DNA from: Natranaeroarchaeum sulfidigenes
GTDB lineage: Archaea > Halobacteriota > Halobacteria > Halobacteriales > Natronoarchaeaceae
Assembly: GCF_017094485.1 (NCBI RefSeq)
Contig: NZ_CP064786.1
Span: 1,798,001-1,862,000 of the forward strand
DNA length: 64,000 bases
Reading direction: 5' to 3'
The notes beneath the pieces are model-generated. The model was not told where the DNA came from, ran no database searches, and saw only the letters and a list, made by a program, of their open reading frames with translations. Position numbers and translations under genes: made by a program. Numbering within the stretch: the stretch's first letter is position 1; each line of letters begins with the position of its first letter. Shown here one piece after another: positions 1 to 64,000 of the stretch.

Positions 1-704
1 ATCTCCTGAATCTTCCCGATGACTTCCTCCATCTCGTCGGCACGTTCTTCGAGACTGCCGAAGTCAACCTCGAAGCTCAGGACCTCCTGCAGGATCTCCA
101 GAACGGCCTGTGCGCTCTTTGGATCGACGAGATAGCCGCTCGTCTGACCCATCAGACAGGCGGCCTCGTGGCCGCGTCGTCCACCGAGGCCGAGCAGCAG
201 GCCGCTCACTCCGACGATACCGCCCGCGGGCTCGGATTCACGGAACTCGACACCAGCGTCGGTCAGTCGCTCGACGACGTCCTCGTCGGAGGCCGCTCCA
301 AGCACGTCGTACTCCTCGATCAGTTCGCCGGTCGGGACACCACCGAGCGCGTACACCTCGGTTACGCCGAACTCCTCGGCGACGTCGAGGAACGTGTCGG
401 TGAGTTCGTAGTGGCCCTCGTTGCTCTGCGCCTGATGATCCCCAGAGAGAATGAGCAGGTCACGTCCCACCGTCTCGATGGCATGGAACTCCGCACACGT
501 GAGTTCTGCGACCCCATCATCACCGACTTCAACTTGCGGCGGGAACTGATCCGAGTACACTCGTCTGACGAGCGTCCCATCCAGCTCGTCGAGCAAGTGT
601 TCGGCAGCGAGTTTCCCGACGTGTCCGACGCCCGGAAGTCCTTCGACGAGCACCGGATCCTGTAGCTCGACGTCTTCGATGGTTTCGACATCGACTTCGT
701 TCAT
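1..704 (-). CDS. PAC2-family proteasome assembly chaperone-like protein (3' end cut by window)
   Basis: An open frame runs leftward from ATG at 702-704 to the window edge, giving about 234 codons with no stop, so the C-terminus is missing. The start reads MNEVDVETIEDVELQDPVLV and is followed by EGLPGVGHVGKLAAEHLL, the N-terminal signature of the PAC2/DUF75 family. Further on come LILSGDHQAQ and YALGGVPTG, typical of the nucleoside-phosphorylase-like PAC2 fold. Eukaryotic and some archaeal relatives help assemble the 20S proteasome; the exact role in haloarchaea is not settled. It lies 5 bp behind nop10 in the L44e-S27e-eIF2-alpha-Nop10 order that is conserved in archaea. Family assignment is firm; the function is inferred. 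Confidence 0.9.
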   Translation of the reverse strand, partial: MNEVDVETIEDVELQDPVLVEGLPGVGHVGKLAAEHLLDELDGTLVRRVYSDQFPPQVEVGDDGVAELTCAEFHAIETVGRDLLILSGDHQAQSNEGHYELTDTFLDVAEEFGVTEVYALGGVPTGELIEEYDVLGAASDEDVVERLTDAGVEFRESEPAGGIVGVSGLLLGLGGRRGHEAACLMGQTSGYLVDPKSAQAVLEILQEVLSFEVDFGSLEERADEMEEVIGKIQE

Positions 705-709
705 ACCGC

Positions 710-892
710 TTACTCGTGTGCGCGTCGCTTAAGTGCGCGTCGGTACTCGCCGTACGGATCCTCGGGGTTGAACGGTGCGGGAGCACTGTTTATCGCGTCG
801 GCTCCGCATTCGGGACAGTTCGAAGAAAGGGTATACACCGGACGTTCGTGCGCATCGCGCCACGCCGAACAGATCCGGATGTCAGATTTCAT
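710..892 (-). CDS. nop10: H/ACA RNP component Nop10
   Basis: The 60-aa protein starts [20 protein letters not shown] and carries the short zinc-binding segment NCPECGADAINSAPAPFNPE, which is characteristic of archaeal Nop10. Nop10 is a core protein of the H/ACA ribonucleoprotein that guides pseudouridylation of rRNA (with Cbf5, Gar1 and L7Ae). Only one CxxC is visible, as is usual for haloarchaeal members where the second pair is reduced. The start codon overlaps the TAA stop of eIF2-alpha (TAATG), so the two genes are probably translationally coupled. Length and sequence fit the family well. Confidence 0.95.
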   Translation of the reverse strand: MKSDIRICSAWRDAHERPVYTLSSNCPECGADAINSAPAPFNPEDPYGEYRRALKRRAHE

Positions 893-1692
893 TACTCGTC
901 GTCGGTACGGCGTTCGCGGTGGAACTCGCCGGTCCCGCCGATCCCCTCGATCATATCGATGGCGCGGTTGGCGCTCGTTTCGAGTTCGCTTTCGGCGGTC
1001 TTGTAATTCGGCGCTTGCACCCTGATCCGATACTCCGGCGAGCCGACGTAGGTCACTTCGAGGTCGACCTCGTCGGGCACCTCACCGTTGCCCTCTGCGG
1101 CTTTCAGCGCTTCCTTGATCGAATCGACCCCCTCGGCGGTGGGACATTCGAGGTCAACGTAGCCGGTGACGTTGACGTAGGGAACCGAAACGTTCTCGCG
1201 AGCCGTCTCGACGAGCGCGTCGAGATCATCGTCGTCGAGATCGGTTCCTTCGAGCGCTTCGTGACCGTGGATGGCGGCCTCCTCGAAGCCGTCGTAGAGG
1301 CTGCCGAACTCCGCGAGGATCTCGTTGGCGACGCGGGTGTATGTTTCGTCGTCGACGTCCTCACCGAATGCGAGTAGCATCCAGTTGTCCGCTTTCTGCT
1401 CGTTTTTCCACTCCTGGATCTTCTCGGAGCGCTGGTGGTCGTTGACGTCTTTGATCGAGAGATCGATCTGCTGGGCGTCCTCATCTACGTCGAGGACCTT
1501 GCAGACGACCGTCTGTCCTTCCCGGACGTGATCGCGGACGTTCTTGATCCAGCCGGAAGCGACCTCGCTGACGTGTGTCAGTCCGCGTTTGTCCTCGTAC
1601 TCCTTGAGATCGACGAAGACGCCGAAGTCCTCGATCTCGTCGACCTCGCCGACGACGAGCTCGCCGGACTCTGGCCAGCCGCTAAATTTCAT
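892..1692 (-). CDS. eif2a: Translation initiation factor aIF2 subunit alpha
   Basis: The 266-aa product is the alpha subunit of the archaeal heterotrimeric aIF2, which delivers initiator tRNA to the small ribosomal subunit. An S1/OB-fold domain fills residues about 8-85, with the run [20 protein letters not shown] and later GLTHVSEV. It is followed by a helical domain ([20 protein letters not shown]) and the C-terminal alpha-beta domain ending in a charged tail. Length equals the usual archaeal 265-270 aa. The gene sits between S27e (18 bp upstream) and nop10 (overlapping), the standard archaeal arrangement, and the initiator tRNA gene that its complex uses is only 3.5 kb away. Confidence 0.96.
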
Positions 1693-1710
1693 CGTCGATC
1701 ACCTCGACGC

Positions 1711-1899
1711 TCACTCCGCCTCGACGGTACGGTTCTCGACGACGTCGAGGACCTCGCCCTCGAACTCCGCCTTTCCACCGGTGGGTGTGGCGAGCGTGAC
1801 GCCACAGACCGCACACGAGACCTCTGTGGAAGCTTTGCCGAAGACGACCTGTTCGTTCTCACAGTCCGGACACTGCACGTTGTAGAAATTTCCTGCCAT
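1711..1899 (-). CDS. rps27e: 30S ribosomal protein S27e
   Basis: This 62-aa protein begins MAGNFYNVQCPDCENEQVVF and contains the C4 zinc ribbon CPDC...CAVC that defines S27e of archaeal and eukaryotic small ribosomal subunits. An in-frame ATG lies further upstream, but it would add residues unlike any S27e and would overlap L44e, so the start at 1899 was chosen. It follows the L44e stop by 5 bp and precedes eIF2-alpha by 18 bp, making a ribosomal-protein/initiation-factor operon. Confidence 0.95.
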   Translation of the reverse strand: MAGNFYNVQCPDCENEQVVFGKASTEVSCAVCGVTLATPTGGKAEFEGEVLDVVENRTVEAE

Positions 1900-1904
1900 C
1901 GTAA

Positions 1905-2183
1905 TCACTCCTGGAACGTCAGGCGACCGGCACGCCAGCCCTGACGGAGGTGGGCCTTGCCGCACTCGCCACAGCGGTATTTGAGGTCTGTCTTCTTGGT
2001 GGGCTTGTCGCCACCGGGCACCTTCGAGAACTTGCCGTCGTTCCCGATTCCCTTGTTACGTCGCTCCTGCCGGTCGATCCACTTCATTCCGGTAGTTCGA
2101 CCGGTCCGAACCTTCTCGACCTCGTGTTCGTAGTGCTCGTTGCAGTGCGGGCAGTACGTGTTAAATCGGCGTGGCATTTCCAT
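1905..2183 (-). CDS. rpl44e: 50S ribosomal protein L44e
   Basis: The 92-aa product starts [20 protein letters not shown] and later has [11 protein letters not shown], the two CxxC pairs of the L44e zinc finger. The basic central segment ([15 protein letters not shown]) binds 23S rRNA at the E site in the archaeal 50S subunit. The frame stays open upstream, but only this ATG (or the ATG two codons later) gives the conserved MPRRF start. It is the first gene of the leftward translation operon; a TATA-like box lies about 40 nt ahead. Confidence 0.96.
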
Positions 2184-2221
2184 AGATATCGGCCTCTTGG
2201 AGTGTGATAATCCACGGGCGC

Positions 2222-2227
2222 TTAAAA
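2222..2227 (-). promoter_or_regulatory. TATA-like box of the L44e operon
   Basis: On the minus strand the spacer reads GGTTTTAAGCG about 39-44 nt ahead of the L44e ATG. With the usual archaeal spacing of about 26 nt from TATA centre to start site, transcription would begin roughly 14 nt before the ATG. It faces the divergent promoter of the gene at 2299. This is a sequence-match inference only. Confidence 0.5.
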
Positions 2228-2268
2228 CCCGTTTGGTTCGGGACGGCCCACGACTCGGTCTCGAAGCG

Positions 2269-2276
2269 CTTAATTG
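2269..2276 (+). promoter_or_regulatory. TATA-like box, probably for a leaderless transcript of the gene at 2299
   Basis: CTTAATTG lies 23-30 nt ahead of the ATG at 2299. That distance places the expected transcription start at or next to the ATG, the haloarchaeal leaderless pattern. No Shine-Dalgarno-like sequence is needed or seen. Confidence 0.45.
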
Positions 2277-2298
2277 ACGGTCGGACGAACGGAGACAC

Positions 2299-2553
2299 AT
2301 GAAACGCCTCATCATCAGCGGGGATCCGGGGGTTCGTCGCAACGCCGTCATCGAGCACGGTGGCGAGGAACTGACACTGTTCCAGATCAATCGCAACGGA
2401 GACTGGCACGGCCCCGACGAGGTCCAGCTGTGGTGTGTCGCCGGAACCGAAGACGAGCGCGAGAGCTACGACAAACGCGAGTACATCCCGCACTTCCTCG
2501 ACGTCGACCGGCTCGACGCCGGAGAGGTCACCGTTATCGAACGAGCAGGATAG
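2299..2553 (+). CDS. Small conserved haloarchaeal protein (HAH_0734-like)
   Basis: This is an 84-aa soluble acidic protein starting [20 protein letters not shown], with [20 protein letters not shown] in the middle. The pattern matches, from memory, the uncharacterised haloarchaeal family named after HAH_0734; I could not verify this. No known catalytic motif, membrane segment or metal site is visible. It stands alone, divergent from the L44e operon and convergent with methylglyoxal synthase. The coding call rests on its acidic haloarchaeal composition, its sensible start and the TATA-like box at leaderless distance. Confidence 0.8.
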
Positions 2554-2578
2554 CGCAACGTCAAAAATTCGACCGCTT

Positions 2579-2968
2579 CTATTCGTCCTGATGGACCGGT
2601 CGATCCGCGAGTCCCTTCAGCAGGTACTCCGCCGAGGCGAGGTTCGTCGCCAGCGCCGTGTCGTGAACGTCACAGATCCGTAACAGTGCTGAGATGTCAG
2701 GTTCGTGGGCCTGTGCACGGAGTGGGTCACGCAGGAACACGATCCCATCGAGGATACCCTCGGCGACTTCCGCACCGATCATCATGTCCCCACCGAGCGG
2801 GCCGGATTCCTTGCGCTCGATCTCGAGATCGGTTTCTTCCATCAGGCGCTTGCCGGTCGTCCCCGTCGCGATGAGGTCGTACTGCTCCAGAAGCTCCTCG
2901 TGTTCCTGTGCGAGGTCGATCATTTCCGGTTTCTTGTCGTCGTGTGCGATCAGTGCAACACGTGTCAT
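2579..2968 (-). CDS. mgsA: Methylglyoxal synthase
   Basis: The 129-aa enzyme converts dihydroxyacetone phosphate to methylglyoxal and phosphate, a cytosolic bypass of lower glycolysis. MTRVALIAHDDKKPEMIDLA gives the N-terminal strand with the phosphate-binding lysine region. TGTTGKRL is the phosphate loop, SGPLGGDMMIG contains the catalytic aspartate, and AHEPDISALLRICD carries the conserved histidine. The start at 2968 was chosen because the upstream in-frame residues are not family-like. Haloarchaeal MgsA proteins are known, and the enzyme is otherwise mainly bacterial. The gene lies between the histidine kinase (24 bp upstream on the same strand) and a convergent small gene. Confidence 0.95.
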   Translation of the reverse strand: MTRVALIAHDDKKPEMIDLAQEHEELLEQYDLIATGTTGKRLMEETDLEIERKESGPLGGDMMIGAEVAEGILDGIVFLRDPLRAQAHEPDISALLRICDVHDTALATNLASAEYLLKGLADRPVHQDE

Positions 2969-2992
2969 ACTCCTACCTCTCACGGAGAGAGG

Positions 2993-5182
2993 TTAGGCGT
3001 TTTGCTCGGCAGCCGACGCTGAAGGGAGACGGACGATGACGCGACTCCCTGTCTCGGGGCGCTCGCTGTACTGGACGGAGCCGCCGAACTCGTCGACGAT
3101 CCACTGTGTCAGTATCAGGCCGATGCCCTTCCCGTGCCGAAGCTGGGTTGGTGCATCCCGGACCTCCTCGTTGATCATCGACCACTCGTCCTCGGGAATC
3201 CCTGGACCAGTATCGGCTATTTCGATCCGCGCAGTATCACCGCGCCCGGACACACGAACGTCAACCTGTGGGTGATCGTCCGTGTTATGCTCGATTCCGT
3301 TTTCGATCAGCTGTTCGAGGACGATTCCGAGTCGCTCGTCACACTCGGCAACGACCGACCCATCTATCGCCACGTTCACCGTAGCCGCCGGGTACTCACG
3401 CTCGAGCGCTCGTGACACCGTTTTCACCACCGGCTCGACATCCAGGTTGGCAGTATCCCTGACCGGGGCGAGAATCAGGTCGACCATCTCCTTTGCTTTT
3501 TCACTGGTAGAGAGCAGATTATCCGCCGCAGTGTCGATCTGTCCGGCGTACTCGATCAGTTCCGGATCTGAGATCGAGTCCGCGAGCGTTCCGGCGTAGC
3601 CCCGAATCGCGGTCAGGTCGTTTCGGATATTATGCCGCAAGAGCCGATTGAGGACCCGCAGTAGCTGCTCTCGTTCCTTGAACTCGGTGATATCACGCCC
3701 TTCCGGGACCAGAAAGACGACCTCACCACTGTCGTCAGTGATCGGCCTGATCGAAAAGTCGATGATAGTATCTTGCCCCTTGGCTCGAACACGGAGCTCG
3801 TCCCGGTACCAGTCGCCGGACAGCGCCTGCTCGAAGCCACGGCGAAGCGACCGCTGAGCGTCGTCGGTGCAGAGCTCCAGAGCCTCCCACAGTTGCAACC
3901 CGATCACGTCGTTTCGGCTCAGATTCGTGAACGCGAGTCCGGCATCGTTCACCTCGATGAGCGTTCCCTCGGGATCTAGCAACCCTGTGAACTGGTAGGT
4001 GTTGTTAAACACCGCCTCGAACCGTCGCTGCTGTTCTAGCCGCCCCGAGATATCACGACCGAGCCCGACGAGTTCCCTCTTTCCGCGATCGCTGTTCGAG
4101 AGCGGCGCACTCGTGAACTCGTAGGGGATCTGTTCGCCCGATTTCGTCCTTAGTTGCGCTTTGACAGTCGTCGATTCTTCGTCTTCAAGGACAGTCCGTA
4201 TTTTCGATCTGACAGCGTCCCGATCCTCCGTTGCAATGAATTCTTCCGGACCCATATCGACGATCTCGTCGTCGGAGTAGCCAGTCACACTCCGGAACCG
4301 ATCGTTCCACCGTGTGAACTGCCCCTCCTCATCGAAGACATAGAGGATGTCCGGAAGCGCCTCGAAGATGCTTTTGGTTAGCGCTTTCTCCTCCCGAAGC
4401 GAGCGCTCGCGTTCACGTCGTTCTGTTACGTCCTGCATCGCCCCCCGAACGCGAACCGTCTCATCGTCCTCGACCTGTGGAACACCTCTCGTACGAACCC
4501 AACGCTGTTCGCCGTGATATGTAATTATTCGAAGTTCATGATCGAACGGCTCGCCCTCCTCAATTGCGTTCAACAGCGATTCTCGCAGCACTGTCCGGTC
4601 GGCCTCGTGGTAGAACTCCAGAGCATCCACGACGCTCGGTTCATAGTCCAGGGACAGCCCGTGGATCCGATGTACCTGATCGGTCCAGTGGAGGGTATCG
4701 GTCTGGAGATCCAGTTCCCACCCTCCCACGTTGGCCATTTCCTGTGTCCGAGCGAATAGGTCGTTCTGTTGTCGCAGACGCCGTTCGTACTCCTTTTGCT
4801 GGGTTATCTCGACGATGACTCCTTCGAGTGCAACGACTGCGTCGTTCTCGACGATCGGGAGACCGCGCTCGAAGACGTGTTTGATCTCTCCATTACTCGT
4901 CCTGATATCGTAGGTGACGCTGAACTGCGAGCGGTTCTCGATTGCAGTGTCGATGTCCTCAGTCAGGGTTGTGGACGTACCGTCGCAGATTAACTCCCCG
5001 AAGGTCACTTCGTTGTCTTCGAACAGCTGTACCGGGTACCCGGTGAGCGACTCAACCTGTCCGCGTAGAAACGTCATCTCCCACGGTGGCTGTGGCTCGC
5101 ACCGGTACGCGAGACCAGGGAGGTTATCGATGAACCGTATCAGATGTTGTTCCAGTTCATCGGGAGAGTCACTATCGAACAC
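2993..5182 (-). CDS. Soluble multi-PAS sensor histidine kinase
   Basis: The 729-aa protein has four PAS/PAC units at about residues 12-130, 140-255, 265-383 and 390-505. The first PAS contains FIDNLPGLAYRCE and the third ALPDILYVFDEEGQF; each PAC ends in a DIT/DVT/DIS-type motif (EITQQKEYE, QDVTERRER, GRDISGRLE, GRDITEFKE). A dimerisation/phosphoacceptor helix follows with the predicted histidine in RLLRHNIRNDLTAI. The HATPase domain has the N box (ENGIEHN), G1 (DTGPGIP) and G2 (GKGIGL). No transmembrane segment is visible, so it probably senses an intracellular signal such as redox, light or a ligand. No response regulator is adjacent; haloarchaeal kinases are often orphans. Confidence 0.93.
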   Translation of the reverse strand: MFDSDSPDELEQHLIRFIDNLPGLAYRCEPQPPWEMTFLRGQVESLTGYPVQLFEDNEVTFGELICDGTSTTLTEDIDTAIENRSQFSVTYDIRTSNGEIKHVFERGLPIVENDAVVALEGVIVEITQQKEYERRLRQQNDLFARTQEMANVGGWELDLQTDTLHWTDQVHRIHGLSLDYEPSVVDALEFYHEADRTVLRESLLNAIEEGEPFDHELRIITYHGEQRWVRTRGVPQVEDDETVRVRGAMQDVTERRERERSLREEKALTKSIFEALPDILYVFDEEGQFTRWNDRFRSVTGYSDDEIVDMGPEEFIATEDRDAVRSKIRTVLEDEESTTVKAQLRTKSGEQIPYEFTSAPLSNSDRGKRELVGLGRDISGRLEQQRRFEAVFNNTYQFTGLLDPEGTLIEVNDAGLAFTNLSRNDVIGLQLWEALELCTDDAQRSLRRGFEQALSGDWYRDELRVRAKGQDTIIDFSIRPITDDSGEVVFLVPEGRDITEFKEREQLLRVLNRLLRHNIRNDLTAIRGYAGTLADSISDPELIEYAGQIDTAADNLLSTSEKAKEMVDLILAPVRDTANLDVEPVVKTVSRALEREYPAATVNVAIDGSVVAECDERLGIVLEQLIENGIEHNTDDHPQVDVRVSGRGDTARIEIADTGPGIPEDEWSMINEEVRDAPTQLRHGKGIGLILTQWIVDEFGGSVQYSERPETGSRVIVRLPSASAAEQNA

Positions 5183-5280
5183 ACGTTCTCCTGATATACG
5201 TCACAAGTAAAGTAATTAAACCTCACGACAGAGTCGCATGGCTTTTCACTGCTCACAGAAGAGACATACGACGATCAGGA

Positions 5281-5712
5281 ATGCTTGACGTCGTGCGGGC
5301 ACGGCTTCGATCACTGGTATCCGGTGGCCGACTCGTCCGGTTCGCTACCGTCGGCCTCGTCGGTACCACGATCGATTTCGCCGTCCTGATCACGCTCGTC
5401 GAACGCTGGGAATTCCCGCTTGAACTCGCCAAGGTTATCGCCGTCGAGGCTGCGATACTCGTCATGTTCGTCCTGAACGACCGCTGGACGTTCTCGCAGT
5501 GGGGGAACGACGGCTATCGGTCCCTCCTGCGACGCCTCGCCACCTCGAACGCCGTCCGTCTCGGCGGACTCACCGTCGCTACTGTCGTCCTCTCCGTACT
5601 GGTTCGAGTGTTCGGCGTGCCGTACCTGCTGGCCAACGCCGTGGGTATTGCCTGTGGTTTCGTCGTCAACTTTCTGGCGGAGAGCTACTTCACCTGGAGC
5701 GTCCACGAATGA
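5281..5712 (+). CDS. GtrA-family membrane protein
   Basis: The 143-aa protein has four predicted membrane helices with GtrA-like sequence: RFATVGLVGTTIDFAVLITL at the first, NDRWTFSQWG after the second, and NFLAESYFTWS at the end. GtrA proteins are thought to help move lipid-linked sugars across the membrane for glycan modification; the substrate here cannot be told. It lies divergent to the histidine kinase and just upstream of the initiator tRNA, with no glycosyltransferase next to it. Family assignment is good; function is inferred. Confidence 0.88.
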   Translation: MLDVVRARLRSLVSGGRLVRFATVGLVGTTIDFAVLITLVERWEFPLELAKVIAVEAAILVMFVLNDRWTFSQWGNDGYRSLLRRLATSNAVRLGGLTVATVVLSVLVRVFGVPYLLANAVGIACGFVVNFLAESYFTWSVHE

Positions 5713-5745
5713 GGAGAACCCACATGGGACAGGTGAAACACAACC

Positions 5746-5753
5746 CTTAACTA
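5746..5753 (+). promoter_or_regulatory. TATA-like box of the initiator tRNA gene
   Basis: CTTAACTA lies 23-30 nt ahead of the first tRNA base and is preceded by an A-rich GAAACACAACC stretch that could serve as BRE. Spacing fits an archaeal RNA polymerase start at or just before the tRNA. Confidence 0.5.
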
Positions 5754-5775
5754 GCGGACGGCGGTACGAACTGGT

Positions 5776-5850
5776 AGCGGGATGGGATAGCCAGGAGATT
5801 CCGGCGGGCTCATAACCCGCAGATCGGTAGTTCAAATCTACCTCCCGCTA
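5776..5850 (+). tRNA. Initiator tRNA-Met (CAU)
   Basis: These 75 nt fold as a tRNA. The acceptor stem AGCGGGA pairs with TCCCGCT at 5843-5849 and the discriminator is A5850. The anticodon loop CTCATAA reads CAU, and its stem GCGGG/CCCGC has the run of G:C pairs typical of initiator tRNAs. The T arm contains GGTAGTTCAAATCTACC. No intron is visible and CCA is not encoded. The A1-T72-type acceptor end and the G:C-rich anticodon stem match known haloarchaeal initiator tRNA rather than elongator tRNA-Met. Confidence 0.95.
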
Positions 5851-6042
5851 CTTTTTGAGAACTCAACTACCCAGCGAGCCGTTTTATCGGCGAGCGATAC
5901 CTGAGTTCTCAGAAGTACGACGAGTAGATTTGAAGTAGACAACGAGGGAGCACTGCGACCGAAGTTGGCGTGGTTCAAATCTACCTCTCCGAACACTACA
6001 GTTTTCGAAGTATACACTACAAATATTGTAGTACGTCGTCCC
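5851..6042 (+). repeat. Repeat-rich spacer behind tRNA-Met (T-arm copy and inverted repeats)
   Basis: This spacer holds no gene but several repeats. GTTCAAATCTACCTC from the tRNA T arm/acceptor (5830-5844) recurs exactly at 5973-5987. Its core recurs inverted as GTAGATTTGAA at 5924-5934. GAGAACTCA (5857-5865) and TGAGTTCTC (5902-5910) are perfect inverted partners. ACTACAA ATA TTGTAGT at 6016-6032 is a perfect 7-bp hairpin close to the end of the convergent CinA-like gene. The T run at 5852-5856 may end tRNA transcription. A partial tRNA 3' copy is what integration at an att site leaves behind, but no integrase is present here. Confidence 0.7.
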
Positions 6043-6777
6043 TCACACCACTCTGTCGACTGTAACTCTGATTTCCAGCCACTCTACAGCCCTTTTGACG
6101 GCATTACCGTCTTCGCCGCTTACTTTCAGTCGGTTCAGTCCACCCGTATCCGGATAGCTCCCCACCTGCACATCAAACTTCTCGCGCACGCCCGCAAGGA
6201 CGTCGACCATCGAGCCTTCGGGCTGGGGCGTGTACAGCGTCCGCGACGTGACATCACCGTCGAACTCGTGGGCAACGGTCTCGAAGAGAGCCTGCATCTC
6301 GGCGGGGGCGCCAGGGAAGGCGTAGACGGTCCCCAGCACGCAGCCGGGGCACAGTCCCTCGGGATTGATGATCGCGCGAGCGCCCTCGGGCAGTGACGCC
6401 CACGCGTTGAGGTCAAGATCGAGATCGTGTTCGGCGACGAGGTCGGGATTGGCATCTCGGTAGGCCGCTGCGGTTTCGAGGACGTCCTCACGCACCGCCG
6501 GATCGACGACCAGTTCGCGATCGAACACGTCGGCGAGGGCATCGACTGTGACGTCGTCGTGGGTCCCACCGAGGCCGCCGGTGATCACGACGGCGTCGAA
6601 GCGGTCGTTCCAGTCGTCGACCGTCTCGACGATAAGTTGGCGGTCGTCCGGCAGGGTGAGGATCCGGGCGACCGTCGACCCATGAGCGGTGATCTGCTCG
6701 GCGAGCCAGGTGGCGTTCGTGTTCGGCGTGTCGCCAGCGAGCACTTCGTCCCCCACGGTGAGGATAGCCGTTTTCAT
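6043..6777 (-). CDS. CinA-like molybdopterin-binding-domain protein
   Basis: The 244-aa protein has a MoCF/MogA-type fold at residues 1-170, opening MKTAILTVGDEVLAGDTPNT and containing VVITGGLGGTHDDVT, the family's phosphate/pterin-binding loop. The FPGAPAEMQ stretch that follows is typical of CinA N-terminal domains. The C-terminal part resembles the small domain of archaeal NMN-deamidase-related or CinA-like proteins. There is no C-terminal CinA amidase domain, so this is the short archaeal form. Start 6777 was preferred over an in-frame codon nine residues upstream because MKTAIL begins the fold. Activity (pyrophosphatase, or a role in NAD or cofactor repair) cannot be told from sequence. 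Confidence 0.85.
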   Translation of the reverse strand: MKTAILTVGDEVLAGDTPNTNATWLAEQITAHGSTVARILTLPDDRQLIVETVDDWNDRFDAVVITGGLGGTHDDVTVDALADVFDRELVVDPAVREDVLETAAAYRDANPDLVAEHDLDLDLNAWASLPEGARAIINPEGLCPGCVLGTVYAFPGAPAEMQALFETVAHEFDGDVTSRTLYTPQPEGSMVDVLAGVREKFDVQVGSYPDTGGLNRLKVSGEDGNAVKRAVEWLEIRVTVDRVV

Positions 6778-6891
6778 CGATTGAAGAACGTGCTCGGTGG
6801 GCAAAAGGCTACTCGCCAGGAAGTAGAGCGAGTCAACTGGAAACTGTTTCTGAACTAACTACTTGTCTCGCTTCGGTGAATGTACATCTGA

Positions 6892-7917
6892 ATGAGACGT
6901 TCGTTCGTCGTTCTCGCGGTGTTGGCACTCGTCAGTATCCTCGCAGTCGGTCCCGCGGTCGTCGCGGCAGACGAGACTCGAACTGGTGGCACAGTCGTCG
7001 TCGAGGAGGGAGAGACCGCCGAAGATCTGACCGTCGCTGGCGGGACGGTCGTCATTGATGGAACCGTCGAGGGAGAACTCCGAGTCATCGGGGGGACGGT
7101 AACGATCGATGGCGACGCCGAGGATGTCTCGGTACTCGGGGGCGATGTCCGGATTACCGGCGACGTGAGCGGCGATCTACAGGTCATCGGTGGAAACGTC
7201 TGGATCGGCGAGACGGCGACCGTCGGGGGGTCGGTGTCGATCGCCGCCGGATCAGTGACGATTGACGGGACGGTTCAGGGTGACGTCGAGGCGGGATCGG
7301 GAACGATCACGCTCGGATCGAGCGCGGTAATCGATGGGGATCTTTCTTACGCTGGCGAACTCGACACCCAGCCCGGAGCGGAAGTCGGCGGCGAGACGAC
7401 ACGTGATCCCGGCACCGCGATCGGGCCGGCGGAGTATCCCGAGGGGCTTGAGTGGGCCATTGCGGCGTACGCACTGCTGTTGAACATGCTGCTAGGAGCG
7501 ATACTGCTCGCTCTCGGCCCGCGATTCTCACTGGCGGTAAGTGACCGGTTCAGGGAATCTACACTGTCCAGTGCTGGTGTTGGACTGCTGGCCATCATCG
7601 TGGTGCCGATCGTACTCGGGCTCCTTGTACTGAGTGTCCTGGGGATCCCGATTGCTCTGGTTGGGTTCCTGTTGTTCGCCGTCTTTCTATGGATTGCGAC
7701 CGTCTACGGGCGATTCGCGGTCGGCATGTGGCTACTCTCGGTTGCGTCCGCGCGGAACCGGTGGCTCGGGTTGATCATCGGCCTCCCGCTGGTCGCACTC
7801 GTAGCGCAACTGCCGTACGTTGGGAGCTTGATCGCAGGACTCGTGACACTCGTGGGAGTTGGTGCAGTGACTCTGGCGTTGCGAGACGCGAAAGCTACTG
7901 GTGAGCTATCGGAATAG
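6892..7917 (+). CDS. Bactofilin-like beta-helix protein with C-terminal membrane domain
   Basis: The 341-aa protein starts with a signal peptide (MRRSFVVLAVLALVSILAVG...AADE). A region of about 140 residues of short GGT/IDG repeats follows (GGTVVIDGTVEGELRVIGG, LGGDVRITGDVSGDLQVIGG), as in polymer-forming bactofilin beta-helices. From residue about 185 there are four membrane helices, including LLNMLLGAILLAL and GVGLLAIIVVPIVLGLLVLS. The signal peptide would place the helix outside the cell. Bactofilins are normally cytosolic scaffolds, so an exported, membrane-anchored version suggests a surface or S-layer-side scaffold. This type occurs in many haloarchaea, but its role is unknown. It is monocistronic. 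Confidence 0.8.
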   Translation: MRRSFVVLAVLALVSILAVGPAVVAADETRTGGTVVVEEGETAEDLTVAGGTVVIDGTVEGELRVIGGTVTIDGDAEDVSVLGGDVRITGDVSGDLQVIGGNVWIGETATVGGSVSIAAGSVTIDGTVQGDVEAGSGTITLGSSAVIDGDLSYAGELDTQPGAEVGGETTRDPGTAIGPAEYPEGLEWAIAAYALLLNMLLGAILLALGPRFSLAVSDRFRESTLSSAGVGLLAIIVVPIVLGLLVLSVLGIPIALVGFLLFAVFLWIATVYGRFAVGMWLLSVASARNRWLGLIIGLPLVALVAQLPYVGSLIAGLVTLVGVGAVTLALRDAKATGELSE

Positions 7918-7994
7918 AGCTCCTATGACGCACAAGTGGCGGCAAAATCCTGCTCCAGGACAAAAATGATACAAAAGCGACTGGGGCGACGGAT

Positions 7995-9344
7995 TCAGTC
8001 GTCGTTCGCCGAGAGTTCAACCGACTGTCTCGCCTCCTGATGGCGGATACAGGACGACTGATGAGTGTCCCCGTGGTCTGTGAACTCCGGCGTGATCTCT
8101 TCACAGGGCGTAACGAACTCCGCGGAAAAGAACTCGGCAGCCGATTCGAGATCATCGGCGACGAGCAAATCGAGACCAGTATCGAGCGTAGTCTCAGCTC
8201 CACTATCCGAAAGCGTATCTGGTAGGTCAAACTCGGTCCGTATCTGTGATTTTATCCTCGCGTCGGAGACATCTGCTCTGTCACTCGAATCCGACTCACC
8301 CAGTGCATTCTCGCGTAGCTTTCCGACATCTATCTCCCCGTCAGTGACCTGATCACGAAGATTCAACAGGTTCCGCCAGTTCGACTGTTCGAGATCAATC
8401 CCATCAGGTTGCACGACCTTGTGACAACGTGTATGAAATGAACAGCCACTTGGTGGGTCCGTGGGACTCGGTACTGTTCCAGTGAGTTTGATCCCCTCTC
8501 CACGCGCGTGGGGATCGGGCGTCGGTATAGCAGACACGAGCGCCTCAGTGTAGGGATGCTGAGGGTTCGAGAACAACTGCTCAGTTGAACCGATCTCGAC
8601 TATCTTTCCGAGATACATCACCGCGACGCGATCACAGATCTGCTGAATCACCCCCATATCGTGGCTAATGAGCAGAAGGGAGAGACCGAACTCCTGCTGC
8701 AGATCGTTGATGAGAGAGAGTACTTCGGCCTGGACGGAGACATCGAGTGCAGAAACCGGCTCGTCGGCGATAATCAGATCCGGATCCAGCACCAGCGCAC
8801 GGGCGATGGCGATTCGTTGTTTCTGTCCCCCCGAAAACTCGTGTGGATACCGATCGTAATCCGAAGCGGACATCCCGACGCGTTCGAGCAGGTTCTCCAC
8901 GATCGCCCGGCGTCGCTGACGGTCGGACATACCGTGAACCTGTAACAGTTCGGCGGCGGAGGAGCCGACCGTCATCCGGGGATCGAAGCTCGAAGACGGG
9001 TCCTGAAAGATCATCTGCGCGTCGCGACGGAACGCTTTGAGCTCTTTTTTGTTGAACTTCGTCACGTCGTTCGCGCTCGAGCCCTCACCAGCGGTCGCTG
9101 CACGGGATCCGCCATTGAAGATGACCTCGCCCTCTGTTGGCTCTTCGAGACGGATGATCGAGGACGCAGCCGTGGACTTTCCACACCCAGACTCCCCGAC
9201 GATACCCAGTGTCTCACCCGGATCAAGGTCGAAGCTAATACCATCAACGGCTTTCGCCGCACCGACTTTTCTGGAAAGCAGTCCTTTTTTTATCGGATAA
9301 TGCTTTTTCAGATTCCGGACGGAGAGAAGCGGTTTATCAGTCAT
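7995..9344 (-). CDS. Oligopeptide/dipeptide ABC transporter ATPase 2 (DppF-type), operon 1
   Basis: This 449-aa cytoplasmic ATPase has Walker A GESGCGKST, Q loop FQDPSSSFDPRM, signature FSGGQKQR, Walker B LIIADEP and H loop LISHD. The C-terminal oligopeptide-binding cysteine motif begins normally (SGCSFHTRC). About 106 residues of mostly acidic sequence then intervene before the second pair of cysteines (TPCEEITPEF...SSCIRHQ); family members usually have about 6-10 residues there. It overlaps the upstream ATPase gene by 8 bp and is the last gene of the five-gene operon 7995-14585. With the partner ATPase it powers uptake of peptides or a related solute. Confidence 0.93.
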   Translation of the reverse strand: MTDKPLLSVRNLKKHYPIKKGLLSRKVGAAKAVDGISFDLDPGETLGIVGESGCGKSTAASSIIRLEEPTEGEVIFNGGSRAATAGEGSSANDVTKFNKKELKAFRRDAQMIFQDPSSSFDPRMTVGSSAAELLQVHGMSDRQRRRAIVENLLERVGMSASDYDRYPHEFSGGQKQRIAIARALVLDPDLIIADEPVSALDVSVQAEVLSLINDLQQEFGLSLLLISHDMGVIQQICDRVAVMYLGKIVEIGSTEQLFSNPQHPYTEALVSAIPTPDPHARGEGIKLTGTVPSPTDPPSGCSFHTRCHKVVQPDGIDLEQSNWRNLLNLRDQVTDGEIDVGKLRENALGESDSSDRADVSDARIKSQIRTEFDLPDTLSDSGAETTLDTGLDLLVADDLESAAEFFSAEFVTPCEEITPEFTDHGDTHQSSCIRHQEARQSVELSANDD

Positions 9345-10413
9345 CGACGATCCCCTCCCGGGTGTCTTCGGCAGCGGTCTCTAGCTCAGGATCCCTGAGG
9401 ACGGTGCTATCATAGCCAGGGCCGTAATGCACACAGGAGACGTGATGATCAGACTCGATCTCGATTTCGTCAGGTTGCTCTCCCGTCCTGCAGGCAGCAA
9501 CCGCATGCTGACACCGGTCTGCGAACCGACACCCATCCGGGGGATCGGTCGGGTCGGGAAGCGACCCCGGGATCCCACCAAGTCCCTTACCGTGTCCGGG
9601 AAGACATTTCAGGAGCTCCTGAGTATACGGGTGGGCGGGTCGATCGAAGATATCGAACACGTCACCCCGTTCCATCACCTTGCCGGAGTACATAACAACG
9701 ATCCTGTCAGCGATTTCGGCGACGACACCGAGATCGTGCGTAACAAAAAGGATACCCATACCGAACTCCTCCTGTAGCTCGTTCAGGAGATCGAGGATCT
9801 GCCCCTGCACTGTTACGTCGAGTGCTGTCGTCGGCTCGTCTGCGATGAGGAGATCAGGGTTTCCAACCAGCGCCATCGCGATCATTACTCGCTGTTTTTG
9901 CCCGCCCGAGAACTCGTGAGGGTAGTCGTCAAACCGTGCGCTGGCGTTCGCGATACCGACACGGTCCAGTAGATCGACCGCACGCGCTCTCGCTTGCGTG
10001 TCGGAGACGCTGTCGTCGTGGATCTGAATCGCTTCGACGATCTGCCACCCGATGCTGTAGCAGTGGTTCATTGCCTCCTGGGGGTTCTGGAAAATGTGTG
10101 CGATTCCGTTTCCACGGATTTGCCGCAGTTCCTGTTCTGTCATCTCTGACAGGTTCTGCCCCCTGAACTCGACCGATCCCTCGATCTTCCCGGGGGGCTG
10201 TTTGATCAACCCAGTGATCGATTCCGTCGCAACGGTTTTTCCGGACCCCGACTCCCCCACGATACAGACTGTCTCGCCTTCACGGACCGAGAAGTCGATA
10301 TCGTCGACAGCGACGAGAGTACCGTTATCGGTTTTGAACTTCGTTCTGAGGTTTCGGACCTCGACGAGCAGTTCGTCGTCCGTGCCTGTTTCGAATTCGC
10401 TATCGCCCATCAT
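9337..10413 (-). CDS. Oligopeptide/dipeptide ABC transporter ATPase 1 (DppD-type), operon 1
   Basis: The 358-aa ATPase has Walker A GESGSGKT, Q loop FQNPQEAMN, signature FSGGQKQR, Walker [13 protein letters not shown] and H loop FVTHD. It ends with a compact oligopeptide/HPY cysteine domain (DGCRFADRCQHAVAACR and SCVHYGPG). Length is normal for DppD. The start overlaps the stop of the permease gene (TAATG), and the 3' end overlaps the next ATPase, so the genes are translationally coupled. Substrate cannot be told beyond the peptide/nickel/opine (PepT) family. Confidence 0.94.
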   Translation of the reverse strand: MMGDSEFETGTDDELLVEVRNLRTKFKTDNGTLVAVDDIDFSVREGETVCIVGESGSGKTVATESITGLIKQPPGKIEGSVEFRGQNLSEMTEQELRQIRGNGIAHIFQNPQEAMNHCYSIGWQIVEAIQIHDDSVSDTQARARAVDLLDRVGIANASARFDDYPHEFSGGQKQRVMIAMALVGNPDLLIADEPTTALDVTVQGQILDLLNELQEEFGMGILFVTHDLGVVAEIADRIVVMYSGKVMERGDVFDIFDRPAHPYTQELLKCLPGHGKGLGGIPGSLPDPTDPPDGCRFADRCQHAVAACRTGEQPDEIEIESDHHVSCVHYGPGYDSTVLRDPELETAAEDTREGIVDD

Positions 10414-11639
10414 TATTTTTCATTCTCCGCTTCGGCTTCGGGATTGAGTGCATCGAGCAGTGCATCACCGAGGAAATTGAACGCGAGGATGGTCAAAAAG
10501 AGAGCTATCCCCGGAGCAAGCATGATCCACGGTGCGATATCGATCAGTTCCCGGCCAGACGCGATTAGCTGTCCCCACGACGGGATATCACTGTCACCGA
10601 TCCCAAGGTACGCCAGCTGGGCCTCCGCCAACAGGAATCCCGGAATCAGCAGCGTCAACTGGGTAATGATACTACTCGCGGTGTTCGGAACGACGTGTCT
10701 GCGAACGATCTTGTAGGTGCTGGCACCACTGATTTTGGTTGCTTTGATGAACTCCTCTTCGGAGACTGACAGCGCCTTGCTGCGGACGTATCTGGCAGTA
10801 CTACCCCAGCCAAACAGCGCGAACACCAGGATGAACATTCCCAGTCCAGCTCCGTATATATAGAGAATAAGAAGGAAAAACAGGAGCGTCGGGAACGAGA
10901 GCACGATGTCGACAGTCCGCATCAGGATCTCGTCGATCCAGCCAGCACTGTACGCACTCACGGTTCCAACGCTGACACCGATGGCGGCGACGATCGTCGT
11001 CGTTATGAACGCGATTTGCATGCTGATCGTCATGCCATAGATAATCGAGGAGAGGATATCTTGCCCAGCACGATCGGTTCCAAGCGGATACTCCCAGGTA
11101 CCATGACACTGACCGTTTTCGATAGTCCCAGCGCATTGTGAGACGTGGGTGGCGTCGATATCCCAGAACACCGGCGGCTGATTACCAAGCAGTAAATCCT
11201 GCTGAGGGGCACTGACAAACAGTGGTCCAAGAATGCCGCCGACAAACACGATGGCCAGCCAGATGAGACTGACTACTGCTGGCCGGTTGCGTTTGAACTC
11301 CTTCCAGTAGTACCGGGTCATTCGCGGATTCTGGTACAGTGGCAGGAGCATATACCACGCAAACAAACAGAGAGTGAAGACAAACAGGATGTCTACGCTC
11401 GTTGGGTCGTGATTCAGCCCCAGCATCTCGAACTGTGAGGCGAGCCCGAGATCCTGGCCGAGCTGTACGAACGTTGCGTCCCGAGCACTTACAAAGAAGT
11501 GATCGTATAGCCCGAGCAACAGGACCGGAACGCCGGTTAACAACATTAACTTCGTGTTGATGGATAGATCGAAAAACCCGGCTCTGGAGAGGTTATCCCA
11601 GTCAACATCGTCGAACTGTGGTGGTTTCTCTGTGGCCAT
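10413..11639 (-). CDS. ABC transporter permease (DppC-type), operon 1
   Basis: The 408-aa membrane protein has two extra helices and a loop in the first 130 residues before the standard OppC N-terminal segment (NPRMTRYYWKEFKRNRPAVVSL). The BPD_transp_1 core follows, with the coupling motif ATKISGASTYKIVRRHVVPN and the typical end FNFLGDALLDALNPEA. Normal DppC proteins have about 290-300 residues, so the N-terminal extension of roughly 110 residues is an addition seen in haloarchaeal members. It pairs with the DppB-type permease 19 bp upstream to form the transport channel. Confidence 0.92.
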   Translation of the reverse strand: MATEKPPQFDDVDWDNLSRAGFFDLSINTKLMLLTGVPVLLLGLYDHFFVSARDATFVQLGQDLGLASQFEMLGLNHDPTSVDILFVFTLCLFAWYMLLPLYQNPRMTRYYWKEFKRNRPAVVSLIWLAIVFVGGILGPLFVSAPQQDLLLGNQPPVFWDIDATHVSQCAGTIENGQCHGTWEYPLGTDRAGQDILSSIIYGMTISMQIAFITTTIVAAIGVSVGTVSAYSAGWIDEILMRTVDIVLSFPTLLFFLLILYIYGAGLGMFILVFALFGWGSTARYVRSKALSVSEEEFIKATKISGASTYKIVRRHVVPNTASSIITQLTLLIPGFLLAEAQLAYLGIGDSDIPSWGQLIASGRELIDIAPWIMLAPGIALFLTILAFNFLGDALLDALNPEAEAENEK

Positions 11640-11658
11640 AGTTAGTTACTGTACATGC

Positions 11659-12633
11659 TTAGCGGTCGTCGTAGCTGATTCGCGGATCCATTAGTGTGAA
11701 GACGATATCTTCGATCAGGTTACCGATGACTGCGATGAATGTGAACAACAGTGTAGTTCCCAGCACCAGACTCGTGTCCTGTGCGATGAGCGCGTTGAAC
11801 GTCATTCGTCCGAGTCCGGGAATGCCGAACACGATCTCGACCAGCAGTGAGGAGCCCAGGAAGATAACCAGCAACTGCCCGACGATCGTCGTCGACAGTG
11901 GCACCATCGTCGGGCGCAGGACGTGATACGCATACGCACGTGTTGGTGACACACCCTTTGCTTTGGCCGTTTTCATGAACTCCGCATTCTGGAACTCGGC
12001 AGATTCGTTTCTCGACACGCGCATCACCGCACCGATCGAACCGGTGACCAGTACGAACACCGGCAAGACGAGTTGGCGTGCGTTCTCAAGGCTGAAGACG
12101 GGAACCGAAGTATTGTACTGGATCGGCACCCACTCCATCCAGACACCAAAGATCACGAGCAGGACGATCCCGAAGAAGTAGTTCGGGATTGCCCAGCCGA
12201 AGAACGCGAACCCGGTCGCGACGTGATCTTTCCACGAGTACATGTTCGCTGCCGAGTAGATACCGATGAGTGGGCCCAGAATCAGCGTAAGGATCGTCCA
12301 CGGGATCGAGTACTGTGCAGTGTAATAGAGGCTCTGCCAGATTGCCTCGGTCACCGGCTGGGCTCGATGATCCGACCAGCCCCAGTCAAGCGTATACACG
12401 CCGTGCAGGAAGTCGAGATACCGCACGTATAGTGGTTCGTCGAGGCCACGTAGCTGTCGTTCACGTTCGGCTGCTGCAGTCGGATCACCGCCCTGTAGTG
12501 CTGCCTGTGTGGCTGCCTCCGAAATCGATGGGTTCGGCGCAAATGCCAACAGCAGAAACGTGATTGTGACGATGATAAGCGAGACTATTCCTGACCAGAG
12601 TACACGCGCTCCAACGTACCGTGTAAAACCCAT
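11659..12633 (-). CDS. ABC transporter permease (DppB-type), operon 1
   Basis: The 324-aa protein has the N-terminal OppB helix (SLIIVTITFLLLAFAPN) and a large periplasmic loop mentioning GGDPTAAAERERQLRGLDEP. Its EAA-type coupling loop is MKTAKAKGVSPTRAYAYHVL, and it ends in the hallmark LMDPRISYDDR. Length and topology (about six helices) are standard for DppB. It lies 23 bp behind the binding-protein gene and forms the translocation pore with the DppC-type partner. Confidence 0.94.
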   Translation of the reverse strand: MGFTRYVGARVLWSGIVSLIIVTITFLLLAFAPNPSISEAATQAALQGGDPTAAAERERQLRGLDEPLYVRYLDFLHGVYTLDWGWSDHRAQPVTEAIWQSLYYTAQYSIPWTILTLILGPLIGIYSAANMYSWKDHVATGFAFFGWAIPNYFFGIVLLVIFGVWMEWVPIQYNTSVPVFSLENARQLVLPVFVLVTGSIGAVMRVSRNESAEFQNAEFMKTAKAKGVSPTRAYAYHVLRPTMVPLSTTIVGQLLVIFLGSSLLVEIVFGIPGLGRMTFNALIAQDTSLVLGTTLLFTFIAVIGNLIEDIVFTLMDPRISYDDR

Positions 12634-12656
12634 ATAAATATACTAGATGAGAGTAG

Positions 12657-14585
12657 TTATTCGTCGAAGTACCACGTCGGGAAGTCGTACCCGTTTGCGA
12701 AGTCGCCGATTGGGCCGACAAGATCCGGATTGTATCCTTCGATGTCGACACCGAATGTCAACATTATGTAGGGCTGTTCCTCATTGAGGTTCACGAATAA
12801 CTCGTTGAACACCTCCTGGAGTTCGTCTCTGTCTTCGGCGCTACGGGCCTCATCGAAGAGTCCCTCCGCGTCGAATTCGGGGTAGTACCCGACAGGATTG
12901 TAGAAATTACCCGGGCCATCGAAGAACGCATCGTTCGTGAGCGGATTCCGTGGGTAGGTGTTCAGCCCGAAGATGGTGCCGAAGTCCCACGCCTCGTTGG
13001 AGGTATACTCACGGGGACCGGGGTTGCTGGGGTTCGGAGCATCCCAGGTAAACTCCCTCCCGTCGTGTTCGACTGTGGTTCCTGGTTCTGCAATATCGCT
13101 TCCATCCCAGTACTCCTCACTGAATCGCGTACCGTCGATGGAGTTGAGTTCGAGAGTGAAACCGAGATGTTCCTCGAACTCTTGCTCGAAGAAGCCAGCA
13201 GCGAGCTCTTGCGTTTCGGACGCAGCGTTGTAGTATAGCTGGAGTTCGACCTGGTCACCATCTGGCGTAAGCAACGTATCGCCGTCGTAGGTGTAATCCT
13301 CGTCTATCTGGTCGAGGGCCTGTTCAGCGAGGTCACGTGCCTCGTCGCCATAGACACCATCCTCTGGATGCCCCCACAGTGTCAGTTCGTCGGTTCCCGG
13401 GAACCACTCGGAGAACTCGGGCTGCCAGGTGTAGTGTTCGTCGTGGAAGCCACGATACACACCCTCGATGAGCTGTGGTTTGTCGATGGCTGCAGCAAGT
13501 GCCTGCCGGAACTCCTTGACCTGGAAGAGGTTGCCAGGGCCAGCCGTCCAGCCGTTATCACGCTGGTTCACCGAGAGGATGTTATTGAACGGAGTGTCCG
13601 CGAGCACGACTCGGGTGTCATCGTCGTCCATGAACTGCTCACCACGGTCCGGGGGCAGGGTAACGTGATCGACTGCACCGGTTTCGAGGGAACTGATCCG
13701 GGAGGATTCCTCTTCGATGATCTGCAATTCGAGCGTCTCGAAGTACGGTGCCTCGGCAAAGAGGCGATAGTCGTCGTCTTCTTCGGCAACATCCCGCAGG
13801 TAGTACTCGTCGTTGCGTGTGTAGCTGGTACCGCCATCACGGACCCACTCGTCGAGGGTAAACGCGCCCATGTTGCCGGTGAATTCGAGCTCGATTAGCT
13901 CCGTGTCTTCTTGCAGTCCTTCAGCGTCTTCGTCTTCCACATACGGTTCGATGAGGTCCCGCGGGATCGGATACTCTAGCGGGTTGAAAGTCTCCGGCCA
14001 TAGCAGGTTCGGGTTCTCCAGCGTGCACTCGACCTCGTAGTCGCCGACCTCTTCGACCTCGACACCCTCCCAGTCGGGCGAGTTTGCACTCGGGGCCCAT
14101 TCTGCCTGATGAATTTCCTCAACGTAGAAGACGAAGTCGTCGGCGGTGAACTCGCCGTACGGATCGCTAAACTCAAGTCCCTCTCGAATATCGATCGTCC
14201 ATGTTTCGCCCCCATCGTCCGTCGTCACATCGTACAGCAGTGGGACTAGTTCGTTATCGGGATTGAACGTATAGCCCATATCGAGGGCGTATCCGATGGC
14301 AGTTCCAGCACCATCCTCGGTGTTTGTGATTGGGTTCAACGTATCGAAGCCGGATGCCTGGACATCGTCGTACTGACCACTCACATCCGGAATTTCGGCG
14401 TCAGGATCGACTCCTGCATCATCATCTCCTCCGTTTTCGGCACCGGGATCTTCGTCATCATCGCCACCACCGGTACATCCTGCGAGCGCGGCAGCCCCAC
14501 CAACTCCGAGCATCGAAAGCCACTGGCGGCGATTAATATATGGTCCATCCGACTGAATACGATCCACGTTGTGTGGCATACGCAT
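12657..14585 (-). CDS. ABC transporter substrate-binding lipoprotein (SBP family 5), operon 1
   Basis: The 642-aa precursor has a Tat motif (NRRQWLSMLGVGGAAALAGC) ending in a lipobox cysteine, so it is exported folded and lipid-anchored outside the cell. An acidic linker (GGGDDDEDPGAENGG) follows, then the SBP_bac_5 domain in normal order. The N-terminal part has ETWTIDIREGLEFSDPYGEF and the C-terminal part has RSAEDRDELQEVFNELFVNL, the usual terminal helix. It captures a peptide-like solute for the permeases encoded directly downstream. ATG codons at 14585 and 14579 are both possible starts. Confidence 0.93.
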   Translation of the reverse strand: MRMPHNVDRIQSDGPYINRRQWLSMLGVGGAAALAGCTGGGDDDEDPGAENGGDDDAGVDPDAEIPDVSGQYDDVQASGFDTLNPITNTEDGAGTAIGYALDMGYTFNPDNELVPLLYDVTTDDGGETWTIDIREGLEFSDPYGEFTADDFVFYVEEIHQAEWAPSANSPDWEGVEVEEVGDYEVECTLENPNLLWPETFNPLEYPIPRDLIEPYVEDEDAEGLQEDTELIELEFTGNMGAFTLDEWVRDGGTSYTRNDEYYLRDVAEEDDDYRLFAEAPYFETLELQIIEEESSRISSLETGAVDHVTLPPDRGEQFMDDDDTRVVLADTPFNNILSVNQRDNGWTAGPGNLFQVKEFRQALAAAIDKPQLIEGVYRGFHDEHYTWQPEFSEWFPGTDELTLWGHPEDGVYGDEARDLAEQALDQIDEDYTYDGDTLLTPDGDQVELQLYYNAASETQELAAGFFEQEFEEHLGFTLELNSIDGTRFSEEYWDGSDIAEPGTTVEHDGREFTWDAPNPSNPGPREYTSNEAWDFGTIFGLNTYPRNPLTNDAFFDGPGNFYNPVGYYPEFDAEGLFDEARSAEDRDELQEVFNELFVNLNEEQPYIMLTFGVDIEGYNPDLVGPIGDFANGYDFPTWYFDE

Positions 14586-14863
14586 GACAAAGTTAAGCTA
14601 GATTAAAAATCTTTTGTAGGTCCGTGCTGGTTAGCAGCCAGCTCACCCCACATATATATGCCTTATACGCGTTTGAATAGTTGATCTTTGGTGAATTTCC
14701 CCAGATAGATGTTCAAATAGTCAGATTTTCTCGCCGGAACACACACGTATGATAATTATAGATAACTAATTTGTAAAAGACAAGTAGACAGAATACGTTC
14801 CAGTGTCCGGGTCTACTCCTACAAGTGAGAACGTGATTCGAGACTGTCGACCCAGCGATCAGA
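14586..14863. other. AT-rich intergenic region upstream of ABC operon 1
   Basis: This 278-bp gap separates the end of the 173-aa gene from the start of ABC operon 1. It is clearly richer in A and T than its surroundings, with stretches such as CACATATATATGCC and GATAATTATAGATAACTAA. The promoter of operon 1 should lie close to 14600-14615, where the minus strand reads AAAGATTTTTAATC. I see no convincing ORF or structured RNA here. Confidence 0.5.
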
Positions 14864-15385
14864 CTACTCCGTAGGTTTTGTAATGAGGGGAGTAAACTCC
14901 TCGTGTTCGAACACACCGAGAACCGTCCCATCGACGGTCTTCACGCGTGAGTAAAGCACCCCTTCCTCGTGTGCAGACTGGACCATACCCTTCGCACGGG
15001 TCATATCGTATCGGCTGGCGAGAAGGATGGACCGTTTAGTTTCCGAATCGATAAACTCGATCACAGCATACATGAATCCCTCGACATCGGTGCCATACAC
15101 CAGGTATTCCGTGAACTCCTCGGGATCGAACCACTCCTCGAACGCATCGGTCTGATTGTTCGGGACGATATGAAAGAGACCGAAGTCGTCGTGATCACCC
15201 ATATCAATGCTGACGGTGTCCGTATGGACCGAAAAGAGTGTACGGACGTCCCAGCCGTCGGCACGACGCTCCTCTGCGATCACGTCCATGTCGTCGAGTG
15301 TCTGTTTCCAGGCCTCCGTTTTGGCCCCAGTTGGATCCCTCCGTCGTTGAGTACGCGCATCTGGCACATCGGAGTTTTCGGACAT
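14864..15385 (-). CDS. Uncharacterised haloarchaeal protein (DUF7529-like)
   Basis: The 173-aa soluble, acidic protein starts with a variable charged tail, followed by a conserved-looking core that runs from WKQTLDDMDVIAEERRADGW through FGLFHIVPNNQTDAFEEWF to ILLASRYDMTRAKGMVQSAH. From memory this resembles the haloarchaeal DUF7529 family; I could not check. No catalytic or metal motif is evident. The gene is 46 bp downstream of the 142-aa membrane protein that ends ABC operon 2 and may be co-transcribed with it. Confidence 0.75.
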   Translation of the reverse strand: MSENSDVPDARTQRRRDPTGAKTEAWKQTLDDMDVIAEERRADGWDVRTLFSVHTDTVSIDMGDHDDFGLFHIVPNNQTDAFEEWFDPEEFTEYLVYGTDVEGFMYAVIEFIDSETKRSILLASRYDMTRAKGMVQSAHEEGVLYSRVKTVDGTVLGVFEHEEFTPLITKPTE

Positions 15386-15430
15386 ACAGACCCTTCGTTG
15401 TGGGAGGCGGTTAACTCTTTTCCGCCCGAA

Positions 15431-15859
15431 TCAGCCAATTCCGAGCCATCTCTCGGCGACAAACGACAGCGTCAGAACGAGTATAGACGCAACGAACAGT
15501 TGCCGACGGACCGGCATTCGATGGTGCGGGTCGGGGAGACCGATCCACCGAAGCGGTGGGAGCGATCTTGCTATGGACTGAATCCGCGTCGAACCCGCTA
15601 CAGTCTCCCCTGACGGCGCCTGTTCGTCGAGATCGTCCGGCGACGAGGGCCACATGAGAAACGTTGCGTAGGCAAGCAAACACCAGCCGGTGACGAACAG
15701 CAAAGCGTTTGCTCGAGCGAGTTCGCCGCCAGTAGCTACAGAGACGACGAGCGCACCCACAATACACAGTATAGCGACGACCAACGCATACGCAGCCGTG
15801 TCAATCCAGCGACGGGCAAACCGACCGATGCGGGTTTCAGGGGGCTCCGGAGCCGACAT
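15431..15859 (-). CDS. Small membrane protein coupled to ABC operon 2
   Basis: The 142-aa protein has helices at about residues 22-42 (TAAYALVVAILCIVGALVVS), 50-67 (ANALLFVTGWCLLAYATFLM) and 120-136 (LFVASILVLTLSFVAE). I do not recognise the family. Its ATG overlaps the stop of the last ATPase gene (ATGA), so it is translated with the transporter and could be an accessory subunit or regulator. Coding support comes from the overlap and the clear helix pattern; function is unknown. Confidence 0.72.
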   Translation of the reverse strand: MSAPEPPETRIGRFARRWIDTAAYALVVAILCIVGALVVSVATGGELARANALLFVTGWCLLAYATFLMWPSSPDDLDEQAPSGETVAGSTRIQSIARSLPPLRWIGLPDPHHRMPVRRQLFVASILVLTLSFVAERWLGIG

Positions 15860-17196
15860 CAGTACCGTTCGTTGAGAACCTGTGCCGGGTCGCGATATGT
15901 CGACTCGTGACGGTGGCAGTAGCTCTTGTGATCGGAAGTTGACGTTGAATGATATTCCGGTGGCTCTGACTCACAAACGCTGCCGAACTCCTCCGAGAAG
16001 ACGGCTAATGCTTCTGCCTCTTCGTTGTCTTCGGCGTGATCTGCAATCCGATTCAGAACAACCTCTACATCCTTTGGGACCTCCTGATCGCCAAATAGCT
16101 CCTCGTAGGTTTCCTCGACGGTCGCAAAGCGCGTTTCCCCGCCAAAGCGTTCACGGAGTCGTTCTCGAATCGATCGTTCGGCACGCTTCCGTTCTCGAAG
16201 AATCTCTCGCAGTTTGTTCAGCTCGGCCCACAGTTCATCATCCAAATCGGGGAAGCCATCCGGACGGATGCGAGCCGGACAACGTGTGCTGAACGGACAG
16301 CCGGATGGTGGGTATCGGGGGTTCGGTGGCGTCCCGTGAAGGATTATCCGTTCTCGATCAATCGTGGGATCAGGCTCCGGGATCGCCGAAAGCAAGGAGT
16401 GTGTGTAGGGGTTTGAGGGGTTCTCGAATATCTCCTCCGTGGGGCCAACCTCCATGATGTTACCGAGATACATCACGGCGACTCGATCACAGATATGGCG
16501 AACAACTGAGAGATCGTGGGCAATAAACAGATACGTTAGCCCGAACTCATCCTGAAGGTCGTCCAGCAAATTGATGATTTCGGCCTGAACGGAGACGTCA
16601 AGTGCGGAAACCGGCTCGTCGAGGACGATGAAGTCGGGTTCGAGCGCGAGCGTCCGGGCGATACCGATCCGCTGACGCTGACCACCGGAGAACTGGTGAG
16701 GATACCGATAGTAGTGCTCTTTGCGAAGCCCAACGGTGTCGAGCAGCGATTTGACGTGGCGGCGACGCTCGCGCGGCGATTTCCACTCGTGAACGTCGAG
16801 TGGTTCCTGGATGATTTCGCCGATCGTCATTCGATCGTTGAGACTCGACTCCGGATCCTGAAACACCATCTGCGCGTCGCGTCGCCACTCGTGCAGTTCA
16901 TCACGACTGAGCGTCGTGATATCGGTCCCATCGAATCTGACCTCTCCCGCAGTGGCATCTTCTAGCTGGACCAGAGTCCGGCCAAGCGTCGTCTTCCCAC
17001 AGCCGGACTCGCCGACAAGACCTAGCGTTTCACCACGGTATATATCGAATGAAACGCCGTCGACAGCCTTGACCGGCACGCCACCGAACAGTCCACCCGA
17101 CTCGTAGTGCGTTTTGAGCCCGTCAACCTCAATGATCGTATCTTCTCTCTCCTGGGTCGGTGCCTCGCTGTCAGTCGCCTGTACGTGCTCGCTCAT
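15859..17196 (-). CDS. Oligopeptide ABC transporter ATPase 2 (DppF-type) with split cysteine domain, operon 2
   Basis: The 445-aa ATPase has Walker [11 protein letters not shown] loop [12 protein letters not shown], signature FSGGQRQR, Walker [13 protein letters not shown] and H loop FIAHD. The terminal cysteine motif is interrupted. After SGCPFSTRC there are about 100 residues, largely charged helix ([20 protein letters not shown]), before [10 protein letters not shown] and SYCHRHE. The same place is interrupted in the operon 1 homologue with unrelated-looking sequence. It overlaps both neighbours by ATGA junctions. It pairs with the ATPase encoded at 17196-18518. Confidence 0.93.
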
Positions 17197-18518
17197 CAGT
17201 ATTTCTCCATGTCAGTTGACAGTTCGTGGTAGTCGATGCGTTGCTGTTCGGATAGTTCTTCAGGGTAGAGGAGACATGCCGCGGTGTGATCCTCGGCATC
17301 CGTCGACTCGATATCGACCGCCCGGGGATGTACTGCTGAACACTCGTCGAACGCCTTTGGACAGCGCGGTGCGAACCGACAGTACGTCGCCGGTTCATTT
17401 GGCGTCGGGACGTTCCCTTCGATCGTATTGAGACGGTCGCCGGTCTGCTGTCCAGGAATCGACCCCAACAGTCCTTCGGTATAGGGATGTTTCGGATTCG
17501 CGAACAGCGATTTGACACCAGCGCTTTCGACGATTTCGCCAGCATACATCACGTTGACGCGGTCGGACGTTTCGGCAATAACACCCATATCGTGTGTGAT
17601 GAACATGATCGAGAGATCCCGTGTGTCCTGAAGTTCGTCAAGCAGGTCGAGGATCTGGGCCTGAATCGTCACGTCCAGTGCCGTCGTGGGTTCGTCACAG
17701 ATCAGCATCTCCGGGTCACAGGCCAGTGCCATCGCGATGACGGCACGCTGGCGCATCCCTCCCGAGAACTGGTGGGGATACTCCTTGATACGACGTCTGG
17801 CATCCGGAATACCGACGGCTTCGAGCAGCCGAGCAGCCTCTCGTGTTGCATCTCTCCCGGTGATTCCCTGATGGAGGGAGAGCGCTTCCTTGATCTGATT
17901 ACCAACTGTGTACACTGGGTTGAGGCTCGTCAACGGATCCTGAAACACCATCGCAATGTGGTCGCCACGCATCCGCCGGAGGGATTCCCCTTCGAGCTGT
18001 GTGATTTCGACGAAACCGTCAGAGATACCTGACGGGCCATCCCCGTTGCGCCGAGTGACGAAGACGCAGTCCTTGTCATCGATGAGGTCGAGTTCGGGGC
18101 CGTAGGCGGCCAGCACGTCGACCAGTGGAACCTCATGTCGGTTATCGTAGCCGAACGTCTCAGGCGTGGCGGCGAGTTCCTCACGGTCGAACAGTTCGGC
18201 AACGTCATATCTCTCCTCTAGATCCGGGACGTCAACGACTCGACTTGAAAAATCCGAGGCGTACTGACGCACGGTATCGGGCTCGTGGAACTGGATGCTG
18301 CTACCGTCAAGAACGCGACCCGGAGATTCAACCAGGCCCATCAGTGACCGGGCTGTCACACTCTTTCCCGACCCGCTTTCGCCGACGATCCCGACGGTCT
18401 CCCCGAGACGAATATCGAAGGAAATCCCATCGACTGCACGGATCGTTTCCTTATCGGTGAAGAACGCAGTCTGGAGGTTCTGCACTTTGAGCATCGGGGG
18501 AGCACGTTCGGAAGCCAT
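17196..18518 (-). CDS. Oligopeptide ABC transporter ATPase 1 (DppD-type) with inserted domain, operon 2
   Basis: The 440-aa ATPase has Walker A GESGSGKS, signature FSGGMRQR, Walker [12 protein letters not shown] and H loop FITHD. Between Walker A and the Q loop ([12 protein letters not shown]) there are about 139 residues, against about 48 in the operon 1 homologue. The insertion is therefore near 90 residues and includes [20 protein letters not shown] and a possible strand pair ending in [11 protein letters not shown]. The rest, including the cysteine domain [16 protein letters not shown], is normal. Insertions here project from the nucleotide-binding face and could contact the partner ATPase or a regulator. 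Confidence 0.92.
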
Positions 18519-20248
18519 CAGGCACCACCCCCCGCGGCACCGGAGTCAGCACCCTCGCCGACATCCGCCTCGGGATCGATTGCGTCGCGGATTCCATCGC
18601 CGAGCGCGTTAAACGCCGTCACGACGAGAACGATCATTATCCCCGAAATCGTGGCAACGTGATACGACGACGTAGCGACGTATGGCTGACCCTGATCGAT
18701 CAGCCGCCCCCACTCCGGAGTCGGTGCACTGATGCCGAGCCCGAGGAATGTCAGTGCGGCGGTGGCGATAATGACACCACCCAGCAGTAGCGATGCGTAG
18801 ATCATGATGTAGCCAGCGATGTACGGAGACATGTGTTTTTGCATGATACGGAGTGGCGACTGCCCGTAGCTTTTCGCGGCGTCGACCCAGTCCTGCTCTG
18901 CGACCTGTAATGACGGGCCACGTATTGCACGCCACATCCCGGGCCAGTAGGCAAACGCAAAGATCAGCGCCAGCAGTATGCCTCCATCCAGTGGTTGGGC
19001 AACGGGATGATTTGCCTCGGTAAACAACACGGACATGAGCATAACCAGGAGGAACGCTGGAATCGCGATGATGGTGTCGCTTGCGATCACAGTCAGCATA
19101 TCAGCCAGTCCTTTGTAGTATGCAGTGATCAACGATAGAATCACCGCGATAAGTGCACCAAGTCCGATCGCAGTGAGTCCGATCACGAGCGACGTCTGGG
19201 CACCATAGGTGAGGTTTGTTAACAGGTCTTGCCCTCTCGGTGTCGTCCCCAATGGCGCCCACCGATCGTACTGATCGTAACTCAATGGGGAGACAGTGTT
19301 CTGTCCGTCAGAACGGGTGTGAACGTTTGCACTACCGTGGGTAGTCGATTCGATTTCGCCGTCCTCTGTCAGATAGTCAAACTCGTGATTATACGGCTCG
19401 TACACGTTCTCTTCGACGGGGACAGGACTGATCGCAGACGCCCAGAGCGCCATTACAACGAACAGCAGGACGATGGCGAGACCAAACAGTCCCCAGTAAT
19501 GATTGCGGAACCGACGGATGGTATCATCCCGCGGCGTCCAGTCGGCTTGGCGGTACTCGTCCCGGTACACATTGTATCCACGCCAGGCCCACGCCACGCA
19601 CGCACCAACGTAAGCGAACACTATGGTGACTCGAATACCCCACGCAACCGCTGGCGAGAGGCCCATGAACGTCCCGGCCCAGCCACCGTCCGGAGTACGG
19701 TGTCCCATATTCGGGATCAGGTCCGGGCTGGTGATATGTGGGACCGCCGCAGCGATCGATTCAAGCAGGCGTGCCGTAAAGCTAATTTCGTGCGACACGA
19801 GCGAGCCAAGCGGTGTGAAAGCGAGGATACTGGCTACGATAGCGAGGATCACAGTAACCAGCGCACTCTCCGCGTAGAACTCACCGCGCCGAGTCAGATC
19901 GACGTCGAACCGATCTATCAGCCGCCCGGGCAGTACCAGCGCCACGAGGATCATTGAAACGACAAAGAGCATCACTAATGCAGTCAAGTCGCTCGCAAGC
20001 GCACCGGCGAACCGTCCAAGGGTAGAAGCTACGTTACCACCGATCCAACCGGGTAGCGCCGCGACCCCGTCGAAAACGAATTTTGCCGCCGAACCGAGTT
20101 CGACCAGCCAGCCAAGATATCGACTGAACTCCAGAGCGAACAGTATACCTGCACCGAGAAGCCAGAACAGGGCAGGACGTGGGTTCGTTTCGACTCGTTC
20201 TCGAATCGATACTTCGTCGTCAAGCGCCTCGTCGTAATCACTACTCAT
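18518..20248 (-). CDS. ABC transporter permease (DppC-type) with long N-terminal membrane extension, operon 2
   Basis: The 576-aa protein is nearly twice the family length. The first 230 or so residues contain four to five extra helices (PALFWLLGAGILFALEFSRY, ALVMLFVVSMILVALVLPG, SALVTVILAIVASILAFTPL). The OppC N-terminal segment (RRFRNHYWGLFGLAIVLLFV) and the BPD core then follow, with coupling loop DAAKSYGQSPLRIMQKHMSP and end FNALGDGIRDAIDPEADVGE. A mild GAGGG-type tail closes it. It overlaps the start of the DppD-type gene and the end of the DppB-type gene. Confidence 0.91.
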   Translation of the reverse strand: MSSDYDEALDDEVSIRERVETNPRPALFWLLGAGILFALEFSRYLGWLVELGSAAKFVFDGVAALPGWIGGNVASTLGRFAGALASDLTALVMLFVVSMILVALVLPGRLIDRFDVDLTRRGEFYAESALVTVILAIVASILAFTPLGSLVSHEISFTARLLESIAAAVPHITSPDLIPNMGHRTPDGGWAGTFMGLSPAVAWGIRVTIVFAYVGACVAWAWRGYNVYRDEYRQADWTPRDDTIRRFRNHYWGLFGLAIVLLFVVMALWASAISPVPVEENVYEPYNHEFDYLTEDGEIESTTHGSANVHTRSDGQNTVSPLSYDQYDRWAPLGTTPRGQDLLTNLTYGAQTSLVIGLTAIGLGALIAVILSLITAYYKGLADMLTVIASDTIIAIPAFLLVMLMSVLFTEANHPVAQPLDGGILLALIFAFAYWPGMWRAIRGPSLQVAEQDWVDAAKSYGQSPLRIMQKHMSPYIAGYIMIYASLLLGGVIIATAALTFLGLGISAPTPEWGRLIDQGQPYVATSSYHVATISGIMIVLVVTAFNALGDGIRDAIDPEADVGEGADSGAAGGGA

Positions 20249-21288
20249 TTGTCATACCCCACTCGTGGATCGATAATCGTGTACAGGAAGTCCTGCAAGA
20301 TGTTCAAAAACAGGATTATCACTGTGAACACGAACAACAGGGAACCAGCAAGCGGAAGATCGCCCTGAATAACTGCCTGGAAGAAGGTTCTCCCCAATCC
20401 GTTGATGTTGAAGATCTGTTCGACGATGACCGATCCGCCGATCAACAAGAACGCCTCGTTGGTAATCACCGGGACGAGCGGGATGAGAGCGTTCCGGAAC
20501 ATATGTTTCCAGACGATGACGCGGCTGGTCAGTCCCTTCGCTCGTGCGGTCTGAATATAGTTGGAGTTGATCGTTTCGAGAACGGCGGTTCGTCCGATTC
20601 GCAGTTCGGCAGCCATCGACGCGGACCCGAGAACGAGTGCCGGGGGGAGGATTAATTTAATATCGACTGCCAGTGCTCCCCAGTCGATGTACGACGTACT
20701 GTCGGCGAACCAGTTGAGGTTGGGCGTCCCTGTGATACTCTGTCCCGCCTCGTAAAAACTCGGACCGAACGCGTACCAGTCAAATCCGAACCAGCCCCCG
20801 CCCTGTGTCTGTCTGAGCACAGCCAGAAGCATCACGCACAGCCAGAAGTTCGGCATCGCCTGCCAGAGAATACCACTGACTGACGCGATGTAATCACCCC
20901 AGCTGTTGGGATGGAGTCCCGCATAGAATCCGAGCGGCAGACCGATAAACAGCGGGAGCATGATCGCCCAGAAGCCAAGCCATAGCGTTGGTGGTGCTGT
21001 ATCTCTAAGCACTGCTGTGACGGCGCGATCTCCCTGTACAACCCAGGACTGCCCCTCGAGCAGAATCAGGTCCCTGGCAAACTGGAGATACTGCTCCCAG
21101 AGCGGATCGTTCAATCCAAGCCGCTCTCGCATCCGGTTCGCCTCTGCACCAGTCGCCTCGGGGCCGAGTCGGGCAGCGACCGGGTCGATCGGCCCCATAC
21201 GAAGCATTATAAACAGGAACGTGATGACCAGAAAGAGGACGGGGATCGTGAGCAACAGCCGCTTGAGGAAGTATTCCCAGCGACTCAT
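20245..21288 (-). CDS. ABC transporter permease (DppB-type), operon 2
   Basis: The 347-aa permease starts MSRWEYFLKRLLLTIPVLFL, has the loop ATGAEANRMRERLGLNDPLW, the coupling motif IQTARAKGLTSRVIVWKHMF, and ends TIIDPRVGYDK, the DppB hallmark. Length and topology are normal. It overlaps the downstream permease by 4 bp. The binding-protein gene lies 105 bp upstream, and that gap contains AT-rich sequence that could hold a processing site or secondary promoter. Confidence 0.93.
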   Translation of the reverse strand: MSRWEYFLKRLLLTIPVLFLVITFLFIMLRMGPIDPVAARLGPEATGAEANRMRERLGLNDPLWEQYLQFARDLILLEGQSWVVQGDRAVTAVLRDTAPPTLWLGFWAIMLPLFIGLPLGFYAGLHPNSWGDYIASVSGILWQAMPNFWLCVMLLAVLRQTQGGGWFGFDWYAFGPSFYEAGQSITGTPNLNWFADSTSYIDWGALAVDIKLILPPALVLGSASMAAELRIGRTAVLETINSNYIQTARAKGLTSRVIVWKHMFRNALIPLVPVITNEAFLLIGGSVIVEQIFNINGLGRTFFQAVIQGDLPLAGSLLFVFTVIILFLNILQDFLYTIIDPRVGYDK

Positions 21289-21393
21289 GGCGTGTTACTC
21301 ACCGACCCTATGTGGACCAAGTGCATAGCTTTAGTTTATTCTATCCGTATGGTTTAGCTTTTTCCATCCAATAAAATAACAGCGAGTGGTTAG

Positions 21394-23226
21394 TTAGGCT
21401 TCTTCTTCCAGTTCGACCTGCCAGTCGAGGTAATATCCCGTCGCGTCCGTTGGGAGAAGTTCCGTATCGGTGTTTTTCGGCTCGAAGCCGAAGTGACCGT
21501 AGGCAGGGTCCTCCCAGCTCCAGATCCAGCCAAGGGAGAACATTTCAAGATCCCCGTCTTCACCGCGGCTCTGGATCGTTGCGAACGGTGCCTGTTCGAG
21601 GTCGATGTCGACTGGGCTCCCAGCGAGCGCATCACGGGTCTGTTCGGCGGCTTCAGCGAACGGTTCGTCGCCCTCGTAGGTCGTTATAGTGAACGAGAAC
21701 GGGTCGGTGTCACTGTAACCCGCATCCTGCAGCACCTGTTCTGCGGACTGGACATCGGTCTCGTTGGGCGAGTACGGCCAGTTGTCGACCCACTCGTCGT
21801 ATCCCTCGGCGTCCATCGGCATTAACGCGGGTGGGAGGAAGCTGAACGCCTCGACACCACGTCCCGCGAAGACGTCTTGGACTAGCTCTTCGTGGTCAGT
21901 GACGTAGGCAACTGCCTGTCTGACTTCCTGTGGAACCCTGTCGGCGTTGAACCCGAAGTAGAACGTGCTGAGTTCCGGAACTGCGAGGTAGTTTGCCGTC
22001 TCATCGTTTTCGAGTGGTCCATACTCGCCGATCTCCCGGCCACGGTCGTCCTCCTCGGCATCGATGAGGTCGGGGTCGTACTGGGCTGTCGGAATCCCGA
22101 AGATGTCAGCGTTCTCCTCCATCGCATAGGTGTAGGCCGCATCATCGTCTTCGATGATCTCCCAGTGCACTGCTTCGAGGTCGGCAACTTCCCCGTGATA
22201 GTCGTCGTTTCGGGTCAGCCGGACCTCTTCGTTAAGAGTGAACTCGTCGTACTCGAACGGACCAGTCCCGTTGGCCATCTCGGTACGGAACTCGTCGTGG
22301 TCGACCTCCCCGTCGTATCCGTCGATGTCGCCGACGAGCCCTTCCGGAATCACGGCGAAGCCGCTGTAGCTCACAATATCGAGCACACCGGGAGTCGGTC
22401 CCGTGAGCTCGATTTCGAAGGTGTGGTCGTCAAGTGCTTCGATGGCGGGACCATCCTCTTCATCGTGCTCAATACCGACACCGTCGGGCGTGTTCAGTGC
22501 AAAGTTGGCCCGCTCGCTGTTCTCGGACTCGATGAGACGACGCCACGAGTAAACGAAGTCGTCGGCTGTTAGCTCCTCGCCACCGTGGAATTCGACGTCG
22601 TCCTTGATCGTGAACGTCCACGTCAGGCTGTCGTCGGACACCTCGAACTCTTCGAGGAGTTGGTTTTCGAGTTCTGCAACACCGTTTGGATAGCTGGTGA
22701 GTGTCTCGTAGACGTTGTTTATCACCGCACTGGACGCCGTGTCCGTCGACATGATCGGATCGAACTCGTCGAACGTCGCATTGATCAAGTTGAGTTCGTC
22801 GGAACCATCGTCGAGGGTCGTAGTATTGTACTGCTGGTGGTGAGCACCGAGGAGGCCAGTTTCCGGAACATCCACCCAATCGTACCAGAACCGCTCTTCG
22901 AGGTTGTGAAACAGCGGGAGTGCGATCACCGAATCTCGAACAGCCTCCTCGATCTCCAGATAGGCTTCGTTGCGGATGTCTTCGTCTTCTGGATCGGGAT
23001 TTTCGACGACCCGCTCCCAGGCACGCTGTGCCTTGTCGGCTTCCGTCCCCGTCTCTTCCTCACCGTTCTCGTCACCGTTCTCGTCACCGTTCTCCGCTTC
23101 CTCATCGTCGTCGAGGATCGCAGAACAGCCGGCGAGTCCGACCGTCGCGGTTCCGCCCAGAAGGCCGAGCATGGTTCGCCGATTATCGTCAATACTGTGC
23201 CGTTCGTTGGAACGTGGCATATCCAT
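21394..23226 (-). CDS. ABC transporter substrate-binding lipoprotein with apparently permuted SBP domain, operon 2
   Basis: The precursor has a Tat motif (DDNRRTMLGLLGGTATVGLAGC) with lipobox cysteine and an ENGDENGDENGEEE linker. The next segment, AWERVVENPDPEDEDIRNEA and then EEAVRDSVIALPLFHNLEER, looks like the C-terminal helix of SBP_bac_5 proteins. Only after it comes the usual domain start (LINATFDEFDPIMSTDTAS). The protein ends at DWQVELEEEA, just where that helix would normally follow. So the order looks circularly permuted, with the binding fold otherwise complete. ATG codons at 23226 and 23220 are both plausible starts; an in-frame GTG at 23244 is less likely. Confidence 0.9.
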   Translation of the reverse strand: MDMPRSNERHSIDDNRRTMLGLLGGTATVGLAGCSAILDDDEEAENGDENGDENGEEETGTEADKAQRAWERVVENPDPEDEDIRNEAYLEIEEAVRDSVIALPLFHNLEERFWYDWVDVPETGLLGAHHQQYNTTTLDDGSDELNLINATFDEFDPIMSTDTASSAVINNVYETLTSYPNGVAELENQLLEEFEVSDDSLTWTFTIKDDVEFHGGEELTADDFVYSWRRLIESENSERANFALNTPDGVGIEHDEEDGPAIEALDDHTFEIELTGPTPGVLDIVSYSGFAVIPEGLVGDIDGYDGEVDHDEFRTEMANGTGPFEYDEFTLNEEVRLTRNDDYHGEVADLEAVHWEIIEDDDAAYTYAMEENADIFGIPTAQYDPDLIDAEEDDRGREIGEYGPLENDETANYLAVPELSTFYFGFNADRVPQEVRQAVAYVTDHEELVQDVFAGRGVEAFSFLPPALMPMDAEGYDEWVDNWPYSPNETDVQSAEQVLQDAGYSDTDPFSFTITTYEGDEPFAEAAEQTRDALAGSPVDIDLEQAPFATIQSRGEDGDLEMFSLGWIWSWEDPAYGHFGFEPKNTDTELLPTDATGYYLDWQVELEEEA

Positions 23227-23367
23227 CAATTGCTTGGTGATCACTAAAAAGTTACCGACGAATAATGGGACACAGCACAGATGTTTATTCAGTGCCGAAT
23301 ATTTAACAAACTTTCAAAAACCACGGGTTATATGTTCTGATTATCCTGAGTGGTTTGTGATCCAGTG

Positions 23368-23937
23368 TCAATCGTCGCCGTTCTCGTCAACGATGACGAC
23401 TTCTTCGTCCACCACGTCAACGTTGATAAGCGTCTTCGCGTCGTACGCCGCGTCCTCGAGCGCGTTCTCGCCGCCGACTTTTTTGATTACAGCGACGAGG
23501 TCGACGACGTCCGCGCCGATATCTTCGAGCGAGCCGAGAATGGCCTTTAGCGTCCCACCGGTCGAGAGCACGTCGTCGAGCACGAGCACGCGGTCGCCCT
23601 CGTAGACGTCGTTGATGTACATCTCGGACTCGGAGTACCCGGTCTCCTGAAAGAGCGCGACCTCGCCATCTAGCCCGTACTGGCGTTTGCGGATGACGAC
23701 CAGCGGGATGTCGGTCATCAGCGAGACCGCTGTGGAGATGTGGATCCCCATCGCGGCGGGTGTAACGATCTTGTCGACGTCTTCGAGATCCGCCTTGCGG
23801 ATGATGCGAATAACGATCTCCCGGAGGAGTTCGGGTTCGAGCATCGGGACCCCATCACTGATGGGGTGGACGAAGTAATGATAGCCGTTCTTTTCGATAA
23901 TCGGCGCGTCGAGGAGCGACCGCTTCAACTGGTCCAT
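23368..23937 (-). CDS. hpt: Hypoxanthine/guanine (purine) phosphoribosyltransferase
   Basis: The 189-aa enzyme salvages a purine base with PRPP in the cytosol. It shows the PRTase PRPP loop [17 protein letters not shown] at about residues 117-133 and the N-terminal hood [40 protein letters not shown] and [10 protein letters not shown] complete a pattern close to archaeal HGPRTase/APRT-like enzymes. Base preference cannot be decided by eye, so hypoxanthine/guanine is the customary name. A TATA-like sequence (GTAAAGAT on the plus strand) lies 24-31 nt ahead of the start, consistent with a leaderless mRNA. Confidence 0.9.
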
Positions 23938-23960
23938 GTTGGGACTACTCCACCCGGAAA

Positions 23961-23968
23961 GTAAAGAT
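23961..23968 (-). promoter_or_regulatory. TATA-like box of hpt
   Basis: The minus strand reads ATCTTTAC here, 24-31 nt ahead of the hpt ATG, the expected place for a leaderless haloarchaeal promoter. Confidence 0.4.
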
Positions 23969-24056
23969 GACGGAAACAGTTGGTTGCCAATGATCGTTCA
24001 CGGTCGTTTCGACGCTGTCGCGGGGTTTACTTCCGTCGAGCCCCTACCGGTTCCCA

Positions 24057-24362
24057 ATGAGTTCCTCCACCAACAGATTGCGAGTACCGCCCGATAGCCA
24101 GCAAAAATGCACCCTCATCTGTCCCTCCTGTGATCACACGAGCCCACCGGTTGGCGACTGGAAACTGAAGACCGAGGATGGAACGGAGATCCGTCGCTGC
24201 CCTGATTGTGAAACGGTCGTCGAGCGCCGACCCACGTTCGATCGTTCGTCGGATCGGACACCCTACCCGTCGCCTGTGACTTTCCAGACAAAGATCTCAC
24301 GGATGGCCGAGGCATGGCAAGAGTTCTGCATTGCACAGACACGTCGGCTCACCGGACGATAA
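24057..24362 (+). CDS. Small zinc-ribbon protein
   Basis: The 101-aa protein carries two CxxC pairs, LICPSCDHTSP and RRCPDCETVVERRP, 26 residues apart, forming a probable zinc ribbon, followed by a basic C-terminal helix (MAEAWQEFCIAQTRRLTGR). Similar short haloarchaeal zinc-finger proteins are common, and their roles (nucleic-acid binding or protein contact) are mostly unknown. It is divergent from hpt and stands alone. Confidence 0.75.
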   Translation: MSSSTNRLRVPPDSQQKCTLICPSCDHTSPPVGDWKLKTEDGTEIRRCPDCETVVERRPTFDRSSDRTPYPSPVTFQTKISRMAEAWQEFCIAQTRRLTGR

Positions 24363-24585
24363 CGGATTCAGGATCCGAACGACGGTGCAGTTCGGCGTCG
24401 CCTATCGGTCGTGTGTCAGACCGTCTGTCTGTTCCGGAGCACTTGCCAACGTATTAGGTGTCGCCCTCGAAGCTTGTGTGTTCTTTTGACAACAACCGGA
24501 GAACGCTATCGCTATTCGATCGGCCGAGATACCGCCTGCGACCGTGGTTCGGACGGGAGAATCTACTCGGAGTCGCGGATGAACG

Positions 24586-24870
24586 TCACTGAATGTGGCC
24601 TTCACGGCGCAGCTGATCCGCGGCCTGACCGTCGTAGCGCCATTCGATGTTGGCTTTCTCGTCCTGCCAGTCCCACGGCTCGGCGAGGACGACGTCGTCC
24701 TCGTTGATCCATGTCCGGTATTTCATCCGCCCGGGGATTCGGCCGAGCCGCTCCTCGCCGTCAGCACAGCGGAGTCGTACGTGGTTGCCACCGAGGTGTT
24801 CGGTGACGACTGCAAATACCTCATTGTCGTCGGGCATTCGAAGGTTTCGACGCCCAGATTCTTCGCTCAC
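24586..24870 (-). CDS. eif1a: Translation initiation factor aIF1A
   Basis: The 94-aa factor has the OB fold of eIF1A/IF1 with [20 protein letters not shown], then [20 protein letters not shown] and [16 protein letters not shown]. It binds the A site of the small ribosomal subunit during initiation. The start is GTG at 24870, giving [15 protein letters not shown]; an internal ATG at codon 12 would cut the basic tail that the family has. A TATA-like TTTAAA lies at leaderless distance. Confidence 0.95.
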
Positions 24871-24893
24871 ACCATACCTACGTCCGAACTACG

Positions 24894-24899
24894 TTTAAA
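24894..24899 (-). promoter_or_regulatory. TATA box of aIF1A
   Basis: CTTTAAACG on the minus strand, with TTTAAA 24-29 nt ahead of the GTG start. This is one of the clearest leaderless promoters in the window and it supports the GTG as the true start. Confidence 0.55.
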
Positions 24900-24935
24900 G
24901 GATTTGATGCACGTGGTAACGTGAGTCACAGCAGG

Positions 24936-25433
24936 TCACGTATCGACGAATTCGACTTCGTGCGTGGCCAGTGCGGCGGTGCTATCGGTCGAAGAGCTGG
25001 CCCAGAGTATCTCCACGCCAGTGGTGGCGATCAGCCCCCGGTCGAACGAATCGTGGTCGGGGTCGTCAGCCACGACAACCTCGCCGCTGGAATCCTCGGC
25101 GACGTACAGCGCGCTATCCTCGTCGAGGCCATTCTCGCTGTTCGCCCAGTCGGAGCCAGTAGCAACGCGTTCACCGTCGACAAAGACGACAATTGTCTCG
25201 GGGTCGTCGATCTTCTCACCCGAGAGGTTTCCGAGCCTGAGTTGTTGTCCATCCTCCCCGTACTGTTCGATATCGAAACTGGTGTCAGGAGCTTCCTCGG
25301 CGTTACCGACGAGATAGAACGCGCCGAGACCGAGGAGCGTTCCGACGACGATGATCGCCACCACGAGCAGAAGTGTCGCACGCCGCGGTGGCCGCCACGT
25401 CTCTTCGACGGGTGGGGGATCGGATCGGGACAT
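24936..25433 (-). CDS. Single-pass membrane-anchored extracellular protein, pilin-like fold suspected
   Basis: The 165-aa protein has a short proline-rich cytosolic tail, one helix (ATLLLVVAIIVVGTLLGLGA) and an acidic extracytoplasmic domain. That domain (FDIEQYGEDGQQLRLGNLSG...TIVVFVDGERV) resembles the beta-sandwich seen in haloarchaeal type IV pilin N-domain proteins, but the canonical prepilin motif (RGVSPVIGV-like) is missing. I do not recognise a function. It is convergent with nothing and lies 30 bp from the antiporter operon end. Confidence 0.7.
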   Translation of the reverse strand: MSRSDPPPVEETWRPPRRATLLLVVAIIVVGTLLGLGAFYLVGNAEEAPDTSFDIEQYGEDGQQLRLGNLSGEKIDDPETIVVFVDGERVATGSDWANSENGLDEDSALYVAEDSSGEVVVADDPDHDSFDRGLIATTGVEILWASSSTDSTAALATHEVEFVDT

Positions 25434-25479
25434 TCACCGGAATCAGGGGTTGACCGGTGTTAACCGCTACGGTCGGGGC

Positions 25480-26949
25480 TCACTCTAGCAATTGTTCGAC
25501 GGCACTCAGCAGAACAGCCTGGAGATCCGCTGCGGCAAACCCGAGCAGAAGTCCGATCGTTGCACCAACGACGATGATCGCAAGCATCCCGGCGGTGATC
25601 GAGTCGCTGCCGTCGTCCTCACCGTCGAACGGATAGAAATAGATCCGGTTGAGAAACGGCAGGATGTAGCCCGCAGAGAGGAGCGTACTACCGAGGACGA
25701 GCGCGGAGACGATCCAGAGCCCTTCCTCGAAGGCACCCACCGCGATGTACCACTTGCCGACGAACCCGACCGTTGGCGGCAGCCCGATCATCGCGATGCC
25801 GAGCAGGGCGAACGCTCCGGCCATCACCGGAGCGCGTTTCGCGAGTCCGGAGTACTCCTCGACCGTGCGAATGCCCCCGAACCGGAGGGCGAACATTCCA
25901 GCAAGCAAGAACAGCGACGCTTTGACGATGCCGTGACCGAAGATCTGCAGCATGGCACCGAACAGCGCCGTATCGTTTGCGACGGCGATGCCGATGAGAA
26001 TCAGCCCGAATTGCGAGACCGTCGAGTAGGCAAGAACGAGCTTGATATGGTCCTGTAAGAGTGCAAAGAGGCTCCCAGCAAAGAGGCTAAACAGTGCTCC
26101 GACCAGCACGAGCTGTCCGATAATCGGGTTTGCCTCCAGAAATGCTGGTGTGTAGACGGTAAAGAGGATCCGTGCAAACGCGTAGACCGCTACTGCAGGC
26201 ATCAGTGCGGAGATGACGGCGCTGATACCGTCGGGCGCGGAGGCATGGGCGTCCGCCAGCCAGGTGTGGAGCGGGAAGAGGGCTATCTTGATCGCGAGAC
26301 CGATCCCCATCAGCACGAACGCCGCGATCACGACCGGTTCGGTGTAGCCCGCCTCGGCGAGGCGGATCGACAGGTCGTGCATGTTCAGCGTCCCCGTCGC
26401 CGCCAGAATGAGGGCAACGCCCAGCAGATAGAACGAGGCACCGACGGTTCCGACCAGCAGATACTTGAACGCCGCGTAGGTCGACCAGCGGTACTTCGAG
26501 GCCGACACAAGGGCGTACGAGGCGATCGCCATGATCTCGAGGAACACGTAGAGGTTGAACACGTCGCCAGTAAGGACGACCCCGAGCATCCCACCAGTCA
26601 GCAACATGAACGCCGCATAGAAGTAGTTCCCACGGGGCCCGGCGATTCTGGTGTACACCAGTACTCCCAGACAGATCGAGAGGACGAGCAAAACGACCAG
26701 CATCGAGAACTCGTCGGCGAAGAGCTCGATCCCGTAGGGCCACTCGATCCCCCCGAGCATGTACCGGATCGGCCCCTCGCGGTAGATTGACACGGTGGTC
26801 ATCACTGCAGTGACGAAGGTCAGCGAGAGGATCGTCGCGGCGATCCCCCAGCCGACGTTGTCCCACCGCAAGCTCGCTGCTACCGGTAGTGTCGCCGTCA
26901 GCAGGGGGACGAGTACGATCGCTGCGACGAGCCACTGAAGATCCGTCAC
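25480..26949 (-). CDS. Cation/proton antiporter D-like subunit (third copy, MnhD/NuoN type)
   Basis: The 489-aa protein has about 14 membrane helices and the Proton_antipo_M core. It shows FYLLGVALILAATGTLNMHD, FPLHTWLADAHASAPDGISA, the lysine/histidine helix ALLQDHIKLVLAYSTVSQFG, and GLPPTVGFVGKWYI. These are the features of Mrp subunit D and its complex I relatives, thought to carry the proton/ion pathway. The start is GTG at 26949 and overlaps the stop of the 32-codon ORF upstream (GTGA). It ends the antiporter operon. Confidence 0.9.
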   Translation of the reverse strand: MTDLQWLVAAIVLVPLLTATLPVAASLRWDNVGWGIAATILSLTFVTAVMTTVSIYREGPIRYMLGGIEWPYGIELFADEFSMLVVLLVLSICLGVLVYTRIAGPRGNYFYAAFMLLTGGMLGVVLTGDVFNLYVFLEIMAIASYALVSASKYRWSTYAAFKYLLVGTVGASFYLLGVALILAATGTLNMHDLSIRLAEAGYTEPVVIAAFVLMGIGLAIKIALFPLHTWLADAHASAPDGISAVISALMPAVAVYAFARILFTVYTPAFLEANPIIGQLVLVGALFSLFAGSLFALLQDHIKLVLAYSTVSQFGLILIGIAVANDTALFGAMLQIFGHGIVKASLFLLAGMFALRFGGIRTVEEYSGLAKRAPVMAGAFALLGIAMIGLPPTVGFVGKWYIAVGAFEEGLWIVSALVLGSTLLSAGYILPFLNRIYFYPFDGEDDGSDSITAGMLAIIVVGATIGLLLGFAAADLQAVLLSAVEQLLE

Positions 26950-27044
26950 GAATAGCTCACCCCCGGAGTAACGCCGTCACAAGGCAGGTCGGTGCAGTGC
27001 TCGTCTCGACGTTCCGGCCGGCCATAGTGTATAGTTTCCATCAT
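26946..27044 (-). CDS. Putative 32-aa microprotein between two antiporter subunit genes
   Basis: The gap between the second and third D-like genes is filled by one ORF. It starts with ATG at 27044, 2 nt after the upstream TAA, and stops at a TGA that overlaps the GTG start of the downstream gene. The product starts MMETIHYGRPERRDEHCTDL and ends PGVSYS; it is polar, has two cysteines and has no membrane helix. The fit to both junctions is what coupled operon genes show, but 32 codons can occur by chance and I do not recognise the sequence. It could instead serve only to keep ribosomes moving to the GTG start. Confidence 0.45.
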   Translation of the reverse strand: MMETIHYGRPERRDEHCTDLPCDGVTPGVSYS

Positions 27045-27046
27045 TG

Positions 27047-28873
27047 TTATATGAACAGCGCCAGTCCGAGCGCCAGCATCAACACGCCCGTCGCAACGTA
27101 GATCGTATGCCCGATACCGAGTTTACCGCCGGTCTTCCCCGGCGTCCGTTCGACCCGTTGGTCATAGCGTTCACGCCAGTGCTCCGGGAGAAGCGCGCGG
27201 ATTCGACGACTCGGATCGTGGGCAGTCCCGACCAGCGACCAGCCCGTTCTGACGACGGCGTCGTCGACTCGGTTGTATAGGCCGCCGATACCGCCCGAGA
27301 GCGAGCGCGTCCCGAAGAACGCCACCGGATCGTAGATACGGTCGACGTCAGTCCCACCGTGGAGTGAATCCAGCACCGGACGTTTCAGCACGGCGAACAC
27401 GACGAGTCCACCTGCTGCCAGTCCGACGGCCTTGAGCAGGTGCGACGTGGAGTACGGGTCCAGTTCCATGCCAACGTTTCCGATCTCCGGGAGGATGGCG
27501 AACAGGCCCTGATAGTACACGCCGTAGACGATACAGCCCGCGGCGACGACCCCCCCGACGAGGGCGTGTCCAAGATTTGCGTCGGTGCTCTCGATGGGCT
27601 CACCGTCGAGGAACGCGTAGTATCCGAACTTGATAAACGAGGCGAAGGTTCCGACGCTACCGACGTACAGCATCCACAGCAGCGTGTCGGCGGGAAGCGC
27701 TCCCGGTGCCACGAACTGGTAGTCGGCCGCGTCCATCACCATGCCCTTGCTGATGAACCCGTTGAACCCCGGAACGCCCGTAATGGAGAGTGCACCGACG
27801 AGGAACAGGCCCAGTGCGATCGGTGCAGATGTCCCGATCGCTCCGAACTCGTTCAGTTTCTCCTTGCGAAGCTGGAGGATCAGGATCCCGGCGGCCATGA
27901 ACAACAGTCCCTTGTAGAGGATGTGGTTGAACAGGTGTGCGAACCCGCCTGCGATCCCGAGGGAGGTCCCGATGCCGATCCCGGCGAGCATGAAGCCGAC
28001 CTGTGACTGGATGTGATAGGACAGCAGTCTGCGCATGTCCTTCTGAGCCAGCGCGTAACTGGCCCCGTAGATCGCCATCGAAGCACCCATAAACGCCAAC
28101 AAGACGTTCCCGTCGGGAAACGCGCGGTAGGCGGCGTAGACCGCCGACTTCGTGGTATAACACGCGAGGAACACCGACGTGGCCACGTTCGGGCGGGGGT
28201 AGGTGTCGGGAAGCCAGGTGTGTAGCCCGACCATCGCCGTGTTGACACCGATTCCGAGTCCGGCCAGCAGCGCGGCCAGCGAGACCGTCGTCCCGGCGAT
28301 CGCCGTCTCGAAGCCGGTGATGCCGGTGCCGTCGAAGTGCAGTGCCGTCGGATCCGCCCCTGCCGACACCAGATAGAGCACGACGCCGCCGAGCAGGAGG
28401 CTCCCACCGATTCCGTGTGCGATCGCGTAGCGGTAGCCTGCACGGATCGCAGCACCACCGGAGAGCCAGACGAACACCGTGCTGGCGATGGCCATCACTT
28501 CCCAGCCGATCAGGAGTGCAAGCCAGTCGCCGACCGTGACCGTCCAGATGGACGGGCCCACGTACGCGAGCCCCCACATGAGATGTCGTCGATCGGTGTC
28601 GGCGTAGTAGGCGTAGGCGACGGCTGCAGCACCGAAGCCACCGAAGATAATCGCCATCAGTCGGGTGAAGTCGTCGACTGACAGAAGGATCAGCTCGAAC
28701 CCCATGAACGTGTAGGTCGGGCCGATACCGTCGGGGACGAGCACCGCCCAGACGACGACCCCGAGTAGTGAGACGACGCCGACCGCGTGAGCTAGTCGGC
28801 GGGAGAGGACAGGGACGAGCAGTGCTGCGAACAGGACCAGCAGTGCAGGCTGGAGTGAGGACAACGCCTCCAT
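27047..28873 (-). CDS. Cation/proton antiporter D-like subunit (second copy, long NuoL/HyfB-like)
   Basis: The roughly 608-aa membrane protein has the Proton_antipo_M domain (AMVGLHTWLPDTYPRPNVAT, TTKSAVYAAYRAF, RLLSYHIQSQVGFMLAGIG) and a long C-terminal part with VGLAAGGLVVFAVLKRPVLD and a final helix. It resembles the longer D/L-type subunits seen in Mbh/Mrp-type complexes. ATG at 28873 overlaps the upstream TGA (ATGA), so this start was preferred to the in-frame GTG one codon earlier. It ends 2 bp before the 32-codon ORF. Confidence 0.9.
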   Translation of the reverse strand: MEALSSLQPALLVLFAALLVPVLSRRLAHAVGVVSLLGVVVWAVLVPDGIGPTYTFMGFELILLSVDDFTRLMAIIFGGFGAAAVAYAYYADTDRRHLMWGLAYVGPSIWTVTVGDWLALLIGWEVMAIASTVFVWLSGGAAIRAGYRYAIAHGIGGSLLLGGVVLYLVSAGADPTALHFDGTGITGFETAIAGTTVSLAALLAGLGIGVNTAMVGLHTWLPDTYPRPNVATSVFLACYTTKSAVYAAYRAFPDGNVLLAFMGASMAIYGASYALAQKDMRRLLSYHIQSQVGFMLAGIGIGTSLGIAGGFAHLFNHILYKGLLFMAAGILILQLRKEKLNEFGAIGTSAPIALGLFLVGALSITGVPGFNGFISKGMVMDAADYQFVAPGALPADTLLWMLYVGSVGTFASFIKFGYYAFLDGEPIESTDANLGHALVGGVVAAGCIVYGVYYQGLFAILPEIGNVGMELDPYSTSHLLKAVGLAAGGLVVFAVLKRPVLDSLHGGTDVDRIYDPVAFFGTRSLSGGIGGLYNRVDDAVVRTGWSLVGTAHDPSRRIRALLPEHWRERYDQRVERTPGKTGGKLGIGHTIYVATGVLMLALGLALFI

Positions 28874-30546
28874 CACGCGCTCACCTCCATTGCACCGTCG
28901 ACGATCAACTGGATTAGTTCCAGGAACACCATTCGATCTGGAGCGATACCGAACAGCAGCATGAGGGTCGCTGTCGTCATCAGTGGTACGAGCATCAACA
29001 CTGTCGTTTCCTCGACGCGCAGGCTGGCACGATCCCAGCCGTCGGCCGGTGGAAGCTGTTCGTGGCCGTGATGATCATCCGCGCTGGTCCCGCCGTCGGG
29101 CCGAATCGCGGCGTGATCGGTTTCGCCGCCGAACCGGTGCTCGACGACCGGCTTCTGTCCGGCCGCCTCTTCGTCCTCGAAGAACGCCGTGTACACGATC
29201 GGCCAGAAGTACGCGATATTGAGCGCCCCCGACAGCACCAGCACGGGCACCACGAGCAGATAGCCCGCGTCGACACCACCAGCCATAATGTGCCACTTGC
29301 TGACGAAGCCGGCGAGTACCGGGATGCCAGCCATGCTAAAGCTGGCGAGCCCGAACGCACCCATCGTGATCGGCATCCGTTTGCCGACGCCAGCCATCTC
29401 GCTGATGTACTTGACGTCTAGTTCTATGTACAGGGCACCCGCACAGAGGAACAGCGTCAGCTTCGCGAACGCGTGGGCCGGGATGTGTAACAGCCCGCCC
29501 ATCAGTCCCAGCGAGGTCAGCAACGAGAGTCCGAGGACGATGTAAGACAGTTGCGCGATCGTGGAGTAGGCGAGCCGGGCCTTGAGATTATCCTGACGGA
29601 GCGCGAACAGACTCGCAACCAGTATCGTCGTGGCCGCGAGGATCGCAAGCGGGACTCCCATCCCGAGATCCCCGACCGTCGCCGGACCGAAGACATCGAT
29701 AACGGTCCGGGCGATGCCGAATGCCCCGGCCTTGACGACTGCGACCGCGTGCAACAGCCCGGAGACGGGTGTCGGCGCGACCATAGCACTCGGGAGCCAG
29801 GCGTGAACCGGCATCAGCCCGGCCTTCACCGCGAACCCACCGGCGAGCAGGGCGAAGGCACCACGGGCCGCCCAGGTGTTCTCCTCGGCGATCGCCGCCA
29901 TTCCCTCGATTCCACCACGGGTAAAGGAGATATCACCAGTGAGGGCGAACACGACGATCATACCGCCGAAAATCGCGATCCCGCCCGAGAGCGCGTAGGC
30001 GAGATATTTGAACCCGGAGACACGTGCCTCGCGCGACTCGTCGTGTGCCACGAGCGGATACGTCGCCAGCGTCAGGATCTCATAGAAGATCAGCAGGACG
30101 AACAGGTTCGCGGCGAACGCGACACCCAGGGCCGCACCCACGCTGGTACACAGCATCGCGAAGAACCGGGTCTGGAACGGTTCGTGATGACCCCGCATGT
30201 AGCCGATGCTGTACAGGACAGTCACAACGTAGAGTCCGCTGGAGACGAGTGCAAAGACCATCCCAAGCGCGTCCGCACGGATTTGAAGCTCGATATCGCT
30301 GACGAACGTCCCGAGATCGGTGTACAACACCTGTCCATCGAGCACCGGCGGGACCATGCTCGCGACGATGGCGAACATCGAGACTGCTGCCAGCAGCGAC
30401 CACCCTTCCCGAACGTTCGGCCGGTCCTTCGAGAGGAAGATGAGCGAAATGGCGACGATCGGAATGGCCAGCACCGCGGCCGGTCGGAGCGACCAGACCT
30501 CCGTCGTCGCGGTTGCCGGAACGGCCGCGGCAGCGAGGCTACTCAT
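28873..30546 (-). CDS. mnhD: Cation/proton antiporter D-like subunit (first copy, MnhD)
   Basis: The 557-aa protein starts MSSLAAAAVPATATTEVWSL and carries the Proton_antipo_M core: MPVHAWLPSAMVAPTPVSGL, ALRQDNLKARLAYSTIAQLS, and FSMAGIPVLAGFVSKWHIMA. A His/Asp-rich loop near the end (HHGHEQLPPADGWDR) precedes the last helix. The frame extends upstream of 30546, but that part reads as Arg/Pro-rich out-of-frame sequence. The start overlaps the mnhC stop by 8 bp, and the 3' end overlaps the next gene by ATGA. It is a probable ion-translocating subunit. Confidence 0.91.
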   Translation of the reverse strand: MSSLAAAAVPATATTEVWSLRPAAVLAIPIVAISLIFLSKDRPNVREGWSLLAAVSMFAIVASMVPPVLDGQVLYTDLGTFVSDIELQIRADALGMVFALVSSGLYVVTVLYSIGYMRGHHEPFQTRFFAMLCTSVGAALGVAFAANLFVLLIFYEILTLATYPLVAHDESREARVSGFKYLAYALSGGIAIFGGMIVVFALTGDISFTRGGIEGMAAIAEENTWAARGAFALLAGGFAVKAGLMPVHAWLPSAMVAPTPVSGLLHAVAVVKAGAFGIARTVIDVFGPATVGDLGMGVPLAILAATTILVASLFALRQDNLKARLAYSTIAQLSYIVLGLSLLTSLGLMGGLLHIPAHAFAKLTLFLCAGALYIELDVKYISEMAGVGKRMPITMGAFGLASFSMAGIPVLAGFVSKWHIMAGGVDAGYLLVVPVLVLSGALNIAYFWPIVYTAFFEDEEAAGQKPVVEHRFGGETDHAAIRPDGGTSADDHHGHEQLPPADGWDRASLRVEETTVLMLVPLMTTATLMLLFGIAPDRMVFLELIQLIVDGAMEVSA

Positions 30547-30928
30547 CGTTCCCACCCCGGTTGGACGCGGTCCTGTCGTCGGCCGCGATTTGGGCCTCGA
30601 TCTCCTTTGCATCGAGCGTCCCGAACTCAGTGTACAACCGGATCACGAGCGCCAGTGCCAGTGCGGTCAGTGCGACGCCAACGACGATAGCAGTCAGTAC
30701 AAGCACATGCACCAGCGGATTCGAGTGTGGTTCTTCGAGGCCAAGGATCGGTGGCGTCGCCCCATCGACATAGCCGATCGTAACCAACATCAGGTAGACC
30801 GAGATCTGTGTGAAGTTCAGCCCGATCACTTTTTTGATGAGATTTCGGTTGTCGATCATCATGTACAGCCCGATCAGGAACAGCGCGAACGACGTGAAGT
30901 AGTAGTGATAGGCACCGATCTCGATCAT
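30539..30928 (-). CDS. mnhC: Cation/proton antiporter subunit C (NuoK-like)
   Basis: The 129-aa protein has three helices of the NuoK/MnhC family: FALFLIGLYMMIDNRNLIKK, GLNFTQISVYLMLVTIGYVD, and VLVLTAIVVGVALTALALAL. The QA/LTAIVVG segment is the family signature. Its start overlaps the mnhB stop by 4 bp. It pairs with D-type subunits in the membrane arm. Confidence 0.93.
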   Translation of the reverse strand: MIEIGAYHYYFTSFALFLIGLYMMIDNRNLIKKVIGLNFTQISVYLMLVTIGYVDGATPPILGLEEPHSNPLVHVLVLTAIVVGVALTALALALVIRLYTEFGTLDAKEIEAQIAADDRTASNRGGNDE

Positions 30929-31515
30929 GCATCCTCACCTCCCGACTGAAACCCGGTCGCGATCCAGAACATGAGCCCGATTATTACACCGGTTACCAGC
31001 GCTGCGATCGCGACTTCGACAAGCTTGACCATGTTCTCGACCGATAGCGGGAAGACGAACAGTTCGAGCACGGCCCCGCCGTACACGAGCGCGCCGAACG
31101 CCACCGCACCGAAAATACCGGCACCGAGGAGGAACATCCCCGCAAGTGCGCGGGCGTCGAGCCACTCCTGGGTGTTTCTGAACCCGAACGAGATTGCGAT
31201 GAGGACGATTGCGGACGCCATCACGACGCCGCCCTGAAACGCACCACCTGGCCGATCGGTACCGAACAGCGTCAGATAAATCCCGAACGCGACGACGAAG
31301 GGAGTAAGTGTTCGTGACGCAGTTCTGATCACCGGACTCCCGATCACGTCGGTCGTACGCTTGAGGTCGGTTATGCTGTGTTCTGGCCCAATCGGAGCCA
31401 TCCGCCCGGCGATGGCCGACTCGACCTCTTCGGGCTCTTCACCTGCCGCCCGTTCGATCGAATAACCGTGAATTTCGTCCGCAGGCTCCTCGGTATCGGA
31501 GGTATCGTCGCTCAT
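30925..31515 (-). CDS. mnhB: Cation/proton antiporter subunit B
   Basis: The 196-aa protein has an acidic N-terminal tail of about 70 residues and then the MnhB domain. The domain shows VIRTASRTLTPFVVAFGIYL, the loop GTDRPGGAFQGGVVMASAIV (PGGGFQGG-type motif), and a last helix ALVTGVIIGLMFWIATG. It overlaps its neighbours on both sides by 4 bp. The acidic tail is typical of haloarchaeal proteins. Confidence 0.93.
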   Translation of the reverse strand: MSDDTSDTEEPADEIHGYSIERAAGEEPEEVESAIAGRMAPIGPEHSITDLKRTTDVIGSPVIRTASRTLTPFVVAFGIYLTLFGTDRPGGAFQGGVVMASAIVLIAISFGFRNTQEWLDARALAGMFLLGAGIFGAVAFGALVYGGAVLELFVFPLSVENMVKLVEVAIAALVTGVIIGLMFWIATGFQSGGEDA

Positions 31516-32093
31516 AGCAGATCACCCCGTTCAAGAACGACGAGGATGCTAACGGCCGCCGCGAAGGCGACGATGAGCTCCCCCAGCGTATCGAGTCCAC
31601 GGTACACGACCAGCACGGCGACGACCGCGTTGGTAAATCCGGTGTCCTCTACCGTCTCCTGGATGTAGTACCCGTACGGCGTCCGATCCTCGCCACCGAA
31701 GTACGTTTCGGACACCGCAGGTGCGTTCGCTGCGCCGATCTCGGGCAGGGATACGAACGTGTACGCGAGCGGAACCGCGAGTGCGCCCACCACAACGACA
31801 GCAGGGACGTTGACGGGACGCAGTGATCGAAGTCCCCCTTCGGCACGTCCTTCCCCGCCGGACATGCCGACGGTCCGAACCACGGCAATGACGAACAGGA
31901 CGGAGATGACTCCAGCACCGATCGCCGCTTCGATGAGGGCCACGTCCGGTGCGGCCAGCAGCACCCAGATCACGGCGATACCGAGCGTCAAAGCAGCGAA
32001 CGTAACGATCGCGCCAACGGTGTCGTTTGCGAACGCGACGAACAGTGCACCGACGATCACGAACGCGATCAACGATAGTTCGAGCAGTATCAT
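31512..32093 (-). CDS. Antiporter DUF4040 subunit (MnhA C-terminal / MbhD-E-like)
   Basis: The 193-aa membrane protein begins with the DUF4040 domain (NDTVGAIVTFAALTLGIAVI, LLAAPDVALIEAAIGAGVIS). In bacterial Mrp this domain is the C-terminal part of subunit A, and in archaeal complexes it is a separate subunit. A second part with an extracytoplasmic loop (SETYFGGEDRTPYGYYIQET) and last helix (ILVVLERGDLL) matches the MbhE-like tail. It overlaps mnhB and mnhG by 4 bp each. Confidence 0.9.
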   Translation of the reverse strand: MILLELSLIAFVIVGALFVAFANDTVGAIVTFAALTLGIAVIWVLLAAPDVALIEAAIGAGVISVLFVIAVVRTVGMSGGEGRAEGGLRSLRPVNVPAVVVVGALAVPLAYTFVSLPEIGAANAPAVSETYFGGEDRTPYGYYIQETVEDTGFTNAVVAVLVVYRGLDTLGELIVAFAAAVSILVVLERGDLL

Positions 32094-32416
32094 CCTGACT
32101 CCTCCGTGCTGTCGTCATCGGCAGTCCAAACATCGATTCCGCGGCTGTAAGCAGCCCGAGTGATCGCATGAGCCGCCGTGGGGTTCGTATAATAAATAAA
32201 CACCAGCAGCAGGCCGGCCCGGAGAGCCTCGCCGGGGGTGCCGAAGTACAGCGCCACGCCGACGACTGTAAACCCCGCACCGAACGTGTCCGCCTTCGTC
32301 GCAGCGTGTGCTCGCGAGTACACGTCCGGAAGACGGAGGATTCCGACCGCCGCGACGAAAATAAAGAAGATTCCGATCGCGACGAACAACAACACGACTA
32401 CATCCGTCGGCCTCAT
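32090..32416 (-). CDS. mnhG: Cation/proton antiporter subunit G
   Basis: The 108-aa protein starts MRPTDVVVLLFVAIGIFFIF and has the MnhG signature VGILRLPDVYSRAHAATKAD followed by a helix (GAGFTVVGVALYFGTPGEAL). ATG at 32416 overlaps the stop of mnhF (ATGA) and was preferred over the GTG two codons upstream. G is one of the small subunits needed to assemble Mrp complexes. Confidence 0.93.
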   Translation of the reverse strand: MRPTDVVVLLFVAIGIFFIFVAAVGILRLPDVYSRAHAATKADTFGAGFTVVGVALYFGTPGEALRAGLLLVFIYYTNPTAAHAITRAAYSRGIDVWTADDDSTEESG

Positions 32417-32697
32417 CGCCACTCCACCCCCTCGGGGTCGTAGGTCGCCCGTCCGACGATCAGGCTCAAAACGAAGTTGAGCAGGGCGTAGACGATCGCG
32501 ATATCGAGATACGACGGCTGGTCCAGACCGGCAGCGATCAACGCCAGTATCACCACGATACTCGTTCCGATGATGTTGACCGCCATCACTCGATCGTGCG
32601 TCGTCGGACCGGCGATCACACGATAGAGCACTGCGGCCGAGATGAGGACGATGAAGCCCGCGGCGGCTAGCAGTGCGGTACTCAGTATATCACTCAT
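32413..32697 (-). CDS. mnhF: Cation/proton antiporter subunit F
   Basis: The 94-aa protein has three helices with the MnhF pattern LYRVIAGPTTHDRVMAVNII and LDIAIVYALLNFVLSLIVGR. Overlaps of 4 bp with both mnhE and mnhG show tight coupling. Confidence 0.93.
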   Translation of the reverse strand: MSDILSTALLAAAGFIVLISAAVLYRVIAGPTTHDRVMAVNIIGTSIVVILALIAAGLDQPSYLDIAIVYALLNFVLSLIVGRATYDPEGVEWR

Positions 32698-33752
32698 TGT
32701 GTATCCTCCTGTTTGGAGTCGTCTGATCCTCGTCCGTCTCGATCCCGGATACTGGAGCCATAAAGCGGCTCGAAGTCCTCGCGTGGCCCCGGGCCCTCCA
32801 TTCGTTGACGGCCGGAGCCGTAGAACAGTTTTCTGACGGCAGACTCGTGAACGCCGTCGAGCATATCCTCACGTGCACTCCGGTTGAGCGAGTGGATCAG
32901 CAGGTGGTGGCCGTCCGCATCGACCGCCATCGTTCCCGGTGTCAGGGTGATACTGTTGGCGAACACCATCACCGACTTTCCATCGCCGACTGCCCCCTCG
33001 ACCCGGTCGAGGTGCGGGTCGATCGGCAGCCGTGGATGTAAGACCACGTACGCGAACTGGACGTTCGCTTTCGCGATCTCCCACAACAACGAGGGAACGA
33101 AGATCCCGAGCCTGGCGAACACCCGCACACCTTGTCGCAGTCGTGGTGTCGTCTCGAAGACGACGTTGCGTAGAAGTATCCCGGAGATGAGTGCCGTCAC
33201 AACACCCGACCAGATCGCAAACCAGTAGGTCGGTCCGCCAAGGGCAACGTAGAACCCGAACGCGGCAGCACCGATCACACCACCACGGATCAGTTCCCCC
33301 CGCGTCGGTTTCCAGTCCGGGTCGCCGACGTCCGCCAGTTCGTACTCGATCCCGAGTTCGTCGAGCAGCTCCTCGAGCGACTGCAACGTCGGTGCCGTCG
33401 CGTCGAACGAGAACCCGGGATCGACCAGAATCCGATCGAGTTCGTGTTCGTTCATGTATTCGAGGTAAAACTCGACGTGTTCGGCCGGGCCAGCAATATA
33501 CTCTTCAGTGCCAAGCAGGGCCGTCCGCACGGAGATCGCTCCAGTCGAGTATTTGTTGGCAAACCGCTCGGCCCGGTCGAGGACTCGCTGGTCCGGCGAC
33601 ACTTCGTCTCGCTCGACGTGGTGGCCGGGGACGGTTTTGATTAGGTGGATATCTCCACCCTCCGTATCAACCAGCTCCACGGCGTGTGCCACAGTCTCTT
33701 CGAGTGTGCGTGACGGTCCAACCGGGACCAGAATCCCACCACTGTTGGTCAT
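32694..33752 (-). CDS. mnhE: USP-domain/MnhE fusion, antiporter subunit E
   Basis: The 352-aa protein joins an N-terminal universal-stress-protein-like domain (MTNSGGILVPVGPSRTLEET, DRILVDPGFSFDATAPTLQS) to the MnhE membrane domain from about residue 155. The MnhE part has SGVVTALISGILLRNVVFET, AKANVQFAYVVLHPRLPIDP, and FANSITLTPGTMAVDADGHH, all standard. Bacterial MnhE lacks the USP part. The USP half lacks the GxxGxxxxG(S/T) ATP loop, so it is probably a structural or sensing module. This is the first gene of the antiporter operon. Confidence 0.92.
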   Translation of the reverse strand: MTNSGGILVPVGPSRTLEETVAHAVELVDTEGGDIHLIKTVPGHHVERDEVSPDQRVLDRAERFANKYSTGAISVRTALLGTEEYIAGPAEHVEFYLEYMNEHELDRILVDPGFSFDATAPTLQSLEELLDELGIEYELADVGDPDWKPTRGELIRGGVIGAAAFGFYVALGGPTYWFAIWSGVVTALISGILLRNVVFETTPRLRQGVRVFARLGIFVPSLLWEIAKANVQFAYVVLHPRLPIDPHLDRVEGAVGDGKSVMVFANSITLTPGTMAVDADGHHLLIHSLNRSAREDMLDGVHESAVRKLFYGSGRQRMEGPGPREDFEPLYGSSIRDRDGRGSDDSKQEDTQ

Positions 33753-34101
33753 GATGGGTTACCTCACTCCCGACTGTCCACATGGTTCCCTCTCCGGCTC
33801 CGTTTCGGAACCGAGTGGTCCACGACCGACACCGAACTGCTCCGGTGCGGACTCCGAGGGACCGAGGCCTCCCTCGAACGGGACGTTTATCGAGAAATGA
33901 GGGGAGATAGTGAACGTTCGGTCACCCGACATCCGTACACCTCCAGTCGGCGTAACGTCTGTACATTGTCGTTACCAGAACGATAATTTGGCGTCCCAAA
34001 AACCATTTCGAACTTGACTGGATATCGAACCGAGCAAAATGGGATCCTGCTGGAAAAACTCGTCGCAGCACTGGCGGCCACGGATTGCCCGAGCTGTCTT
34101 G
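33753..34101. other. Intergenic stretch between the antiporter operon and coaBC; no gene seen
   Basis: This 349-bp gap should contain the promoter of the antiporter operon, which reads leftward from 33752, and the end of the coaBC transcript. Short frames on both strands (up to about 64 codons) have Ser/Arg-rich out-of-frame-like composition and no supporting start context. I see no tRNA-like fold, strong hairpin or tandem repeat. A clear TATA box ahead of mnhE is not obvious either. Confidence 0.5.
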
Positions 34102-35316
34102 CTACCCAAGCGTGGCGACTCTGTCCGCGACCACGCCCCCAACTGTTTCTTTCGATCCGACAACCTCGTCGACGTTCTCTTCAGATACAAATAGCGCGCG
34201 TGTCTCCTTTGCACCCATCACGCTCGCGTCGTTGGCAACGACAAAGGAGAGCCCCGCACGATCCAGAATATCGCGTGCTGCATCGACCATCGCTCCGTCA
34301 TCGCCACTGGTTTCCGTTTTGAAACCGACAATGGGCAGCTCCGGCTGGGTTTCGCGGGCTCGATCGATTATCTTCGGCGTCGGGCGGAGATCCAGCGACA
34401 GATCCTGACCGGACCGGAGTTTGTCGGCGTGTTCGTCCGTGGTGTAATCCCCCACCGCGGCGACGGAGACGAGCGCATCGGCGTCCTCGATGGCGCCCTC
34501 GACCGCCGCGAGCATCGCCGCCGAGTCCGACACCTCGTGAAGCTCCGCGTAGGGTACGGCCGGATCGTCAGCCTTCGGATTCAGTCCCAACGAGGTGGGC
34601 GGGTGCGGACCGACGGGGCCGTGTATCAGCGTCACGTCGGCACCTCTGACGTAGCAGGCGCGCGCGACGGCCCGCCCCATCCGGCCCGACGAGCGGTTGG
34701 TCAGCACCCGGACCGGATCGATCTCCTCCGCGGTCGCGCCGGCAGTCACCACGACCGATTCATCCGAAAGAGCGGCCTCGTTCCGATCGGCGAAGACGGC
34801 GCGAGCAACAGCCAGACAGATCGCGTCCTCCGTAGCGACCTTCGCCTTCCCCTCCTCGATGCGTGGGTCGGCAAACTCGACTCCCCACTCCTCGACGCGC
34901 TCTATGGCGTCCAGTACGCCGGGATGATCGTACATCGGTTCGTGCATCGCGGGGGCGATCACGACCGGTACGTCGGCCCCGAGCGCAGTCGTCGCACACG
35001 TCGTGACGGGCGTATCGTCGATCGCGCTGGCTACCTTGCCGACGGTGTTTGCCGTTGCCGGGGCGATCAACAACACGTCGGCCCAGCCCTCGCGACCGCA
35101 GAGTTCGACGTGTTCGACGTCGCCGGTGATCTCCGTGACTACCGGTCGATCAGTTGCGAACTCGACTGCCCATGGGTGGACGATCCCGCGCGCGCCAGAG
35201 CTCATCACGGCTCGCACCGATGCGCCGCGGCGACGGAGCTCGTGGGCTAGCTCGACGGTTTTGACCGCGGCGATGCTTCCAGTCACTCCGAGCGCGACGT
35301 TTACGTCCTCCAGCAT
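34102..35316 (-). CDS. coaBC: Bifunctional phosphopantothenoylcysteine decarboxylase/phosphopantothenate-cysteine ligase
   Basis: The 404-aa protein performs two successive steps of coenzyme A synthesis in the cytosol. The CoaC flavoprotein domain (residues 1-180) has GVTGSIAAVKTVELAHELRR, the PAPAMH-type motif VIAPAMHEPMYDHP, and the WGVEF linker. The CoaB domain (about 185-404) has VVTAGATAEEIDPVRVLTNR, SSGRMGRAVARACYVRGADV and VGFKTETSGD. Length and order are the archaeal standard. A TATA-like box is at leaderless distance. No other CoA gene is adjacent. Confidence 0.96.
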   Translation of the reverse strand: MLEDVNVALGVTGSIAAVKTVELAHELRRRGASVRAVMSSGARGIVHPWAVEFATDRPVVTEITGDVEHVELCGREGWADVLLIAPATANTVGKVASAIDDTPVTTCATTALGADVPVVIAPAMHEPMYDHPGVLDAIERVEEWGVEFADPRIEEGKAKVATEDAICLAVARAVFADRNEAALSDESVVVTAGATAEEIDPVRVLTNRSSGRMGRAVARACYVRGADVTLIHGPVGPHPPTSLGLNPKADDPAVPYAELHEVSDSAAMLAAVEGAIEDADALVSVAAVGDYTTDEHADKLRSGQDLSLDLRPTPKIIDRARETQPELPIVGFKTETSGDDGAMVDAARDILDRAGLSFVVANDASVMGAKETRALFVSEENVDEVVGSKETVGGVVADRVATLG

Positions 35317-35341
35317 TCGATCGGGAGTTCACGCTACGGTA

Positions 35342-35349
35342 TCTAAATA
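35342..35349 (-). promoter_or_regulatory. TATA-like box of coaBC
   Basis: The minus strand reads TATTTAGA 26-33 nt ahead of the coaBC ATG, a good haloarchaeal TATA match at leaderless spacing. Confidence 0.5.
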
Positions 35350-35392
35350 CTGTCGTCGTACGTCAGAAACAGGTTATCGGGACACCACGATG

Positions 35393-35959
35393 TCAGTCCC
35401 ATCTCGAAAGGGCCAACTCGAACGCTTCGTCATCACCCAGTTCGTCAAGCGAGTCTCTCAGCTCATCTCTGAGTAGCTCGAACTGCGACGTCAGTTCGGA
35501 AAATTCGTCGCTGTGTTCGAGTTCAGTCTGTGATTTTTCGGCTTCGAGCGCGGCGCGTTTCGACGCGAGGCGGAAAAACTCCTGCAAAGAGCTATCGACC
35601 GTGGCTCGGTGGAGCAGGTGATCGACCGTCGTGAGCAGCTGATCGCCAGTAACTGGTTTGAACAGGTACTCGTCGAACTCCATATCGATGATCTCAAAGT
35701 CGGGTTCGACCGCAGTCACCATCGCAACCTGACAGTTCAAGTCCTGCTCGCGAATCCGTTCGAGTACCTGATCACCGGTCAGCCCGGGCATCCGTCGGTC
35801 CAGCAGGACGATGTCGACATCATCGTCGAGACTATCCAGTGCTTCCGTGCCGCTGTACGCGACTCTGACAGTGTGGGCGTTGCGCAGTTGCTCGGCGTAG
35901 ACGCGTGCCACCCGTGGATCGTCGTCGACGACCAGCACACAGCCGTGAGCTTCAGCCAT
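35393..35959 (-). CDS. HalX-type response regulator
   Basis: The 188-aa protein has a receiver domain (CVLVVDDDPRVARVYAEQLR; phosphoacceptor aspartate in VDIVLLDRRMPG; lysine in EYLFKPVT) and a C-terminal HalX domain. The HalX part is helical (LQEFFRLASKRAALEAEKSQ...LTSQFELLRDELRDSLDELG). It is found only in haloarchaeal regulators and has no DNA-binding motif. Start 35959 (MAEAHG) was chosen because the upstream in-frame residues are unlike the family. No kinase is adjacent. Output is unknown. Confidence 0.93.
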   Translation of the reverse strand: MAEAHGCVLVVDDDPRVARVYAEQLRNAHTVRVAYSGTEALDSLDDDVDIVLLDRRMPGLTGDQVLERIREQDLNCQVAMVTAVEPDFEIIDMEFDEYLFKPVTGDQLLTTVDHLLHRATVDSSLQEFFRLASKRAALEAEKSQTELEHSDEFSELTSQFELLRDELRDSLDELGDDEAFELALSRWD

Positions 35960-36062
35960 CCACTCATAGATGCGTCGTCTGTCGTCGTAATAGTTTCGGG
36001 CGAGTACGTGCTCATACAACCCCTGAGAACTCAGGCCAGGCGGCCCGACACAAAACGCCCGC

Positions 36063-36078
36063 ACAACATTTACGTTGT
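36063..36078. promoter_or_regulatory. Operator-like inverted repeat ahead of the SRPBCC gene
   Basis: ACAAC ATTTAC GTTGT is a perfect 5-bp inverted repeat with a 6-nt centre that itself looks TATA-like (ATTTAC) 25-30 nt before the GTG at 36098. A repressor bound here would block the promoter. It may be chance. Confidence 0.3.
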
Positions 36079-36097
36079 ATCCACCATACTGACGAAC

Positions 36098-36628
36098 GTG
36101 GATCGAGTAGAGGTAAGCACAGTCGTCTATCTACCCCCAGAAGAGATCTACGAGTTCCTCGAGGACTTCCCCCGGTACGCGAACTACTCCGAGTATCTAC
36201 AGGAAGTGAGAACGCATGGCGAAGGCCAGGAAGGCACTCGGTATGCACTACGATTTGCCTGGTGGAAGCTGAACTACACTGCTCATTCTGAGGTTACTGA
36301 CACCGATCCGCCGACGCGAATCGACTGGGAAGTGATCAAAGATATCCACGCACACGGGTTCTGGCGGATCGACCCGCTCGACGAATCGGAGCGAGCGGAG
36401 CGGGATCACGCCTGTCGAGTTCATTTTGTCGTCGAATTCGATACGGACACGGCCAGATCGGGCGCACTCGACGTACCAAGATTCGTCTCTGTTAGCTGGG
36501 TAATCGATAAGGTAAAGCCCCTGATTCTCGAGGAGGCCGAACGGATCGTCGAACGGATCGTCAGGGATATAGAAGGGGAGCCAAGGCCGGTCGAGCTGAC
36601 GATTCACGATCGCCCGTCGTCGGTCTGA
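36098..36628 (+). CDS. SRPBCC (START/polyketide-cyclase-like) family protein
   Basis: The 176-aa protein begins at GTG with MDRVEVSTVVYLPPEEIYEF and continues LEDFPRYANYSEYLQEVRTH, the N-terminal strand-helix of the coenzyme-Q-binding/polyketide cyclase branch of SRPBCC. A long C-terminal helix (PLILEEAERIVERIVRDIEG) completes the helix-grip fold. Such proteins bind hydrophobic ligands. The GTG was preferred since the frame upstream overlaps the divergent response regulator and is not family-like. Its stop is 1 bp from the convergent halocyanin gene. Confidence 0.88.
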   Translation: MDRVEVSTVVYLPPEEIYEFLEDFPRYANYSEYLQEVRTHGEGQEGTRYALRFAWWKLNYTAHSEVTDTDPPTRIDWEVIKDIHAHGFWRIDPLDESERAERDHACRVHFVVEFDTDTARSGALDVPRFVSVSWVIDKVKPLILEEAERIVERIVRDIEGEPRPVELTIHDRPSSV

Positions 36629-36629
36629 G

Positions 36630-37310
36630 CTATTCGAGTTCCTCGTCGTAGCCACCGTACTTCATGAAGAAGTACGCAAGTGCGAGTGTCGAGGCCATCG
36701 CGCCAGCAGTCCCGACGGCGAGGCTCATGGCGCTGTCAGGGATCGTGGGGGTTGCGGCCGCTGCGTCGCCCCCAGCGGCGCCACCTGCACCCTCTTCAAC
36801 CGTGATAACCGCGTCCATCCCCGCGGCGACGTGGGGATCACAGACGTACTCGTAGGTCCCCTCGACTTCGAAGGTGTGTTCGTACTCGAAGCCCGTATCC
36901 TCGATCGGGTCGTACCCCTCCCAGCCGCCGTCAGGACCGCTTTCCAGCGCCAGATTGTGCGTATCCGACTCCCAGATGAACTCGACTGTCGTCCCCGGTT
37001 CGATCGCCAGATCGTCCGGCTCGAAGACGTTTTCACCATCCGGCCCGACGATTACCGTCTCCGTAGCACCATCCTCATCGCCGTTGTCGGCCGCGCCGTT
37101 CTCCTCGTCGCCGTTCTCTTCCTCGCCATTTTCTTCCTCGCCATTTTCTTCGCCGTTCTCTTCCTCGCCATTTTCTTCGCCGTTCTCTTCGCCATTCTCT
37201 TCCTGCGCACTAACGGTTCCAGCCCCACCAGCAGCGGCAGCGGCCGATCCGGCAGTTGCCCACATGAACGAGCGCCGGGAGAGATCACCACGTCCGTCGG
37301 TACCAGTCAT
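36630..37310 (-). CDS. Halocyanin-like blue copper protein 1, membrane-anchored
   Basis: The 226-aa precursor has a Tat signal (LSRRSFMWATAGSAAAAAGG), a linker of repeated NGEE units and a cupredoxin domain. The domain shows copper ligands H (DTHNL), C and H (YVCDPH) and M (AAGM). A C-terminal helix (SLAVGTAGAMASTLALAYFF) then ends near the cytosol (KYGGYDEELE). Halocyanins carry electrons outside the membrane and stand in for cytochrome c. The cupredoxin core is almost identical to that of the halocyanin in the bc operon (44030-44725), including a 131-bp identical DNA tract. Confidence 0.92.
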   Translation of the reverse strand: MTGTDGRGDLSRRSFMWATAGSAAAAAGGAGTVSAQEENGEENGEENGEEENGEENGEEENGEEENGDEENGAADNGDEDGATETVIVGPDGENVFEPDDLAIEPGTTVEFIWESDTHNLALESGPDGGWEGYDPIEDTGFEYEHTFEVEGTYEYVCDPHVAAGMDAVITVEEGAGGAAGGDAAAATPTIPDSAMSLAVGTAGAMASTLALAYFFMKYGGYDEELE

Positions 37311-37362
37311 ACCCGACCCTTAGAATTGAGGCGTACTGAATACTTTGGTTCGCGCCGGAAAC

Positions 37363-38427
37363 TCACTGCTCTCGCTCGACGACGAATCGGGTGAACTCTG
37401 CGAGCATCGATGCTTCGGGTTCCGCGAGGTCCGCGTCCGCGAGCTGGTCCCGCGCTTCGGCGGCGAGTGAGAGAGCGCGCTCGCGTGCAAACTCGATACT
37501 GTCAGTTTGCTGGAGGATATCGATCGCCTCCAGTATCTCCTCGTCGGTGTTCTCCTCTGCATTGAGGATCGTCCGGAGCCGTTCCGCCCGTTCCTCGCTC
37601 GCCGTTTCCAGCGCGTGGATCACGAGCAACGTCTTTTTGCCTTCTCGGATGTCGTTCCCGAACTCCTTACCGAATTCGCCCGCCTCGCCCAGTGAGTTCT
37701 CGATATCGAGGATATCGTCGCCGATCTGAAAGGCAACTGACATCGACTCCGCATAGCGGGCCACTGCTCGCTCCCGCTCGTCGGACTGGCCCGTGACGAT
37801 CGCGGCCAACCGGGCAACGATCCGTCCCAGACAGCCGGTCTTGCACGCACACATCTCCAGATACTGCTCCCGCCCGACCTCGATACCGCCGTCGTTGTGC
37901 CAGCAGATGTCGGTCCCCTGTCCCAGATGGGTCCGGTTGAGCTCTGCCATCAACATCTCGTAGAGAGCTAGCCGTGTCCCGTCATCGAGGTCAGCAGGGT
38001 TCTGTGTGATAACCTTCAGTGGTATGAAATACAGCGCGTTTCCAGCGTTGAGCGCCACGTCGGTCCCGTAGACATCGTGCAGTGCTTGATCGCCGCGACG
38101 CATTGCAGCCCCGTCCTCGACATCGTCGACGATGATCGTCCCTGTGTGGAGTATCTCAGGAATCGTTGCATAGGGCAAGTACGGTTCGTGGTCCTCACCA
38201 AAACCCTTGACGAGCAACAGAAAGACGATTGCTCGCCATCGTTTCCCCCCGCGATCGAGTAGTTCCCAGACGGGATCTGACAGTGCGCGCTGGAGCGTTT
38301 CCGGATCGTACTCGTAGGTTGCCGGACCGAAAAATTCCGTCAGGTACTCCTCGTCGATCCGTCGTGGGATCACCTCCTCTATCGCTTCGTCGACCACCGG
38401 CTGCCACTCGGCGAGCGTCTCCCGCAT
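37363..38427 (-). CDS. Polyprenyl (geranylgeranyl/farnesylgeranyl-type) diphosphate synthase
   Basis: The 354-aa enzyme elongates isoprenyl diphosphates for archaeal lipids or quinones. The first aspartate-rich motif is IIVDDVEDGAAMRRG and the second is QIGDDILDIEN; GGKRWRAIVF is the usual GGKR(x)RP region. An EC-type CGCN in an upstream extension was rejected, and ATG at 38427 (MRETLAEW) starts the domain. A cysteine-rich EMCACKTGCLGRI replaces the common EKTAALF segment, which is unusual and may alter chain length or regulation. It is divergent from the NAD-kinase-like gene. Confidence 0.9.
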   Translation of the reverse strand: MRETLAEWQPVVDEAIEEVIPRRIDEEYLTEFFGPATYEYDPETLQRALSDPVWELLDRGGKRWRAIVFLLLVKGFGEDHEPYLPYATIPEILHTGTIIVDDVEDGAAMRRGDQALHDVYGTDVALNAGNALYFIPLKVITQNPADLDDGTRLALYEMLMAELNRTHLGQGTDICWHNDGGIEVGREQYLEMCACKTGCLGRIVARLAAIVTGQSDERERAVARYAESMSVAFQIGDDILDIENSLGEAGEFGKEFGNDIREGKKTLLVIHALETASEERAERLRTILNAEENTDEEILEAIDILQQTDSIEFARERALSLAAEARDQLADADLAEPEASMLAEFTRFVVEREQ

Positions 38428-38450
38428 ACTCCATGGGTTGCAACCACACT

Positions 38451-38459
38451 GTAAAAAGG
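38451..38459 (-). promoter_or_regulatory. TATA-like box of the polyprenyl synthase gene
   Basis: The minus strand reads CCTTTTTAC 24-32 nt ahead of the ATG at 38427, consistent with a leaderless transcript and with the chosen start. Confidence 0.45.
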
Positions 38460-38519
38460 TTGAGTTACACGGGAGCAACAAAACACGCAGCCTTTTGTCA
38501 CGCACGCCGAAGTCGGAGT

Positions 38520-39293
38520 ATGGATTGCGGTCAGGGTGGCAGTGTGATCGGGATCGTCGATCAGGGTGAGACCGATAGCCTCGTTGATCGGCTCACTGGG
38601 GCCGTTCAGGATGTCGGAGGATCGCCGATCAGCGGAGCTGCCACGGAACTGCTGGAAGCCGATCCGGACCGTATCATTGCTCACGGTAACCGTGCGGTGC
38701 TTGATCTCGGCCGGACAGGAACGACTGTTCCGATACTCCCGATCGACGCAGGACCGGGTGTTCGATCAGTTTCGGAGGACTCACTCGATAGTGCGATTGA
38801 CGAACTGGTTTCAGGGCGTTTCAAGACGGCCGAACAGTGTCGGTACACCGTTACAGTCGGTGAAACTGACACCGGTGTCGCCGTCTCGGATGCCATGCTC
38901 GTCACCGAGGAGCCAGCCCGGATCTCGGAGTACAGCATCCACACGAAGGACAACCGAGTGACACAGTTCCGCGCTGACGGCGTCGTGATTGCCACCCCAG
39001 CTGGCTCACACGGCTATGCGGCCGCCGCAAGAGGCCCGATGCTCGCTCCAGGAACCGGCGTCGTAGCCGTCCCGATCGCACAGTTCGCCACAGATCGGGA
39101 CAGCTGGGTACTCGGCACGGGTGAACCAGTCACCCTCCGGGTAGAGCGCGACGACGGCCCGGTGGAACTACTCGTCGATAACCGACGATGCGGAATCGTC
39201 GAGCCCGGCGTAGACGTCACACTGACTCCAGCGATGCCACTCCAACTGGCAGTCGTCACTGAAAGCGAACCCTACTGGGGTAACGATCAGTAG
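38520..39293 (+). CDS. NAD-kinase-like protein lacking the GGDGT motif
   Basis: The 257-aa protein has the C-terminal NAD kinase (PpnK) beta-sandwich: FRADGVVIATPAGSHGYAAA matches the family DG...ATPTGSTAY segment, and ARGPMLAPGTGVVAVPIAQF matches the segment behind it. In the N-terminal domain, the place of the catalytic GGDGT is taken by AHGNRAVLDLG (residues 54-64), and the NE/D motif is also degraded (VSDAMLV). It therefore probably does not phosphorylate NAD and may bind a dinucleotide for another purpose. Start is ATG at 38520, divergent from the polyprenyl synthase. A true NAD kinase should be elsewhere in the genome. Confidence 0.85.
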   Translation: MDCGQGGSVIGIVDQGETDSLVDRLTGAVQDVGGSPISGAATELLEADPDRIIAHGNRAVLDLGRTGTTVPILPIDAGPGVRSVSEDSLDSAIDELVSGRFKTAEQCRYTVTVGETDTGVAVSDAMLVTEEPARISEYSIHTKDNRVTQFRADGVVIATPAGSHGYAAAARGPMLAPGTGVVAVPIAQFATDRDSWVLGTGEPVTLRVERDDGPVELLVDNRRCGIVEPGVDVTLTPAMPLQLAVVTESEPYWGNDQ

Positions 39294-39366
39294 TACGTAT
39301 CAAATCGGGTCGATTGATGGGAGTAGATTGGAAAAACTCTAATGGGTTAACCACTGTGTGTGAGAT

Positions 39367-39801
39367 ATGGACCCGAATTCGTTGCTCGGCCCGGTGGATC
39401 TGCTGTTGCCGTACATAGAGGAGGTGCTACTGGTACTGGTACTGGTCAATGGACTGACGAGACTCGTCGCCCAGCGACAGTACAAATCGCAGTACGAGGA
39501 AGGGGGAGCTGAGGCAATCGTTCGCCACCCCGTTCATACTGCCTCAAACGTCCTCCTGTTGTTCGCAGCATTCTACTACCTGACAGTTACCTTCCACGCG
39601 GGCGTCTTGCTGACCATCTTCGTAATCACGCTCTTTTTCACCGACTTCTTTGAGTTTGAGGCCCGGCTCGCCGAGGCCCGGCGCGAGGCGGAGATGGAAC
39701 TTCCCAAAGGTGCGCTGACAGCGTGGGGACTCCTCTTCCTGTACGTCTCCTACCGAAGCCTCTTTTTCGTCGTTCAGCCGATCTGGGAAAGCATCGTCTA
39801 G
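39367..39801 (+). CDS. Haloarchaeal membrane protein next to bc complex (DUF7313-like)
   Basis: The 144-aa protein has three to four helices (IEEVLLVLVLVNGLTRLVAQ, ASNVLLLFAAFYYLTVTFHA, GVLLTIFVITLFFTDFFEFE, GALTAWGLLFLYVSYRSLFF). From memory it resembles DUF7313, found beside the cytochrome b/Rieske genes in haloarchaea; unverified. It is on the opposite strand to the complex and convergent with the sensor-domain protein. Function is unknown. Confidence 0.78.
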   Translation: MDPNSLLGPVDLLLPYIEEVLLVLVLVNGLTRLVAQRQYKSQYEEGGAEAIVRHPVHTASNVLLLFAAFYYLTVTFHAGVLLTIFVITLFFTDFFEFEARLAEARREAEMELPKGALTAWGLLFLYVSYRSLFFVVQPIWESIV

Positions 39802-39819
39802 AGGCGCTCGTTCCAGTTT

Positions 39820-40482
39820 TTATAAATGTTCGCCCGATCCGAGCAACGCCTCCGCGATCCGGGCACAGACATACGCGACGGCGTTCGTGACGTGGAGGCA
39901 AACAAGTACGAGTAGTCCGCCGATCGGAACCGCAAGTGCTGCCTCGGGAAGGGTTTGGATCGTCCACGCTATCGGCTCGCCGTTGAGGGTACCGAACTCG
40001 ACCCGATGGGGATAGTGAAGCGGAGCAGTCGCTATCTGGATGGCACTGATCAACGCGACGATCAACACCAGTCCGACGATTCCGGTCCAGAGTTTCATCG
40101 TCACGAAGCTCAGTCCCCGCCACGTCGACGGAGCGTCAACGTAGCGAGTCACTATCGCGAGTATACCACTACCAGTGCTGTCGACGTCTTCTGCAGGCCC
40201 GAGCGTCGTCGACAACAGCACGTTGGCCAGCCGCCGTTCGAGTTCGGCAAATAACCGGACGAGACCGATCGTCGCTGCCAGCACGACGACGCCGACAACC
40301 ACAACGGAAAGTACCAGTCCGAACGTGAGACCGAAGCCGACAAACAGATAGTAGATCAGTCCGAGCGGAAACGCCAACAGCAGATACAGTAGATGGCGAT
40401 ACGTCCGGCGGTCGAAGACGATACCAACGGTTCTGGTAAGCCAGCCACTGTCGGAGGGAGTCGGGCTATCGGCGGGGGACAT
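39820..40482 (-). CDS. Putative sensor-domain membrane protein
   Basis: The 220-aa protein has four helices and matches the 'putative sensor' family (PF13796-like): RRTYRHLLYLLLAFPLGLIY, a second segment ELERRLANVLLSTTLG, then STWRGLSFVTMKLWTGIVGL. In other organisms this domain sits in front of histidine kinases; here it stands alone. It lies at the end of, and in the same direction as, the bc-complex operon, but 96 bp separate it from DUF7314-like. Role unknown. Confidence 0.8.
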   Translation of the reverse strand: MSPADSPTPSDSGWLTRTVGIVFDRRTYRHLLYLLLAFPLGLIYYLFVGFGLTFGLVLSVVVVGVVVLAATIGLVRLFAELERRLANVLLSTTLGPAEDVDSTGSGILAIVTRYVDAPSTWRGLSFVTMKLWTGIVGLVLIVALISAIQIATAPLHYPHRVEFGTLNGEPIAWTIQTLPEAALAVPIGGLLVLVCLHVTNAVAYVCARIAEALLGSGEHL

Positions 40483-40578
40483 ACCGTATACGTGTCACTC
40501 GTCAGACATAGGTATTTCCCACAGGATGCCTGAACAGGGCTGTCGATCAACGCGAGTCCGTCAGGAGGAGAAAGCGGT

Positions 40579-40848
40579 TCAGTTGGCGTTTCGCTCTTCG
40601 ACTGCCGCGGTCAGCTCTTTGTAGGCCGGGATGACAACCCAGAACGCCAGCGTTCCGAGGATCATAAACCAGAACATTCCGTCCATCAGCATGATACCCA
40701 TCGCGTCGAACGTGCTCGGATCCGTCGGGGCAGCCTCGGTAAACTGCGGTCCCTCGAAGCTAGAGGTCCGGTACCAGCCCGCGAGGATCATCCACAGCAT
40801 GGCGGCGCCACTGAACGTCGCCAGCCCCTTGATGAACTCGTCAGCCAT
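40579..40848 (-). CDS. Small bc-operon membrane protein (DUF7314-like)
   Basis: The 89-aa protein starts MADEFIKGLATFSGAAMLWM and has two helices (second: DGMFWFMILGTLAFWVVIPA). Its start lies inside the end of the upstream gene (8-bp overlap), so it is the last gene of the coupled bc operon. From memory it resembles DUF7314. It is probably a small supernumerary subunit of the complex. Confidence 0.78.
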   Translation of the reverse strand: MADEFIKGLATFSGAAMLWMILAGWYRTSSFEGPQFTEAAPTDPSTFDAMGIMLMDGMFWFMILGTLAFWVVIPAYKELTAAVEERNAN

Positions 40849-41155
40849 TATCTGTACCTTGGTTGGTGTCGTCTTTAGCGTTTCCCATTGCTTCGGGCCG
40901 AAAGCGAGTCGAGAATACGTAGACGACACCGCCGAAAGCGATCAGGCCGATACCAAGCAGTGCCGTGATCACGTTGACGTCCTCCGTTTCGGCGGTCGCC
41001 TGGTCAGTGGCGCTATCGAGTACCAGAAATCCACCGACAACGAGCCCGATCGCAATGAGCATCGAGAACACCGTTACTACCTTGTAGATCTCCATAGGAA
41101 CGAAGACATCACGCTGCAGCGACGCGCGGTCGTCCGGCGCGTTCGAGTCGGCCAT
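40841..41155 (-). CDS. Small bc-operon membrane protein (DUF7315-like)
   Basis: The 104-aa protein has helices VVTVFSMLIAIGLVVGGFLV and ITALLGIGLIAFGGVVYVFS with short acidic ends. It is 31 bp behind the cytochrome b C-terminal subunit gene and overlaps the next small gene by 8 bp. From memory it resembles DUF7315. No cofactor ligands are visible, which argues for a structural subunit. Confidence 0.78.
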   Translation of the reverse strand: MADSNAPDDRASLQRDVFVPMEIYKVVTVFSMLIAIGLVVGGFLVLDSATDQATAETEDVNVITALLGIGLIAFGGVVYVFSTRFRPEAMGNAKDDTNQGTDNG

Positions 41156-41186
41156 ATTTAGTAGGTAGTCCGGAGCGAGAAAAGGG

Positions 41187-41960
41187 TTATCTTGGCGGGC
41201 GGAGTCGGTAGTACCGACGGTTCAGGTTGTACATATACCCCTCCTGCATCGCCTTCAACACCGAGTAGGTGACCACCCCTGCGACGATAGGCACGATGTG
41301 TACCAGGTCGAACAGCAGGGTCGCGGTCATCATCGGGACACGCTCCGCGATGATGTTGTCGATCGCGAGCAGGCTCCAGGTGAACGCGAACATCACGCCG
41401 GTCACGCCAAGCCCTGCCCAGAACGGCTCCTCGACGGGACGGCGAGCACTGCCCTTGTTCAGGAACGGAACGAGGAAGATGAGCCCGATGATCGGCGCGT
41501 GAACGAGCACGCCGAACGTATCCGACTGCATCAGGCGCTCCCCGCCCAGAATCGCCAGCTCGGGATTGAGCGGGTCGGTCTGAAGCAGACCGAACGACCA
41601 GTAGAGATACCAGTCCGGCAGGATGATCGCCGGCGTCGTACTCGGGTCCGCTGGATCGCCGAAGTGGGGTGGCATGGTCGCCGACAGGAAGATGATAATC
41701 CCGATAAAGAAACTCGTGATCGCCAGGTTCCGAATGGTCTCGTGCGGCCACGCCGGGAACCCAAGCACGTCACGCTCGACGTAGTCGGACTCCTGTCGGA
41801 GATCCTGATCCTCGCGGCGTGCCCGCTCGAAGTACTCGTAGGTCAGCCGGGAGAGCCCCTGCGTACGCTCCTTGCGCTCGCGCCACGTGGGCGTCTCGTC
41901 GTCCGGCGGCACGATGCCGGTTCCGCTTCCGTCCGCTCGTGTTTCTTGATCCTCTGACAT
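41187..41960 (-). CDS. Cytochrome b C-terminal subunit (subunit IV/PetD-like)
   Basis: The 257-aa protein has a long soluble N-terminal tail (about 75 residues) and then three to four helices of the cytochrome b C-terminal domain. The quinol-site motif appears as PDWYLYW, a variant of PEWY, followed by LGGERLMQSDTFGVLVHAPI. The split of cytochrome b into two genes matches the b6f-type arrangement. It lies 4 bp behind the cytochrome b gene. It forms part of the Qo site of the quinol-halocyanin oxidoreductase. Confidence 0.92.
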   Translation of the reverse strand: MSEDQETRADGSGTGIVPPDDETPTWRERKERTQGLSRLTYEYFERARREDQDLRQESDYVERDVLGFPAWPHETIRNLAITSFFIGIIIFLSATMPPHFGDPADPSTTPAIILPDWYLYWSFGLLQTDPLNPELAILGGERLMQSDTFGVLVHAPIIGLIFLVPFLNKGSARRPVEEPFWAGLGVTGVMFAFTWSLLAIDNIIAERVPMMTATLLFDLVHIVPIVAGVVTYSVLKAMQEGYMYNLNRRYYRLRPPR

Positions 41961-41964
41961 TGTT

Positions 41965-42762
41965 TTAGTGTGGCTCCGCGATTCCCTGCATCCAGACGAT
42001 GGCGACGTGTAGCGCGATCAGCGCCGTAACGACAAATGGCAGGATGAACACGTGCATAATGTACATTCTCATTAAGGTCGGTTGACCCATCTCGAACCCA
42101 CCGAAGATAAGCAGCGCCGCCCACTCGCCGACGAGCGGCACTGACATCGCCATCTCAACTCCGATCTGTCCGGCCCACAGCGAGAGCTGGTTCCACGGCA
42201 GTACGTAGCCACTGAAGCCGAACAGGAGCAACAGGAGGATCAGGATGACGCCGATGATCCAGTTGACTTCGCGGGGCTCCTTGTACGCGCCCGTGAAGTA
42301 AACACGCAGCATGTGCAGGAACACTGCAGCAATCATGAACTGCGCTGCCCAGCGGTGGATACTCCGGAGCATGTACCCGAAGTTCAGCTCGGCCATAATG
42401 AACAGCATCTGGTTGTACGCAACCGACGCTTCTTCACCCGCAGTCGCGGGGGCGTAGTAGAATCCGAGCAGCGCTCCCGTGATCGCCAGAACAACATACG
42501 CGATGATCGATAACGATCCTAACGAGTACAGCGGATACCAGTACCAGAACTTGTTGTCGAGGTTGTATTGTTCGGTGTGGCTCTTTGGCATCTGCATGTT
42601 CATCTTGTAGTACTGGTCTTCTAGTAGCTCAAGATAGTCCACGATGCGAAGCCGTTTGTCGAGCCACATCAGGGTGAACAGATACGTTTTCTCGATCAGC
42701 GAGAGCTCTTTTTTGTCGAGCCACGCGCCATGATCGAAGTCGTCTTTCTTCTGTAGACTCAT
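41965..42762 (-). CDS. Cytochrome b N-terminal subunit (b6-like, haem-binding)
   Basis: The 265-aa membrane protein holds the haem b ligands. The first histidine pair is in RSIHRWAAQFMIAAVFLHML with 13 residues between, and the second is in MHVFILPFVVTALIALHVAI with 14 between, the spacing of b6-type cytochromes. Helices between them include IIGVILILLLLLFGFSGYVL. Start is ATG at 42762 (MSLQKKDDF); the gene lies 1 bp behind the Rieske gene. It transfers electrons across the membrane from quinol. Confidence 0.95.
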   Translation of the reverse strand: MSLQKKDDFDHGAWLDKKELSLIEKTYLFTLMWLDKRLRIVDYLELLEDQYYKMNMQMPKSHTEQYNLDNKFWYWYPLYSLGSLSIIAYVVLAITGALLGFYYAPATAGEEASVAYNQMLFIMAELNFGYMLRSIHRWAAQFMIAAVFLHMLRVYFTGAYKEPREVNWIIGVILILLLLLFGFSGYVLPWNQLSLWAGQIGVEMAMSVPLVGEWAALLIFGGFEMGQPTLMRMYIMHVFILPFVVTALIALHVAIVWMQGIAEPH

Positions 42763-42763
42763 G

Positions 42764-43627
42764 TTAGTTATCACCCGGCAGTACCGAGTCACCCGGTCTT
42801 GGTAGCGCAACGTACTGTTGCTCCGTAATGCTGAACGGGTCGTACACCGACTGATGACAGTTACAGTAGATCATGTTCTCGGCGTCGAACTGGCGGGCCT
42901 CGCCGAGTACCCGGAACCCGGGGACACAGCAGTAGTGTGTACACTGGTTGAGGTTGGCAATGAACCCTTGATCAGTCGAGCCGTCGAGCCACTCGTTATC
43001 CTGCGCTGCTTCCTCAACGTTGGTGCTTCTGATCAGCAGCACCGGTAATCGGTCGGCCGGGGAGAGCTCTTCGGACCGCCAGTTTACGAGTGCGGGCTTG
43101 CCGACACCAGCATCTCCGACAACAGTATCGTAGTCCTCGTAATCGGCGAAGTCGTCGATGTGGACGCGGTCGCCACCTTCGACCTCTTCGTTCTGCCAGT
43201 CGATCTGACTGGCACCGACATACCGGAAGTAGTTATCCCGGTCCTCTTGCGGGTCGACCGCAGGGCTCGTCTGCGATCCACAGTACTGGAACCACGTCGT
43301 CGAGTAGGTGACGCCGCCGATCTCCTGTTCTGCGGTCGCCACGTCGTCCGGCCCTTCGGCTTCCTCGGCTTCGGGCCAGATCCCGCGGACGTATCCTTCG
43401 TCGTCGACTTCGAGCGGAACCTGAGGCATCCCACGTGGTGCAGGGCCGCTCACCAGTTCGTTTCCTCTGTACACCGTTGGGCCGCCTCCTTCACCTGTCT
43501 CGGACGTCATGGAGTCGACGCTCACCGCGGTGGTGACGCCGATGCCCGAGAGCGCAGCGCTCCCGACAACGCCCTTGACGAAACGGCGGCGACCGGATTC
43601 AACCGGATATTTATCACTATCTGGCAT
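42764..43627 (-). CDS. Rieske iron-sulphur protein of the bc complex
   Basis: The 287-aa protein has a twin-arginine N-terminus (ESGRRRFVKGVVGSAALSGI) that would anchor it by an uncleaved helix outside the membrane. The [2Fe-2S] boxes are CTHYCCVPGF and CNCHQSVYDP, with ligands C, H, C and H in the right places. The region between is longer than usual (about 250 aa before box I), as in haloarchaeal Rieske proteins. It accepts electrons from quinol at the Qo site and passes them on, presumably to halocyanin. Confidence 0.94.
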   Translation of the reverse strand: MPDSDKYPVESGRRRFVKGVVGSAALSGIGVTTAVSVDSMTSETGEGGGPTVYRGNELVSGPAPRGMPQVPLEVDDEGYVRGIWPEAEEAEGPDDVATAEQEIGGVTYSTTWFQYCGSQTSPAVDPQEDRDNYFRYVGASQIDWQNEEVEGGDRVHIDDFADYEDYDTVVGDAGVGKPALVNWRSEELSPADRLPVLLIRSTNVEEAAQDNEWLDGSTDQGFIANLNQCTHYCCVPGFRVLGEARQFDAENMIYCNCHQSVYDPFSITEQQYVALPRPGDSVLPGDN

Positions 43628-43630
43628 GGT

Positions 43631-44026
43631 CTATCTCTTGTAGTATGGGTAGACTGCTCGTTTGAACTGCTCGACCGCGCCGTCGCCGAGTTCCTGACCG
43701 TCGGCGTCTTCCTCGTTGATGTAGAGGTCCTCCCACTTGCGGCGTCGCTTCTTGACGATCATCACGTCCGGTAGGAACTCCTTGCGATAGAGTGCAAGGA
43801 TGAACGCGAGATCGATGAAGATCAGCGCCAGAATCGTTCCGAGGAACATGTTACCGGGATCAGGATTGGCACCCCGTGCCCATCCTTCGATGAGTCCGTA
43901 CGTGAAGATACCGACAAAGATGATCTCGATGATCGTCAGCAGGACGATCGCAAGTGCAGCAGCCGTGCTCTCGCGGGGCTGCTCGTAGCGGTGAATGTCG
44001 CCGTAGGAACTTCCTGTTGATGACAT
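43631..44026 (-). CDS. bc-operon membrane protein (DUF7318-like)
   Basis: The 131-aa protein has two helices (AAALAIVLLTIIEIIFVGIF and FLGTILALIFIDLAFILALY) and a basic-then-acidic soluble tail (MIVKKRRRKWEDLYINEEDA). It lies 3 bp from each neighbour, between halocyanin and Rieske genes, so a place in the complex is likely. From memory it resembles DUF7318; role unknown. No haem motif is present. Confidence 0.8.
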   Translation of the reverse strand: MSSTGSSYGDIHRYEQPRESTAAALAIVLLTIIEIIFVGIFTYGLIEGWARGANPDPGNMFLGTILALIFIDLAFILALYRKEFLPDVMIVKKRRRKWEDLYINEEDADGQELGDGAVEQFKRAVYPYYKR

Positions 44027-44029
44027 TTG

Positions 44030-44725
44030 TTACTCCTTTTTGTTTGGATAGCTCGTGTTTGCCGACTCGCCGTACTTGAGCACGTAGAACGTGAACACGA
44101 ACGTCACGAAGATTGCGGCGAACGTCGCCGCTCCGATGAAGTGTTTCTGTACGGGGACGCCGATCGCGTGCGGATCGACCTCGGTCGGCCCCTCCGCCGC
44201 CGCGTCTCCCGCGTCTTCCGTAACGGTGATGACCGCGTCCATCCCCGCGGCGACGTGGGGATCACAGACATACTCGTAGGTCCCCTCGACTTCGAAGGTG
44301 TGTTCGTACTCGAAGCCCGTATCCTCGATCGGGTCGTACCCCTCCCAGCCGCCGTCAGGACCGCTTTCCAGCGCCAGATTGTGCGTATCCGACTCCCAGA
44401 TAAACTCCACGGTCGTTCCCGGTTCGATCGTCAGATCGTCCGGCTCGAAGACGTTTTCACCATCCGGCCCGACGATTACCGTCTCCGTTGCACCATCGTC
44501 GTCTCCGTTGTCGGCCGCACCGTTTTCTTCGCCGTTCTCTTCCTCGCCGTTCTCTTCCTCGCCGTTCTCTTCCTCGCCGTTCTCCTCGTCGTCCTCCTCC
44601 TGCAGCGAAGACACGGCGGAGTACGCATCGTGGCCGTCGGCTGCGGCTGTTGTACCCACTGCGCTAACAGCGGCCGCGCCAGCCGACGCGCCGGTGGCCG
44701 TCCTCAGAAAGTCCCGCCTGTTCAT
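44030..44725 (-). CDS. Halocyanin-like blue copper protein 2 of the bc operon
   Basis: The 231-aa precursor has a Tat signal (MNRRDFLRTATGASAGAAAV), the same NGEE-repeat linker as halocyanin 1, a cupredoxin domain with ligands H (DTHNL), C/H (YVCDPH) and M (AAGM), and a C-terminal helix (FIGAATFAAIFVTFVFTFYV). It lies 3 bp before the DUF7318-like gene. It probably takes electrons from the Rieske protein, replacing cytochrome c. Its own TATA-like box suggests extra promoter activity inside the operon. Confidence 0.93.
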   Translation of the reverse strand: MNRRDFLRTATGASAGAAAVSAVGTTAAADGHDAYSAVSSLQEEDDEENGEEENGEEENGEEENGEENGAADNGDDDGATETVIVGPDGENVFEPDDLTIEPGTTVEFIWESDTHNLALESGPDGGWEGYDPIEDTGFEYEHTFEVEGTYEYVCDPHVAAGMDAVITVTEDAGDAAAEGPTEVDPHAIGVPVQKHFIGAATFAAIFVTFVFTFYVLKYGESANTSYPNKKE

Positions 44726-44751
44726 ACACGCAAACTTCAGTATTGGGTTCG

Positions 44752-44758
44752 CTTAAAC
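44752..44758 (-). promoter_or_regulatory. TATA-like box ahead of halocyanin 2
   Basis: GGTTTAAGCG on the minus strand, with TTTAAG 27-33 nt ahead of the ATG at 44725. Spacing fits a leaderless start, so the bc genes may be transcribed without the DUF7319-like gene. Confidence 0.5.
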
Positions 44759-44787
44759 CCACCGATGAATCCGCCAAAGCGAGGGGT

Positions 44788-45690
44788 TTAATCACGGTTT
44801 CGGTTCCGTTCTCGAACGGGCCGCAACTGTGTATCGGGATCCTCGACCGGCAAGAACTCCGGCCGTTCACCGTCTTCGAGCCCAATCGAACGAAGCCGGC
44901 CCCTGTACTCCTCTGATCGAAATCGGTCGGAAAGTCTCGCGTTGGCCACGGTGACGAACAGAAAGAGCGCGATAACGCCGAACGCCACCCCCGCGACACC
45001 AGTGATCAGCGCTGTCCCCTGCCCGCCGCCACCGGTGACTCCGAAGTACAGCGACACACCGATCAGCCCTACAGCAGCGAGCAACTGTGCGCCAGCGACC
45101 AGCTGGATCATCAGATTGCCGATCTCGCTGCTCTGTTCGGGCACTTCGTCGGGGTGTGGAAGCAGGAAGTCGCCCTCCGGCGGGACCTGCGGTTCGTACT
45201 CCTCCATCGAGCACAGCGCGATACTTGGCTTGACGTCACGCAGAACCGTACCGGTCCCTTCGACAGTGCCATCCGGATAGATCAGTGCGTAATCCTGATC
45301 GGAGTACGCAAGCAGGAGCTCGTCGCCATCGCCCGCGTCGACGCGTTCAAGTACGGCAAACACCTCACGCTGTGCGATCCGCGCGAGCAGCTCCTGTTCG
45401 ATGCGGTCGATCAGCTCCGCGCCCGTGATCCAGGAGTCCGGATCGAACGCTGCCTCCCACTCGTCGACCGACATTTCTGCCATATCGGAGGGACCGAAAT
45501 CGTCGAAGTCGTACTGGGATTCGATTTCGGCGAGGAGTTCCTCTTCGGTCGGTTCGTCGCCTTCGGGTGCCGCATTGCTGGTGGTGTCCACGTCACTATC
45601 GGTCTCGATCTCTTCGGCGCCCGCCGACCCCCCAGTATCGGACCGATCTGGATCCTCCTCGGTGTCGGGAGACGTCGATGAGTCTGCCAT
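44788..45690 (-). CDS. bc-cluster membrane protein (DUF7319-like)
   Basis: The 300-aa protein has an acidic, disordered N-terminus, a soluble domain with a possible ligand fold (AQREVFAVLERVDAGDGDEL, VLRDVKPSIALCSMEEYEPQ), then two helices (LLAAVGLIGVSLYFGVTGGG, GVAFGVIALFLFVTVANARL) and an acidic/basic tail. From memory it resembles DUF7319, conserved next to haloarchaeal bc genes. It lies 62 bp upstream of halocyanin 2 in the same direction. Function unknown. Confidence 0.8.
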   Translation of the reverse strand: MADSSTSPDTEEDPDRSDTGGSAGAEEIETDSDVDTTSNAAPEGDEPTEEELLAEIESQYDFDDFGPSDMAEMSVDEWEAAFDPDSWITGAELIDRIEQELLARIAQREVFAVLERVDAGDGDELLLAYSDQDYALIYPDGTVEGTGTVLRDVKPSIALCSMEEYEPQVPPEGDFLLPHPDEVPEQSSEIGNLMIQLVAGAQLLAAVGLIGVSLYFGVTGGGGQGTALITGVAGVAFGVIALFLFVTVANARLSDRFRSEEYRGRLRSIGLEDGERPEFLPVEDPDTQLRPVRERNRNRD

Positions 45691-45753
45691 TGCTCGTATT
45701 TGGGTGGCCCGAGACATACGTTTTCCGCCATCGCTTTCGGACCTTTCGCGCCA

Positions 45754-45759
45754 TTTAAC
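45754..45759 (+). promoter_or_regulatory. TATA-like box of the DUF7321-like gene
   Basis: CATTTAACA, with TTTAAC 25-30 nt ahead of the ATG at 45784, the leaderless spacing. Confidence 0.5.
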
Positions 45760-45783
45760 ACCGTGTCCTCCTTAGATCGCCTG

Positions 45784-46266
45784 ATGTCGGAGTACGTCGT
45801 CGCGACAGTAGTCACGCTGCTCGTGACGCTTAGCTTTCCCCTGTATCTCTACGGTGCGTGGATCATCATCCAGGAGGAAGTTGTCACATGGAACCTCCTG
45901 ATTCGCCACCTCAAGTACGTCACCGCGGGGTTAGTACTGACGACCGTACCGATGCTCGTCTGGATGGTTCCCAACGCTTTCAATCAGTTCTCCCCGCTGC
46001 TGGCCGTCCACATGTTCTTCGGGCTGCAGGCGTACGCACTCTTGCTCGTTGCGCTAACCGGGATCGTCCGGATCTTTCAGGTCAAGCGCCAGCACAACCT
46101 CTATCACGACACGAGCGGCGATGTCGATATCGGCGAGTTACACGAAAACATGGGCGCGTGGCGCTGGCGGCTCCGGATCGGCGTCTTCGGCTACGTCGGC
46201 TGCTGGATCATCGCGTACCTGATCGGTCTGTTCCGGTTCGTCCTGCGATTTACGTTCCTGTGGTGA
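45784..46266 (+). CDS. bc-cluster membrane protein (DUF7321-like)
   Basis: The 160-aa protein has four helices (ATVVTLLVTLSFPLYLYGAW, YVTAGLVLTTVPMLVWMVPN, LAVHMFFGLQAYALLLVALT, FGYVGCWIIAYLIGLFRFVL). Histidines in helix-end positions (HLKY, VHMFFGLQ) recall cytochrome b561/DUF420-type proteins, so a haem or quinone role is possible but unproven. From memory it resembles DUF7321. It is divergent from the bc operon and may share regulation through the 93-bp spacer. Confidence 0.78.
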   Translation: MSEYVVATVVTLLVTLSFPLYLYGAWIIIQEEVVTWNLLIRHLKYVTAGLVLTTVPMLVWMVPNAFNQFSPLLAVHMFFGLQAYALLLVALTGIVRIFQVKRQHNLYHDTSGDVDIGELHENMGAWRWRLRIGVFGYVGCWIIAYLIGLFRFVLRFTFLW

Positions 46267-46273
46267 CGCCCGG

Positions 46274-46519
46274 TTAGCTGTTGAATGGCGGGTCGTCGCG
46301 GTGGGCGTCCGCATTCTCCTGTTGTTTCGCGTCCTGTGCGCGCTCTTCCGAGTCTTCACGTTCCTGTTCCGCTCGTTCCTCTGCCGCGCGCCGACGCGCC
46401 TCTTTCTCTTCTTCGGTGAGGTCCTCGTCGGGCTGCTCGTCTTCTGGCGGCTCACCACGATCTTCCTCCCCTGTATTCGTCTCCGTGCGACGGTCATCAG
46501 CGATATCGTCGTCAGTCAT
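46274..46519 (-). CDS. Short highly charged hypothetical protein
   Basis: The 81-aa protein is almost all Glu, Asp, Arg, Ala and Gln (EEEKEARRRAAEERAEQERE) and would form one long charged helix or remain disordered. It starts MTDDDIADDRR and ends DDPPFNS. I do not recognise it. Low complexity makes the coding call uncertain, but the acidic composition and short convergent distance to the gene at 45784 support it. Confidence 0.55.
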   Translation of the reverse strand: MTDDDIADDRRTETNTGEEDRGEPPEDEQPDEDLTEEEKEARRRAAEERAEQEREDSEERAQDAKQQENADAHRDDPPFNS

Positions 46520-46661
46520 TGTCTCCCCCGTTCAGTGCTCCCACACCGAGCCGTAAATGGCTTGGGCGGAGCTCGATTGACCGGAGTCGTTCACGCAGGG
46601 GGGACGCGGCTCCGGCGACATCTACAGCAACGCGATGCAGAATCGGCTAGGACCGCCATCA

Positions 46662-47105
46662 TCAACACGTGTTCGGGTTCGTACTCGTAAGGAGCACCGG
46701 TGGTTCGGTTTCGCTTCTGATCTCCCCAACAACGGAGACCTGATCGGCCTCCGTATCCGGCGTATAGTATTCCGCCCACTCCTGGCCCGCGACGCGCATT
46801 CTGACACGATATCGGCCAGGTTCAGTCGGTAAGCTCTCGTCCGAGACGTAGATCCCATCGAGTTGCTGATCCGCAGGAGGATCAACCTCATCGGACATCT
46901 CGACGAGGGTCGTCTCGCCTTCGACGATTTCCAGCTCCGCTTCGACCGTCGTTTCGGTGTGATTACTGAGTGTTGCACGGCACAACAGCGTCAGGTCATC
47001 ATCATCCGTGATCGTGTCCAGACAGCCCGCAGGCGCGATCGAAAGCGAGGTGGTAGCTGCCAGAAGTGAGCGTCGAGTTGACGAGTCAAGACCGTCGGGT
47101 GGCAT
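46662..47105 (-). CDS. Small secreted lipoprotein, unknown function
   Basis: The 147-aa precursor has a twin-arginine start (SSTRRSLLAATTSLSIAPAGC) with a lipobox cysteine. An Ig-like beta domain follows (CRATLSNHTETTVEAELEIV, EPGRYRVRMRVAGQEWAEYY). It ends NPNTC. No enzyme motif is visible. It is upstream of nothing in the same direction except the charged 81-aa gene 142 bp away. Confidence 0.75.
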   Translation of the reverse strand: MPPDGLDSSTRRSLLAATTSLSIAPAGCLDTITDDDDLTLLCRATLSNHTETTVEAELEIVEGETTLVEMSDEVDPPADQQLDGIYVSDESLPTEPGRYRVRMRVAGQEWAEYYTPDTEADQVSVVGEIRSETEPPVLLTSTNPNTC

Positions 47106-47162
47106 CTATGGTCGAACTGTCACCCTGCTGTCCCATAAAATCCACTCGGAGAGTTGTACCAC

Positions 47163-47846
47163 TCACCACGCCTCGCCGCTGGCGAGGTCCACGTCGCTGT
47201 CGCCTTTCTCCGAGGGACAGATATCGGCGAGCACACAGTCGCTACAGTCCGGATTGCGCGCAGTACAGACAGCGCGCCCGTGATCGATCAGGAGATGCGT
47301 GTACTGCTGCCAGACGTCCTCGGGGACGACCTCCATCAGATCCGGCTCGATCGCGTCCGGACGTTTTTGCTCGGTCAGCCCGAGCCGTCGCGAGATACGC
47401 TGGACGTGCGTGTCGACGACGATGCCCTCGACGACGTCGTGGCCGTGCTGGAGGACGACGTTGGCCGTCTTACGCCCGACGCCGGAGAGTTCGGTGAGTT
47501 CGTCCATCGTATCGGGAACGTCACCGTCGTGTTTCTCGATGATGTCCTGTGCCGAGCTTTTGATGTACCCTGCCTTGCTGTTGTAGTAGGTGATCGAGTT
47601 CAGGTCCTCGGCGAGTTCCTCTTCGTCGACGGTCGCGTAGTCCTCGGGGCCGTCGTACTTGGCGAAGAGGTGTGCAGTCTCCTTGTTCACGCGCTCGTCA
47701 GTACACTGTGCCGAGAGAATGACGGCGATCAGCAGTTCGAGCCGGTTCGAGTACCGAAGCGAGATTGTGCTGTCGGGGTACTCCTCCATGAGGCGGTCGA
47801 CGACTTCTTCGGCCTGCGCGTCACGCGGTTCGAGCGGCGTTCCCAT
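47163..47846 (-). CDS. nth: Endonuclease III (DNA glycosylase/AP lyase)
   Basis: The 227-aa enzyme removes oxidised pyrimidines in base-excision repair. It has the helix-hairpin-helix LTELSGVGRKTANVVLQHG, with the catalytic lysine in GVGRKTA. The catalytic aspartate is in VVDTHVQRISRRLGL, and the C-terminal [4Fe-4S] cluster is CTARNPDCSDCVLADICPSE (C-x6-C-x2-C-x5-C). The start at 47846 (MGTPLEPRDAQAEEV) is the family start; the longer frame has unrelated residues. Confidence 0.96.
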   Translation of the reverse strand: MGTPLEPRDAQAEEVVDRLMEEYPDSTISLRYSNRLELLIAVILSAQCTDERVNKETAHLFAKYDGPEDYATVDEEELAEDLNSITYYNSKAGYIKSSAQDIIEKHDGDVPDTMDELTELSGVGRKTANVVLQHGHDVVEGIVVDTHVQRISRRLGLTEQKRPDAIEPDLMEVVPEDVWQQYTHLLIDHGRAVCTARNPDCSDCVLADICPSEKGDSDVDLASGEAW

Positions 47847-47972
47847 GCGTTCGGGTTCGAGCGCAGCGGTTTCAGCGGTTCGGTTTCGCGTCCCGACGTC
47901 CAGCCAGGACGTCAACGCGGTAACAAACTGGCAACCACGATATTGATCGTCTTCGCCGTTCAACAGTCACGT

Positions 47973-48374
47973 ATGGGAAACCACGACGCCTTCGGGATCA
48001 GAGACGAACTGCTGAGCGTCTGCCGGACCGCTGTCGGCGACGAGCTGCGGAGTATCACCTACTTCACACACGACGACGTCGACCAGTTGTATCTTCGATC
48101 GGACCTCGATCGGGATGCAGATCTGGAGGGGTTTGCAGAGCACGAACGGCTCGGGTTCAGATCACAGGACGTCTACCAGAACACCGAGCTCGGGGAGTAC
48201 GAGGCGACGATACGGATGTTCGAGCAGGGCTACCTCACACGAGTCGTCTACGACGGTCACGGCGTCTGGGTGACGACCGACGACATGTCGATCGATCGGT
48301 TCGATGAGCTAACCGTCTCGATCCGGAGTGTACTGTCGTCGTACGAGGAAGCTAAAACAGAATCGACTTCATAA
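47973..48374 (+). CDS. Small haloarchaeal protein (DUF7522-like)
   Basis: The 133-aa soluble acidic protein starts MGNHDAFGIRDELLSVCRTA. Its conserved-looking core is ITYFTHDDVDQLYLRSDLDR and it has a C-terminal stretch GVWVTTDDMSIDRFDELTVS. From memory it resembles DUF7522, uncharacterised. It is divergent from nth and followed by a terminator-like hairpin at 48377-48399. Confidence 0.78.
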   Translation: MGNHDAFGIRDELLSVCRTAVGDELRSITYFTHDDVDQLYLRSDLDRDADLEGFAEHERLGFRSQDVYQNTELGEYEATIRMFEQGYLTRVVYDGHGVWVTTDDMSIDRFDELTVSIRSVLSSYEEAKTESTS

Positions 48375-48376
48375 AT

Positions 48377-48399
48377 TGTAGTATTAAACTACATTTTTT
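48377..48399 (+). terminator. Hairpin plus T-run downstream of the DUF7522-like gene
   Basis: TGTAGT ATTAA ACTACA forms a 6-bp stem with a 5-nt loop and is followed directly by six T residues (48394-48399). It lies 2 nt after the stop. T-runs terminate archaeal transcription; the stem is weaker evidence. Confidence 0.55.
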
Positions 48400-48431
48400 G
48401 AAGTTAGTGTAGACTCGGGCTGTAACATGAC

Positions 48432-48471
48432 ATCAGGAGGATGCATGTGGAATCAGGAGGATGCATGTGGA
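48432..48471 (+). repeat. Perfect 20-bp tandem duplication carrying a Shine-Dalgarno/ATG pair
   Basis: Two identical 20-bp units at 48432-48451 and 48452-48471 each contain AGGAGGATGCATG, a strong ribosome-binding sequence joined to an ATG. From the second copy (ATG at 48461) the frame stays open into mvaD, adding 36 residues. The mvaD TATA box at 48537 makes that longer start unlikely. It may be a recent slippage event. Confidence 0.8.
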
Positions 48472-48536
48472 ACATGGTCGACCGCGAGCGCGGCCGGTCA
48501 AAGATAGATCTCCTGCGGATCGACGCCCAAGCCGAA

Positions 48537-48545
48537 CCTTTATAC
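48537..48545 (+). promoter_or_regulatory. TATA box of mvaD
   Basis: CCTTTATAC lies 24-32 nt ahead of ATG 48569, one of the best TATA matches in the window, and it supports that ATG as a leaderless start. Confidence 0.55.
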
Positions 48546-48568
48546 AGGTATCACGACGCCATGATGGT

Positions 48569-49552
48569 ATGAAAGCCACCGCGAAGGCACACCCCATCCA
48601 GGGGATAGTGAAGTACCACGGCATGCGAGACGAGCAGCTACGGATGCCCTATCACGACAGCATCAGCGTCTGCACCGCGCCGAGTCACACTAAAACGACC
48701 GTCGAGTTCGACTTCGAGCGCGAGGAAGACACCTACATCGTCGACGGTGAGGAACTGGAGGGCCGCGCGAAAGAGCGCGTCGACGATGTCGTCGACTACG
48801 TCCGTAAAACCTCCGACGCACCACACGCCGTCTACGGCGTCAAACTGGAAAGCGAGAACTCCTTCCCGACGAACGTCGGACTGGGATCCTCGGCCTCCGG
48901 CTTTGCGGCGGCCGCGATGGCACTCGCAAAGGCGGCCGAACTGGAGTGGTCCCGTCCGGAGATCTCGACGATCGCACGGCGCGGCTCCGCGTCCGCGGCG
49001 CGGGCGGTCACCGGCGGGTTCTCTCACCTCTACGACGGTCTCAACGACGAGGACTGTCGATCCGAGCGGATCGAGACCGATCTCGAAGGGGATCTCCGGA
49101 TCGTAATCGGGCTCGTCCCATCCTACAAGGAGACCGAGCAAGCCCACAAGGAGGCCGCCGACAGCCACATGTTCCAGGCCCGGATGGCCCACATTCACGA
49201 ACAGATCGCGGAGGCACGCGATGCGTTGCGCGAGGGCGAGTTCGATCGCACCTTCGAACTCGCGGAGCACGATTCACTCTCGCTGGCCGCGACGACGATG
49301 ACAGGTCCTGCCGGGTGGGTATACTGGCAGCCAGCGACCCTGCGCGTGTTCAACGCCGTCCGGGAGCTGCGCTCCGAGGAGAACATTCCGGCGTACTTCT
49401 CGACCGACACAGGTGCGAGCGTCTACGTCAACACGACCGACGAGCACGCCGAACGGGTCAAAGAAACCCTCGAAGACTGTGGTGTTACAGCCGCTATCTG
49501 GCAGGTCGGCGGCCCCGCGCGGGTTCTCGACGAGTCCGAAGCGCTGTTCTGA
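48569..49552 (+). CDS. mvaD: Phosphomevalonate/diphosphomevalonate decarboxylase
   Basis: The 327-aa GHMP-fold enzyme makes isopentenyl phosphate or diphosphate for archaeal lipids. It starts MKATAKAHPIQGIVKYHGMR. The ATP loop is SFPTNVGLGSSASGFAAAAM and the catalytic-aspartate region is AYFSTDTGASVYVNTTDEHA. In Haloferax volcanii the homologue was shown to act on mevalonate monophosphate, so this protein is more likely a phosphomevalonate decarboxylase despite the older name. That is inferred by family, not from residues I can read. The gene stands alone, followed by an NDH-like gene. Confidence 0.92.
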   Translation: MKATAKAHPIQGIVKYHGMRDEQLRMPYHDSISVCTAPSHTKTTVEFDFEREEDTYIVDGEELEGRAKERVDDVVDYVRKTSDAPHAVYGVKLESENSFPTNVGLGSSASGFAAAAMALAKAAELEWSRPEISTIARRGSASAARAVTGGFSHLYDGLNDEDCRSERIETDLEGDLRIVIGLVPSYKETEQAHKEAADSHMFQARMAHIHEQIAEARDALREGEFDRTFELAEHDSLSLAATTMTGPAGWVYWQPATLRVFNAVRELRSEENIPAYFSTDTGASVYVNTTDEHAERVKETLEDCGVTAAIWQVGGPARVLDESEALF

Positions 49553-49594
49553 CTCTTCCGACCCCGATCGGCGCTGTCCGTGATCGCAGACAGG

Positions 49595-49602
49595 TTTTAC
49601 TA
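49595..49602 (+). promoter_or_regulatory. TATA-like box of the NDH-2-like gene
   Basis: TTTTACTA lies 22-29 nt ahead of the ATG at 49624, consistent with a leaderless transcript separate from mvaD. Confidence 0.45.
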
Positions 49603-49623
49603 TCCACAATCGATAGGGCTGGT

Positions 49624-50784
49624 ATGAACGTACTCGTTCTCGGCGGCGGCTACGCTGGCGTTGCCCTCACACAGCGGCTCGAAGACCGGCTGCCACGCGA
49701 CGTCGACGTTCGCCTGATCGACGATACCGGCGACCATCTGGTCCAGCAGGAGCTCCATCGGGTGATCCGGAAGCCGAAGCTGGCCGACGAAATCACGATC
49801 CCACTGGAGGAACTCGTCGACCGTGCGGCAGTCGAAACGGCCACAGTTACCGGCATCGACGTTGACGCGAAGAGGGTTGAACTCGACCGCGGGCGGACGA
49901 TCGAATACGATTACGCAGCCGTGGCTCTCGGTGCGGAGACTGCCTACTACGACATTCCCGGCCTCGAAGCGAACAGCTATCCCGTTAAGCGAGTACCGGA
50001 CGCAGAGCGGATCCGGGATCGGTTCCTTGACGTCCTCGACGCCACCGGCGGACGAGTGATCGTCGGTGGGGCAGGCCTTTCCGGGATCCAAGTCGCCGGC
50101 GAGCTCGCCGAGCTGGCCCGAGAGGAAAACGAGACCCTGAACGAGGACCCCGAGATCCAGTTACTGGAGATGCGAGAACGGGTCGCGCCCGGGTTCAGCG
50201 AGTCCTTTTCGGCCGCGATCGCTCGATCCCTCGACGAACAGGGTGTACAGGTGCGGACGGGCGCGACGGTCGCTCGTGTGAGCGACGACGCTATTACGCT
50301 CGCCGACGGGGACACCATCGACTATGACCTGCTCGTCTGGACTGGCGGCCTCCGCGGTCCGGCCGCACTCGACGGAACGCGACCGGAGACAAGGAGTACA
50401 CTCAAGTTCGGCGATGGGACCTTCGTGCTTGGAGATGCCGCACGGGTCGTCGACGACGACGGGGAGGCCGTCCCGGCGAGCGCGCAGGTAGCCGTCCGCG
50501 AGGCAAAACCCGTCGCGGACACCATTGTCCGATCGATCGACCACAGACGGAACGGCGGCGGGCTGTTCGATCCACGCCCCGAGCGGTTCACGTTCGATTC
50601 GCCCGGTTGGGTCGTCAGCGTAGGCGACGATGCAGTCGCACAACTCGGCCCGGCAGTCGTCACTGGGCGCGCTGCCGCGGCGGCAAAAGCGACGGTCGGT
50701 GCGTCGTATCTGTCGACGATTGGGAGAGTTCGGGATGCGGTCAAGCTAGTCGACAGCGAACTGGGCCCGGAGCCGAAACCCTAG
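49624..50784 (+). CDS. FAD-dependent pyridine nucleotide-disulphide oxidoreductase (NDH-2-like)
   Basis: The 386-aa flavoprotein has the N-terminal FAD-binding GxGxxG (NVLVLGGGYAGVALTQRLED), the ATG-like YDYAAVALGAE, the second Rossmann motif (RVIVGGAGLSGIQVAGELAE) for NAD(P)H, and the FAD contact GTFVLGDAARVVDDDGEAVP. It resembles type II NADH dehydrogenases, which pass electrons to quinone at the membrane surface. The C-terminal membrane helix is not clear, so it could be a related soluble reductase. Its 3' end overlaps the convergent membrane-protein gene by 4 bp. Confidence 0.88.
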   Translation: MNVLVLGGGYAGVALTQRLEDRLPRDVDVRLIDDTGDHLVQQELHRVIRKPKLADEITIPLEELVDRAAVETATVTGIDVDAKRVELDRGRTIEYDYAAVALGAETAYYDIPGLEANSYPVKRVPDAERIRDRFLDVLDATGGRVIVGGAGLSGIQVAGELAELAREENETLNEDPEIQLLEMRERVAPGFSESFSAAIARSLDEQGVQVRTGATVARVSDDAITLADGDTIDYDLLVWTGGLRGPAALDGTRPETRSTLKFGDGTFVLGDAARVVDDDGEAVPASAQVAVREAKPVADTIVRSIDHRRNGGGLFDPRPERFTFDSPGWVVSVGDDAVAQLGPAVVTGRAAAAAKATVGASYLSTIGRVRDAVKLVDSELGPEPKP

Positions 50785-51125
50785 CCGGGCACGCCGTAGG
50801 CCCCGAAGCCACCCAGTCCGACCGTCGAAAGGATCACAAGCGTGACGAAGATCGCAATCCAGGCGATCAGCGTAATCAGAATGGCGTCGATCCAGCCGCC
50901 GGGATAGCGGCGATTGATAAGCCAGAGGTACGCGACGAACGCTACCAGCCCACCGATGAATGGGACGATGAACTCCACGATACCCCACAGAATACCGCCG
51001 ATCAACGCCGTGATCAGCGCGTACGAGTAGTCCTCTACGTCGGCGACGACTCTCGCACCGACGTAGATGCCGATACCACCGATCAACAGGCTAACGAGGA
51101 ACGTAACGAGTGATCCGACGACCAT
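50781..51125 (-). CDS. Small four-helix membrane protein (DUF5518-like)
   Basis: The 114-aa protein starts MVVGSLVTFLVSLLIGGIGI and has about four helices rich in Gly and Ile (ALITALIGGILWGIVEFIVP, GGLVAFVAYLWLINRRYPGG, AILITLIAWIAIFVTLVILS). It resembles the small DUF5518-type glycine-zipper membrane proteins of haloarchaea; not verified. It is convergent with the NDH-like gene (4-bp overlap) and divergent from the JAMM gene. Confidence 0.75.
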   Translation of the reverse strand: MVVGSLVTFLVSLLIGGIGIYVGARVVADVEDYSYALITALIGGILWGIVEFIVPFIGGLVAFVAYLWLINRRYPGGWIDAILITLIAWIAIFVTLVILSTVGLGGFGAYGVPG

Positions 51126-51188
51126 ACTGGTAGTTCTATCTCGCACCTGTTAAACATCCGCATATCGAGACCGGCCTGCGTTCCGGAA

Positions 51189-51196
51189 CGTTTAGC
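51189..51196 (+). promoter_or_regulatory. TATA-like box of the JAMM-ribL operon
   Basis: CGTTTAGC lies 25-32 nt ahead of the ATG at 51221, the leaderless distance. Confidence 0.45.
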
Positions 51197-51220
51197 ATCC
51201 ACAGACGGTGAGTACCCAGT

Positions 51221-51745
51221 ATGGGCCTGTTCGATTCCCTGTTCCGGTCGAGCGAAGTCCTCGGGATCGCCCGGGAGACGCTCGAGTTCGCCCTGCAAGC
51301 GTCAGAACAGACACACCCCGACGAGTACATGGGAATGTTGCGGGGGACGGAAGCGCGGGAGGTCGGCCTCGACCGGGACGGGCTCGTCATCACGGACGTC
51401 CTCGTGATCCCCGGCACGGAATCGAACAGCGTTAGTGCGACAGTCAAAACGAACATGATCCCGAACGACAACAAGTCGCTCGGCTCGGTCCACTCCCACC
51501 CGAACGGCGCACTCCGGCCAAGCAAAGCTGATCTGGCGACGTTTACTCGTGGCGATGTCCACATCATTATCGGTGCACCGTACGACTGGGGCGACTGGAA
51601 GGCCTTTGACTCGGACGGCCAGCCGACCGAGCTAAACGTTCTCGATGTCGACCTGCCCGACGACGAGGAGTTCTTCCACTTCGACCAGCACGATATCGAC
51701 GCCGAACTGCGTGAGGACGAGTTCGACCGGGGGCGACGATGGTAA
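51221..51745 (+). CDS. JAMM/MPN-domain metalloprotease
   Basis: The 174-aa protein has the complete zinc protease signature: glutamate 35 in DEYMGML and [14 protein letters not shown] (HxHPxxxxxxSxxD). In haloarchaea JAMM proteins cleave SAMP (ubiquitin-like) conjugates and free the sulphur-carrier forms needed for molybdopterin and thiolated tRNA; Haloferax has two, of which this could be the second. The C-terminal tail is acidic. Its 3' end overlaps ribL by 7 bp, so the two are co-translated. Confidence 0.93.
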
Positions 51746-52173
51746 AAAGAGTTGTCGCACAGGGTACCTTCGATATCCTCCATCCCGGCCACGTTCACTA
51801 CCTCCGGGACGCCGCGGCGATGGGCGACGAGCTCGTCGTTATTGTAGCCCGCGGGGAGAACGTCACCCACAAGCAGCCACCAATCCTGCCGAATTCCCAG
51901 CGCGTCGCGATGATCGAAGCGCTGGAGCCGGTAGACCGGGCGCTTCTGGGACATCCCGACGATATTTTCACACCGATCGAGGACCTCGATCCGGACGTCA
52001 TCGCGCTGGGTCACGACCAGCACCACGACAGTGAGGCGATTCAGGCAGAGCTGGAGCGGCGCGGAATCGACTGTGCGGTCGAACGCGCCTCGGCGCGTGA
52101 GCCGGACTCAGAGGAAGAGTTGCTCTCGACCGGTCTGATTATCGACCGGATTATCGAGCGGCGTGGGCGATAG
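51739..52173 (+). CDS. ribL: FAD synthase (archaeal RibL-type FMN adenylyltransferase)
   Basis: The 144-aa nucleotidyltransferase makes FAD from FMN and ATP (CTP in some archaea). It has [18 protein letters not shown] with the HxGH motif and [20 protein letters not shown], and it ends [13 protein letters not shown] with the ISSTxI-like region. Length equals known archaeal RibL. The overlap with the JAMM gene is stable in haloarchaea from memory. ribH, another flavin gene, lies only 2.8 kb away. Confidence 0.93.
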
Positions 52174-52183
52174 AGTGGGTTCT

Positions 52184-52786
52184 TCACCGGTGTTTCGGAT
52201 CCAGATCGTCACGTAGCTCCCGGTACATGATATCGGAACTGAACGCTCGGATACAGTCGACAAGCTCCGACTCATCACCGTAACTGTACACTGCTGCATC
52301 CCAGCGTCTGGCAATCCCCTGGATCATCGCGCTACGAACGCCCTCCTCGTGAACGAAAACCACACGTTCGCGTTCAGCATCATTCAGGTCGGCAAGCACG
52401 GAACCGGCCTCGATACCGACACCGAGATTCTTTCCAACCGCTGGAACAACGAACACGACGACGTTGCTGGCACGGGCGAACTCGATTGTCTGTGTTGCGG
52501 CGTCTAGCTCGTCGAGATCAATTCCTATATCGACCGCCAGAAACGCATTCAGTCCCGGAGCAGTCCGCAATGCTCCCTGTACCTGCCGAAGCGTCGCAAC
52601 GACATCGTCATGATCGTACGTTCCGTCCGTCTCGTCCCACGACTGCAAGAGTCCATTGGCCGTATCGAATTCAACATCATCAGGAACCAGTTCCTCGATG
52701 GAGAAGGATTTGTACGGCCCCATCAGATACACGAGGAACTCGTCGTACGGAACGTCTCCGAGATTCTCGACGATCCGACTACGCAT
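52184..52786 (-). CDS. Haloarchaeal protein (DUF7509-like)
   Basis: The 200-aa protein starts MRSRIVENLGDVPYDEFLVY, has LMGPYKSFSIEELV, then a Rossmann-like core (TIEFARASNVVVFVVPAVGK...GIEAGSVLADL) and ERVVFVHEEGVRSAMIQGIA. From memory it resembles DUF7509, with a nucleoside 2-deoxyribosyltransferase-like look (GPYKSF, GIEAG). The ATG at 52786 gives the family-like start; an in-frame ATG at 52813 is an alternative. It is divergent from the ArsR-type gene. Confidence 0.8.
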   Translation of the reverse strand: MRSRIVENLGDVPYDEFLVYLMGPYKSFSIEELVPDDVEFDTANGLLQSWDETDGTYDHDDVVATLRQVQGALRTAPGLNAFLAVDIGIDLDELDAATQTIEFARASNVVVFVVPAVGKNLGVGIEAGSVLADLNDAERERVVFVHEEGVRSAMIQGIARRWDAAVYSYGDESELVDCIRAFSSDIMYRELRDDLDPKHR

Positions 52787-52882
52787 ATTGCGGACTGAGT
52801 GCGGACAATTCATAAAAGATGGTGTTTTCAGTATATCTTGAGTCAATAACTGTTAAGTCCTCAGAGAAAGAGATTTGAAGTG

Positions 52883-53287
52883 ATGGCAACGAGTGATCCG
52901 ATCGACGAGCGGACTCCACCCGAGGACCCGGAAGAGCTACTCCCCGAGCGGAGCGTGCTGAGCTTTGAGGAGTACCTCGACATGCAGCGAGCGATCGGGA
53001 ACCCCTCGCGCTTTCGGATCCTCTACGCGCTAAAACGCGACGGCGATCTGAGTGCGAGCGAGCTCGAAGCAAGGCTAGGACTCGCGGCAAACAATCTTCA
53101 TTACCACCTTGACGAACTCGTCGATGTCGGGCTGGTACAAAACCGAAAGCAGCGAACTGCCGACAGTGACGGGCTCTACTCGTACTACAGGGCCACCGCA
53201 CTCGGAGGAGCAATCCTCGAACACGGCGTCGAGGAGTTGATGAGGATGGAGTGGGAGTATCGCGACGCCTACGACAGTGATTTCTGA
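52883..53287 (+). CDS. ArsR-type winged-helix transcriptional regulator
   Basis: The 134-aa protein has a central winged helix-turn-helix: MQRAIGNPSRFRILYALKRD, then recognition region GDLSASELEARLGLAANNLH and YHLDELVDVGLVQNRKQRTA. The N-terminal 35 residues are acidic. A GTG one codon upstream is also possible. It is likely a repressor that controls nearby genes, perhaps the divergent DUF7509-like one. Effector unknown; no metal-binding cysteines are visible, so a metal sensor is unlikely. Confidence 0.9.
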   Translation: MATSDPIDERTPPEDPEELLPERSVLSFEEYLDMQRAIGNPSRFRILYALKRDGDLSASELEARLGLAANNLHYHLDELVDVGLVQNRKQRTADSDGLYSYYRATALGGAILEHGVEELMRMEWEYRDAYDSDF

Positions 53288-53374
53288 AGGCAGCTGTCAC
53301 TCGCTGCTAAATGCTCTCTCAGGGCCGACCAATCGAATCAAAACGCGTAGAGCAACTGACGGCCGGCGAAACCG

Positions 53375-54520
53375 CTAGAAGTAGCCTTCAGCGTCGAGTC
53401 GCTCGACCGCTTCCTCGATCCGCTCTTTACTATTCGCGTAGGAGATCCGCGCGTACCCGGGTGTCCCGAATGCGCTCCCGGGGACAGTTGCGACGTGTGC
53501 GTCCTCGATCGCGCCCTCACACCACGCCTGGTCGTCCTCATCAACGGGGACCATCATGTAGAAGGCCCCGTCGGGCACGGCGACATCGACGTCACGTTCG
53601 GCGAGCAGGTCGACCAGGAACTCGCGGCGCTCGGCAAACGCCTCGACCATCTCGGCAACGGCGTCGTCAGTGTTCTCGAGTGCCTCGATCCCGGCGTGCT
53701 GGACGAAGTTGACCGCAGAGGAAACCGAGTGGGAGTGGAGCTTGCCAGCCTGCCCGATCAGCTCCCGGGGGGCGGCGACGTAACCGAGTCGCCAACCTGT
53801 CATCGAGTACGCCTTCGAGAAGCCGTTGATCGTGACCGTTCGGTCTTCCATCCCCTCCAGCGTCCCGAGGCTCGTCTGCTCGACGCCGTAAGTGATCTCC
53901 TTGTAGATCTCATCGGAAATGACGGTAAAGTCGTGTTCGACCGCGAGATCACGGACGCCTTCCAGCGCCGCGTCGGAGTAGACCGCGCCGGTCGGGTTCC
54001 CTGGCGAGTTCAGGACCATGAGTTCGGTCTCGTCCGAGACGGCCTCGGCGAGCTCGTCGAGGGCCGGTTCGAGATCGAAGTCGTACTTCGAGGTGTCGAC
54101 CCGGTTGAGCGAGCCGCCAGCCATCTTCACCATCGCCTCATAGGAGACCCACGCAGGATCGAGCAGGACGACTTCCTGGCCATCCTCGATCAACGCCTGA
54201 ATGGTCTCGTATAGCGCCATCTTCGCGCCGGGCGTCACGATGATATTTTCGGTTCCGTACTGGTCAAGCCCGTCATCGTGGAGCTTCTCGGCGATGGCGT
54301 CTTTGAGTTCGGGAACGCCGTTCGAGGGTGCGTAGCCAGTGTGGCCTGCATCCATCGCGTCTTTGGCCGCCTCGACGATGTTCTCGGGGGTCGGGAAGTC
54401 CGGTTCGCCGACGCTCAGATCGACGACGTCTGCGCCCTCGGCTTCGAGTTTGGACGCGAGGTCGCTGATCGCGAGCGTCGCGCTCGGTTCGACACGTTCG
54501 ACTCTGTCTGCGAAATCCAT
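53375..54520 (-). CDS. Class I pyridoxal-phosphate aminotransferase (aspartate-type)
   Basis: The 381-aa enzyme has the PLP lysine in INGFSKAYSMTGWRLGYV, the NSPGNPTGAVYS loop and ISDEIYKEITYG aspartate strand, and a C-terminal ISYANSKERIEEAV. It resembles archaeal aspartate aminotransferases with broad substrate range; substrate is not certain. Start 54520 (MDFADRVERVEPSATLAISD) matches the family, and the longer frame is out-of-frame-like. It lies 1 bp behind ribH, so both share a transcript. Confidence 0.94.
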   Translation of the reverse strand: MDFADRVERVEPSATLAISDLASKLEAEGADVVDLSVGEPDFPTPENIVEAAKDAMDAGHTGYAPSNGVPELKDAIAEKLHDDGLDQYGTENIIVTPGAKMALYETIQALIEDGQEVVLLDPAWVSYEAMVKMAGGSLNRVDTSKYDFDLEPALDELAEAVSDETELMVLNSPGNPTGAVYSDAALEGVRDLAVEHDFTVISDEIYKEITYGVEQTSLGTLEGMEDRTVTINGFSKAYSMTGWRLGYVAAPRELIGQAGKLHSHSVSSAVNFVQHAGIEALENTDDAVAEMVEAFAERREFLVDLLAERDVDVAVPDGAFYMMVPVDEDDQAWCEGAIEDAHVATVPGSAFGTPGYARISYANSKERIEEAVERLDAEGYF

Positions 54521-54521
54521 A

Positions 54522-54932
54522 TTATAGGTCCTCCAGTTCGGTTGCGAGATCGATCGCGCTTTCGACCGCTCGTGCACCGTAGTCGGTACGCGCTCGGGCC
54601 TCGTCGGCGCTCTGTCCGGGACCGGTAATCCCCATCGCAACGGGCGTATCCCGCTCCAGACTCACCTCGGTGAGCTTCTGGGCCGCCGCGGTGCCGATCA
54701 CGTCGTCGTGATCGGTGTCACCGGTGATAATCGCGCCGACGACGGCGACGGCATCGATATCGTCCCGACGTGCCAGCCGATCCGCAGCCAGCGGCGTATC
54801 GTACGCGCCGGGAACTTCGATCTCAGCAGCGATGTCGACCCCTGCATCCTCGGCGGCCGACCGTGCCGACGCAGCCATCTTCTCGGTGACCGGCGCGTTG
54901 AATGTCGCGACCACCAGACCGAGCGTTACCAT
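54522..54932 (-). CDS. ribH: 6,7-Dimethyl-8-ribityllumazine synthase
   Basis: The 136-aa enzyme makes the riboflavin precursor lumazine. It shows GLVVATFNAPVTEKMAASAR, the substrate loop VPGAYDTPLAADRLARRDDI, and VVGAIITGDTDHDDVIGTAA with the catalytic histidine in DTDHDD. Length is the short archaeal form. It is the first gene of a pair with the aminotransferase. A TATA-like box is at 54954-54961. Confidence 0.95.
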   Translation of the reverse strand: MVTLGLVVATFNAPVTEKMAASARSAAEDAGVDIAAEIEVPGAYDTPLAADRLARRDDIDAVAVVGAIITGDTDHDDVIGTAAAQKLTEVSLERDTPVAMGITGPGQSADEARARTDYGARAVESAIDLATELEDL

Positions 54933-54953
54933 ATGGTGCGGGTAGTTTCGGCT

Positions 54954-54961
54954 CCTAAAAG
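54954..54961 (-). promoter_or_regulatory. TATA-like box of ribH
   Basis: The minus strand reads CTTTTAGG 22-29 nt ahead of the ribH ATG, consistent with a leaderless transcript. No FMN riboswitch-like structure is visible in the short spacer. Confidence 0.45.
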
Positions 54962-55051
54962 AACTACCGTTCCAGTGTCGGATCGTGGGAACGGAGCGCA
55001 CCAGAGAAGCCACCCGAGCAGTTAGTAGTGTGGAACCGAAACAGTGGGACG

Positions 55052-56260
55052 ATGGACGTCGAGGCGCTTCAGGCGTACGTCACCGAGGCACAACAGCGCA
55101 TTGCGTCGACCGACTCACTCTCGAAACGGAACACTCAGCTCCGGCTTGTACAACCGTTCCTGACGACGCTGGGCTGGTCGCTCGACGAAATCGTCGCCGA
55201 GTACGAGGTTCCGGACTATGGTCCGGTCGACTTCGCACTCCTCGTCGAGGACGCGCCCGAGATTTTCGTTCAGACGTGTGCCTGCAGTACGGATCTCTCA
55301 GAACAGGACGCCGAAGCGCTGGGACGGCTTCTACTCGATACTGGCATCGACTGGGGGATCCTCACGAACGGCCGACAGTTCGTCTTTGCCGGTGTCGACG
55401 ACACTGGCGCAGTGGACCGTCGTGGGATTGAACTGGCTGCGTTGCCGGACCGGGTGGATGTCGTCGAACGGTACACCGAGGCGGCGGCGTCACGACGAGC
55501 CGCGCACCGTCAGGAGCGGTTTACTGTCGCGACACGGCAACTGGACAATGACCGCGAGGCGATACATGCGGACCTCACCGAGCGCGTCGTTGCGACGGCT
55601 GGAAAAGATGTCGCCGATACGGTCGACGATGCCGTGGACGAGTTTCTCGATAGCCTGTACGAGACGTTTCGGACGCGCGGCGAGACTGCAACCAGACCGG
55701 CCGTCGCTGATACGGACAGAGGAGAAGCCAGCCACGAGACACGGGAGCATGCTGGCGGAGCACCGGAGACGACTGAGGTCCGGAAACAGCAAGGGGACGA
55801 GCGGCAGATAGAGGGGGCGGATCACGGGCCAGAGCAGGGAGTCAGCAGGGCAGCCACCGATACGATCGACGAACCTGTCACACCGGAAATCGGGGACGAG
55901 TCCGAACAAACACTACTCTCGGATATCGACCACGACGAGCAGTTCGTCGTTCGGTTTTTCGATGATCGAAGCTCAGTCGGCGCTGTTGGACACCGTAACG
56001 CAGCAGCGGCGACTCGACTTGCGATCGAATATTTGCTGGAACAGCGGGCACTCGGAGGCAGTATCACACTGCCCTGGGGACCACACGACGGTCAAATCGT
56101 ACTCGATCACGAACTCGATGGACCCTCGGTAGTACTCCAAAACGGCTGGCAACTGGATACGACACGTTCACTGGCGACTGCGCGGGAGACAATAGAGGCG
56201 CTCGGCAGAAAAGCCGGCTTGCGAACGATGTTTCAGGGGAACTGGTCGACAGACCAGTAG
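55052..56260 (+). CDS. Orphan HsdR-N-like protein, nuclease residues replaced
   Basis: The 402-aa protein has an N-terminal domain resembling type I restriction HsdR_N: NTQLRLVQPFLTTLGWSLDE, then VEYEVPDYG-type EVPDYGPVDFALLVEDAPEI. The usual D...ExK nuclease set should continue as EAK; here it reads FVQTCACST, so the glutamate and lysine are lost (Q74, C76). A helical region and a variable acidic linker (about 210-290) follow, then a beta-rich C-terminal domain (VVLQNGWQLDTTRSLATARE). No helicase, methylase or specificity gene is near. It is probably a binding or regulatory protein. Confidence 0.8.
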   Translation: MDVEALQAYVTEAQQRIASTDSLSKRNTQLRLVQPFLTTLGWSLDEIVAEYEVPDYGPVDFALLVEDAPEIFVQTCACSTDLSEQDAEALGRLLLDTGIDWGILTNGRQFVFAGVDDTGAVDRRGIELAALPDRVDVVERYTEAAASRRAAHRQERFTVATRQLDNDREAIHADLTERVVATAGKDVADTVDDAVDEFLDSLYETFRTRGETATRPAVADTDRGEASHETREHAGGAPETTEVRKQQGDERQIEGADHGPEQGVSRAATDTIDEPVTPEIGDESEQTLLSDIDHDEQFVVRFFDDRSSVGAVGHRNAAAATRLAIEYLLEQRALGGSITLPWGPHDGQIVLDHELDGPSVVLQNGWQLDTTRSLATARETIEALGRKAGLRTMFQGNWSTDQ

Positions 56261-56264
56261 TCGG

Positions 56265-56381
56265 TCACAACGCGCCGAAATACAGCAGTAGCAGCATCGG
56301 AGTCAGCATCAGTATGACCCCAAGAAGTGTTTTGATTCCGACGACCTGTGCCACCTTCAGCGATGCACTAAACGCGCCCAT
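56265..56381 (-). CDS. Putative 38-aa membrane microprotein
   Basis: An ORF below normal annotation length starts with ATG at 56381: MGAFSASLKVAQVVGIKTLL, then a hydrophobic helix, ending YFGAL. It has a Lys-flanked single membrane span with a good Gly-Val-Ile-Leu composition. A TATA-like sequence is 22-29 nt ahead, at leaderless distance. It lies convergent and close to the HsdR-N-like gene. Size makes this uncertain, but helix plus promoter make it better than chance. Confidence 0.5.
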   Translation of the reverse strand: MGAFSASLKVAQVVGIKTLLGVILMLTPMLLLLYFGAL

Positions 56382-56402
56382 ATTTACACATTACAACGAG
56401 TC

Positions 56403-56410
56403 TTTTTATT
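56403..56410 (-). promoter_or_regulatory. TATA-like box of the 38-aa ORF
   Basis: The minus strand reads AATAAAAA 22-29 nt before the ATG at 56381, within an AT-rich patch unusual for this region. Confidence 0.4.
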
Positions 56411-56570
56411 TGTTTTGATATTGAGCAATTTATCTAAATAGGAGATGTATTATTACCCATCGTCTGGTTTTTCAAGCAACCAGGTATCAGGAGGGAGTGT
56501 CAGACATCGGAGCCGGAAATCGACGGGTGACGACGATGGGTATTAGCCACGGGAACCCCTCTCGAAAGGT

Positions 56571-57560
56571 ATGCATATGCTTCTCGACGGGAAGTGGACA
56601 CGAACAGCGTTCAAAGCGACCGACGACTCCGGCGCCTTCCAGCGCCAGAAGACATCGTTTCGTGAGCACGTCTCCGCGAACTCGGATGCGGAGTTCCCTG
56701 CAGAGCAGGGGCGGTACCATCTCTACGTAAGCAAGGCCTGTCCCTGGGCGCATCGAACTCTGATTACGCGGGCGCTCAAGGGACTCGAAGACGTCGTCTC
56801 GGTCGACGTTGTCGACCCGATCCGAATCGTGGACGGGTGGCGATTCAGGCCCGAAAAGGACGACTGCACCCACGATACAGTCAACGGAACAGACTACCTT
56901 CGTGACGTCTACACGGCTGCCGACGACAGCTTTACCGGGCGCGTGACAGTCCCAGTGCTCTGGGACAGAGAGCGCGAAACGATCGTCAACAACGAGTCCG
57001 CCGAAATCATGCGGATGCTCGACACGGCGTTCCACGATCTCGGCGAGCGTGACGTAGATCTGTATCCCGACGGATACCGTGACGAGGTCGACCGTGTGAT
57101 GGAAGCGATCTACGACCCGATCAACAACGGTGTCTACCGCGCCGGGTTCGCCAGATCACAGGAAGCCCACCAGCAGGCCATCGCAGAACTATTCGACGCG
57201 CTCGATCACTGGGACGACGTGCTGGCTGATCAGCGCTACCTCGCTGGCGACGTCCTCACCGAGGCCGATATCGCGATGTTCACAACGCTGGTCCGGTTCG
57301 ACGAAGTGTATCATACCCACTTCAAGTGTAACGTCGCCCGGATCACCGATTACGAGAACCTCTGGGGCTACCTTCGCGAACTCTATCAGCTTCCGGGCGT
57401 CGCCGAGACTGTGAATATGGACCACATCAAACAGCACTACTACGTTACCCACGACGATATCAACCCCACCAGACTCGTACCGGTGGGTCCGGACCCCGAC
57501 TTCGAGGCACCGCACGACCGTGACGAACTGCCAGGTGGCCCGCCGGACGCGCTGCGGTAA
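56571..57560 (+). CDS. Glutathione S-transferase-like protein (Xi class, glutathionyl-hydroquinone reductase-like)
   Basis: The 329-aa protein has the Xi-class active site SKACPWAHRTLITRALKGLE (cysteine 57), the interdomain loop RVTVPVLWDRERETIVNNES, and the helical C-terminal domain (EADIAMFTTLVRFDEVYHTH, CNVARITDYENLWGYLRELY). Such enzymes reduce glutathionyl-hydroquinones in bacteria. Haloarchaea use gamma-glutamylcysteine, so the true thiol partner may differ. ATG at 56571 or two codons later are both possible starts. Confidence 0.92.
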   Translation: MHMLLDGKWTRTAFKATDDSGAFQRQKTSFREHVSANSDAEFPAEQGRYHLYVSKACPWAHRTLITRALKGLEDVVSVDVVDPIRIVDGWRFRPEKDDCTHDTVNGTDYLRDVYTAADDSFTGRVTVPVLWDRERETIVNNESAEIMRMLDTAFHDLGERDVDLYPDGYRDEVDRVMEAIYDPINNGVYRAGFARSQEAHQQAIAELFDALDHWDDVLADQRYLAGDVLTEADIAMFTTLVRFDEVYHTHFKCNVARITDYENLWGYLRELYQLPGVAETVNMDHIKQHYYVTHDDINPTRLVPVGPDPDFEAPHDRDELPGGPPDALR

Positions 57561-57623
57561 GATCAACACGATACGCGTGATACATCCCATACGTTCTTGT
57601 ACGGTAGCGCGGCGAAAGCGCGT

Positions 57624-59297
57624 GTGTCGACAACGGAGCGCCGCCGGTATACGCTGGCCGCCACGCTCGTAGCCCTGCTACTGATTGGAGGAACCCTCGG
57701 TATCACGACCGTATCGGCAGCTAGCGACCTCGATCCGCACGAACCATCCCACACTGGAAACACTACCGAATCCGGAGAACCACGTATCATCGAACTCTAT
57801 CCCAGTCCGGTCGCCCACGGCAACGTCGGCGAGTTCGTCACGATCGAGTTCCCAACAGAGACTGAGCCAAACGGCTGGACGCTCCACGATGACGGTCGAC
57901 AGACAGCGCATCTGCCGAGCGATGCCCTGGAAGGAACTGTCGCATTGAGCCACGAGCCGGCGGAAACGCGACAGCACACGGACCATGACGTCTATCCGCT
58001 CGACGGACACATACAGTTCGCCGAAGACGGAGAGACGGTAACGCTCAAACGCAACGGAAGCGTCGTTGACAGCGTTACCTACGACCGTGCGGCCGAAGCA
58101 GAGCTCTGGGAGCGAACGGAGGATGGTACGGGGTCCTGGTCGCCAATCGAAGCGACCGATATCGCACCGGCAACGACGAAAAACACGGACGCTACGGCGT
58201 TCGTGTTGCCGGACGCTCCCGAAGCGTCGGTCGAGTTGATCGAGCGTGCCGACGAACGGATTATGCTCGCTGCATACACCTACTCCGATGCACGTGTGAC
58301 AGACGCACTGATCGCGGCACACGAACGCGGCGTCGATACTCGGGTGGCAGTCGAAGCATCCCCCGTAGGGGGAACAGGTGAACGTTCGGTTGATCAGCTT
58401 GACGAACTGACCGCGGCGGGAGTCGACGTGGTCGCGTTCGGTGGTGACCACGCGAGATATCGGTTCCATCACGGGAAGTTTGCGGTCGCCGACGACGAGG
58501 CGCTCGTCATGACCGAAAACTGGAAACCATCCGGTGCTGGTGGGCAGGCAAACCGTGGCTGGGGCGTCGTCACACACGACGCGGAGACTGCAAACGCGAT
58601 CGCAGATGTGTTCGAGGCGGACCTCGATGCCAGCGACTCGCTACAGTGGGATGAGTACGGCGAGACTGTCGATCCAGTCGAGGAACCGAAGACGGAGGGG
58701 CGGTATCCTGCGGAGTTTGACTCCTCGCGGCTCGCTGTCGAAGAGACGACAGTGCTCACAGCGCCGGACAACGCCGAGCCCGAAATCCGGAGGGAAATCG
58801 AGGACGCGGATGAGTCGATCTTGCTCACACAGGTTTCGATCGGTGGACATGATGACCCGCTACTGCAGGAGGCCATCGAGGCCGCACATCGCGGAGTCGA
58901 GCTCCGCATTCTCCTCTCCAGCGCGTGGTATACCGACGACGAAAACGCGGAACTACAGGAATGGCTCAACGAGCTTGCTGATACGGAGGATATCGATATA
59001 GAAGTCCAGGTCGCTGATCCCGGAGACAGGTACGAAAGACTCCATACGAAAGGAGTTATCATCGACGACGAAACGGTGATTCTTGGGAGTATCAACTGGA
59101 ACACTCATTCACTCCGTGAGAACAGGGAACTTGCGCTGGTACTCGAGGGTGACGAGGTCGCGGAATATTACACCCGTGTGTTCAACTCGGACTGGGCTGG
59201 GATCGTCTGGCGCTTCCCAGTCGGACTCGGGGCAGTGCTGGTAGCAGGAACAACCGGTGCAGTTATAATCGCACACAGAAGAGTCGAGTTCGCGTAA
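57624..59297 (+). CDS. Secreted, membrane-anchored phospholipase D-fold protein with lamin-tail-like domain
   Basis: The 557-aa protein starts at GTG with a signal peptide (RRYTLAATLVALLLIGGTLG). A beta domain resembling lamin-tail (LTD) repeats follows (EPRIIELYPSPVAHGNVGEF, ETVTLKRNGSVVDSVTYDRA). Two PLD/HKD domains come next: FHHGKFAVADDEALVMTENW and HTKGVIIDDETVILGSINWN. It ends with one helix (VGLGAVLVAGTTGAVIIAHR) and a short basic tail. The domain order is that of haloarchaeal extracellular nuclease/PLD proteins, likely acting on DNA or phosphodiesters outside the cell. A TTG at 57597 was rejected as start. Confidence 0.88.
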   Translation: MSTTERRRYTLAATLVALLLIGGTLGITTVSAASDLDPHEPSHTGNTTESGEPRIIELYPSPVAHGNVGEFVTIEFPTETEPNGWTLHDDGRQTAHLPSDALEGTVALSHEPAETRQHTDHDVYPLDGHIQFAEDGETVTLKRNGSVVDSVTYDRAAEAELWERTEDGTGSWSPIEATDIAPATTKNTDATAFVLPDAPEASVELIERADERIMLAAYTYSDARVTDALIAAHERGVDTRVAVEASPVGGTGERSVDQLDELTAAGVDVVAFGGDHARYRFHHGKFAVADDEALVMTENWKPSGAGGQANRGWGVVTHDAETANAIADVFEADLDASDSLQWDEYGETVDPVEEPKTEGRYPAEFDSSRLAVEETTVLTAPDNAEPEIRREIEDADESILLTQVSIGGHDDPLLQEAIEAAHRGVELRILLSSAWYTDDENAELQEWLNELADTEDIDIEVQVADPGDRYERLHTKGVIIDDETVILGSINWNTHSLRENRELALVLEGDEVAEYYTRVFNSDWAGIVWRFPVGLGAVLVAGTTGAVIIAHRRVEFA

Positions 59298-59303
59298 CGG
59301 GCC

Positions 59304-61202
59304 TCAAACCGATGATTTCGTACTGCTGAGCGCTTCGTCGATCTCGGCCTCGGCCATCTTCTCGACGAGCGCATCGAGCACTTCCTCACGCCGCCCTTTG
59401 ACGAACTTGATCGAGCCGACGACCAGATGGCCGCCGCCGCTGACGCCACCGCCGACGATCTCCTCGTCGAGTTCGGTGACCATCCGGGGGATGTCCAGCC
59501 TGACACCGTCGCTTCGGAGCACGGAGAAGTCAGGGCCGTAACCGATCGTGATCACTGGGTCACCAGTTTCCTCGACCTTGTGATCGTGAATCGCGCCGGT
59601 CGTCTTTCCGGGCGCAGGATACGTAAACCGGTGCGTATCGTTCTCGACGTCGACGCGGTAGAGATGAGCACCGTTATCGAGTCGCTCGTGCTCGACGTGC
59701 GGTAACGCCGCTTCTAGCTGATCGTCGATCTCGTTGCGAGACTTCTCTGCCAGGAAGTCCACCAACTCGTGGTGTCGCTCCTCGTCCTCACAGCCGACGT
59801 TCAGCGCGTCGTTGACGAGATGTCGACCGGAGTCGTAGCGAAGCCAGTGTGCGGCATAATCCAGCGCCTCGCCCACGTCCTCCAGTTCATCGGGGTCGTA
59901 ACCGACTTCCGAAGCCAGTTCGAGATAGTCGTCCATCGCGTCGGCGGCCGAGCGATCGGAAATCCCTGCAACAGCGGGGACGTGTCGGAGTTCGTCCGTC
60001 ATCTCCGGATCGATCATCCGGGCGAGTTCGACACACATCATACCCGTCGTAATCCGGTAATCCTCGTCGTAGAGATACGGGTTGACGTGCTCTGTCAGGA
60101 GCGGTTCGACGGCCTCCGGGTCGGGGTGGTGATGGTCGAGGACGACGATCGGGATGTCGTAGTGTCGAAGCGTTTCGTAGGCTGGCGTGTCCTCCTCGGT
60201 GCTCCCGTTGTCCAGCATAAGCAGGAGCGGGAGCTTCTGTCCGTGGCGCTCCCGGTCCTCGAGGGCGAAGTTGAGGTCACGCGTCGCGTCCTCCATCTCG
60301 TAGAATGGTGCCTTGCTCGGTAGCCGCTTGAACAGGTGACGTTTGGCTTCGGGATCCTCATGAACCCCCTCGATGAACCGCTCGAGCGCCAGTTCGACCG
60401 GAATACTCGCACACATTCCGTCGCCGTCGGCGTGATGACGGATTCGGATCGGACGCCCTTCGAGAACGGTACGGCGAAGCAATTTAGCGACCGATTCGAT
60501 ATCCGGTCGGAGTTTCTCGAACGCCTCCCACTCGATGAGCGGGTCGACGTCTGCAGGGGCTGCACGCTCCTCTACCGCGGCGTCGAGGCGGGCTTCAATC
60601 TCGGTTGCCTCCTCGTCGTCCAGAGCGGTCAGGGAGTCGGCTTCGATCTGGATTGCGCCTTCCCGATGCTCGGGGGTTCCGCTGACGCGGACGTAATCCT
60701 CGACCGAAATTTCCGGATAGGCACGTACACCAGCGGACTCGAAAATTGCACAGGGGACGATACCTGATTCGTCTCGCACGTGAAACAGGGTGGGACCGCC
60801 CGTCTGTTTGATCTGAACGACCTGTCCCGCGAGATAGACCGTACTTCCGACGGCGTCCTCTAGCTTATCGACCGGCGTAATATCGTACTCGTGAGCGACA
60901 CTTTCGAGTTCGTAGTTCTCGATATCGACAGATCGGAACGAAACATCACCGTTCTCTCGTACGTCTTCGAGATCGACGACCAGCTGATCGCCGATCTCGT
61001 ACTCTCCATCGAGTTTCGATTCGTGTACGAGTCCGGAGACGAACTCGGAAAGGTCGACAAAGACACCGTATTCGACGACACCGTTGACCGTCGCAAGATA
61101 CAGACCGTCCTCCGTCACCTCGTCGAGCGTACACTCCGGGTCGAGATCGTAGACCACGGGTGACTCCATATCACCCGTACTGGTTGGCTCATCGTCAGTC
61201 AT
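59304..61202 (-). CDS. RecJ/DHH-family nuclease with S1 and OB domains
   Basis: The 632-aa protein has an S1 domain (TVNGVVEYGVFVDLSEFVSG), a second OB-fold (VYLAGQVVQIKQTGGPTLFH), and a DHH catalytic domain with motif I RHHADGDGMCASIPVELALE, D in LLLMLDNGSTEED and the DHH in VVLDHHHPDPEAV. The DHHA1 end is GGGVSGGGHLVVGSIKFVKG. It fits the haloarchaeal RecJ3/RecJ4-like group, which act on single-stranded DNA or RNA in repair or replication (GAN-like). The start at 61202 (MTDDEPTST) is preferred; ATG at 61169 is possible. Confidence 0.9.
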   Translation of the reverse strand: MTDDEPTSTGDMESPVVYDLDPECTLDEVTEDGLYLATVNGVVEYGVFVDLSEFVSGLVHESKLDGEYEIGDQLVVDLEDVRENGDVSFRSVDIENYELESVAHEYDITPVDKLEDAVGSTVYLAGQVVQIKQTGGPTLFHVRDESGIVPCAIFESAGVRAYPEISVEDYVRVSGTPEHREGAIQIEADSLTALDDEEATEIEARLDAAVEERAAPADVDPLIEWEAFEKLRPDIESVAKLLRRTVLEGRPIRIRHHADGDGMCASIPVELALERFIEGVHEDPEAKRHLFKRLPSKAPFYEMEDATRDLNFALEDRERHGQKLPLLLMLDNGSTEEDTPAYETLRHYDIPIVVLDHHHPDPEAVEPLLTEHVNPYLYDEDYRITTGMMCVELARMIDPEMTDELRHVPAVAGISDRSAADAMDDYLELASEVGYDPDELEDVGEALDYAAHWLRYDSGRHLVNDALNVGCEDEERHHELVDFLAEKSRNEIDDQLEAALPHVEHERLDNGAHLYRVDVENDTHRFTYPAPGKTTGAIHDHKVEETGDPVITIGYGPDFSVLRSDGVRLDIPRMVTELDEEIVGGGVSGGGHLVVGSIKFVKGRREEVLDALVEKMAEAEIDEALSSTKSSV

Positions 61203-61283
61203 CGTTATCGAAGAATGGCAACGACCGTGTAAAACGCTTTGCAACTCGTGTAGATGCCAGTCCACTCAGCAGACGATTCGGAT

Positions 61284-62396
61284 TTATTCAGGGACCGAAA
61301 ACTCGACCGATCCCATATCCAAAAATGCAGTTTCATAGCCGTCGTGACGTGACACACGGGGATCTGACGCGATGTCGAGTTGGAGCGTTTCAATTGTATC
61401 GAGGGAATCGACCGCCAATCCGTAGTGGTAGTCGACATCGTGGTCGAGTGCCGCCGCCAGCGGCTCATCGGAGAAGGCCGCCTCACCGTCTTGATATCCT
61501 GTCGCCGTAATCGACATCTCGGGGAGTGGTATCCGATTGTACGGTGTACGCGGCGAGACGAGGAGATACGCCCCCTCGTGGAACCGTGAGCTCGACTCGA
61601 TGAGGCTCACCACAATATCGGCATCACCGCTGGACTCGGTCCCCAACAAACGGCCGGGGAGCGATTCAGGCTCGGGAACGGTCGATACGGGCACTTGCAT
61701 ATCGTGTCCGTCGTGCTCGTCATGCCCATCGTGGTCACCATGATCGTCGTGTTGCATCAACGGTACGGCAGCGCGGCGTCCTCTCTCGTCCTCATCGAAC
61801 TCCTCGAACGAAAGGTCGTAGATATCATCGACAGTGTACTCGAAGTCGATTTCCACGGTCGTACCATCCTGAAATAGTCCCTCTAGCTCCCCGACCGGCT
61901 GGGCCTCGATCGGTGCTGCCTGAATCTCAGCAGTGTATCCCCCCTCGCTATCGAGTTGGACATTGTCGCCGTAATGGAAGCCCATCCGCTGCGAGATCAT
62001 CGCCCACGGCCGGAGCGACGTCTCAAGTGCCCCCTCCGAGTACAGGTCCAGCTGAAGCTCGGTCGGCAGTACCGTCTCGGTTTCACGATCCCAGACGGTA
62101 ACCATCAGGTGCATAGCATCCGATTCCTGAACATCAACGCGATCCATACCGCTCGAGGTGACGTTGTAGAAGCGATGCGGGAACGTGTAATGAAGCGCAA
62201 AACCGTAGTCACCACTATGGGCAATGCCGTACGTCGCCATCTCTTCGACACCCGCGGGTATATACACGGCATCCGGGCGGTCCTCGACGACGGGAACACT
62301 CTGCCAGACGGACTCGGTCTCGAAGGTGTCCAGACAGCCAGCGAGAACGGCACCACTGATCGCGGCTCCCGATTGCAGTAGCGTCCGTCGATTCAT
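61284..62396 (-). CDS. Metal-binding lipoprotein (Tp34/P19-like iron-transport family suspected)
   Basis: The 370-aa precursor has a Tat/lipobox signal (NRRTLLQSGAAISGAVLAGC). It then has a beta-sandwich domain (ALHYTFPHRFYNVTSSGMDR, DAMHLMVTVWDRETETVLPT, AMISQRMGFHYGDNVQLDSE) that resembles the P19/Tp34 periplasmic metal-binding family, with conserved Met and His at ligand-like places. A strongly His/Asp-rich loop (HDDHGDHDGHDEHDGHDMQV) precedes a second beta domain. This loop is a likely metal store or sensor. Iron or copper/zinc is inferred only. Confidence 0.82.
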   Translation of the reverse strand: MNRRTLLQSGAAISGAVLAGCLDTFETESVWQSVPVVEDRPDAVYIPAGVEEMATYGIAHSGDYGFALHYTFPHRFYNVTSSGMDRVDVQESDAMHLMVTVWDRETETVLPTELQLDLYSEGALETSLRPWAMISQRMGFHYGDNVQLDSEGGYTAEIQAAPIEAQPVGELEGLFQDGTTVEIDFEYTVDDIYDLSFEEFDEDERGRRAAVPLMQHDDHGDHDGHDEHDGHDMQVPVSTVPEPESLPGRLLGTESSGDADIVVSLIESSSRFHEGAYLLVSPRTPYNRIPLPEMSITATGYQDGEAAFSDEPLAAALDHDVDYHYGLAVDSLDTIETLQLDIASDPRVSRHDGYETAFLDMGSVEFSVPE

Positions 62397-62460
62397 ACCT
62401 CAGCGGAGGGGACAGGAACTATTACGACTTCTGGTCCGTATGACGAACGGCGACAGAGTT

Positions 62461-63393
62461 TCAGTTCCAGTATCGCCGCCCGATGACGATTACGAGAACG
62501 CCGCCGATGAGAAGCCCTGCGACGAGTTGTTCCGACGGTGGGATGTGCTCCGAGACCGACTCATTGGTGTCATATCGATACGGGTCGTCCGCAGTTGGGT
62601 GCGCGACCGGCTCGAATTCCTGACGTTGAACCGTTACGTTTCCGTCGACTTCGCCACGGAACCAGACCTGATCTCGAACGCCCGCGTCTTCGTGGATTAG
62701 CTCAGTAGTATATCGGATCTCCCCCTCAATCGTGCCATCCGGATCGTCATCTAATTCAATATAACTCGTAGCGGATTCTTCATTCCTCGGAACGAGTGCA
62801 AGGTCACTTTCGCCGTGAGTTTCAGTCGTATGGACGAATACATGTCCAGGATTGGCATGTGGAGAAGGGTTCTCGAACGTTACAGCCGCTTTTGCAATAC
62901 GATCACCTTCTTCATCTATTTCCTCATTCAGATGGACATCGGTGATCTGCTGAGCCGGGATGTCAGGCTCTGACAGATCGAAGTCCTTCTCAATATTGGC
63001 TTCGAGATCAGGGCCAGTTGTGGATACCCTGACCGAATGTGTTTCATTGGTAACATCGTACTTCTGGCTAAAATCCCAAGTAGTGCTCCAGTTCTCTCCC
63101 GGTTCTAGTTCGGGGGACGGGCTCAGAATGTCCTTTTCATCGGCGAAAATAGAGACTAGTACGATCCGAAAGTCATCACCTGTATTATACAAACGGATTG
63201 TACCACACTCTTGATCCTTGTCAATTAAAATAAAATATTCAATTTCATCTTCAGTAGTCTCCAATTGTTCAGTATTACTTGCGTCATCGTATACTCGATC
63301 ACAATCATCTGCTGAAGCGATTCCACTAACACCAGCCAGGATAATAAATAGCACTAGCATTACGAGCAGCATATTCCAATTAAATCGGAGCAT
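62461..63393 (-). CDS. Membrane-anchored surface protein, unknown function
   Basis: The 310-aa protein starts MLRFNWNMLLVMLVLFIILA, a signal peptide ending ASA-DDC. An acidic extracellular region of beta domains follows (IRLYNTGDDFRIVLVSIFAD, AKAAVTFENPSPHANPGHVF, WFRGEVDGNVTVQRQEFEPV), then one C-terminal helix (VAGLLIGGVLVIVIGRRYWN). The DNA near the 5' end is clearly AT-richer than the window average, suggesting foreign or fast-evolving sequence. It lies 1 bp behind the next gene, so they form an operon. Confidence 0.78.
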   Translation of the reverse strand: MLRFNWNMLLVMLVLFIILAGVSGIASADDCDRVYDDASNTEQLETTEDEIEYFILIDKDQECGTIRLYNTGDDFRIVLVSIFADEKDILSPSPELEPGENWSTTWDFSQKYDVTNETHSVRVSTTGPDLEANIEKDFDLSEPDIPAQQITDVHLNEEIDEEGDRIAKAAVTFENPSPHANPGHVFVHTTETHGESDLALVPRNEESATSYIELDDDPDGTIEGEIRYTTELIHEDAGVRDQVWFRGEVDGNVTVQRQEFEPVAHPTADDPYRYDTNESVSEHIPPSEQLVAGLLIGGVLVIVIGRRYWN

Positions 63394-63394
63394 A

Positions 63395-64000
63395 TCAACA
63401 AACCTCCTCGTATTCAGAGCTACAACCAGGGTCAAGCTCACTTTCTGGGTCAGTAGCGGCCTCAATCAATTCTGACTCTGATCGTAGTCCGGAGACGGAA
63501 GCCTCGACCGAGAACTCGTCAATCTTCGAATACCGCATAGTGCGAGCATTGCTCACTGGCAGCTTCTCAGCTATATTACCTGACACCGTAGCGTTAGTCG
63601 ACTGCACACGCGCTGGATCATCGTAAGACTCCACGGTTTTTGTTTCATAGACGAACTTCGAGAGTTCCCACGTGCTTTCCTCGGTAGTCGACCCCACTCG
63701 AATATCGTGGTTCGAGTTTGCCCTGCGATACGCGGATCCAACCTCGTCAGTGCTACCAATCGATTCCCAGCTGGTAGTCGTTTCTTCGATTTCTTGTTCC
63801 GCTATGTACTGATCAACCGTCTCTTGAGCCGTGACCGCGAATTTGTACTCCGTTACCGTGGTGGGCGAGGACACCTGTGGTGGATATTTTGTCACCTGAC
63901 GTGTTTCGCCAGTATAACGGCCTGACGAGTCGCCCATAGACTCCACCCACTCGGTTTCTCGAACCGTCCTGGATGTCGTGTCCGTCCCGCCGTCACTCCA
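63395..64000 (-). CDS. Large surface-type protein, 5' end beyond window
   Basis: The frame is open to the window end, giving at least 201 codons. The protein is rich in Thr, Ser and Glu with recurring TR.V.ET-type units (TSRTVRETEWVES, YTGETRQVTKYPP, EIEETTTSWESI, YETKTVESYDDP), which read like a beta-strand repeat. Its end is rich in Asp and Glu with paired cysteines (DPGCSSEYEEVC). I do not recognise the family. It is one base ahead of the membrane-anchored protein gene and likely works with it at the cell surface. Confidence 0.7.
   Translation of the reverse strand, partial: WSDGGTDTTSRTVRETEWVESMGDSSGRYTGETRQVTKYPPQVSSPTTVTEYKFAVTAQETVDQYIAEQEIEETTTSWESIGSTDEVGSAYRRANSNHDIRVGSTTEESTWELSKFVYETKTVESYDDPARVQSTNATVSGNIAEKLPVSNARTMRYSKIDEFSVEASVSGLRSESELIEAATDPESELDPGCSSEYEEVC

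Follow-up and report, generated by a model that had tools for sequence, protein, structure and literature searches.

We asked whether a substrate-binding protein (SBP) of an archaeal ABC importer, encoded in a 64,000-nucleotide stretch of the Natranaeroarchaeum sulfidigenes genome (hereafter the window), carries the parts of its chain in a rotated order. The open reading frame at 21394-23226 on the reverse strand encodes a product of 610 residues, here P0001, and heads an importer operon whose remaining genes follow on the same strand from 21288 to 15859. These encode a DppB-type permease (20245..21288), a DppC-type permease (18518..20248), a DppD-type ATPase (17196..18518) and a DppF-type ATPase (15859..17196), assigned from their reading frames and from synteny, which for dppF holds in the longer loci. 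The dppB gene comes next after the SBP gene here, and a downstream dppB is conserved for almost every SBP that we examined, whether permuted or canonical. The initial annotation described a lipobox, an ENGDENGDE linker, the segments AWERVVENPDPEDEDIRNEA and EEAVRDSVIALPLFHNLEER, the start of the ordinary SBP domain at LINATFDEFDPIMS and an abrupt end at DWQVELEEEA, and we found each of these where it had placed them. The C-terminal helix that it cited from the homologue in operon 1, RSAEDRDELQEVFNELFVNL, also exists as claimed.

P0001 belongs to the SBP_bac_5 (cluster C) family and is a lipoprotein of the Tat type. Its N-terminus, MDMPRSN...DDNRRTMLGLLGGTATVGLAGC, includes the twin arginine and the lipobox, and is followed by the acidic linker and then by EADKAQRAWERVVENPDPEDEDIRNEAYLEIEEAVRDSVIALPLFHNLEERFWYDWVDVPETGLLGAHHQQYNTTTLDDGSDELNLINATFDEFDPIMS. 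The signal peptide spans residues 1-34 (23125..23226, reverse strand, as for all parts of the gene), with arginines at 16-17 and the lipobox LAGC ending in Cys34; R16, R17, G33 and C34 are nearly invariant among 39 permuted orthologues. The acidic linker (residues 35-61; 23044..23124) is predicted to be disordered, with pLDDT below 50 over residues 1-57. Module A (residues 62-138; 22813..23043) comprises two helices (62-75 and 79-99) and a strand (102-115), and both its homology to canonical C-termini and its AlphaFold secondary structure identify it as the canonical C-terminal module, here N-terminal. A connector of residues 139-143 (22798..22812), placed by alignment with canonical proteins and confident in the model, links the former C-terminus to what was the mature N-terminus. 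Module B (residues 144-477; 21796..22797), where the SBP_bac_5 match starts, is the mature N-terminal part of canonical SBPs, and module C (residues 478-602; 21421..21795) runs from a boundary near 478, which is the cut site of the CAB-type relatives described below, to the residues DWQ. The new C-terminal tail, VELEEEA, and the stop codon occupy 21394..21420. The chain ends as YYLDWQVELEEEA, and the cut site is the loop that separates DWQ from the moved helix; at this point the canonical orthologue L088 runs on as YLDWQEEDSEEMQKAADAWETIENN. Pfam reports a single domain in P0001, SBP_bac_5 (PF00496), at residues 185-576 (220.8 bits against a cut-off of 32.4).

The proposal that a C-terminal segment had moved to the N-terminus was borne out by comparison with the canonical orthologues that head the corresponding operon. 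Residues 60-138 of P0001 match the C-termini of these proteins far more closely than chance would allow; the best of these matches (L088, 114 bits) reaches 70% identity across 77 residues. Canonical relatives from the same taxonomic order match P0001 residues 141-590 first and residues 60-140 directly downstream, within one open reading frame and at 29-51% identity; G034 and G017 match colinearly. We also cut P0001 into modules A (60-138), B (141-477) and C (478-600) and located each in the fetched loci. Many proteins had the order B-C-A and many A-B-C, one at first had C-A-B, and every module occurred once per protein. One match each to A, B and C, in swapped order and with nothing duplicated, is the pattern that defines a natural permutant. 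A separate C-terminal helix would have spoken against the move, and we found no second copy of module A. The P0001 stop codon lies 103 nt from dppB and one C-terminal module needs about 230 nt, so there is no room for a second copy between them.

Comparison with proteins of known structure is consistent with this order. In PDB sequence matches, the aligned part of P0001 starts at about residue 150, and at its end the query offers no counterpart to the C-terminal regions of the known chains. Searched alone, module A gave a weak match, in the expected region, to the C-terminal residues 495-539 of the 562 in the OppA-type protein 2wok, which at E 0.16 is not significant by itself. In canonical SBP_bac_5 proteins the C-terminal helix and strand come last; in P0001 this module lies at residues 62-138, making P0001 a permuted variant and not a canonical member of the family.

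We then considered whether the fold would survive such a rearrangement. The AlphaFold model of the permuted protein (39 permuted sequences) reached a pLDDT of 85.1 and a pTM of 0.81, and that of canonical L088 reached 84.4 and 0.81. The two contain identical secondary-structure elements, rotated in their order: P0001 opens with two helices (62-75, 79-99) and a strand (102-115), and L088 closes with two helices (549-562, 567-587) and a strand (590-602). The models give no sign that the N-terminal segment sits at an unrelated site; the elements with which it opens are those that end the canonical protein. In the confident part of the model, the old termini are joined by the five-residue connector between strands 137-138 and 144-149, which places the native termini close together in space. 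Foldseek grouped the permuted and canonical models alike with OppA, DppA and NikA (probability 1.00); the P0001-type model, with a best E of 6e-27 (OppA) and a TM(target) of up to 0.70, has a predicted bilobed fold of the DppA/OppA type. Alignments covered about 550-590 columns for the canonical model and about 450-540, with lower scores, for the permuted one. Foldseek aligns in sequence order and cannot align permuted chains whole, and the shorter alignment is what the moved module would lead one to expect. The swapped-order homology and the rotated elements of the models support the initial annotation in its view that the chain is permuted and the fold, as predicted, retained.

P0001 is not alone in its order. 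Two close permuted relatives came from the related-locus search and far more from whole-genome searches, and further order types were found with two profiles, one for the A-B junction and one for the C-A-B junction. The latter was covered in one piece (1-325) by CAB proteins, over about 1-205 by canonical proteins and from about 121/133 to 325 by ABC proteins. Among 137 distinct haloarchaeal family members, a sample picked by similarity and not a census, 64 had the canonical order BCA, 44 the P0001 order ABC, 27 the order CAB, and two a fourth order. The haloarchaeal CAB proteins are cut near P0001 residue 478 and the fourth order, in L143 (G094) and L270 (G154), within B near residue 257. The canonical orthologues L088, L089, L085 and L010 come from operons orthologous to that of P0001 and differ from it in their B-C-A order. 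One genome, G211, encodes a second permuted (ABC) SBP as the C-terminal part of a 975-residue protein (L080:2764-5688 (+)), whose N-terminal part has a weak protein kinase match (PF00069, 24.6 bits, below the cut-off) followed by a hydrophobic helix, RRSVLGFLGLAGGGSVV; the whole may be a kinase-like membrane protein that carries the permuted SBP as its outer sensor.

ABC, BCA and CAB proteins were all found heading dppB-dppC-dppD(-dppF) operons. For the comparison with these operons we built the SBP tree on modules B and C only, and ABC and BCA proteins interleaved alike in this tree and in the DppB tree. The DppB that belongs to the canonical L088 operon is nested among DppB proteins from permuted operons (97/93). 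The DppB encoded with the permuted L084 groups with those of the canonical L010 and L116 operons (99/80). The matching interleaving indicates that the order changed in place, inside orthologous operons.

Could the apparent order have arisen without a permutation? A misjoined assembly, a misannotation or a frameshift might mimic one, and the CAB order was first seen solely in G026, a 63%-complete genome of 40 contigs. It was subsequently found in 26 more haloarchaeal proteins, however, and the ABC order is common to 44 distinct proteins, many of them from genomes with a single-contig main chromosome. With the P0001 reading frame uninterrupted behind an intact signal peptide and the operon neighbors intact, an artefact of this kind is extremely improbable. 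It could also be argued that P0001 gained an unrelated or paralogous domain in front and independently lost its C-terminal module; the authors of the work on TpMglB-2, a permuted SBP discussed below, considered that its permuted part possibly came from another gene (PMC4990184). Here, however, module A and the rest of the protein are equally near to canonical orthologues. In the closest pair of opposite order, L088 (BCA) and L063 (ABC), identity is 75% in B, 81% in C and 78% in A, from which it follows that A moved with its own protein. A profile-profile comparison matched the permuted N-terminal to the canonical C-terminal module with a probability of 100%, E 1e-48 and 70% identity, and trees with and without module A recovered the same groups. 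We therefore regard fusion with truncation as very unlikely. With a single-copy module in swapped order, accompanied by conservation, synteny and recurrence, P0001 is almost certainly a true circular permutant that arose in nature from a peptide-binding lipoprotein of cluster C (SBP_bac_5). It most likely still serves the adjacent importer, of the DppBCDF type, as substrate receptor.

Rotated cluster C proteins also occur elsewhere. CAB-type SBPs are rotated as P0001 is but cut at another place, near P0001 residue 478 or after the AGY helix at about 505, and besides the 27 haloarchaeal proteins they include members of a second archaeal family, f21, within the same phylum (L176-L178), three from Bacillota (L228, L232 and L237), WP_237182973.1 of Roseomonas and WP_238532955.1 of Halalkalicoccus. 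Within one f21 genus, three species (G491, G483 and G530) have the CAB order and four the BCA order at 83-87% identity, the CAB cut falling after the AGYSE helix; the close relatives found in other f21 genera are BCA. The permuted SBP gene of this genus is also inverted, divergent from dppB (L216:7827-9443 (-) vs L215:4697-6307 (-)); the canonical gene precedes dppB in G430 and G550, and lies at an unrelated place in the canonical species of the genus. Genome G550 also encodes a further f21 protein of CAB order, with a C-terminal PGF-CTERM anchor (L175:3733-5496 (-)), whose surface-anchored chain end falls in lobe 2. The three Bacillota proteins gave contiguous C-A-B matches. Pfam finds two stretches in L228 and L237, with the early part of the profile late in the chain, and likewise in the Roseomonas marmotae and Halalkalicoccus jeotgali proteins, which are annotated simply as ABC transporter substrate-binding protein. 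The genome from which the window comes encodes another rotated SBP_bac_5 protein, which has the CAB order and is cut after the AGF/AGY helix (L005:1489-3261 (-), G000:C1 ~1384504-1385490).

How might such chains arise? The change from a canonical signal-linker-[B-C-A] chain to the signal-linker-[A-B-C] chain of P0001 would have joined the old ends through the connector of about five residues and opened new termini in the loop that runs from the end of module C to the C-terminal helices. Two standard models are permutation by duplication and fission followed by fusion (PMC3320104). The likeliest origin would be a tandem duplication of the gene, an in-frame fusion and trimming of the outer parts that had become redundant, while the signal peptide stayed. 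Of the two models, duplication is the better fit, since both signal peptide and linker are retained and the family includes canonical copies in tandem (L114). These are two canonical paralogues in G387 (L114:2-1744 (+) and L114:3808-5718 (+)), the arrangement that this route would need. No A-B-C-A or tandem-fused intermediate, with A at both ends, was present among the loci read. With the native termini side by side, changes of order are tolerated and have recurred.

The position of the cut bears on the lipid anchor. In BbOppA4, domain I comprises residues 30-62, 187-285 and 504-530, domain II residues 63-186 and domain III residues 286-503 (PMC5736914). By these limits, and by alignments of OppA-type chains across the cut, the ABC, CAB and AGY cuts map to domain III (lobe 2), and the cut of L143 and L270 to the N-terminal lobe. 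With a cut in domain III, the N-terminal anchor would leave from lobe 2 and not lobe 1, so that the permutation would have shifted it from one lobe to the other. The median anchor linker is 32 residues in ABC and 35 in BCA proteins, with no sign of an altered anchoring geometry, and because these lengths are alike a functional change from the permutation, as the initial annotation envisaged, is possible and no more. P0001 probably retains its function in binding and transport as the predicted lipid-anchored Venus-flytrap receptor of the neighboring importer, the role established for DppA (PMC12136057).

Two further questions concern the history of the order and whether selection favored it. 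The gene tree of the 137 members requires at least eight order changes; CAB forms one clade (support 100) and ABC takes five changes. Rather than several independent permutations, the ABC order might have arisen once, anciently, in the clade of the window protein and later reverted to BCA in L088, L089 and L097/L100. One gain and three reversions would be as parsimonious as several gains (five ABC changes in total, including L084), yet each reversion would be a second full rearrangement. Forcing the main-clade ABC proteins into one clade cost 47 log units and is rejected, although only moderately (AU p 0.023, 0/200 bootstraps), and trees cannot separate gain from loss. A single origin is accordingly a serious contender, toward which we lean somewhat less than toward repeated change. 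The permutation may have been selected for because moving the anchor from lobe 1 to lobe 2 altered the contact between receptor and permease. Three of the four cut sites lie in domain III, both lobes touch the DppB scoop in DppABCDF (PMC12136057), and an anchoring role was suggested by the TpMglB-2 authors (PMC4990184). However, the fourth cut, that of L143 and L270, falls in the N-terminal lobe; three hits in domain III are not improbable, given that it is the largest domain; the linkers are long and of similar length; and all orders coexist in orthologous operons. We consider selection on the anchor unlikely.

P0001 shares its fold family and operon type with canonical cluster C SBPs such as DppA, OppA and NikA (1dpp, 1b05, 8are), and differs from them in that its C-terminal module of about 77 residues is N-terminal and its new termini lie inside lobe 2. 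A lipoprotein anchor is also found in Gram-positive and archaeal cluster C SBPs. The closest known case is TpMglB-2 (Tp0684), the glucose-binding lipoprotein of 'cluster Bc', which is naturally circularly permuted with binding shown to be retained (PMC4990184); like P0001, it is a natural permutation of a tethered binding protein of an ABC importer. Unlike P0001, TpMglB-2 is a sugar-binding protein of cluster B (type I), another fold class, and its N-terminal strands moved to the C-terminus. A single order was described for it, and the sequence similarity of its modules is almost lost (PMC4990184). P0001 lacks the cluster B core of these proteins, as both Pfam and Foldseek assign it to SBP_bac_5/OppA. 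None of the 60 best PDB matches spans the rotated C-A-B junction, and we thus found no solved permuted cluster C SBP among them. We likewise found no description of one in open-access papers, and importer binding proteins go unmentioned in the paper on CIRPIN, a structure search that allows for permutation.

Circular permutation in nature usually comes to light between distant relatives, where the trail has been lost. What is unusual here is the recurrence of the permutation and the existence of closely related pairs of opposite order. As relatives that are 70-87% identical differ in order, the haloarchaeal ones while heading an equivalent operon, the route, cost and consequence of permutation become testable by gene swaps. 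PF00496 covers only the middle part of the protein, so that an ABC form passes for an ordinary member and a CAB form shows up as one domain in two fragments; profile libraries conceal such permutations. The design of biosensors by artificial permutation of these proteins gains naturally tested cut sites. For the family as a whole, we tentatively suggest, on evidence that we judge to be almost evenly balanced, that cluster C SBPs may be a repeatedly re-permuted fold, with at least four cut sites, at least eight changes within a single group of haloarchaeal orthologues, a recent permutation that arose independently in the f21 genus and rotated bacterial members. Order would then switch in situ, inside orthologous operons, toward the permuted state and possibly away from it again, and the lobe that carries the anchor would itself be evolvable.
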